Shown here: positions 1 through 27,205 of the stretch, one piece after another | How positions within the stretch are numbered: position 1 is the stretch's first letter | How the letters are laid out: every line of letters begins with the position of its first letter | Origin: a virus | Reading direction: 5' to 3' (one strand) | Length of the DNA: 27,205 nucleotides | IMG/VR virus record: IMGVR_UViG_3300027728_000072 | Coordinates: 1 to 27,205 of that record | Translations under genes and position numbers: made by a program | Notes under the pieces: generated by a model | Told to the model about the DNA's origin: nothing | Seen by the model: the letters and a program-made list of their open reading frames with translations, nothing else | Database searches by the model: none

Positions 1-37
1 TAGTCCCGCACACTAATCACATGATTAACCAACACCA

Positions 38-259
38 CTACGATGCTGAGGCAATATAGCGATCGGCGTTTTCCAGAAATGTCCATAGGTCATCGGTATA
101 TGCAGGTGGTTTCGCCGGTGGTTTTGGTTGCGCAACGGCTGGCACATAATTACGGATGGCACGGGCAAAATCCAACACACCCTGCTCACTGAATTGCACA
201 CAACTGCTGAAGGTTGTGGCGTGGTCATACATAAGATCAATGATTTCTTCGTCGGTCAT
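38..259 (-). CDS. Small phage hypothetical protein (73 aa)
   Basis: Opens with ATG at 257-259 and ends with TAG at 38-40. The protein starts MTDEEIIDLMYDHA and has a central FARAIRNYV segment. Short phage proteins with an acidic start followed by a 'hxFARAI' helix are common in tailed phages and have no known function; that resemblance is from memory. The middle is proline-rich (PKPPAKPPAY), followed by a short helix. It is transcribed away from the tail-fibre-like gene at 318, with a 58-bp divergent gap that carries an inverted repeat and a CCTAGG palindrome. An overlapping frame (25-240) was dropped because this frame has the recognisable phage motif and a better start. Confidence 0.6.
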   Translation of the reverse strand: MTDEEIIDLMYDHATTFSSCVQFSEQGVLDFARAIRNYVPAVAQPKPPAKPPAYTDDLWTFLENADRYIASAS

Positions 260-268
260 TTAAAGCAT

Positions 269-299
269 CGTTTAGAGCAAAGGCATTCTAGACTAAACG
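269..299. promoter_or_regulatory. Inverted repeat in divergent promoter gap
   Basis: CGTTTAG (269-275) and CTAAACG (293-299) form a perfect 7-bp inverted repeat with a 17-bp spacer. It lies between the divergent genes at 259 and 318, just left of a CCTAGG palindrome (303-314). It fits an operator for a dimeric regulator; no regulator can be assigned from sequence. Confidence 0.35.
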
Positions 300-317
300 C
301 ACTTACCTAGGTAGCTT

Positions 318-821
318 GTGTTCATCTTTAACAACCAGCCGCTAAGCCCCGACAGCGCATTCACCGATCCTAAAACTGGTATCCAGTATCCAGCAAATTG
401 GCTGCGATTGGCGTCACCTGAAGAGCGTACTGCTATCGGTATTACTGAGGAACCAGACCCTGTGCCATACGACCAGCGGTTTTATTGGGGGCCAGAACTA
501 CCTAAAGACCACACACAATTAGTGGAGCAATGGGTGCAGCAGACACGCACCACAGCTAATACATTGCTGGCACCTACTGACTGGCAGGTAATACGCGAGG
601 CGGATAACGGCACAACAATGCCAGCTGATGTAAAAGCTTCCCGCCAAGAAATTCGGTCATCAGCCGGGGTTAAAATTGCGGCGATTGAAGCAAGCGCTGA
701 TACTGCGGAGCTTGCCACCTACTTAACAAGTAGTGAATACAGTCAGTGGCAACCCATAGAGATGCCGAATGTAGAGGAGGTGCTTACTTTTAGTGGTGGC
801 AGCACAACCTCAGCGTTCTGA
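318..821 (+). CDS. Tail fibre assembly-like / tail-associated protein
   Basis: 167 aa from GTG at 318; stop TGA at 819-821. The middle has an amphipathic helix (QLVEQWVQQTRTTANTLLA) followed by PTDWQVIREADNG and then KASRQEIRSSAG. This 'Lx(A/P)TDWxxx...P....RxxxR' layout is typical of phage tail-fibre assembly chaperones and related DUF4376-like tail proteins. The N-terminal 60 residues (YPANWLRLASPEERTAIGI, then YDQRFYWG) fit the short domain that often precedes it. It sits directly before the lysis genes, a usual place for the last tail gene. No Shine-Dalgarno sequence is seen; the CCTAGG palindrome ends only a few bases before the start. The fold call is moderately secure, the exact role is not. 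Confidence 0.6.
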   Translation: MFIFNNQPLSPDSAFTDPKTGIQYPANWLRLASPEERTAIGITEEPDPVPYDQRFYWGPELPKDHTQLVEQWVQQTRTTANTLLAPTDWQVIREADNGTTMPADVKASRQEIRSSAGVKIAAIEASADTAELATYLTSSEYSQWQPIEMPNVEEVLTFSGGSTTSAF

Positions 822-830
822 GCCCGCCGG

Positions 831-856
831 GGCAATCTAGGGCAACCGCAATTGCC
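831..856 (+). promoter_or_regulatory. Leader motif GGCAATCTAG plus small hairpin
   Basis: GGCAATCTAG (831-840) lies 25 nt before the GTG start at 866 and is one of eight copies of a shared pre-gene element in this window. It is followed at once by GGCAA (841-845) and TTGCC (852-856), which can pair as a 5-bp hairpin with a 6-nt loop. Function unknown. Confidence 0.4.
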
Positions 857-865
857 TAAAAGCTG

Positions 866-1102
866 GTGACACCTGCTCCAATGCCACCAGTGCCAGAATC
901 TCCCAGCTGGGCGGCGCAGGCGGTGCCCGCATTGTTAGTAGCGGCGGTGCTGGGGTTATGCGGGCTATTCCTGCAGGTGTCAAAGATTGAGACCGGACTG
1001 CTAACAGTATTAGAAGATGTACGTGAGCTTAAGGTCGATTCCAAGGAGCGAATTAGCGACATTGAAAGGCGGGTCCGCGCACTAGAAGTAGTAGCTCGCT
1101 GA
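866..1102 (+). CDS. One-TM coiled-coil protein, holin/XhlA-like
   Basis: 78 aa from GTG at 866. A short proline-rich N-terminus leads into one hydrophobic segment at about residues 16-38 (VPALLVAAVLGLCGLFL), then a charged helix rich in heptad-like positions (VRELKVDSKERISDIERRVRALE). A single TM plus a C-terminal coiled coil is the layout of XhlA/hemolysin-type accessory lysis proteins and of some phage holin partners. It lies between the tail-fibre-like gene and another tiny membrane protein, two genes before the endolysin, which supports a lysis role. TM order is the reverse of classical XhlA (TM first, coil second), so the family is uncertain. Confidence 0.55.
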   Translation: MTPAPMPPVPESPSWAAQAVPALLVAAVLGLCGLFLQVSKIETGLLTVLEDVRELKVDSKERISDIERRVRALEVVAR

Positions 1103-1109
1103 TAGCGCC

Positions 1110-1119
1110 GGCAACTTAG
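1110..1119 (+). promoter_or_regulatory. Leader motif GGCAACTTAG
   Basis: Copy of the pre-gene element, 19 nt before the ATG at 1139. A loose inverse, GTTACC, follows at 1124-1129. Function unknown; see the finding on this motif. Confidence 0.4.
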
Positions 1120-1138
1120 GGCAGTTACCAAAACCCTA

Positions 1139-1270
1139 ATGGAAACCGCCACAATCATTGCTTTATGCCTGCTGGTGATCAGCGAGGTACTGCCCTACAC
1201 ACCCCTGCGAGGCAATGGCATTGTGCAGCAGGTTGTAAGTGTACTGCGCACAGTATTTCCCCACAAGTGA
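1139..1270 (+). CDS. 43-aa one-TM protein, putative holin component
   Basis: Short ORF read by eye: ATG at 1139, TGA at 1268-1270. The product starts METATIIALCLLVISEVLPY and ends VSVLRTVFPHK. It has one strong hydrophobic helix at residues 4-18 and a basic end, as expected for a small inner-membrane phage protein. Very short proteins with 'LCLLxSExLP' near the N-terminus occur beside endolysins in cyanophages (from memory). It carries the GGCAACTTAG leader element 19 nt upstream, and its stop overlaps the next start (GTGA), both arguing that it is real. It could be the holin, with the 78-aa coiled-coil protein as partner. Confidence 0.6.
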   Translation: METATIIALCLLVISEVLPYTPLRGNGIVQQVVSVLRTVFPHK

Positions 1271-1593
1271 GCAATCGCAGCTACCGCATTTGGGCTGCAA
1301 TTCTGCACGAAATCTTCCAACTACTGTGCAAAAAGCAACCATCGCTTGGCTTTAACACTGCGGTGAAGATGCTTTTAGAGCACACGAAGAGTGACTGGAT
1401 TGAGTGGAGAACTGAGCAAACACTTCGCGACGTTGATTTGCAGATTGCAGCTATTCACGAAGCGTGGTTTGCGGAGCAACCCCAGCCCCAGATCACCGAG
1501 AGCGAAAGCGGTGAGTTGCGAATTCAGGCACCTTGGCTAACTACACAATTGGGAAAACGTAATGAGCCCCCAGCGCCCGATCAGGCTAGTTGA
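1267..1593 (+). CDS. Hypothetical protein (108 aa) in lysis cassette
   Basis: The open frame extends back to 1165, but the GTG at 1267 overlaps the stop of the 43-aa gene by four bases (GTGA), and the upstream part overlaps that gene, so 1267 is preferred. The product begins MSNRSYRIWAAILHEIFQLL and has a mostly helical N-terminal half (LGFNTAVKMLLEHTKSDWIEW) and a Pro/Gln-rich tail. No motif is recognised. Its end overlaps the endolysin start by 32 bases. Position suggests a lysis or peptidoglycan-related role, but nothing in the protein shows it. Confidence 0.6.
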   Translation: MSNRSYRIWAAILHEIFQLLCKKQPSLGFNTAVKMLLEHTKSDWIEWRTEQTLRDVDLQIAAIHEAWFAEQPQPQITESESGELRIQAPWLTTQLGKRNEPPAPDQAS

Positions 1594-2701
1594 CGCAGTT
1601 AAGTTCAGCAAAGGTGAACCGCACCAATTAGCTGCGTGGCAGTGGTTAGATGATGCACTAACTGCAGAGCAGAGAACGGAGTTTGCGTTGTTATTTAGAT
1701 CCGCACCTATTGCAAAAGCAGGTTTAGGAGTAGCTAACACCTGGGACGGTATTTTAGCAGCAGCTAACAAAGCGGGTGCAGCCTTTCCAGAATTAGTCGC
1801 GGCCCAGTGGGCGATGGAAAGCGCCTGGGGCAAAAAGCCCAGCGGCACCCACAACTATTTCGGGCTTAAGGGCGGGGGCAGTAGCAAGGAAACGCAGGAG
1901 TTTGTGAACGGCGATTGGATCACAATTACAGACGACTTCTTCAACTTCCCCGACATTTCAACATGCGTTCAATACATTGTTGATCGTTGGTATAAAGATT
2001 ACAAGCAACATAAAGGCGTTAATAATCAACTAAATCGCAATTTAGCGGCCAAGGCTTTAGTGCAGCAGGGGTATGCGACTGACCCCAGCTATGCAGAGAA
2101 GCTGATAGCGCTGATGAATGAGCAATCCCCCATTGCGAGACTCACGAGTCCCACGGTGAAGGGCAATCCGCTGAAAGTGCCCTACTTCTCACAGCGTGAT
2201 AGCAACGAGCCGGGGCAGGCGATGCGAATGTGTTTTAGCTCCAGTTGCGCAATGTTGGTTGCGACGTTAAAGCCAGGGGTGATCACAGGGCCAAATGCGG
2301 ACGACCAGTACCTACTGCGTGTTCACTCTTTCGGGGACACAACGGACGCTTCCGCCCAATTGCGAGCCCTTCGCAGTTACGGCATCACGGCGAAGTTCAC
2401 ACAAAACGCAGGCTTTATTGACATAGAGAGGCAAATAATGCGTGGCGTTCCCGTACCTTGCGGGTTCCTACATCACGGCACCTCTGCCAATCCAACGGGG
2501 GGCGGCCATTGGCTAATAGTTACGGGATTTACGGCTAATTCGGTAATCGTCAACGACCCCTTTGGGGAATTGGACAACATCAATGGAGTCTATCTGAATA
2601 GTAAAGGCGCAGGTTTGGCTTACAGCCGTAAGAACTGGGGGCCGCGCTGGCAGGTGGAGGGTGGAGGAAACACCGGCTGGGCGATCTTGGCGGAACCTTA
2701 A
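1562..2701 (+). CDS. Endolysin: glucosaminidase (GH73-like) + C39-like peptidase
   Basis: 379 aa, ATG at 1562. Residues about 70-200 match the FlgJ/GH73-type glucosaminidase fold: ELVAAQWAMESAWGKKPSG with Glu86 as likely catalytic acid, then HNYFGLKG and a helical region up to YAEKLIALM. Residues about 210-379 match a C39-like cysteine peptidase (Peptidase_C39_2 type): VPYFSQRDSN, a Cys region MCFSSSCAM (Cys224, Cys229), GGGHWLIVTGF (His316) and VNDPFG (Asp332). The enzyme would cut peptidoglycan glycan strands and peptides from the cytoplasm after holin action. No signal peptide is seen, so a holin is needed. It follows two small membrane proteins. Which Cys is the nucleophile is inference; C224 fits the family spacing best. 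Confidence 0.88.
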   Translation: MSPQRPIRLVDAVKFSKGEPHQLAAWQWLDDALTAEQRTEFALLFRSAPIAKAGLGVANTWDGILAAANKAGAAFPELVAAQWAMESAWGKKPSGTHNYFGLKGGGSSKETQEFVNGDWITITDDFFNFPDISTCVQYIVDRWYKDYKQHKGVNNQLNRNLAAKALVQQGYATDPSYAEKLIALMNEQSPIARLTSPTVKGNPLKVPYFSQRDSNEPGQAMRMCFSSSCAMLVATLKPGVITGPNADDQYLLRVHSFGDTTDASAQLRALRSYGITAKFTQNAGFIDIERQIMRGVPVPCGFLHHGTSANPTGGGHWLIVTGFTANSVIVNDPFGELDNINGVYLNSKGAGLAYSRKNWGPRWQVEGGGNTGWAILAEP

Positions 2702-2914
2702 GTGCAGCAATACCTAATCGAAATCGAAATGCAAATGATCGTTGATTCCGACCTGGAAATTGACGAATTAGCGGAGAACGTGTACGCGAGATGCGCGGAA
2801 CTTGCTTACTCGGAGGAACACCTTTTAGACCTATCGGTTATCCCTAGCCCATTACCCCCCGCCTTGGACAGTGAGCCACTGGATCTCGGAAACCTACCTG
2901 CTGAACAAGCGTGA
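2702..2914 (+). CDS. Acidic hypothetical protein (70 aa)
   Basis: GTG start at 2702 directly follows the endolysin stop (TAA then GTG), and the end overlaps the HNH gene by 44 bases. Strongly acidic: MQQYLIEIEMQMIVDSDLEI, then ELAENVYARCAELAYSEEHL, with a proline-rich tail. The N-terminal strand-helix outline is typical of small phage proteins but no family is recognised. Tight packing between two clear genes is the main support. Confidence 0.55.
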   Translation: MQQYLIEIEMQMIVDSDLEIDELAENVYARCAELAYSEEHLLDLSVIPSPLPPALDSEPLDLGNLPAEQA

Positions 2915-3278
2915 GGCAAAGCGCCAATTTCGCGACTACATATTTGAAATCTGGCGGCATAAGTGCGCCTACTGCGGCGCGGAAAATCCATGCACTTTAG
3001 ATCACATAAAACCCCGATCTAAGGGCGGCACAACCAACACCTACAACCTGCTGCCCGCCTGCCCCAATTGCAATCGAACCAAGGGTAGTAAGGAAGTTTT
3101 TAGTTGGTTTCGCACCCGCAAAGACTGGACAGCTAAGCGGGAGGCTGACATTCATCTGTGGATAAACCAACACTCCTTTGAAGGTAGTGCAGGTATACCT
3201 CTGCTTGCCATTGCTGATGATGATGAAATCGCATACCTAGACCTTCCACAACCCACTCAACTTGACCCTGATCATTAA
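2871..3278 (+). CDS. HNH endonuclease
   Basis: 135 aa, GTG start at 2871 inside the previous gene. Zinc-binding and catalytic features are plain: CAYC, then LDHIKPRSKGGTTN with the DH pair, NLLPACPNCN with the second zinc pair, and RTKGSK. This is the classic HNH layout (DHI.P...GG....N...C..CN..K). Such nucleases in phages either assist terminase cleavage in cos packaging or are mobile nickases; here the gene sits after the endolysin rather than beside TerL, so its role is open. The acidic C-terminal tail (DDDEIAYLDLP) is unassigned. It runs convergently toward the sigma gene, 36 bp away, with no clear terminator. Confidence 0.88.
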   Translation: MSHWISETYLLNKREAKRQFRDYIFEIWRHKCAYCGAENPCTLDHIKPRSKGGTTNTYNLLPACPNCNRTKGSKEVFSWFRTRKDWTAKREADIHLWINQHSFEGSAGIPLLAIADDDEIAYLDLPQPTQLDPDH

Positions 3279-3314
3279 CTTGCTCCCACATTAAAGGTTC
3301 CATATCAACAACTA

Positions 3315-4244
3315 TTAACAACTCACTGTATGCACAGACGCTAGCTGGCGGGGGTCAGCCAGTGGCGACATCTGAACCATGTATGTACGGATCTTCTTTA
3401 CCGCCTGCTTTTCAAGTTCAGACACCCTAGACCTACTAACACCAATCTTGGCACCTATTTGAGTTAGGGTCATCTGTTCATGCCCCTGCACATGATGCCG
3501 GTGCATGACAATTTCCTGCTCCCTTGGTTCTAACATACCGATAGCGCAATACATTCTCCAATAATCATCAGCATTCAGATCGTCAGAATCAGCATTACTC
3601 TTGGGATCAGCAATCAGGTCTATCAGAGTACTGCCATCCTCCACAATAGAAGCATCTAAAGAACATGGTGTAGCAAGCCTACTCATCAATAACTCCAGTT
3701 CAGCTGGTTTTATATCCATAGAAGCGGCCAGTTCATTACGAGTAGGAGTCCGGTTCAACTCCTTAGTCAAGCGTTCTGCAGCGCCACGCACCTGAGAGAA
3801 TTTCTCTGCTATGTGCAGGGGGGCACGGATTGAAGAATCCAGTTGAGTGATCGCACGAGTGACAGACTGGCGAATCCACCAGTAGGCATAAGTGGAGAAT
3901 TTGTACCCGCGAGTAGCGTCAAACAATTCAACCGCCCGCATCAAACCCAGGCTGCCTTCTTGGACTAAATCCAAGAGAGATAGATGCCTAGCCCTGCCCG
4001 AATAGCTGTGAGCAATTTTAACAACCATTCGCAGGTTAGATGCCACCATTCGCTGCTTAGCACGGTTGCCAACATGAACTAAACGCTGCTCAGATTTAGT
4101 CAAAACCCCCCCAGCACTCTGCCTATTTAGCAGCTCAATTGATTTTTGAATTGACCGCGAAAGCCTAATTTCATCTGAGGCAGTTAGCAGGGGGTGGCGT
4201 GAACACTCCCGCATAAAAGCAGAATACGATGTGTCTTGAGTCAT
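3315..4244 (-). CDS. RNA polymerase sigma-70 factor, cyanobacterial group-2 type
   Basis: 309 aa, ATG at 4242-4244. All conserved sigma regions except 1.1 are visible: region 1.2 (YSAFMRECSRHPLLTASDEI), region 2 with RMVASNLRMVVKIAHSYSG, LDLVQEGSLGLMRAVELFD and YKFSTYAYWWIRQSVTRAI, region 3 (RTPTRNELAASMDI), and region 4 (LEPREQEIVMHRH ... LTQIGAKIGVSRSRVSELEKQA). The length fits group-2 sigma factors. Recognition residues are close to housekeeping sigma, so promoters are likely -35/-10 type such as the one at 15351. It is the last gene of a five-gene minus operon, 12 bp after a zinc-ribbon gene. A full host-type sigma in a phage suggests redirection of host RNA polymerase during early infection or on induction (inference). 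It could also be a cargo gene of host origin. Confidence 0.92.
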   Translation of the reverse strand: MTQDTSYSAFMRECSRHPLLTASDEIRLSRSIQKSIELLNRQSAGGVLTKSEQRLVHVGNRAKQRMVASNLRMVVKIAHSYSGRARHLSLLDLVQEGSLGLMRAVELFDATRGYKFSTYAYWWIRQSVTRAITQLDSSIRAPLHIAEKFSQVRGAAERLTKELNRTPTRNELAASMDIKPAELELLMSRLATPCSLDASIVEDGSTLIDLIADPKSNADSDDLNADDYWRMYCAIGMLEPREQEIVMHRHHVQGHEQMTLTQIGAKIGVSRSRVSELEKQAVKKIRTYMVQMSPLADPRQLASVHTVSC

Positions 4245-4256
4245 CTTAAAAACTGG

Positions 4257-4541
4257 TTAATCAAGGTTTCCTAGTTTGGGTAATGCAAAGGCATTTGTGC
4301 GCCATCTATTAGAGACGCCGGAGTTATCATTAGCAGCTGAGTAGCGAATGCGTTGATAGTTTGTGCGCCGCACGGGCTCGCCATTAAGGCGACCAATCGC
4401 CTCAGACGGAAGCACAACTTCTAAAGTCCACCATCGGTGTTGACAATGTTTGCAGCGCCGATGGCGAACAGTAGAGTCCAAGGTGTCTTGGTTTGTTTGC
4501 TCAACAGAGCTGTACTTACCGCCGCAGTTAGGACAAATCAC
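4257..4541 (-). CDS. NrdR-type zinc-ribbon protein without ATP-cone
   Basis: 94 aa, starting MICPNCGGKYSSVEQTNQD. The CPNC ... RHRRCKHCQHRWWTLE pattern matches the N-terminal zinc ribbon of NrdR, the ribonucleotide-reductase repressor, where CxxC / RRRxCxxC / RF(T)TxE is typical. The C-terminal part (residues 50-94) does not look like the ATP-cone domain, so this is a stand-alone DNA-binding ribbon. It overlaps the preceding 55-aa gene by 14 bases and precedes the sigma gene. Single-domain NrdR-like ribbons are seen in cyanophages (from memory). A transcription-regulating role is likely but the target is unknown. A second, distinct ribbon protein occurs at 14360. Confidence 0.75.
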   Translation of the reverse strand: MICPNCGGKYSSVEQTNQDTLDSTVRHRRCKHCQHRWWTLEVVLPSEAIGRLNGEPVRRTNYQRIRYSAANDNSGVSNRWRTNAFALPKLGNLD

Positions 4542-4695
4542 CGTCGGATTTGCCCATTGCCTGCAACAATTCCATGCGTCTAATTGAATCTAAATAGTTG
4601 GCAAATCCAACATGAGTAATTTTTGCGTACTCGCCGGGGATGGTCCCTGGATACGACTCCAACCACCACTTTAAGAATAGTTCTTCAGTTGTCAT
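4528..4695 (-). CDS. 55-aa hypothetical protein in sigma operon
   Basis: Short ORF read by eye. ATG at 4693-4695 overlaps the stop of the upstream DUF3310 gene (ATGA), and TAA at 4528-4530 lies inside the following zinc-ribbon gene. The product begins MTTEELFLKWWLESYPGTIP and ends LLQAMGKSDGDLS. Overlap with its neighbours on both sides strongly suggests translational coupling and a real gene. The 'FxxWW' start and short helical body resemble small phage proteins of unknown role; no family is assigned. Confidence 0.6.
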   Translation of the reverse strand: MTTEELFLKWWLESYPGTIPGEYAKITHVGFANYLDSIRRMELLQAMGKSDGDLS

Positions 4696-4946
4696 ATCTT
4701 ATCACGCTCAAAATAATCCATAAAAATTAATAGTCTGTCTGCATACCAATTTAGCTTCTTTACATCTTGCAGGCCGTTCTTATGCCGTTCTCTCCATAGA
4801 TATTTCATGCAGTTGCCTTTGAGGTAACCACGAAACTCATCACAAGTTAAGGCAGCCTCAATAGCCTCAATGCACTCAATATTTGATTCTGAGCACACAT
4901 AATGACTAGGGTTAATAGGATCAAACCTAAGGGTGTCGTCTGTCAT
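4692..4946 (-). CDS. DUF3310 phage protein
   Basis: 84 aa. Typical DUF3310 signature: NPSHY at residues 12-16, IECIEAIEAALT, then FRGYLKGNCMKYLWRERHKNGLQDVKK and WYADRLL (quoted in parts of one continuous run). The family is widespread in phages; some members are annotated as nucleotide kinase, by relation to T7 gp1.7, but this small form has no visible P-loop and the activity is unproven. It overlaps both neighbours by four bases (ATGA), so it is the second gene of the minus regulatory operon. Family call is strong, function is not known. Confidence 0.85.
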   Translation of the reverse strand: MTDDTLRFDPINPSHYVCSESNIECIEAIEAALTCDEFRGYLKGNCMKYLWRERHKNGLQDVKKLNWYADRLLIFMDYFERDKI

Positions 4947-5173
4947 GCTCCCAAACCCGCCCTACGAATTTCCAGTTTGACTACTTGATGCACACCAGTA
5001 AGTGCGTTACAAATAGCTGTTAGGGCTTCACTAAGTTCGAATTGCTCTCTAAAAGTTAAGCCTTCGTCAGCGTCAGAAAGCCGGTGAAGATTTGTAACAA
5101 TTTGAGAGGCAAGTTGAACGCAGGATTCTGCAGTGATTTGGCTGAGATGAGGCGGAGGAGCAACGATTGTCAC
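4943..5173 (-). CDS. Hypothetical protein, first gene of sigma operon
   Basis: 76 aa from GTG at 5171-5173; end overlaps the DUF3310 start by four bases. Mostly helical: SCVQLASQIVTNLHRLSDA, then FREQFELSEALTAICNAL. No motif is recognised. It starts the minus-strand operon and faces the recombinase gene across a 69-bp divergent gap (5174-5242) that must hold the promoters for both, although no consensus -35/-10 pair stands out there. The recombinase open frame extends back over this gene, but that part is an overlap artefact. Confidence 0.6.
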   Translation of the reverse strand: MTIVAPPPHLSQITAESCVQLASQIVTNLHRLSDADEGLTFREQFELSEALTAICNALTGVHQVVKLEIRRAGLGA

Positions 5174-5242
5174 GTTTTTCTTGTTTGGGCCTGCTCAAGA
5201 TACCAGCTGGCTACGGTAAAAGCAAGTAATCAGAGCCCTGCC

Positions 5243-6529
5243 ATGAAGATCGGGTATCTACGTGTGTCTACAGACACAGAGGCACAGCGATCCGCCCTGG
5301 AAAACCAGCGTCAACGCATTGTTAGTGCTGGTGTGGATCGGATTATTGAGGACCAGGAGTCGGGTTTGAGCCAGTCCCGCCCCGGCTACATGGAAATCCT
5401 GGAGTTGGTGTCCAGAAAAGCAATCAGCGAAATTGTTGTAACGCGCATCGACAGGTTGGGCAGGGATGCCGCAGCAACTGACGCGCTAATTGCTGCTTGT
5501 GCGCTGCGGGGCGTAGCAATCCGATGCCTGGACGGCGGCACCGTAGAAAGCGAAACCCCAGGTGGCTTCTTGCTGTCCAGGATCACCACCAGTCTGGCTG
5601 AGGTCGAATCACGGATGCTGTCTCTACGCATAGTTTCTGGATACAACGCTGCGCGAAAGGCTGGCAAACCAGTAAGGGGCAGGGCACCATGGGGTTACAG
5701 AGTTAGCGAAGACAGGGCTCGATTTGAACCAGACCCAACACAGTTCCCACAGGCGCTGGAATTTATTCAACTATTAAAAGATTGTGATATGCGCATGACG
5801 CGAGCGCTTGAGAAATGGCAAAAAACTCACGAAACACTTCCTTTTGCTTGCAACACCAGCGTAAAAGGTTGGCTAGAAAACCCCGTAATTCGCGGAGGCG
5901 TGGGCTGGTTAAAAGGCAAAACACGCACGTTTAGCCAAGTCATTTGGGACCAACATCAACCCTTAATAAGCCACGCAGATTTTGCAATAATGGAACGTCA
6001 GTTTGAGCAGAATAGAAAGAGTTGGGGGTCTACAGCCCGACTGCCTCCGATGCTATTAACAGGGCTTTGCGTATGCGGAACCTGCAAGATGCGATTGACA
6101 TATCAGCGAAGGCGCACCTACCCCAGCCTGCTATGCAAACACATTAAATGCGTAAACCGCTACAAGGGAATAAGGGAAACTAAGGTAGTAGAAGCAATAA
6201 ATAGTGCGCTCAGTAAACGCAACACAGAGTTAGCGAACATTGTCAAAAAGGAAGACAGCCCAGCAGTGCTAAAGCTGCGTAAAGAAATCGCGCAATTAGA
6301 AGCGCTGAACGACCCTGACTTTGCAGGTGCGCTGGAGATAAAACGCGCCCGACTGGCAGAAACGCAAGTTATCAACAACGCCCCGGACCCAAAAGCGCTT
6401 GAAGCTTTTGCGGACCCAACTATTTGGGCCCAACTCAACCGCGACGAACTTAGGGAACTATATTTAGAGCTTCTCGAACAATGCGTGTTGGAGCCATCTG
6501 GAGAGATAACCGTGGTGCTTCGCCTTTAA
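5243..6529 (+). CDS. Large serine recombinase, XisF-like (phage integrase)
   Basis: 428 aa from ATG at 5243, chosen because the resolvase domain starts exactly there with MKIGYLRVSTDTEAQRSALE; Ser9 is the expected nucleophile. The catalytic domain continues with EDQESGLSQSRPGY, ITRIDRLGRDAAATD-like residues (VVTRIDRLGRD) and a 'recombinase' domain from about residue 145 (GRAPWGYRV). A zinc-ribbon region follows (GLCVCGTCKMRL ... LCKHIKC) and then a charged coiled-coil C-terminus. Architecture and length resemble XisF, which excises the fdxN element in heterocyst-forming cyanobacteria, and phage serine integrases. It likely integrates and excises this phage without host recombination. No attP site or partner directionality factor could be pinned down; attP would be expected close to one end of the gene. 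Confidence 0.88.
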   Translation: MKIGYLRVSTDTEAQRSALENQRQRIVSAGVDRIIEDQESGLSQSRPGYMEILELVSRKAISEIVVTRIDRLGRDAAATDALIAACALRGVAIRCLDGGTVESETPGGFLLSRITTSLAEVESRMLSLRIVSGYNAARKAGKPVRGRAPWGYRVSEDRARFEPDPTQFPQALEFIQLLKDCDMRMTRALEKWQKTHETLPFACNTSVKGWLENPVIRGGVGWLKGKTRTFSQVIWDQHQPLISHADFAIMERQFEQNRKSWGSTARLPPMLLTGLCVCGTCKMRLTYQRRRTYPSLLCKHIKCVNRYKGIRETKVVEAINSALSKRNTELANIVKKEDSPAVLKLRKEIAQLEALNDPDFAGALEIKRARLAETQVINNAPDPKALEAFADPTIWAQLNRDELRELYLELLEQCVLEPSGEITVVLRL

Positions 6530-6598
6530 GCTTCCGCTCCAGGGCGGACGCTAACAACTGCTTAAGACGACTTTCGCTGGGGTGGGGAGGGCCTTCCA

Positions 6599-8416
6599 CT
6601 ATTTCTCCCCCCAATCTTTAACAACTCCGCCGTCTGCAATAAGTTTTACAGTCTCGCCCAGAATTGGTACACCAGCCTCGGCCATTTCGCAAAGCACAAT
6701 TGATAAAACCTCATCTGATTGAATTTGATCACACTCAACTATAACTTCATCATGTACAGTTGCTACTAAAACCGCACCCTCTGGTAATTCATTATGAATA
6801 GATATTAGGGCAGCTTTCATAATATCAGCGCATCCACCCTGCACTGTGTTATTAGCAAATACCTGCACTCTATTTTCATCACCAAACAACTCCCGTCTTC
6901 TGCCAATCGCAGTACGCACAGGAGCGCCACGATCAACACTGCGCTGACAAAAGGAATGCCACTTCCCAACTTCAGGATAGGCTTCGTGCCACATTTTATG
7001 AAAAGCGCGGGCTTCCTTTTCTTTAATGTATATCCCAAGCGTGGCAAAATAACTTTGCAAGCCCTTGGGTGCAGAAGCGTAAGCCAACCCAAAATTACAT
7101 GCTTTAGCTGCAGTGCGCTCGTCTTTAGTGACATCTAAATCGCCTTTTCCATACATCAAAGCTGCTGTGCGGGTGTGCAAATCCGCCCCAGAATTAAAGG
7201 CCTCAAGCATGGGTTTGCATTTAGTCAGCGCAGCTAAATAACGCAACTCCATAGCGCTGTAATCAGCCTGCACTAGAACTCTGCCAGGGGGTGCAGTAAA
7301 CGCAGAACGAAACTCCTTATCCCTAGGTACCTGCTGAAGGTTGGGGTTAGAGCAACTAAAGCGCCCGGTTGCAGTTTGCAGGGGCATAAACTGCGCATGA
7401 ATACGACCATCCCCAGCTACATGCTCTTGCAGTTTTTGAGCCATAGTTGCCCTTTTATCCGCCTTACGAAAGAACTCATAAGCCCTCACAACTTCATAAG
7501 TCCGATAAAGAGCAAGGTTCTTTTTATCCAACGACACCTTGCCCGCCTCATTGACAGGGTTAATCCCCAGCACTTTCCAATAGTTGGCATTCTGCTGAAC
7601 ACTTGAGATGTTAAAGCCAGCCAACTTCTTAGTACCCAGCCTTACACTTCCAGAAGCTTTGACATTTAAGTTAAAGATGCCATCGTCAAAACGGGGTATA
7701 CCTAAATGCCCCTTAAGTTTCAGCTCATTATCAAGTAGGTCTAAGTAGTAAGCAACACCTTCATCTTTACTACACCCATAAAATTCGACCGCACTTTGCA
7801 AGACATCTTTATCAACATACAACCCCTCCAATTCCATAGCAGCAATGACGGGGATTAAAGCGCATTCGAGGCGGTATGTTTCCTGCAGATCTTGCGCGTA
7901 GAGTTGCTCATGCAATGCGTGACACAACTGCCACGCAGAGCGCACATCTTCCATCGCATATTTAAGGTCCGCAGCATTTAACTCAGCAGTCATCCAATCC
8001 TGGGCCTGCAAAGTTTTATCCACCTGCCGCTCAAGCACACGACGCACAACATCCCCTAACCCATGCTTAACCTGCCCCCGGCCAGCATTGATCAGCTTCG
8101 ATGCAATCATCGAATCAAATAGTGTGCCCTTAATCTCTACGCCAGACGCCAAAAGGCACTTGTAATCAAAGCCGATGTTGTGGCCGTAAACCTCAAGTTT
8201 GGGATCGCTTAGGTAGATGCGCAGCGCCTCCCACTCCTCAGCCCCCCAGTTCAACAGATCGTACCACAATTCTGTAGTGCCGTTATACAACTGAAGTAGT
8301 CGTTGCTGGTGGCGGCCTTCCCAACAATGCGGGATAAGCGCCGTTTCCATATCCAGGGCAAACTCCGTACCCAACCCCTTTAGGTCAGACAGGAGCGTAG
8401 AGTTAAACGAGGTCAT
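6599..8416 (-). CDS. DNA polymerase I-type replicative polymerase with 3'-5' exonuclease
   Basis: 605 aa, ATG at 8414-8416. N-terminal DEDDy exonuclease: ALDMETA (Asp22, Glu24), HNIGFDYK (Asp84 region) and YAMEDVRSA (Tyr151/Asp155 region). No 5'-3' flap nuclease is present, as usual for phage PolA. Polymerase domain: motif A VQADYSAMELRYLA with Asp385, motif B RTAAKACNFGLAYA with Lys438, Phe442 and Tyr446, and motif C VATVHDEVIVEC with Asp556. Phe442 aligns with E. coli Phe762. It replicates phage DNA together with the PrimPol-helicase encoded divergently next door. The small gene at 8403-8591 overlaps its start by 14 bases, so the two form a minus-strand pair. The 69-bp gap to the recombinase end has no clear terminator. 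Confidence 0.95.
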   Translation of the reverse strand: MTSFNSTLLSDLKGLGTEFALDMETALIPHCWEGRHQQRLLQLYNGTTELWYDLLNWGAEEWEALRIYLSDPKLEVYGHNIGFDYKCLLASGVEIKGTLFDSMIASKLINAGRGQVKHGLGDVVRRVLERQVDKTLQAQDWMTAELNAADLKYAMEDVRSAWQLCHALHEQLYAQDLQETYRLECALIPVIAAMELEGLYVDKDVLQSAVEFYGCSKDEGVAYYLDLLDNELKLKGHLGIPRFDDGIFNLNVKASGSVRLGTKKLAGFNISSVQQNANYWKVLGINPVNEAGKVSLDKKNLALYRTYEVVRAYEFFRKADKRATMAQKLQEHVAGDGRIHAQFMPLQTATGRFSCSNPNLQQVPRDKEFRSAFTAPPGRVLVQADYSAMELRYLAALTKCKPMLEAFNSGADLHTRTAALMYGKGDLDVTKDERTAAKACNFGLAYASAPKGLQSYFATLGIYIKEKEARAFHKMWHEAYPEVGKWHSFCQRSVDRGAPVRTAIGRRRELFGDENRVQVFANNTVQGGCADIMKAALISIHNELPEGAVLVATVHDEVIVECDQIQSDEVLSIVLCEMAEAGVPILGETVKLIADGGVVKDWGEK

Positions 8417-8591
8417 TACGTGTCTGCCACATGTTGATCACAGCGTCATCACTAACCGAATTAATAGTCAGCGCCCAGCTAGTCACCTGATCCACCACCT
8501 CAGGATCTAAGTGGCGAAAAGTCACCTTTTGAATGTCGGATATGAACTCCCTCCGCTCCTGCGGTGTTAGTGCGAACAGTGCTTGAGTCAT
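8403..8591 (-). CDS. Small hypothetical protein upstream of polymerase
   Basis: 62 aa using ATG at 8589-8591 (MTQALFALTPQERREFISD). The frame stays open to a TTG at 8642, but the extension is Arg-rich and covers the divergent promoter gap, so ATG is preferred. Helical, with an acidic middle (HLDPEVVDQVTSWAL). No family is recognised. Its end overlaps the polymerase start by 14 bases, so it is probably co-transcribed and translationally coupled with polA-type gene; a small replication-linked or early protein is possible. Confidence 0.5.
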   Translation of the reverse strand: MTQALFALTPQERREFISDIQKVTFRHLDPEVVDQVTSWALTINSVSDDAVINMWQTRNDLV

Positions 8592-8699
8592 GGGCCTAGT
8601 AGAAGACCCCCGCTTTCTACCGCACCAGATAGGTTTAGGCAACCCTACCCAAACAGGTGAGAAAGGTGTATGGTCCGGGAGCTGTAATCAGTAGTTCAA
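8592..8699. promoter_or_regulatory. Divergent promoter gap, polymerase / PrimPol-helicase
   Basis: A 108-bp noncoding gap separates the minus-strand polymerase pair from the plus-strand primase-helicase, so it should hold both promoters. It contains GGTTTAGGCAACCCTA (8632-8647), which shares GGCAAC with the leader motif found elsewhere, and a CCTAG near the minus start (8596-8600). No convincing -35/-10 pair is seen. Confidence 0.4.
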
Positions 8700-10952
8700 A
8701 TGCTTCGCGACGATCAAACAGCCCTATTAACTGGGCTGCCCACGCAATGGAGATACGCGCTAACTGGTGGAAATGACGATGCAAAAATGTGCTTTGAGGA
8801 AAGCTGGGGGGCTAGGGGCGGAGGCAGAACCCTGGAGGATGTAATAAAACTTAACACCTGCCCGTCTAGTGAGGAGAGATGGAAGTTTAAGAAGATGATT
8901 GGTTTAGGTGCGATCACCGGCCCTGAATCCGGTGGCCTATTAGTGATTGATTTCGATGGCACCGGCTCCCAATCCGTTCGCGCATTTAAAGCACACTTCC
9001 GCCACTACCCCAGCGAACTACCAAAAACGCTGTGCAATATGAGTGGTAAACAAGGAAGAGGAAAAGTATTCCTAAGGGTGCCGTCTGAGTGGTGGGATCA
9101 ATTTAAAAATAAAAGTGCTAGTTGGCGGTTAAACGACAAAGTTGTACTAGAGGCGATTTGGATGAATGGGACGGGCACAGGGCGCCAGGCTGTGATTTGT
9201 GGCGACCACCCTCAAAGCTCAAACCAGCGCCCACTGTTTTACAGGTGGATGCCAAAAGCAACCCCAGCAGTGGTTAGTTGGGCAGAAGCACCCGAATGGT
9301 TACTGCTAGGCATCTGTGCAAAATTTGAGGAAAACCTTCCATCTTCAGTAGAGGATCGCACCCGTGCAGGAGAGACGGACGGAACCCCATGGGAAAGACT
9401 ACGCACTCACGAAAAGATCCAACTTGCGAAAGATGCGATTGAATACTGCCCTAATAGAGATGGCAGAGGCAGCGGTACTTATGAAAAAGTACGTCGCATA
9501 CTATGCGGCTTAACTGATGAGTTTGGCCCAGAGCTTAATTACCAAATACTTGCAGATACTGAGTGGGAGTCGCGTAACGAATGGGCTAGCAATGAAAGTT
9601 TAGAGAAAACGATTGAATCACTTAACAAAAGCACAGTGGCTGAAGATCAAAGGGCCAAGATAGGTTCGCTATTCCACTTTGCAAAAAACAACGGCTTTCA
9701 GTGGCCGACCTGGGCACTCCCCCCGCTAGAACAATCCGAGATGCACATCGAAGGACTAAAGAAGTTGATAAATAAGATGAATGCCTGCGCTAATGATGAG
9801 ACGGCCATGGCTGCCTGGACAGGCAAAGCCAAGCGCGAATACGGGATTAATCCTGACGAGTTGTATAGGTTGCGACTTAAACATTGGCTGGGGGAATTAG
9901 AAGATAAGGGTGCTCAATCCCTGGAAGACATTGCTAGAGATGCTCGTAAGGATAATGTTGAGACTGATGTAATTGACGGCTTAATTAGTAGGCGGGTGCA
10001 TGTACTTGTGGGTGGTAGCCATAGCGGCAAGACGACGCTGGGGTGCTTTTTAGCCAATCGTGTGCTGACGAAAAGCCCTGTCGATATAGGCAAAACGCGC
10101 CACAGCGTAGCGGAGCAGGGGCGGGTGCTGATCCTCACCAGCGATTGCAGCAATGTAGACATGGTGCGCGATCTAGCGATGGAAGGGGTAGAGCAGACGG
10201 CGACCTTCGCAGCCAATTTGCGCATCACCAGCGGGGCGGGCTTTCAAGATATGATCAAAATAGTTCAAACATTAAATGACTTTAAACCCGACCTGGTAAT
10301 AATGGACTGCTTAACATCTATGGCAGTGCCTGGGTGTAAGATTGGTGATCCTGCTTATGCAGATCCTATCCGTACATTCGTGCGGCACAATGGAGTTAGT
10401 TGGCCTAAGTGCGCGATCATAATTCTGCACCACACCAGCAGAGATGAGCCGCTGAGATTTAGTGGCACGGAGCAGATTAAGGCTGCTTCAGAAGAGTTGT
10501 TGGTGTATTACGATCCGGCGCTGATTGGTAAGAAGAGGGCTGACGCGAGCATTAGCACCACCCGCCACTTGTTGTTTGAGAAGAGCAGGGGTGGGTATGC
10601 GGGGCGCAAACTCTGCATCACCCGTGATGCCTACACCAGTACGTGGCAGTGGATGAACCCAGACGAGGAGGAGCAGAGTCCGTTGGAAGTGTTGGCTAGC
10701 AAGTTTCGCCAGGTACGGACGGATGAATGGAAGCTACCTAGTGAGTGGACGCAAGCACTAGACGTTTCATTTAATGATCGCAGCATGAGGCGCTACCTGA
10801 ATCGGTTAGTAGGGCCAGTGCTGGAGGAAAAGGAGCAATGCAGTGCCGCTATGAACAATCGCGTAGTGACTCACTACCGCCCACGGGAGCAAGTGCGAAT
10901 GGCGGCGCAGGAGATGATGAAGTCGAAGGGCAACGGCGTCAACATCGTATAA
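8700..10952 (+). CDS. PrimPol-type primase fused to RecA-fold helicase
   Basis: 750 aa, ATG at 8700. The N-terminal domain (about 1-230) looks like the bifunctional primase/polymerase (Prim-Pol) fold: TGPESGGLLVIDFDGTG with the metal-binding pair Asp84/Asp86, followed by GKQGRGKVFLRVP and a DHPQSS-type segment. A helical linker (about 240-420) follows. The C-terminal part is a RecA-fold/RepA-like ATPase (AAA_25 type): Walker A GGSHSGKTTLG at 438-448, Walker B LVIMDCLTS with Asp536, and IIILHHTSR as sensor-like strand. It probably primes and unwinds phage DNA for the PolA-type enzyme. A C-terminal winged-helix-like tail (QALDVSFNDRSMRRYLNRL) may bind DNA or the origin. The repeat-rich stretch right after it (10953-11235) is a plausible origin. 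Confidence 0.85.
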   Translation: MLRDDQTALLTGLPTQWRYALTGGNDDAKMCFEESWGARGGGRTLEDVIKLNTCPSSEERWKFKKMIGLGAITGPESGGLLVIDFDGTGSQSVRAFKAHFRHYPSELPKTLCNMSGKQGRGKVFLRVPSEWWDQFKNKSASWRLNDKVVLEAIWMNGTGTGRQAVICGDHPQSSNQRPLFYRWMPKATPAVVSWAEAPEWLLLGICAKFEENLPSSVEDRTRAGETDGTPWERLRTHEKIQLAKDAIEYCPNRDGRGSGTYEKVRRILCGLTDEFGPELNYQILADTEWESRNEWASNESLEKTIESLNKSTVAEDQRAKIGSLFHFAKNNGFQWPTWALPPLEQSEMHIEGLKKLINKMNACANDETAMAAWTGKAKREYGINPDELYRLRLKHWLGELEDKGAQSLEDIARDARKDNVETDVIDGLISRRVHVLVGGSHSGKTTLGCFLANRVLTKSPVDIGKTRHSVAEQGRVLILTSDCSNVDMVRDLAMEGVEQTATFAANLRITSGAGFQDMIKIVQTLNDFKPDLVIMDCLTSMAVPGCKIGDPAYADPIRTFVRHNGVSWPKCAIIILHHTSRDEPLRFSGTEQIKAASEELLVYYDPALIGKKRADASISTTRHLLFEKSRGGYAGRKLCITRDAYTSTWQWMNPDEEEQSPLEVLASKFRQVRTDEWKLPSEWTQALDVSFNDRSMRRYLNRLVGPVLEEKEQCSAAMNNRVVTHYRPREQVRMAAQEMMKSKGNGVNIV

Positions 10953-10968
10953 AAGGCATAACCGCTTC

Positions 10969-10997
10969 TTAACATCCCCCGGCCCCTTATATAAATA
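10969..10997 (+). promoter_or_regulatory. AT-rich element / possible promoter
   Basis: TTAACA (10969-10974) and TATATAAATA (10988-10997) lie in an otherwise C/G-rich stretch just before the GGCGGACA repeats. It can be read as a weak -35/-10 pair (17 bp to TAAATA) or as an easily melted segment of an origin. Neither is proven. Confidence 0.3.
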
Positions 10998-11046
10998 CCC
11001 CCTCTGAGTAGCCGCCTTACCGAAACTCCTTGGCACAGCTGGGGGG

Positions 11047-11197
11047 AAAGGCGGACAGGGTACACGGCCAACCAGGCGGACAGGTGTCCGCCTTGACCGA
11101 GCAGGGGGGACAAAAAGATGTGTGTCCGCCCAGTGGCCGCCTAGTGGTGGCCGCCTTAAACCCCCCTACACGTAAGGAGTTAGAGCGAAGGCGGACA
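11047..11197. repeat. GGCGGACA iteron cluster, candidate replication origin or operator array
   Basis: The octamer GGCGGACA occurs at 11050-11057, 11075-11082 and 11190-11197, and inverted (TGTCCGCC) at 11085-11092 and 11123-11130. The pair at 11074-11093 is a 9-bp perfect inverted repeat with a 2-bp centre. A related GTGGCCGCCT is directly repeated at 11133-11142 and 11147-11156. The array fills the 283-bp noncoding gap between the primase-helicase and the next gene, next to an AT-rich element. This is how iteron-type phage or plasmid origins are built, but an operator array for the next gene fits too. A related GGCGGACG sits alone at 6543-6550. Confidence 0.55.
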
Positions 11198-11235
11198 ACC
11201 TAACCGGGGGAGTTTCGTGCGCGTACGCGAGGAGT

Positions 11236-11991
11236 GTGATACGTTTTCACCTAGATACATTTCTAGGAATGGTCCCCAACCTCCCCAGCTCCTCCCCCAC
11301 CAGCACAACCCCAAACCAAATCCTGACATCAATGGAACGTGGAAACGCGCAGTTTTATGCGATGTTCCGCCCCTTTGCAAAACAATTCACCCAAACCCAA
11401 CTCATTCGCCTAGCCGAGGACTACCTAGGGGGGCGGCATTTCCACTCCAGCCAGATAGGGGGGTTTGCCAAGGGCACGTTGGGCGAGCCCAGCCCAAAGG
11501 TTTTCCTAGCCCTAGGCGCGTTAAACACGGCGTTGGCCCGCAGCATCGGCCACCCAACTGAGTTAATTGACGAGCACCCTCAGCTAGCTGGGAGCCCTAC
11601 CCTCCCCGCCATCCACGAGCCGGTGTGGTGCAACTGCACCCCCCTGCTAGATGCGAACAACGTCGCATTGGGGCCTGTGGGCCTCTACGAGGCGTTCTGC
11701 GGCCTCAGAGAGCTTCCTGCCCTAGGCAGGCGCTACCTACACCCCCAAGAGGAGTACAGGGCCGTCTCAGCGCTAGGCAGTTACCTACGCGCCTATTACG
11801 GGAGGCACGGCATCGACTGGTTCGACCAACTCGATGAGCTCGACGAAAAGTGCCGCCTCTTACGCCCCCTGCTCATGAACGATCCCATCCCAGCAGATTT
11901 ACTGCTGGATAATTTGGATGAGATTGGCCGCGCCTGCGACAGCAACGCAAACGTGCTCTGGGGCCACATCGAAACCACCCTAGGTAGGTAA
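11236..11991 (+). CDS. Conserved cyanobacterial-type hypothetical, possible DNA-binding protein
   Basis: 251 aa from GTG at 11236, one base after a GAGGAG; ATG at 11269 or 11332 are alternatives and the recognisable part starts only at FRPFAKQF (about residue 44). Key segment: TQLIRLAEDYLGGRHFHSSQ, then IGGFAKGTLGEPSPKVFLAL, which resembles conserved cyanobacterial proteins with 'HSSQI.GF..G.L.dPsPKV' and looks like a helix-turn-helix-style pair of helices. The second half (EEYRAVSALGSYLRAYY ... DWFDQLDELDEK) is helical. No catalytic motif. It lies directly downstream of the iteron array, so it may be an initiator or regulator binding there (inference). No function is established. Confidence 0.55.
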   Translation: MIRFHLDTFLGMVPNLPSSSPTSTTPNQILTSMERGNAQFYAMFRPFAKQFTQTQLIRLAEDYLGGRHFHSSQIGGFAKGTLGEPSPKVFLALGALNTALARSIGHPTELIDEHPQLAGSPTLPAIHEPVWCNCTPLLDANNVALGPVGLYEAFCGLRELPALGRRYLHPQEEYRAVSALGSYLRAYYGRHGIDWFDQLDELDEKCRLLRPLLMNDPIPADLLLDNLDEIGRACDSNANVLWGHIETTLGR

Positions 11992-12015
11992 GCTAGGTCA
12001 GCCAGGAAAAAAGCG

Positions 12016-12231
12016 ATGCCCGAGTTCGTTGTCCAGCCACGCCCCCAAGCCCAGCGAACCACCCACTGGGGCGAACTCAAAAGGTGCAGAAGCCTGAATT
12101 TAACTGATAGTTGCTGGGAGCTGATCACCACAATCTCTGACCGCGCCGGCTGCAATCGCAGCGAGCTAATCGAGCGTGTAATGCGGCAGGAAGCCGTGAG
12201 AAGTGTTGACGAATTGAACAAAACCACTTAG
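12016..12231 (+). CDS. Ribbon-helix-helix (CopG/Arc-like) regulator
   Basis: 71 aa, ATG at 12016. Residues 27-58 give a typical RHH pattern: a basic strand (RCRSLNLTDSCWELIT), a first helix (TISDRAGC) and a second helix starting at the conserved N-cap NRSELIERVMR. RHH proteins bind operators as dimers through the strand. Palindromes near by could be targets: the TACCTAGGTA repeat just downstream (12239-12260) and the GGCGGACA inverted repeat upstream. It may be a repressor or plasmid-type copy-control protein of the replication region. There is no adjacent toxin, so an antitoxin role is less likely. Confidence 0.65.
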   Translation: MPEFVVQPRPQAQRTTHWGELKRCRSLNLTDSCWELITTISDRAGCNRSELIERVMRQEAVRSVDELNKTT

Positions 12232-12238
12232 GCTCAAA

Positions 12239-12260
12239 GGACCTTACCTAGGTAGGGTCC
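12239..12260. promoter_or_regulatory. 22-bp palindrome centred on TACCTAGGTA
   Basis: GGACC (12239-12243 region) and GGTCC (12256-12260) flank a perfect TACCTAGGTA (12244-12253 region), giving an almost perfect 22-bp palindrome in the 56-bp gap between the RHH gene and the SSB-like gene. No T-run follows, so it is better read as an operator or mRNA hairpin than as a terminator. Its core recurs at 304-313, 18185-18194 and, in partial form, at 25082-25110. Confidence 0.5.
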
Positions 12261-12287
12261 AAAACCTCTCAACCGCCTACCCTTCAA

Positions 12288-12923
12288 ATGGCATTCTTCA
12301 ACACAAGTTTTTCCGAGTCCCTCACGCCTAAGGAGCCTGAAGGAGGTGGCCGCGACGGCTACATAAACCCCTCTTCAATTGGCAAAACACTACCCAACCC
12401 CTTTAGGTGCGCAATCCTATCTGAGGAGCCCCTCACCGGCTACGAGATCTGGTTTGACAAGCCTGACGGTGGTCGCACCAAGCGCATAGCAGCGGGCGAC
12501 TACCCCACCCCAGCTCTGCTCGCAGAATATGAAGCGCAAACGGGTGCTGTCGTAAGCAACGAGGTGGACTTTGAGACTAAACAGCCCACGGATAAGAAGG
12601 CGATCAAGAAATGCGCGGCGTTCTTTGTGTATGACTACGACGCATCAGCGGTGAAGGTGCTCTCCTACAGTCAAGTGACTCTCCTGCGGGAGATTGACAG
12701 GAAGACGGGCGACTCCGACTACTCGGACCTTACCGAATGGGATTTACAGATTAGTAAGACCTTGAGCCCAAAGGTGTCGTACAGCGCTGACATGAAGCCC
12801 AGTCTGCGTAAGCGCGACAAGGCGGTAGCTGCTGCTGTGAAAGCAGCGTGGCAGGAGTCGTTGGATGCCGGTGCAAACATCTTCCGCCTGACTGACGGTG
12901 GAAATCCGTTTAGCAGCAAATGA
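12288..12923 (+). CDS. Putative phage ssDNA-binding protein
   Basis: 211 aa, ATG at 12288. It has a central beta-rich block: PLTGYEIWFDKPDGG, then KKCAAFFVYDYDASAVKVLS and SQVTLLREIDRK, then a WDLQISK strand and a long C-terminal helix ending in IFRLTDGGNPFSSK. This order ('aFvVydY....vqvLe.tq..l...I.....D..dYsDlteyDi.i') is that of a common phage family often annotated as ssDNA-binding protein; the identification is from memory. Position between a regulator and an exonuclease, in the replication region, fits. The last residues overlap the next gene by four bases. Confidence 0.55.
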   Translation: MAFFNTSFSESLTPKEPEGGGRDGYINPSSIGKTLPNPFRCAILSEEPLTGYEIWFDKPDGGRTKRIAAGDYPTPALLAEYEAQTGAVVSNEVDFETKQPTDKKAIKKCAAFFVYDYDASAVKVLSYSQVTLLREIDRKTGDSDYSDLTEWDLQISKTLSPKVSYSADMKPSLRKRDKAVAAAVKAAWQESLDAGANIFRLTDGGNPFSSK

Positions 12924-13195
12924 TCGGATATTCCCCGGTTACGACTCGTTACATCGTCAAAACTGCTCGCGGGTACTTCAGGGGGGACGCTGCCCAGCGC
13001 CCTCCTGCCCCCGGCAGCTCCAGCGACTGGACCAAATTCTCGGAAGAGGCGCATGGTTGGGTTGATCCCGACGCCTGCCAACGCGCCTGCCGCTCCTACA
13101 CCCAAGCCACGGGTGAGAGTGCAGTGGTGGTAGTGACTATCCGCCCAGTGGCAACTTCGGATAGAGCCCTACCTACCGATGACAAAACTTCTTGA
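12920..13195 (+). CDS. Hypothetical protein (91 aa), coupled to SSB-like gene
   Basis: Starts at ATG 12920 overlapping the stop of the SSB-like gene (ATGA). Basic N-terminus (YIVKTARGYFRG), then WTKFSEEAHGWVDPDACQRA and a hydrophobic strand (SAVVVVTIRPV). Small phage proteins with 'yivkt..gyl......w......A..f....A......' outlines are common, with unknown role. Overlaps the next gene by 17 bases. Confidence 0.6.
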   Translation: MIGYSPVTTRYIVKTARGYFRGDAAQRPPAPGSSSDWTKFSEEAHGWVDPDACQRACRSYTQATGESAVVVVTIRPVATSDRALPTDDKTS

Positions 13196-13379
13196 CGACC
13201 TCAACGAGATTACGCAGGAAGAGATTGAGCTGGCGGCGTTAGTTACCGACGAGCAGGAGATTTACGTAACCGATGCGTTGTGCTTGCGCTCATCCCTAAA
13301 AGTCCAAGCGCACCGTGCAGGGATATACCTCAGTGATCGCTCCCTGGACTCACTAACAACAGCCCTTCTCAACTTTTGA
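13179..13379 (+). CDS. Acidic hypothetical protein (66 aa)
   Basis: ATG at 13179; begins MTKLLDDLNEITQEEIELAA. Acidic first half, helical second half. No family is recognised. It is packed between the previous gene (17-bp overlap) and the nuclease gene (1-bp gap), so it is probably part of one replication/recombination operon. Confidence 0.55.
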   Translation: MTKLLDDLNEITQEEIELAALVTDEQEIYVTDALCLRSSLKVQAHRAGIYLSDRSLDSLTTALLNF

Positions 13380-13380
13380 C

Positions 13381-14106
13381 ATGTCTCCCCGCCTCACCGA
13401 GCTACCAAACCCGCGAGGCGTCGTCACCCGTCTACCTGACAAAAGCGGCTACACCTCTCCTGTCGGGCGTCTTGACAGCGTCACGACAATTCTTGGTCGC
13501 ACTAGCGTTGGTAAGGAGCGTTTAGAGAAGTGGTTAAAGCGGCCTGATGCCGCTGCGATTGGGGACGCAGCAAAAGCTCGTGGCACCTGGACCCACGAGC
13601 AGATCGAGAGCTGGCTGCTTGCTCATGCGGCTTGCACCCCAGCTCCCGACCCAAAACACTTTGCATTTGGTGCCTACTGGCGGAACATCAAGCCCTTCCT
13701 AGAAGAGCATTGGGTTCAGCTTGTGGCGCAGGAATGCGCGGTGTACCACCCGACCCGATTCGCAGGTTCATTCGATGCGTTGGGCTACTGCAGCTACACG
13801 CAACAGGAGGGGGTTAGTGCGGAGGCTATTAGCGAGCAGTTAACGCTGATCGACTGGAAGACCTCAAAGAACAAGCGCGACAGTGATTTAGTGGAGGATT
13901 ATTTTTGCCAGCTGGGCGCCTACGCGAATGGCATTCAGTACGTGTATGGGGTTGCGCCAGAGCGAGCGCTGCTAGTAATCGCCCGCCCCCACGGCGACTT
14001 CCCGGACATTTGGGAATTAACAGGGGATGAGCTGCGTGATTACGGTCGAAAGTTCATCAATCGCGCCAACAACTACTACATCACTACGGAGGGTTATGAG
14101 CCATGA
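13381..14106 (+). CDS. PD-(D/E)XK exonuclease, Cas4/RecB-like
   Basis: 241 aa, ATG at 13381. The nuclease core is clear: RGTWTHEQIESWLL (helix with His), FAGSFDALGY with Asp132, LIDWKTSKN with Asp158 and Lys160, and CQLGAYANGIQYVYG with the Gln/Tyr helix. This is the RecB/Cas4-family pattern found in many phage exonucleases used in recombination, replication or end processing. No cysteine cluster typical of Fe-S Cas4 is seen, so it is the plain RecB-type form. No recombinase (Erf, RecT, Beta) was recognised beside it, unless the SSB-like gene fills that slot. Its end overlaps the next gene (ATGA). Confidence 0.85.
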   Translation: MSPRLTELPNPRGVVTRLPDKSGYTSPVGRLDSVTTILGRTSVGKERLEKWLKRPDAAAIGDAAKARGTWTHEQIESWLLAHAACTPAPDPKHFAFGAYWRNIKPFLEEHWVQLVAQECAVYHPTRFAGSFDALGYCSYTQQEGVSAEAISEQLTLIDWKTSKNKRDSDLVEDYFCQLGAYANGIQYVYGVAPERALLVIARPHGDFPDIWELTGDELRDYGRKFINRANNYYITTEGYEP

Positions 14107-14363
14107 CAGCAGCAGCATTGGACGACATTCCCGGTATCAACACGACCACCCTGGTGGTGCATTATTTGCGCGGTCGCGGCCCTCACCGGCTGGATGCGAT
14201 TTTCACCATTCAGGGTGTGATTGTGGGTAAGGCGTTAGGCAGGTGGGTGGATGTATTGATGAGCGAGCACCACGAGCCGGACATGGACGCCTCCCTAGAG
14301 GTATGGCACCATCACGATGATGGCATGATTGAGCGCACCGAGCTAACGATCTGCCGGGTATGA
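14103..14363 (+). CDS. Hypothetical protein (86 aa)
   Basis: ATG at 14103 overlaps the nuclease stop. The product has a central beta strand/helix pattern (LDAIFTIQGVIVGKALGRWV) and a His-rich stretch (VWHHHDDGM), which could bind metal, though no known site is recognised. Its end overlaps the zinc-ribbon gene (ATGA). Coupling on both sides supports a real gene. Confidence 0.55.
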   Translation: MTAAALDDIPGINTTTLVVHYLRGRGPHRLDAIFTIQGVIVGKALGRWVDVLMSEHHEPDMDASLEVWHHHDDGMIERTELTICRV

Positions 14364-14620
14364 AGTCACCCCCCTGTCCAAAGTGCGCGGCAGTCCGCAG
14401 CAAAATCCTGCGCCCATACACCAGCATCAACACCGCCCACATTGTCCGGCGCCGTCACTGCCAGGAGTGCGGGCACCGTTGGTACACAGCCCAACCCACG
14501 ACAACGGAGGAGGAGATTGCGGGCCATCACCTGCATTGGCTTCAGAACCACCCGATCCATAAGCACTGCGTAGAGATCGCCCCAACTGCATTCACCCACC
14601 CACTAGCACTCTGCTCATGA
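14360..14620 (+). CDS. NrdR-type zinc-ribbon protein (second copy)
   Basis: 86 aa. Starts MKSPPCPKCAAVRSKILRPY and continues with VRRRHCQECGHRWYTAQ, again the CxxC / RRRxCxxC / RWxT pattern of the NrdR zinc ribbon. The C-terminal half (HHLHWLQNHPIHKHC) is not an ATP-cone. Compared with the ribbon at 4257 only the zinc-binding frame is shared, so this is a distant paralogue. It couples by ATGA overlaps to both neighbours in the replication operon. Confidence 0.7.
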   Translation: MKSPPCPKCAAVRSKILRPYTSINTAHIVRRRHCQECGHRWYTAQPTTTEEEIAGHHLHWLQNHPIHKHCVEIAPTAFTHPLALCS

Positions 14621-14796
14621 CCGCAACCCTAATGACCTTCCGCCAACTCATTGATAGCGCTAACGAGAGCGACTACTGGGAGGAGAGCGCGTTGGAGTAC
14701 ATAAGCGACTACAGCGTCCCGCTTGTATCGCATTCAAGGGAGACGATTTACCGTGCAGCGTGGCTTGCGGGTTGGCGCCCCGGCAATGCGTGTTAG
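14617..14796 (+). CDS. 59-aa hypothetical protein
   Basis: Short ORF read by eye: ATG at 14617 overlaps the previous stop (ATGA), TAG at 14794-14796. The product begins MTATLMTFRQLIDSANESDY and ends WLAGWRPGNAC. The fourth ATGA-coupled gene in a row here (14103, 14360, 14617), so the coupling is the main evidence. The fold cannot be named. Confidence 0.55.
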   Translation: MTATLMTFRQLIDSANESDYWEESALEYISDYSVPLVSHSRETIYRAAWLAGWRPGNAC

Positions 14797-14805
14797 CAGG
14801 GGGTT

Positions 14806-14815
14806 GGCAATCTAG
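14806..14815 (+). promoter_or_regulatory. Leader motif GGCAATCTAG
   Basis: Copy of the pre-gene element, 20 nt before the ATG of the TerS-like gene at 14836. A short GTGCG/CGCAC pair follows (14816-14830) and could form a hairpin. Confidence 0.4.
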
Positions 14816-14835
14816 TGCGTAACCGCGCACATTAA

Positions 14836-15285
14836 ATGTCCACCGAGCCCCGTACCACCGACGACTTACTGGCGGACTACGGCAGCACCGATCCAGTAGG
14901 TGATAACGAAGACGACAACATTGCAGAAGTAGATGATACTCCCAAGCGCAGAGTTGCATTCACTGCGATGGAAATAGCCGAGCAAGTTTATCAATGTCAG
15001 AATTGGTTAGCGGAAGGAATACGCCCAAATCTTATTAGGCAGCGGTGCGCAGATAGGTGGGGGTTAGCAACAAGAACCTCTGAGCACAGGATGTCAGCGG
15101 CCCGGCGTCAGATGATCGCAGACATAAATGTTATGGACAGGAGTGAGAAAGTCAGTGAATTAATTGAGAAGTTAGAGACTGTGATTGCCCATGCGATTGA
15201 GAACGGCGCGGGTTCAAATGCGATTGGTGCGATGCGCCTGCAAACAGAGCTGCTGCAGTTGAACAACAAGCACCGCGCCATCTAA
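14836..15285 (+). CDS. Candidate small terminase subunit (TerS-like, HTH)
   Basis: 149 aa, ATG at 14836. An acidic N-terminus (about 1-35) precedes a helix-turn-helix-like segment: QVYQCQNWLAEGIRPNLIRQ, then CADRWGLATRTSEHRMSAAR. The C-terminal part is helical (SELIEKLETVIAHAIENG, AIGAMRLQTELLQLNNK). An N-terminal HTH plus helical oligomerisation core is the general TerS layout, and cyanophage TerS candidates look like this. TerS would recognise the packaging site. It is unusually far (about 3 kb) from TerL. Three 23-bp tandem repeats begin immediately at its stop codon and are candidate binding sites. It could also be a transcription regulator. Confidence 0.6.
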   Translation: MSTEPRTTDDLLADYGSTDPVGDNEDDNIAEVDDTPKRRVAFTAMEIAEQVYQCQNWLAEGIRPNLIRQRCADRWGLATRTSEHRMSAARRQMIADINVMDRSEKVSELIEKLETVIAHAIENGAGSNAIGAMRLQTELLQLNNKHRAI

Positions 15286-15352
15286 AAAACGCATTCAAGC
15301 CTCGCCAAAAACTGCATTCATTAGGCGTCAAAAATCGCATTCATATAGGCTT
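15284..15352. repeat. Three 23-bp tandem repeats (A5-N2-GCATTCA-N9)
   Basis: Units at 15284-15306, 15307-15329 and 15330-15352. Each has an A-run of at least five, two variable bases, the invariant heptamer GCATTCA (15291, 15314, 15337) and nine less conserved bases. The exact 23-bp spacing, about two helical turns, puts all copies on nearly one face of the DNA. The last unit runs into the -35 box of the promoter at 15351. Likely a binding array for an activator, repressor or TerS. Confidence 0.7.
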
Positions 15353-15379
15353 GACACCCCAGCCAACAACGTCTAGGAT
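15351..15379 (+). promoter_or_regulatory. Sigma-70 promoter, TTGACA-17-TAGGAT
   Basis: TTGACA at 15351-15356 matches the -35 consensus fully; TAGGAT at 15374-15379 is a fair -10 with 17-bp spacing. Transcription would start near 15386. It is the clearest promoter in the window. A-tracts in the repeats directly upstream could act as an UP element. Confidence 0.7.
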
Positions 15380-15385
15380 TAGGTT

Positions 15386-15531
15386 GCTTCCGCAGAGGCT
15401 AAGGGGGGACTGGCGTTGAATCTAAGCGCCGCCCCCCGGATTTCCTCCAAGCACAACTACACCCAGTTCTTATTCAGACTTCCACCCCTAGGGTTGAATT
15501 AGCGGGGGCAGTATTCCAGCCCCCCGCTTTT
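15386..15531 (+). ncRNA. Predicted small phage RNA (about 146 nt)
   Basis: A consensus promoter is followed about 150 bp later by an intrinsic terminator, with no credible ORF between. The predicted RNA has a strong hairpin at 15403-15437 (G6, an ACT bulge, GGCG, a loop, CGCC, a bulged G, C6), an open middle with CCCCTAGGG (15485-15493), and the terminator stem. It does not match tRNA, tmRNA or a riboswitch I know. It could be a regulatory or packaging-linked RNA, or an attenuated leader for the short ORF at 15545. Prediction is from sequence only. Confidence 0.5.
15501..15531 (+). terminator. Intrinsic terminator of the small RNA
   Basis: AGCGGGGG (15501-15508) pairs with CCCCCGCT (15521-15528), loop of 12 nt, then TTTT. 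It ends the transcript from the 15351 promoter. Confidence 0.75.
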
Positions 15532-15544
15532 AATCGGTCACATA

Positions 15545-15733
15545 ATGGACGCAAAATCAGCGCCACCCTTAGCGCAGGTCACCGCGCAAGTGCCCGAGCA
15601 GGTCACCGGGCAAGTCAGCGAGCAGGTCGTCCTGGCCATAAAAAAGCCCCCATTGCTGGGGGCGTTAGCGCCAAGATTAAAAGGGGGGGTCGGGTGGTTG
15701 GGTGTATTTGGTGGAGAGGCGGAATTTGGTTAG
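15545..15733 (+). CDS. Doubtful short ORF with 24-bp repeats
   Basis: 62 codons, ATG at 15545, 13 bp after the terminator. Its first half is repetitive (AQVTAQVPEQVTGQVSEQVV) because of an in-frame 24-bp tandem repeat at 15574-15629. The second half is read through the minus-strand terminator and into the 3' end of the minus gene at 15677, and looks non-native (KGGVGWLGVFGG). It may be a decayed gene fragment or no gene at all. Some helicase-like proteins end with similar QV repeats, but this is too short to judge. Confidence 0.22.
   Translation: MDAKSAPPLAQVTAQVPEQVTGQVSEQVVLAIKKPPLLGALAPRLKGGVGWLGVFGGEAEFG
15574..15629. repeat. 24-bp tandem repeat, about 2.3 units
   Basis: Units at 15574-15597 and 15598-15621, differing at a few positions, plus a partial GCAGGTC copy at 15622-15628. 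Each full unit starts GCAGGTCACC and contains GCAAGT. It sits 40 bp after the small-RNA terminator. Confidence 0.6.
15640..15663 (-). terminator. Intrinsic terminator for the minus-strand block
   Basis: Read on the minus strand: GCCCCC (15663-15658), six-base loop, GGGGGC (15651-15646), then six T (15645-15640). It lies 14 bp past the stop of the last gene in the minus-strand block and ends that operon. Confidence 0.8.
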
Positions 15734-16072
15734 GGGGGCGCTAATGGCTCGCCGTAATTGTGCCACCGCTGACAAATGCGCCTTAGTGGCGGTTATGGCC
15801 AGCTTTATCTCACCGGCGGCGATAGATTGGCCAGCAATTAACTCAAGCCTGTGAAGGCTGAGCGAGGCTAGTTGATCTAACTCTACGGGGTTCAAATCTT
15901 CGCATAACTGCAGGGCCGCCAAATTAACATAGCGCCTAGCCTGCCTAAGACTCACCCCGAATTCAGACGATAAAAGGGCCGCGGCGTAAGCCGAGCCCTT
16001 GCCATCATTTAACAAAGCAAGGGCAGCGGCTACCCGCCCCCCCTGTTCTCTATCAGTTGAGCGCCTAGCCAT
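15677..16072 (-). CDS. HTH protein, TerS-like outline
   Basis: 131 aa, ATG at 16070-16072. N-terminal basic segment, then GGRVAAALALLNDGKGSAYA and SEFGVSLRQARRYVNLAAL, a helix-turn-helix-like pair, followed by helices with RLELIAGQSIAAGEIK and THLSAVAQLRRAI-like repeats (KAHLSAVAQLRRAI). The layout is the same as in the TerS candidate at 14836: HTH near the N-terminus then a helical core. It could be a second TerS-type or a regulator derived from one. It is the last gene of the minus block, overlaps the preceding gene by 8 bases and ends just before a strong terminator. The repeats at 15284 lie near its end. Confidence 0.55.
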   Translation of the reverse strand: MARRSTDREQGGRVAAALALLNDGKGSAYAAALLSSEFGVSLRQARRYVNLAALQLCEDLNPVELDQLASLSLHRLELIAGQSIAAGEIKLAITATKAHLSAVAQLRRAISAPLTKFRLSTKYTQPPDPPF

Positions 16073-16787
16073 CTAAATGGCACAACTCACCAATGCGCGA
16101 CCTACTAGCGCCATGCGCCCATATCGCAACATCCGCCGTTGACCCGTCACACAATCCACAGGTCGCACAATTGGTTTTATGGCCACGCTCAGCGGATGCG
16201 GCGCAGTGGACCGTACCGGCCGGGTCCGGCGCGCCTAATGGCAACACTGTGAACGTGTTCCATCCGGCGGCCTTAGCATCGCTTAAATCTTGCAGTGAAT
16301 CGCAGGACGCTTGCACGGTACCTTTTAGCCATGCACCAACGGGCCGGCGCCATTGGTGGGTATATCCCGTGCGAACTACTACGCCTGGCAGGATCGCTTC
16401 CCATATCCACCTAGGCACGGCGGCCGGATCACCGGCACTGCCTATTCTTAAATCACGGCCGGCAAAATCACTAGGCATAGCGGCCGCATAACCGGCGCCA
16501 TGGTGCCAGCAATTCCAAACCGCTAGCGGCGCTTGATACCAGATTACGTAACAAGTTTTGTTGATTTTATGCGGACAATCACCGCATACACTTTCACCCT
16601 CAACGCTTTTAAAAGCTTGATGGGGTGGTATATCGGCGCGCATAATCCACGTTTGAATCATGGCGCCGGTTTTGTCGTTAGCGCTGGAATCGCTAAAGCC
16701 GGTAGCTATAACGACAATAGGCGCGCCGTCTAGCATGGAAGGACCGTGATACAAAACACGGCCGTTTGGGTTGGTAGCTTTAAGCAT
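16065..16787 (-). CDS. Cys-rich conserved phage protein (DUF7227-like)
   Basis: 240 aa, ATG at 16785-16787. Recognisable features: NDKTGAMIQTWIMRADIPPH, then VCGDCPHKINKTCYVIWYQA and PLAVWNCWHHGAGY, GDPAAVPRWIWEAI, TGYTHQWRR and a C-terminal cysteine set (HCAAS ... CATCGLCDG). This set of motifs belongs to a phage protein family common in actinobacteriophages (DUF7227 as I recall); function unknown. Eight or more cysteines suggest one or two metal sites. The gene is dense in GC palindromes (GGCGCC, two GGCGCGCC, one GCGGCCGC), unlike its neighbours, which suggests separate acquisition. It overlaps both neighbours by 8 bases. Confidence 0.7.
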   Translation of the reverse strand: MLKATNPNGRVLYHGPSMLDGAPIVVIATGFSDSSANDKTGAMIQTWIMRADIPPHQAFKSVEGESVCGDCPHKINKTCYVIWYQAPLAVWNCWHHGAGYAAAMPSDFAGRDLRIGSAGDPAAVPRWIWEAILPGVVVRTGYTHQWRRPVGAWLKGTVQASCDSLQDLSDAKAAGWNTFTVLPLGAPDPAGTVHCAASAERGHKTNCATCGLCDGSTADVAIWAHGASRSRIGELCHLDG

Positions 16788-17037
16788 TGGTTTTGTAGGG
16801 ATTAAAAGGGTTAGTTGAATTTGGAAAGTGTTGCCAAACGGGATGTGGTTCTGCAGGTAGCCAATCGGGCCTGATCTGCAAAGCTTGTGGCACGTTATGA
16901 AGTAACCGAAACAGTGAACGGCGGCGCCTTAACACTTCATCCCTAGAATCATCGGCCCATAGTTTGGCTAACAACTTCTCACACTTCATAATCTCAAGCG
17001 CTAAGACTTCAGAACGGGTAACAGATAATTTTTGCAT
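16780..17037 (-). CDS. Hypothetical helical protein (85 aa)
   Basis: ATG at 17035-17037. The N-terminal half is a charged helix (SEVLALEIMKCEKLLAKLWA, then DEVLRRRRSLFRLLHNVP), the C-terminal half is proline/asparagine-rich (NSTNPFNPYKTN). Overlaps the Cys-rich gene by 8 bases and follows its upstream neighbour by 2 bases. No family recognised. Confidence 0.5.
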   Translation of the reverse strand: MQKLSVTRSEVLALEIMKCEKLLAKLWADDSRDEVLRRRRSLFRLLHNVPQALQIRPDWLPAEPHPVWQHFPNSTNPFNPYKTNA

Positions 17038-17039
17038 GA

Positions 17040-17288
17040 TTAAATAGTGTTTAGATCAAAATCGCCGCCGCTTAATTTGGTAGCGCTGATATACCAGCCA
17101 TGGAAATTAGCTGTTTCGTTATCAGACCATGGGCGCGCTTTGCAACGCATGGCACGGTATGAGTCGGGATGGCTCGCATGCTCAAACCAAACTGATTTTG
17201 TGGTTCTTTTAATGCAGCGAACAGGAAAGTCGCCATGGGCGCATGAAAGCGCGCCGTAATAGGTTTGGCCTACAGTGAAGGTAATCAC
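17040..17288 (-). CDS. Small beta-rich phage protein (82 aa)
   Basis: Begins MITFTVGQTYYGALSCAHGD, then FPVRCIKRTTKSVWFE and a YRAMRCKARPWSDNETANFH region with ISATKL. The 'F.vG.tY....D....f.v..Rt.k.v.f' outline is a common small phage/plasmid protein pattern, probably a beta barrel-like fold; function unknown. It overlaps its upstream neighbour by four bases (ATGA) and is followed by the 85-aa gene after 2 bp. Confidence 0.55.
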   Translation of the reverse strand: MITFTVGQTYYGALSCAHGDFPVRCIKRTTKSVWFEHASHPDSYRAMRCKARPWSDNETANFHGWYISATKLSGGDFDLNTI

Positions 17289-17485
17289 AGCGCCACCCCC
17301 TGCAATGCTTCAAAGCGCTCAACTGCCTCAATGGTGTAGCACTGCAGCTCGTTAAATCCTTCAAACTCTGCGATCACATCGCCGCAGGCATCAACCAGCT
17401 GGTAAACAGTGCACCTGTCCTCTGCAATGGTGCAAATAGTGCAATGGGTAGATTCTTCTAATCTGTGGCGGTAGTCGTGTTTCAT
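17285..17485 (-). CDS. Hypothetical protein with Cys pairs (66 aa)
   Basis: ATG at 17483-17485. Contains THCTICTIAEDRCTVYQLVD and a second half (FEGFNELQCYTIEAVERFEA). CTIC followed by further Cys and His might bind metal, but no known site is matched. A (TG)8 dinucleotide run (17489-17504) lies right before the start, in the place of a leader. Confidence 0.5.
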   Translation of the reverse strand: MKHDYRHRLEESTHCTICTIAEDRCTVYQLVDACGDVIAEFEGFNELQCYTIEAVERFEALQGVAL

Positions 17486-17488
17486 TGT

Positions 17489-17504
17489 TGTGTGTGTGTG
17501 TGTG
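17489..17504. repeat. (TG)8 dinucleotide repeat
   Basis: Eight TG units, bordered by TTGT and TTGGGTGTG, in the 30-bp gap between two minus-strand genes, immediately upstream of the start at 17485. Slippage here could change leader length. Confidence 0.7.
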
Positions 17505-17515
17505 TTGGGTGTGAA

Positions 17516-17653
17516 TTAGCGACCCCATGCCATTAGCTGGCAAGTGGTGAGATTGTGGCGGGCGCTGCACTGTTTAAGCGCTGCATTAGTTGAAGGCTGA
17601 AGCGCTGCTAGGCATAAAACAAAGCCGGCGATTAGCAGATAGGAGAGGCGCAC
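17516..17653 (-). CDS. 45-aa predicted exported protein
   Basis: Short ORF read by eye: GTG at 17651-17653, TAA at 17516-17518. The product begins MRLSYLLIAGFVLCLAALQP and ends CSARHNLTTCQLMAWGR. A basic start, a hydrophobic core of about 15 residues and a likely signal-peptidase site after STNA give a convincing signal peptide; no lipobox fits. The mature part would be about 22 residues with two cysteines, possibly disulphide-linked. Very small secreted 'C.a..hs..tC' proteins occur in phages, with unknown role. It starts two bases after the stop of the one-TM gene upstream. A periplasmic or superinfection-related role is possible. Confidence 0.55.
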   Translation of the reverse strand: MRLSYLLIAGFVLCLAALQPSTNAALKQCSARHNLTTCQLMAWGR

Positions 17654-17655
17654 GA

Positions 17656-17814
17656 TTAGCGCCCCCCGGCTTGTATAAGGGCTGCGTGTTGATACGCTTT
17701 GGTGGATTGAATAGCTCGTTCAACTTTTATAAAACAATCGATGGAGACGATGGTTAAATAAAGGCCCGCCAGATAAACGGGGGCGAACCACAAAGCGTTC
17801 TTAAGTGTTTGCAT
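17656..17814 (-). CDS. 52-aa one-TM protein
   Basis: ATG at 17812-17814 (MQTLKNALWFAPVYLAGLYL) is preferred over an upstream in-frame start at 17874, whose extra 20 residues are Ala/Pro-rich and uninformative. One TM helix spans about residues 8-27, followed by a basic and polar tail (KVERAIQSTKAYQHAALIQ). It is the first clear gene of the minus block, two bases ahead of the small exported protein. The pair of a membrane and an exported peptide could work together, in a lysis or exclusion role, but this is a guess from order only. Confidence 0.5.
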   Translation of the reverse strand: MQTLKNALWFAPVYLAGLYLTIVSIDCFIKVERAIQSTKAYQHAALIQAGGR

Positions 17815-18227
17815 TTGAGAGAATCCGCAGGGGGTGATTGAGGGAGCCGGCGCCAATGGCGCAGCGGCAAACAAAGGGCGAAAATTCCTTCCCTCGATTC
17901 GATTCTAGCTAGGCAGGGTGAGAAAGTCAACAAACCCAACCCCTAAATCCGCCCCAATTCGCAGCCCGTGCAGGCCCCCCCCGGCCAGGGTCCCGCGTAT
18001 CTGTCATAGCCACAGGTACTCATGCCAAACCCGTTGCAGTGCAGCGCATCTCGCCCGTCCACAGTCCAAACCACCCCCAGGCCAGCCACCCCAGCCACCA
18101 CCCCACCCCCACCCCAATGAGGTACTAATGTACTCATCTACCCTCCCCTTCCCACTTGCAACACCCCCCATAATTGACCCTCCCTACCTAGGTACTGCAC
18201 AATTCTTAACAAAAAGCCCCTTACAGG
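17815..18227. other. C-rich gap before TerL with operator-like palindrome
   Basis: Apart from the doubtful minus ORF at 17943-18137, about 410 bases lack clear genes. The plus strand is strongly C-rich at 17970-18120. It holds a G-quadruplex-type pattern on the minus strand (C-runs at 18089-18092, 18101-18104, 18106-18110, 18112-18115). Further right are TTGACC (18174-18179) and CACAAT (18198-18203), a weak -35/-10 pair with 18-bp spacing, and a perfect TACCTAGGTA (18185-18194) between them. This is probably the divergent regulatory region for the minus block and the late operon. Confidence 0.45.
17943..18137 (-). CDS. Doubtful 64-aa ORF in C-rich gap
   Basis: ATG at 18135-18137. The product starts MSTLVPHWGGGGVVAGVAGL, then has Cys-containing segments (LHCNGFGMSTCGYDRYAGPW, CTGCELGRI). 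The Gly/Val-rich start comes from the G-rich minus strand of a strongly C-skewed region, which can create such ORFs by chance. The later part looks more protein-like, and it would extend the minus block upstream, so it cannot be dismissed. Confidence 0.3.
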   Translation of the reverse strand: MSTLVPHWGGGGVVAGVAGLGVVWTVDGRDALHCNGFGMSTCGYDRYAGPWPGGACTGCELGRI

Positions 18228-19652
18228 TTGCCCCACCCCCGCTATGTCCATCCGCCCCCAATTGAGTACCCTATCTACATATGTACGTCAGCTATTCCAG
18301 TGGGAGTCCTCGGAATTGTGCCAGGCGGAAAATGTCTAGACGCGCCCATTGCAGTCAGCACCCGATGCACAACGACGTACACCGAGCTCCGCACCCGAAT
18401 CTACGAAACTCTTCTACCTCACCAGCGTGAATTTGTTGACGACACTGATCATTTAATCTTGGGTTTATGCGCAGGTTTTGGAGCGGGCAAGACCTGGGCT
18501 CTAGCCGCCAAGTGCGTATTCCTTGCGATGGACAACCCGAACACTGTTGGTGCAGTATTCGAGCCAACATTCCAGATGGTGTTGGACGTATGGGTTAGAA
18601 GCTTTGATGAATTTCTGGAGCGATTTGCGATTGACTTTGACTACCGTGCCAGCCCCCAGCCGGAGTACATCCTGCACCTGCCGCACGGCCCCTGCACATT
18701 GCTATGCCGAACATTAGAGAGCGTAAACCGAATCCGAGGCACGAACCTTGCGTTCACTTTATGCGATGAAATCGACACATCTAAGTATGAATTAGCGCAA
18801 AAGGGCAGTGAGATGATTTTGGCCCGACTACGTGGCGGCAAGAAGCCTCAATTTGCGATGGCTTCAACGCCAGAAGGCTACGGCTTCATGTGGAACACAT
18901 TCGATCAAAAAGCCGGCCCAGACCGCCATTTAATCCGGGCCAAAACAGTAGACAACCCCTACCTCCCCCCTGGCTTCATCGACTCGCTATATGCGAACTA
19001 CCCACCCCAGCTACTAGCCGCTTACCTGCAGGGCCAATTCACCGCCCTAGACAAAACAACGGTCTACTCATATTTCGACCGAGACGTTCACTGGAGTGAT
19101 GAAGAAGTCCGTGCGGAGGACACGATTTATGTAGGTCTGGACTTCAACGTCGGCACCTGTTTCATGGAAGTATGTGTAAGGCGTGGGGACATATTCCACT
19201 TTGTTGCAGAACACGTTGCAAAGGACACGCCAACAATCACGGCCCGACTCAAGGACTTATACCCAACGCACATCGACCGAGGGTTGTTGACAGTTGTGCC
19301 AGATGCCGCGAGCAAACACCGCACCACAACGAACGCAAGTGAAAGCGACCTAGCAATCCTGAAGCGCAGCGGAGTGCGGATCAAAGTATCAAACAGCAAC
19401 CCGCTCGTCGAAGACCGCGTAAACGCAGTCCAAGTCCTCCTCCTAAACAACCGCCTGCGCCTCCACCCCAGCTGTAAGTATTTAATCCGCGCCTTCGAGA
19501 CGCAGACCTACAACAGCAAGGGCACCCCGGACAAAAGCGGTAGCGGCCTTGACGACAAGAGCGGCCCGGTGGATGCCGCCGGCTACGTCCTCCACTCCCT
19601 GGCGGGCTTACGCCGCTACCAAACAGGCGGCAGCAACTTCGAGTTCAAGTAG
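18228..19652 (+). CDS. terL: Terminase large subunit
   Basis: The longest frame starts at TTG 18228 (474 aa), but its first 45 or so residues look non-native; GTG at 18300 or 18318 are in frame and more likely starts, because homology begins at about YTELRTRIYETLLPHQREF. ATPase: Walker A GLCAGFGAGKTWALAAK, Walker B TLCDEID, and MASTPEGYGFMWNTF as the coupling motif. Nuclease: YVGLDFNVGT (first Asp), VVPDAASKH (second) and GPVDAAGYVLHSL (third). It is the packaging motor that cuts and pumps DNA into the portal. Portal follows 35 bp later. The TerS candidate lies 3 kb upstream with a reversed block in between. Confidence 0.93.
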   Translation: MPHPRYVHPPPIEYPIYICTSAIPVGVLGIVPGGKCLDAPIAVSTRCTTTYTELRTRIYETLLPHQREFVDDTDHLILGLCAGFGAGKTWALAAKCVFLAMDNPNTVGAVFEPTFQMVLDVWVRSFDEFLERFAIDFDYRASPQPEYILHLPHGPCTLLCRTLESVNRIRGTNLAFTLCDEIDTSKYELAQKGSEMILARLRGGKKPQFAMASTPEGYGFMWNTFDQKAGPDRHLIRAKTVDNPYLPPGFIDSLYANYPPQLLAAYLQGQFTALDKTTVYSYFDRDVHWSDEEVRAEDTIYVGLDFNVGTCFMEVCVRRGDIFHFVAEHVAKDTPTITARLKDLYPTHIDRGLLTVVPDAASKHRTTTNASESDLAILKRSGVRIKVSNSNPLVEDRVNAVQVLLLNNRLRLHPSCKYLIRAFETQTYNSKGTPDKSGSGLDDKSGPVDAAGYVLHSLAGLRRYQTGGSNFEFK

Positions 19653-19655
19653 CAC

Positions 19656-19665
19656 GGAAACCTAG
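19656..19665 (+). promoter_or_regulatory. Leader motif GGAAACCTAG
   Basis: Pre-gene element variant, 22 nt before the portal GTG. Extended as a 15-bp exact repeat (19652-19666) with 24519-24533. Confidence 0.45.
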
Positions 19666-19687
19666 GCAATAAGCACCGAAGTACAGA

Positions 19688-21262
19688 GTGGCCGTCCTAA
19701 ACAGTTCATACCCTGGCCGCGACTTCACCGCCCCCCGCGCCTTCGAGCCTCTGCCGGCCCCCCTCCCCAGCGGAGCTGAGGACAACCCAAGCGTCTTAAG
19801 CAGCAGCGTGTTGTCAATGCTGCCAAAGTGGGACCCAATCAATGTGTGCCTAGGCGGCACCGCTGCCTTACGCCAGGACGCCCCGCGTCTAATCCCGCAA
19901 GAACCGCGAGAGGACGCAGGTGCGTATGAGCGCCGAATCTTCCATGCCGTCCTACCCCCCTTCCTCCAACGCCTCGCTAGCCAAGCCGCCGGCTTAATCC
20001 TGCGTAAGGGCATCCAACTCCAAGGCGACCCTTACTGGGCGGACTGGGCACAAAACGTATGCGGAGACGGCACAAGCCTCAACAGCTTCGCCCGTCAACA
20101 ACTCGAAATCGCCCTGCTTTACGGCCACAGCAGCGCCATCATCGACTACCCCCCAGCTGACCGCCCACGCACCCTGGCGGACCAGCGCCGGAGCACAGCC
20201 CGCCCATACCTAATCCACGTCCACCCGCAGACGATCCGTGGCTGGCGCACCCGCAACAACAACCCGCAATCAGACCTAACGCAAGTCCGCATCCGCGAGT
20301 TAGCGCTGGAGTCAGCGGGACGATTTGGGGAGAAGCAAGTCGAGCAGATCCGCGTTTTAGAAGCGGGCAACTACGAGTTATGGCGCCGGGACGCAAGTGG
20401 CGGCTGGCTTCTGCACGACAGCGGCGACACAAACCTAGACCGCATCCCGCTAGTAACGGTTTACGGCAACCGCCACTCAACCCTACTCAGCTCCCCACCC
20501 CTACTAGAGGTGGCGTATTTAAACATCGCGTACGCGCAACGCTTCTGCGACTTCATGCACAGCGTCCACGTCGGCGCGATGCCCATCCTAACGATGCGAG
20601 GCTTCGACCCAGACGCGGACTCCCCCATCGGCATCAGCGTCAACACTGCCGTACTCCTACCAGTTGACGGCGGGGCGGAATTTGTGCAACCGACCACAGA
20701 CGCCTTCGACTCCCAGCTCAAATGCTTAGAGGCGCTGGAGGGCCAAATCGCCCGCCTAGGCATCAACACCCTAACTCAACAGAACACAACCAACGCCGCT
20801 GCTGAAAGCAAGCGTATGGACCGGATCGACAGCGACAGCATCATGGCGCTAATCAGCGCAGACCTAGCAAATGCCCTCACCAGCATGTTAGAGATCGCAG
20901 CCCAATACATAGGCATCGACCCTCCAGAAGTAGTAATCGAGCAGGACTACGACAACAAGTTGCTGGACGGCAACAGCATCACAGCCCTCCTCCAGCTCTT
21001 CATGCAAAACGCAATATCACAGGAAACACTGCTAGACGTACTAAAGCAGGGCGAAGTATTACCCGCCGGCATCAACATCGAGGAAGAAGTTACACGCACC
21101 CGCGACTACATCAACGAGCAAAACAATTCCCTCGGCCTCGACCCCCTAACAACAAACCCCGCCGCCCTCCAACGCACAAACAGTGCCCGCACCGGCCAAG
21201 GCGAGGGCCTATCTTCCGCAACGCTGCCGACGCCAATGCGTCCGGGCAACGGCCCTTCTTAA
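19688..21262 (+). CDS. Portal protein (DUF4055 type)
   Basis: 524 aa from GTG at 19688. The signature PINVCLGGTAALRQDAPRLI, followed by EPREDAGAYERRIFHAVLPP and SQAAGLILRKG, is that of the DUF4055 family of phage portal proteins. The middle has IDRIPLVTVYGNRH-like strands (LDRIPLVTVYGNR), EVAYLNIAYAQRFCDFMHS (stem helices) and LEGQIARLGINTLTQQ; the long C-terminal helix region with LLDVLKQGEVLP ends in a Pro/Gly-rich tail. As a dodecamer it forms the DNA channel at the capsid vertex. It lies in the standard order TerL-portal-gpF, 5 bp before the next gene. Confidence 0.92.
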   Translation: MAVLNSSYPGRDFTAPRAFEPLPAPLPSGAEDNPSVLSSSVLSMLPKWDPINVCLGGTAALRQDAPRLIPQEPREDAGAYERRIFHAVLPPFLQRLASQAAGLILRKGIQLQGDPYWADWAQNVCGDGTSLNSFARQQLEIALLYGHSSAIIDYPPADRPRTLADQRRSTARPYLIHVHPQTIRGWRTRNNNPQSDLTQVRIRELALESAGRFGEKQVEQIRVLEAGNYELWRRDASGGWLLHDSGDTNLDRIPLVTVYGNRHSTLLSSPPLLEVAYLNIAYAQRFCDFMHSVHVGAMPILTMRGFDPDADSPIGISVNTAVLLPVDGGAEFVQPTTDAFDSQLKCLEALEGQIARLGINTLTQQNTTNAAAESKRMDRIDSDSIMALISADLANALTSMLEIAAQYIGIDPPEVVIEQDYDNKLLDGNSITALLQLFMQNAISQETLLDVLKQGEVLPAGINIEEEVTRTRDYINEQNNSLGLDPLTTNPAALQRTNSARTGQGEGLSSATLPTPMRPGNGPS

Positions 21263-21267
21263 AGTGA

Positions 21268-22125
21268 ATGACAGAAAACGAATACCTCCTTTCCACTTAT
21301 TCCCTACTAAGTAAATACGAAGCGCAAGTAAACAACGACACCAAGGCCCTCCTCCTACTGTTGTTATGGCGTTTGCGCCAGGCGCTAATCGCCTCACTAC
21401 CAGACAAAGGCTTAAGCCGCCGCCTACTCCTATCCCCCCTGCTATACACATTCGGCCTAGAACTACAAGCGTACAGCGACCTCTATCTTTCAATCTTATT
21501 AACGCAGCTAGAGGAAGTAGACGCTTTACATGCGGAGAGAGCAGCGGAGTATGCAGGATTGCGCCTAACACTGCGTGACTACAAACCGCGACGAGGCGAA
21601 GCTTTACTAGGCAGCACCCGCAGTGGGGGCAACACGCTTTTGGCGCGATTCACCCCAGACGAGAAAACAGGACTAAGCCCCTACACAAATTCGCACCTCA
21701 ACGCAATCCGGGGGCGACTACTAGGTGCATTAATCAGGGAGGACGCAACGATTGAGATTGCTCGTCTAATTGTGGCAGAGCGCACCCGCAGCGGGATAGT
21801 GCAGCCCATAAATGCGCGAGGCACGATATACAGCACCTTACGCAACAGGGACACCGCCCTCACCAGCAATGCGATTTGGGAAGTAAGCGGCGTAGCGGAG
21901 CGCGCAGTCTTCGAGCGTAAGAAATACCTAACAACGCAGTATCCAGAGTTTGAGGGCGCACCTATTTACGGCGAACGCGGTTGGAGATGGAACGCGGTGT
22001 TAGACCCAGCCACCTGCCCAGTGTGCCGCCCACTAGACGGCCTCCTCCGTCAAAGAATCACAGAATTCCCGTACATCCCGCCTGTGCATCCGAGATGCCG
22101 GTGTCGCATCCTCCCAATTAATTAA
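21268..22125 (+). CDS. Mu gpF-like minor head protein
   Basis: 285 aa, ATG at 21268. A helical N-terminal two-thirds is followed by the Phage_Mu_F signature near the C-terminus: RWNAVLDPATCPVCRPLDG and PPVHPRCRCRILP. The CPVC and HPRCRC motifs probably bind zinc. Such proteins sit inside the head near the portal and are needed for head morphogenesis. Starts 5 bp after portal. GGCAACGG (21244-21251) just upstream partly resembles the leader motif but lacks its TAG half. Confidence 0.88.
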   Translation: MTENEYLLSTYSLLSKYEAQVNNDTKALLLLLLWRLRQALIASLPDKGLSRRLLLSPLLYTFGLELQAYSDLYLSILLTQLEEVDALHAERAAEYAGLRLTLRDYKPRRGEALLGSTRSGGNTLLARFTPDEKTGLSPYTNSHLNAIRGRLLGALIREDATIEIARLIVAERTRSGIVQPINARGTIYSTLRNRDTALTSNAIWEVSGVAERAVFERKKYLTTQYPEFEGAPIYGERGWRWNAVLDPATCPVCRPLDGLLRQRITEFPYIPPVHPRCRCRILPIN

Positions 22126-22135
22126 CAATCCCAGC

Positions 22136-22145
22136 GGCAACTTAG
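22136..22145 (+). promoter_or_regulatory. Leader motif GGCAACTTAG
   Basis: Pre-gene element 19 nt before the scaffold ATG at 22165, in a 39-bp intergenic gap without a Shine-Dalgarno sequence. Confidence 0.45.
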
Positions 22146-22164
22146 AGCGTCTACCCCCTTACCC

Positions 22165-22890
22165 ATGCCTGAGCAAGTTGTAGCGGTTCCTCCCGTGGAG
22201 GAATCAGCTGAGTCAGCGATTCAGCGCCCTACCACCGCCCCAGCCGAGGACCTAAGCGCCCTGCGCACCAAACTCGAACTTGTGCAACGCGACAACCTCG
22301 ACAAAGGGGAAGTCAACAAAGCGTTAAACGAGCGACTTGGTGAGGCAGAGAAGCGTTTCAGGGAATTGGAGACAAAATTAAAGACCACAACCCAGCAAAC
22401 ACAAGCCAACAATGGTGAGTACAAGCAGTTGTGGGATGACGCGACCGCAGAGAATGCCCGCCTAATGCAGCGCATTAGCGAGTTAGAGGCCCAACTCAGC
22501 GATAAGGACAATGCGATCAGTGCCGAACGCCTTCGCGCCACAGCGTTAAATGCGTTCAGCAGTGCCCACGCATTAGCGCCAGATCAGCTATACGGCCTTC
22601 TCTCCCCCCAGCTACGAGACAGCAACGGAAGTCCCGTTGTAGTAGTGAATGGGATTGAGCAACCGTTAGAGGCCCACTTGCAGATGATGAAATCTGCGGG
22701 TAGTGGATGGGACCATCACTTTGCGGCGAGTACAGCAAGAGGCATGGGAGCAACCGCCAGTGCAGCCGCCGGCAGTGGTGCGATCAACCCATACAAGCGC
22801 GAGAGCTACAACCTCACTGAGGTGCTCCGACTTGAGGCGGACAACCCCGAGCTTGCCAAAGCCTTCCGGTTAGAGGCGAGCGGCGGGTAA
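22165..22890 (+). CDS. Capsid scaffolding protein
   Basis: 241 aa, ATG at 22165. An acidic, disordered N-terminus is followed by a long coiled coil (residues about 30-120: LRTKLELVQRDNLDKGEVNK, RFRELETKLKTTTQQTQ, ARLMQRISELEAQLSDKDN) and a C-terminal region ending in LTEVLRLEADNPELAKAFRL. This is typical of phage head scaffolds, which guide capsid assembly and are then lost. The position directly before the major capsid gene is the usual one. No protease motif is seen in it. Confidence 0.85.
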   Translation: MPEQVVAVPPVEESAESAIQRPTTAPAEDLSALRTKLELVQRDNLDKGEVNKALNERLGEAEKRFRELETKLKTTTQQTQANNGEYKQLWDDATAENARLMQRISELEAQLSDKDNAISAERLRATALNAFSSAHALAPDQLYGLLSPQLRDSNGSPVVVVNGIEQPLEAHLQMMKSAGSGWDHHFAASTARGMGATASAAAGSGAINPYKRESYNLTEVLRLEADNPELAKAFRLEASGG

Positions 22891-22918
22891 TCCACGGTAA
22901 CCCCCCGCAATTAAGAAA

Positions 22919-24007
22919 ATGACCCTACAAAACATGGGCGGAACATTCCTGTCCGCCATGATCACCCGTCCCGAGTTCGCCGGCTATTTAGCCGAGCGCA
23001 TCTTCAACGAATCCCGTTTTGTTCAAAGCGGCGTTGTAGCGCGCAACAGCGCACTTGACGTACGCGCTGGCGGCACCCGCATCCGAGTACCCGAGTTCGA
23101 TCCAATTGCGCCTACTGTAGAGCGCATCGACTCCAGCAACAGCTGGGGCACCGCAGGTGCGGGCTACCTAACCCCCCAAGCACTCAGCACAGACGAGCAG
23201 ATCATGACGATTCTGCGTCGTGGTTTTGCCTACGGCGTGGACGACATTTCCAAGCTCGGCACTGGTGTAGCTGATCCTTTGGGTCATGTACGCAACCAGC
23301 TTGCAGCTGCTGTGAACAAAGCCAAGACCGCTACCCTAGTAGCCCAGCTAAACGGTGTATTCGGCAACCTCTCAGGCTCCGGCATTTTGGGTGCCAACAC
23401 CCTGAACAAGACCGGCACCACAACTGCCACTGCAGCGAACTACCTAACTGCAGGCAACGTAGTAGCTGCCAAGCAGTTACTGGGTGAGCGTGGCAGCGAC
23501 CTAAGCACCATTGTAATGAGCAGCGCGGTAGCTGCTTATTTAGAGGAGACCGGCTACCTGCAAGTACAAAGCAGCGGCGGCAGTGTTTACGCCGGCAGCG
23601 GCGTAGGTGCAGGACTCGGCGCAGGTATTGTTGGCCGTTTCGCAGGCTTGAACGTAGTAGTTGACGACCAGATCGGCGTAATGGCCGGCGGCACCGCAAC
23701 TCACCTCAACAAGTACCCCGTGTACCTCTGTGGTTCAGGCGTAATTGGCGAAGGCATCCAACAGGATCTCCGCGTTGAGTACGACCGCAACAAGCTGAGC
23801 TTCCAAGACACAATCATCGTGGATTGGCACATGGGCTACCACATCTTCGGCACCCGTTGGGCTGCCGCTGGTGACAACCCCACCGACGCAAACAGCAGCG
23901 GCAACTTGGCTGCCACCGGCTCCTGGGCACTTGCATACACCAATGCAAAGAACGTGCCTTTAGTAAGGATGCTGGTAAACACCCCTTACGACACAGGCGT
24001 TTACTAA
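22919..24007 (+). CDS. Major capsid protein
   Basis: 362 aa, ATG at 22919. Contains EFAGYLAERIFNESRFVQSG, an E-loop-like segment (RAGGTRIRVPEFDPI), a spine-helix region (DPLGHVRNQLAAAVNKAKTA), the DLSTIVMSSAVAAYLEETGY P-domain helix and FAGLNVVVDDQIGV, then FQDTIIVDWHMGYHIFGTRW. This order fits HK97-fold capsid proteins of siphoviruses. Many codons end in C or favour abundant forms, as expected for a highly made protein (by eye). It follows the scaffold by 28 bp, with CACGGTAACC (22893-22902), a weak relative of the leader motif, 16 nt before the start, and is closed by a strong terminator. Confidence 0.9.
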   Translation: MTLQNMGGTFLSAMITRPEFAGYLAERIFNESRFVQSGVVARNSALDVRAGGTRIRVPEFDPIAPTVERIDSSNSWGTAGAGYLTPQALSTDEQIMTILRRGFAYGVDDISKLGTGVADPLGHVRNQLAAAVNKAKTATLVAQLNGVFGNLSGSGILGANTLNKTGTTTATAANYLTAGNVVAAKQLLGERGSDLSTIVMSSAVAAYLEETGYLQVQSSGGSVYAGSGVGAGLGAGIVGRFAGLNVVVDDQIGVMAGGTATHLNKYPVYLCGSGVIGEGIQQDLRVEYDRNKLSFQDTIIVDWHMGYHIFGTRWAAAGDNPTDANSSGNLAATGSWALAYTNAKNVPLVRMLVNTPYDTGVY

Positions 24008-24029
24008 CCGCAAGGTCACCCCACCCCAG

Positions 24030-24056
24030 CCCCCCGTCAAAAGCGGGGGGTTTTTT
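24030..24056 (+). terminator. Intrinsic terminator after the capsid gene
   Basis: CCCCCCG (24030-24036), 7-nt loop, CGGGGGG (24044-24050), then six T. It ends high-level capsid transcription, so the tail genes downstream need their own promoter or readthrough. The stop of the minus gene at 24037 lies inside it. Confidence 0.88.
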
Positions 24057-24246
24057 CTTGCGCCACAATCCAATCCTTCAGCTCAGCTACATACTCCCTC
24101 AACTGCTGAGCCTTATCCATGTGCCACTGATCCCCAGTTTGAAGGAGCAACCCAGAGTGATTATCAATAGCTTTAAGCAACTTACTTATTACTGCATTCC
24201 AGGGTTCACGAACAGGAGTATTCCACTCGCGACGCGAAGAAGTCAC
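24037..24246 (-). CDS. Hypothetical helical protein (69 aa)
   Basis: GTG at 24244-24246, ending inside the capsid terminator. Mostly helical: PWNAVISKLLKAIDNHSGLL, then QLREYVAELKDWIVAQEK. No family recognised. It follows the HTH gene by 2 bp on the same strand, so the two form a small reversed cassette between capsid and connector genes, like a moron. Confidence 0.5.
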   Translation of the reverse strand: MTSSRREWNTPVREPWNAVISKLLKAIDNHSGLLLQTGDQWHMDKAQQLREYVAELKDWIVAQEKTPRF

Positions 24247-24248
24247 AA

Positions 24249-24503
24249 CTAGATGGCGTCTAATCGTGCTAATTCCTGACGATTAAAGAGGTTCAAGGTA
24301 TCGACGGACATTTTGTAGCTCTGAAGGACTACTTGATTCACCAACACATAACTAAGTTGCAGGGACTCAGCAATATCAGGCACCTTCTCCCCCTGCTGAG
24401 CCATCTCTTTAATTTTGAGCACTACATCGACCCATTTCCGTGGTTCAGGAGCTTTACGGGTGCGGGGTGTTTTAACGTCTTCGGTCACAAAAGCAGATGC
24501 CAC
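24249..24503 (-). CDS. Small HTH-type phage protein (84 aa)
   Basis: GTG at 24501-24503. After a basic N-terminus (KTPRTRKAPEPRKWV), the segment MAQQGEKVPDIAESLQLSYV reads as a helix-turn-helix, followed by LVNQVVLQSYKMSVDT. It likely binds DNA. The start faces the connector gene at 24551 across 47 bp that hold an imperfect inverted repeat GGTTGCC/GGAAACC (24511-24529), a plausible shared operator. Similar small HTH proteins with an N-Q-hydrophobic-QSYK stretch occur in cyanophages (from memory). Confidence 0.55.
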   Translation of the reverse strand: MASAFVTEDVKTPRTRKAPEPRKWVDVVLKIKEMAQQGEKVPDIAESLQLSYVLVNQVVLQSYKMSVDTLNLFNRQELARLDAI

Positions 24504-24510
24504 TAATCAA

Positions 24511-24532
24511 GGTTGCCGGCACGGAAACCTAG
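24511..24532. promoter_or_regulatory. Leader motif GGAAACCTAG with inverse GGTTGCC
   Basis: GGAAACCTAG (24523-24532) is 18 nt before the connector ATG at 24551. GGTTGCC (24511-24517) pairs with GGAAACC (24523-24529) with one mismatch. This lies in the 47-bp gap between divergent genes. Confidence 0.45.
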
Positions 24533-24550
24533 GGTGTGTAAGGGAGTCTC

Positions 24551-25078
24551 ATGGCCGCGACTATCAATGCCACCCCAGGCGCGGCGGATGCAAACAGCTA
24601 CCTAACTTTGGCTGAAGCATTGGTGTTTGCGGACTCAGCCATCGACGCTGTGGACTGGTACACAGCAACTAGCGACGTTAGGACCCGCGCCCTTATTACT
24701 GCCACCCGCACCCTCGATCTTCTGAAATATGTCGGCACCCGTAGCACCACCACCCAAGCGCTCGCCTGGCCGAGAAAAGACTACGCGACCAGTGAAAAAA
24801 CCTACACCGCCACGGAAATACCCGACGAAATAAAGCAAGCCCAGTTCGAGGTTGCGCTTTCACTGATTCAGAACGCAGTAAGCGCAGGCAGCGGCTCCAC
24901 CTCCATCATCCCCGGCATCAACAATGCCGACCTGCAGCGCGTAAAGCTCGACGTAATCGAGATCGAATGGAAGCGCCAACTAAGCAGCACGAGCCCAGCC
25001 AAAGTAGTAAGCCCCGGCCTGCTAAACGACCTAGTGCTGAACACGCCCGGCTCCACGATTGCAGTAGTTCGCAGCTGA
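24551..25078 (+). CDS. Head-tail connector (DnaT-like/gp6-type)
   Basis: 175 aa, ATG at 24551. Starts with TINATPGAADANSYLTLAEA and continues with TRALITATRTLDLLKYVGTR, ALAWPRKDYAT, IPDEIKQAQFEVALSLI and an IEWKR-containing helix. This is the pattern of the 'DnaT-like ssDNA-binding' phage family, which in structural operons acts as a head-completion adaptor rather than in replication. The position after the capsid gene supports the adaptor role. It carries the 15-bp repeat shared with the portal gene upstream. Confidence 0.8.
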   Translation: MAATINATPGAADANSYLTLAEALVFADSAIDAVDWYTATSDVRTRALITATRTLDLLKYVGTRSTTTQALAWPRKDYATSEKTYTATEIPDEIKQAQFEVALSLIQNAVSAGSGSTSIIPGINNADLQRVKLDVIEIEWKRQLSSTSPAKVVSPGLLNDLVLNTPGSTIAVVRS

Positions 25079-25081
25079 CCC

Positions 25082-25110
25082 TACCTAGCTATACCCACTA
25101 CACTAGGTAG
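25082..25110. promoter_or_regulatory. Inverted repeat CTACCTAG / CTAGGTAG before second sigma gene
   Basis: CTACCTAG (25081-25088) and CTAGGTAG (25103-25110) form an 8-bp perfect inverted repeat with a 14-bp spacer, and a further GTAG follows. It occupies most of the 49-bp gap and ends 17 nt before the GTG at 25128. The core is shared with the TACCTAGGTA palindromes. A candidate autoregulatory operator or mRNA hairpin. Confidence 0.5.
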
Positions 25111-25127
25111 GTAGCCGCGCTACCTGA

Positions 25128-25661
25128 GTGCCTGTAGCCAGTTCACCAAAGAAGCGCCCCCGCACCGGCTATCTAGCGACGCCATTAAGTCCTGACGAGC
25201 AGCGTCATGTCGGGCAGATGTACCGCGACCACCAGGGCATATTGCATTTAATGGGTCGCAAGATGTATAAGAAGTACCCATTTGTTGCGACCGACGACTT
25301 ATTCAGTTGTTGCGACATTGCATTTATCAAAACCTGCCGCGCTTGGCAACCAGCAAAGGGCACATTTAGCACATTGCTAACAGTGTTCTGCGAGGGTGAA
25401 ATCCTGCATTGGATTCGCGACAACAACTGGCTTGTAAAGGCCCCCGGCAACGTGCGACGGATTGGCCAACAAGCCCGGCGAATGTTAGAAGCCGGCAAAA
25501 AGATGCAGGAGATATGCGTTGCTTTATCAGTAACTGATGTGCAATTAAAGCTCGCGTTAGTTGCAACCCAACCCACCGACCACGACGTTCGAGGTTTCGA
25601 GCTACACGAGTGCCCCCGGCCCACCCCATGGGACGTTCTACTAAGTGAAGAAGACGAGTAA
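25128..25661 (+). CDS. Minimal sigma factor-like protein (region 2-3 only)
   Basis: 177 aa from GTG at 25128. Residues about 35-110 match sigma-70 region 2 and the start of region 3: ATDDLFSCCDIAFIKTCRAW, QPAKGTFSTLLTVFCEGEIL, HWIRDNNWLVKAPGNVRR. They align with DDLxQEGxxGLxxA..FDP..G.kFsTYa...IrGEIlhflRD..wlvrvPr of SigB/SigF-type factors. A second helical segment (KKMQEICVALSVTDVQLKLA) resembles region 3 and there is no normal region 4. Like T4 gp55 in size, it may direct late transcription, perhaps from unusual promoters. It lies among structural genes, between connector and tail tube. The N-terminal 25 residues are basic. Confidence 0.72.
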   Translation: MPVASSPKKRPRTGYLATPLSPDEQRHVGQMYRDHQGILHLMGRKMYKKYPFVATDDLFSCCDIAFIKTCRAWQPAKGTFSTLLTVFCEGEILHWIRDNNWLVKAPGNVRRIGQQARRMLEAGKKMQEICVALSVTDVQLKLALVATQPTDHDVRGFELHECPRPTPWDVLLSEEDE

Positions 25662-25671
25662 GGCAACTTAG
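25662..25671 (+). promoter_or_regulatory. Leader motif GGCAACTTAG
   Basis: Pre-gene element right at the sigma-like stop, 21 nt before the tail-tube ATG at 25693. TATAAA (25678-25683) follows and could be a -10 box. Confidence 0.45.
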
Positions 25672-25692
25672 ACCAGTATAAAACAGCTTCAA

Positions 25693-26193
25693 ATGACCGG
25701 TTCCTTTTTTGCGGCTCTTGGCTATAAGCTTTATGTAAAAGCAGGCACAACCGCAAGCGCAATACCTGCCACTTCCACCGGCATGACCAGAGTGTTGTCA
25801 CTAGACAACAGCGGCATCCAAGCACAGTCAGACACTGTGGACGTATTGGACTACGATTCCTCCCAAGGTTTCAAAGCATCACTGATCACCGGCCAGTCAT
25901 ACAGCATTCAATGCTCAATGAATTTGAGCACAAAGGACCCAGGCTACTTATTACTTAAGGCGGCTGCATTAAACGCTGCAACAGGTGCAACTGTTCAGTG
26001 GTATCGCGAAACCCCAGTAACCGACGGTTCAGGTAACAACCCTGAAGTACACAAGGGAGTAGCACAGGTAGGCAGCTTTAGCGAAGACATCCAAGCAGGG
26101 AACGTAGCGAAAGTAAGCTTTGATCTAATTGGCTACGGCGCTTACACCTTTGTTGCCCAAGCTGCTGTTGCCCAAGCTGCCGGCGGCGCATAA
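25693..26193 (+). CDS. Major tail (tube) protein
   Basis: 166 aa, ATG at 25693. Beta-rich with LGYKLYVKAGTTASAIPAT, VDVLDYDSSQGFKASLITGQ, YSIQCSMNLSTKDPGYLLLK and GNVAKVSFDLIGYG near the end. This is typical of siphovirus tail-tube proteins, which stack as hexamers along the tape measure. The C-terminus is Ala-rich. In the expected place shortly before the tape-measure gene, but the usual tail chaperone pair is absent between them and a reversed gene pair is there instead. Confidence 0.82.
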   Translation: MTGSFFAALGYKLYVKAGTTASAIPATSTGMTRVLSLDNSGIQAQSDTVDVLDYDSSQGFKASLITGQSYSIQCSMNLSTKDPGYLLLKAAALNAATGATVQWYRETPVTDGSGNNPEVHKGVAQVGSFSEDIQAGNVAKVSFDLIGYGAYTFVAQAAVAQAAGGA

Positions 26194-26203
26194 CCCCCAG
26201 CCA

Positions 26204-26599
26204 CTACTTGTTGCTCTTATTCCAGCGTTCGATCACAAAGGGTAAGAGCGGCTTTGCATCCTGAGCGGGTGTAACCCAATCTCGTGCCGGCCCGGCCTGA
26301 TCTTTCCCTGTGAGCACTTCCAATGCGTAGGGCGCACTGTACCTAATTGTAAGTGTGTCCCCTGAGACCGACTCAGATTGCGACTGAATAAGCTCGCCCG
26401 TATCATAAATATCCCTATTACCCTTCTTTATAAAGGCACCACTTTTACGTTTGGTATCGACTGGCCAGTAGAACTGCTCTGTACGCATTTCCTCCTGCAA
26501 CTGTGCGCCTAAAACCACTGAGTAGTCTTTAAGGATGCGCGGCCCTTTAGCAAGTATTTGCTTAGCATTCCACTGAGTTATTTTAAGCCGGGCGGTCAT
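26204..26599 (-). CDS. Neck protein, HK97 gp10-like, reversed
   Basis: 131 aa, ATG at 26597-26599. Helical start (WNAKQILAKGPRILKDYSVV, LGAQLQEEMRTEQF), then RDIYDTGELIQSQSES and TIRYSAPYALEVLTG, ending in LPFVIERWNKSN. 'R.i.DTGeL..S' followed by a beta strand and 'Ya..vhtG' is the hallmark of HK97 gp10-like head-tail joining proteins. It overlaps its upstream neighbour by one base (TAATG). It is read opposite to all other structural genes and stands after, not before, the tail-tube gene. Confidence 0.75.
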   Translation of the reverse strand: MTARLKITQWNAKQILAKGPRILKDYSVVLGAQLQEEMRTEQFYWPVDTKRKSGAFIKKGNRDIYDTGELIQSQSESVSGDTLTIRYSAPYALEVLTGKDQAGPARDWVTPAQDAKPLLPFVIERWNKSNK

Positions 26600-26991
26600 T
26601 ACTTAGCCCGCGCCCAGAGAGTAATGCGCGTACCCAATATAGTTGCGAGCCTTTCGCCCAAAGCGCCCGTGTTGCCATACCCCAGCCGTGCCCTTACGAC
26701 TTCAAATTCAACAGCAGGTGCAGTACCAAAAAGCAGCGTACCTTCAGTACCGACAGCGATGCGATCATCAAGTTCAAGGGGCTTAATGACATAGCCTTCA
26801 TAGAGGATGGCATCCACATTTACGCCTGGGTAAACCTGCGGATCTACGGATACTGCTTTTAGGAAGGCGTCATAGGAGAGGGTTTTAATGCTGGGGCTGA
26901 CATTACCTGTGGCGGGGTCTGTGACAGTCCCCACCCCTGCGACTTGGAAAGTCACAACAGCATTCTTTACAGCAGTGAGAGCGCTTGCCAT
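26599..26991 (-). CDS. Probable head-tail connector / head closure protein, reversed
   Basis: ATG at 26989-26991 is used (MASALTAVKNAVVTFQVAGV); a TTG two codons upstream also opens the frame. The product is about 130 aa and mostly beta: KTLSYDAFLKAVSVDPQVYP, VDAILYEGYVIKPLELDDRI, then FEVVRARLGYGNTGALG. Size, beta character and pairing with a gp10-like gene suggest the head-closure connector that usually precedes gp10. Its start shares the inverted repeat GGTTGCC-CC-GGCAACC (26998-27013) with the tape-measure gene on the other strand. Confidence 0.55.
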   Translation of the reverse strand: MASALTAVKNAVVTFQVAGVGTVTDPATGNVSPSIKTLSYDAFLKAVSVDPQVYPGVNVDAILYEGYVIKPLELDDRIAVGTEGTLLFGTAPAVEFEVVRARLGYGNTGALGERLATILGTRITLWARAK

Positions 26992-26997
26992 ACCCAA

Positions 26998-27016
26998 GGT
27001 TGCCCCGGCAACCTAG
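26998..27016. promoter_or_regulatory. Shared inverted repeat GGTTGCC-CC-GGCAACC with leader motif
   Basis: GGTTGCC (26998-27004) and GGCAACC (27007-27013) are a perfect 7-bp inverted repeat with a 2-bp centre in the 47-bp divergent gap. The right arm continues as GGCAACCTAG, 22 nt before the tape-measure ATG. The left arm reads GGCAACCTTG toward the minus gene, 3 nt before its ATG. Confidence 0.5.
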
Positions 27017-27038
27017 AGCTACAGGCGCATGTAATCAG

Positions 27039-27205
27039 ATGGCAGGGGGGCAAAATTTAGGTGAGGCCGTCCTCAAGATCACGCTTGATACAAAGACGCT
27101 AAAAACACAACTAGACCAGTTAAAGAAGGATATTGAGGGAGTTCAAGCCGGTCCAGTTAAGTTAAAGCCAGACGGCACTTCCACCCGCAGCAGGACGACC
27201 CCAGC
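27039..27205 (+). CDS. Start of tail tape measure protein (cut by window end)
   Basis: ATG at 27039; 55 codons are in the window and the frame is still open at the edge. Begins MAGGQNLGEAVLKITLDTKT and continues with LKTQLDQLKKDIEGVQAGPV, a pattern (short strand, 'a.l.itlDt..l...l..lk..i') typical of tape-measure N-termini. Its place after the tail tube agrees. The full length cannot be judged from this window. Confidence 0.65.
   Translation, partial: MAGGQNLGEAVLKITLDTKTLKTQLDQLKKDIEGVQAGPVKLKPDGTSTRSRTTP

Follow-up and report, generated by a model that had tools for sequence, protein, structure and literature searches.

The pR'-6S leader of phage lambda, which is subject to Q antitermination, is composed of a promoter, a short untranslated leader and an intrinsic terminator, with the late genes beyond. 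The put RNA of phage HK022 is about 70 nt long and forms two stem-loops, and putL lies just downstream of PL (PMC9378689). In SPP1, the pac site is next to the TerS gene and contains direct repeats as well as promoters (PMC4737164). Mycobacterial prophages provide examples of phage origins that are based on RNA (PMC7157519). Here we compare with these systems a locus of an uncultured phage, in which an array of direct repeats, a promoter and a structured RNA follow one another. We tentatively regard this locus as a composite of two separable cis elements: a promoter with a put-type leader RNA, and a CATTCA array that would serve as a packaging or replication site.

The window, that is, the whole stretch of DNA analysed, is a virus record of 27,205 bases from IMG/VR. 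It codes for a sigma-70-type factor, a PolA-type DNA polymerase, a serine recombinase, a primase-like protein, an exonuclease and the terminase large subunit (TerL). The sigma-70-type factor gene is on the minus strand (3315-4244), and the annotation of KBS-S-2A has one at a similar place. The closest isolates by TerL, with about 43% identity, are the cyanophages KBS-S-2A, MED4-184/MED4-117 and S-H1. The phage is therefore called cyanosiphovirus-like, and a cyanobacterial host is presumed. The DNA of the window showed only chance-level similarity to isolated phages, the tRNA scan gave nothing, and a TerL search of GTDB genome contigs gave no prophage. Relatives were collected with three kinds of query (proteins, the array pattern and the hairpin pattern), and all of the RNA-bearing ones are metagenomic contigs. 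Clades were assigned by similarity rather than from a tree, and sequences of the same clade are not independent.

The promoter consists of the -35 element TTGACA (15351-15356, + strand) and the -10 element TAGGAT (15374-15379, + strand) with a spacer of 17 nt, just as proposed in an earlier sequence-only reading. TTGACA or a close variant is found in the window (W), L002, L003, L054, L121, L203 and L092, and is weak or absent elsewhere. The -10 box keeps the form TAnnnT, with T1, A2 and T6 invariant across 12 aligned relatives. Taken by itself, a promoter match of such quality is no more than chance would give (1 found against 1.2 expected). The 151-nt stretch alone likewise has only a modest fold energy (z = -1.9), and fold energies overall are only moderately low (z from -1.6 to -2.8). 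Therefore, the case for the locus rests on comparison.

Thirteen loci share a common order: the -10 box, exactly 6 nt, G(+1), a 5-bp hairpin, a 3-nt linker and a GC-rich second hairpin. In the window, hairpin 1 (GCUUC-CGCA-GAGGC, 15386-15399, + strand) begins exactly at the predicted +1, 6 nt after the -10 box as in all 13 loci; it was missing from the sequence-only reading. It is connected by the linker UAA (15400-15402, + strand; 3 nt in 13/13 loci with the arms as placed) to hairpin 2 (15403-15437, + strand), which had been recognised in that reading. The tail GGAUUUCCUCC (15438-15448, + strand) follows. A GGAUUUYCUCC tail is located 3' of the hairpins in most loci, in the form GG(A/C)UUUYCUCC in most members of the W and L034 clades, and is absent from L203, L208 and L092. 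In the minimum-energy fold of the window, GAGG pairs with the CCUC of the tail instead, so that the drawn hairpin 1 is absent from that structure. Promoter and hairpins stay in L003 and L004 although the DNA downstream is replaced. The two-hairpin module is absent from more distant relatives.

Compensatory changes, which had been predicted for hairpin 2, were found in both hairpins on comparison of the relatives. Placing the arms of the 13 loci by eye gives 95 paired base-pair cells out of 99, with compensatory changes at 9 of the 11 pairs. None of 5000 column shuffles of these by-eye arms was equally well paired; the observed number of pair types was reached in 13 of 5000 and that of compensatory pairs in 4 of 5000. 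Since this placement relies on the eye, the covariance model R1, which was built from seven L034-clade sequences only and searched against 603 kb, provides a stronger test than these counts. R1 matches the window, a member of another clade, at 15374-15452 with an E value of 2.9e-5, and this match includes hairpin 2. It also matches L003, L054 (E 1.3e-4) and L004 (E 0.0096), and L203 only at E 0.95. L208 and L092 were not matched by the models and were included from reading of the sequence. The MAFFT alignment A4 misplaced hairpin 2 by one base between clades, and for this reason pairs were counted on the by-eye arms and on the model alignment A7. In A7, which is fitted to the structure, 98.2% of cells pair, compared with 35-64% in slid controls; its pairs with double changes are less decisive, since 27 of 500 shuffles reach the observed number.

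The Rfam scan of the window gave no family match at the gathering score, in line with the earlier statement that the RNA fits no nameable class. To judge from these searches, neither the two-hairpin RNA nor the CATTCA array seems to match a described family. The closest anatomical counterpart is HK022 put (PMC9378689): in both, two stem-loops adjoin each other within about 55-70 nt directly behind a promoter; putL opens a phage transcript, as the RNA of the window is predicted to do. However, the hosts are different, and the window has no same-strand operon directly downstream. Moreover, the covariance model R2 found no match in the HK022 genome at E ≤ 10; thus, the likeness is one of anatomy only, and membership is not claimed. 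The window locus also has the same series as lambda pR'-6S, namely promoter, short untranslated leader, intrinsic terminator and late genes further on. In contrast to lambda, about 2.8 kb with opposite-strand genes separates this leader from the late genes, a Q-type gene was not identified, and the terminator is not conserved.

Upstream of the promoter, the CATTCA array occupies 15284-15343 (+ strand). Its three copies with a 23-bp period and an invariant GCATTCA were confirmed at 15291, 15314 and 15337. In dinucleotide shuffles, three GCATTCA within 60 nt did not occur in any of 300, and an equally spaced triple of any 7-mer did not occur in any of 60. The array is conserved in relatives as CATTCA preceded by an A-rich stretch (composition from 134 units), and recurs in W-type phages and many further ones. 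Many of these phages do not have the promoter and hairpins, and the array is much more widespread than the two-hairpin RNA. Copy number varies, and the spacing of the repeats is irregular (9-52 bp). The strict triple pattern is present in 15 of 20 records searched whole, at one clustered place each, and the reversed control pattern in none. Many further matches to array patterns were judged by eye to be coding sequence or simple tandem repeats and were excluded. The array is absent from the isolates KBS-S-2A, MED4-184 and S-H1. A search of genomes with the array pattern gave 11 scattered matches, none carrying a TerL-profile match, and a literature search of titles and abstracts on GCATTCA and phage repeats gave nothing relevant.

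Among the readings of the array, a pac or cos recognition site bound by TerS, with the promoter beside it by happenstance, deserves serious consideration, although we hold it to be somewhat short of probable. Wherever both are on one fetched piece, the non-coding array is on the TerL strand with TerL 1.2-4.7 kb downstream, as a single direct-repeat site per searched genome; the sole exception is L253, whose array and TerL match are both doubtful. The gene directly upstream in the window (14836-15285, + strand) codes for a 149-aa HTH protein, which is probably TerS, as judged from its homologues in L018, L028 and L062 that adjoin TerL. In phages of the W type and of the L249/L252 type, the array follows directly on the end of a TerS-like gene (uncharacterised in the latter); the TerS-like gene is one gene further upstream in phages of the L117/L079 type, where phrog_6299 matches. 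The SPP1 pac is a precedent for repeats and promoters by a TerS gene (PMC4737164). In contrast to the SPP1/SF6 pac, the repeats here are 3' of the TerS-like gene, vary in number and spacing, and recur with different TerS types. One motif would need to be read by different TerS families. Furthermore, in the L018/L028/L062 type, TerS adjoins TerL, whereas the array is kilobases away, after the exonuclease module, and the cos site could be a different inverted repeat a short way upstream of TerL.

This inverted repeat, GCGTAYCTGT...ACAGGTACGC, is found upstream of TerL in the window (about 17990-18290) and in L004, L023, L034 and L128, alongside the motif TACCCTATNTAYATA (18267 in the window). 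Together they are a possible cos site or late promoter.

On the other side of the locus, a 131-aa HTH protein is encoded convergently (15677-16072, - strand), with a terminator predicted at 15646-15663 (- strand). The two flanking proteins belong to one profile family and are mutual paralogues. The earlier view that both look like TerS holds as far as this paralogy, and the probable TerS identity of the 149-aa protein derives from position with no family match: the 149-aa protein had no confident Pfam or PHROG match and no significant Foldseek match, the 131-aa protein had no match in isolated phages, and PDB fold searches with both proteins gave nothing significant (the 149-aa protein versus G20C TerS, E 1.2).

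Several short motifs accompany the intergenic region. The tandem motif GGACAYAA-TTA-GGACAYAAA immediately precedes the convergent gene's terminator and is kept in most relatives (L003 5745-5764, L004 5987-6006, L034 4676-4695). The window has a degenerate copy (15536-15556, + strand); better copies are in L003, L004, L023, L028, L034, L092 and L128, and others were seen by eye. A Fur-box-like palindrome, TGAGAATCRTTNTCA, is present downstream of the array in the same intergenic region of L034, L023, L121, L128, L138, L145, L151, L018, L024 and L099. Another palindrome, CGCTAC-NN-GTAGCG, is downstream of the array in L182, L183, L184, L187, L191, L213 and L121, mostly phages without the two-hairpin RNA. 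At 15574-15621, a short tandem repeat of 12-nt GCAGGTCACCGN-like units is within a 62-aa ORF (15545-15733); it is shorter in L002.

The RNA itself had been taken for a small-RNA gene. A trans-acting regulatory RNA of about 146 nt, with a stabilising hairpin at its 5' end and the terminator at 15531 as its 3' boundary, seems rather unlikely. It would have its own promoter, and a hairpin at the extreme 5' end would favour RNA stability. The stretch had been noted to have no ORF, and no + strand ORF is conserved; the intrinsic terminator is indeed present at 15502-15531 (+ strand). However, this terminator is found only in the window and in its near-identical relative L002. No comparable + strand terminator occurs within 700 nt behind the hairpins in L003, L004, L054, L034, L023, L128, L151, L145 or L203. 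In L004 the single terminator match is at +613, and in L138 a marginal one coincides with hairpin 2 itself; the scan of L121 covered only 302 nt. Even a relative with 94% identity has other sequence in place of the 3' half of the locus. Of the small-RNA claim, the promoter, the predicted RNA and the hairpin stand as real and conserved, and a discrete terminated RNA is predicted only for the window and L002. The conserved unit is therefore the promoter with its 5' leader, not a fixed RNA of about 146 nt.

A replication origin, in which the CATTCA repeats would be iterons and the structured RNA the origin transcript or primer, is considered unlikely. The neighbours of the array in phages of the L117/L250/L016 type are AT-rich DNA and an abutting winged-helix gene that resembles RepL or an initiator (best match phrog_270, 6e-5, in L016; others weaker); each searched genome has at most one array locus. 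An RNA-based origin also has its precedent in mycobacterial prophages (PMC7157519). The direct repeats, and in some relatives the nearby initiator-like gene and AT-rich DNA, resemble iteron origins of the lambda O type and of RepA plasmids. In the window, however, the array has neither an adjacent initiator gene, the neighbour in the W type being TerS-like, nor an AT-rich stretch, as the lowest-GC regions include none beside it. The GC skew is uninformative and marks no origin, and the irregular spacing of the repeats also argues against this reading.

It is comparably improbable that a phage regulator, for example the flanking HTH protein, binds the array and thereby activates or represses the promoter. 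The array is immediately upstream of the promoter in the window. Nine of 15 loci place the last repeat 27-32 nt before the -10 box; the distances elsewhere are 5, 37, 51, 81 or 93 nt. Since the array occurs without promoter and hairpins and its distance to the -10 box varies, the repeats are not simply the operator of the promoter. The array looks like a packaging or replication site instead; of the roles suggested earlier, packaging may apply to it. Two further candidates were rejected: a genome-wide operator, as the array is at one locus only per searched genome, and a translated leader peptide, as no ORF is conserved. The probabilities of the remaining readings overlap, because the array and the RNA may have separate functions.

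According to the composite reading, a sigma-70-type promoter would start a rightward transcript at 15386, which would fold at once into the two adjoining hairpins. The 5' leader would act in cis on the elongating RNA polymerase, as a put-type antitermination or anti-pausing leader. A put RNA suppresses termination without the help of a protein, by way of the zinc-binding domain of the beta' subunit. The modified polymerase would not stop at the terminator at 15531 but would continue across the opposite-strand genes in the direction of TerL and the late block at 18228; with unmodified polymerase, the transcript would end as a short RNA. The array would form a second, separate cis site, bound by a putative protein and used in DNA packaging or in the initiation of replication. 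The leader part of this model is favoured by the 13-locus geometry, the covariation, the R1 matches, the replaced downstream DNA, and the lack of a conserved ORF or terminator downstream. The main objections are that several kilobases separate the promoter from TerL, with opposite-strand genes from 15677 to 17485, and that TerL is directly preceded by other conserved sequence, in which a promoter of its own or a cos site may lie. The failure of R2 to match HK022, the moderate fold energies, the absence of hairpin 1 from the minimum-energy fold of the window, and the lack of the module in more distant relatives also weigh against it. A bolder proposal, that a protein-independent put-type leader arose in cyanobacterial phages at a packaging or replication site and couples late or antisense transcription to that site, is doubtful.

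The two-hairpin RNA is a predicted, structured phage leader that is supported by covariation across clades, absent from Rfam, and has an exact predicted start. Should it modify RNA polymerase, RNA-only antitermination would gain a further natural example, in a bacterial phylum different from that of HK022. For a broad set of uncultured phages, the CATTCA array would offer a candidate site of packaging or replication.
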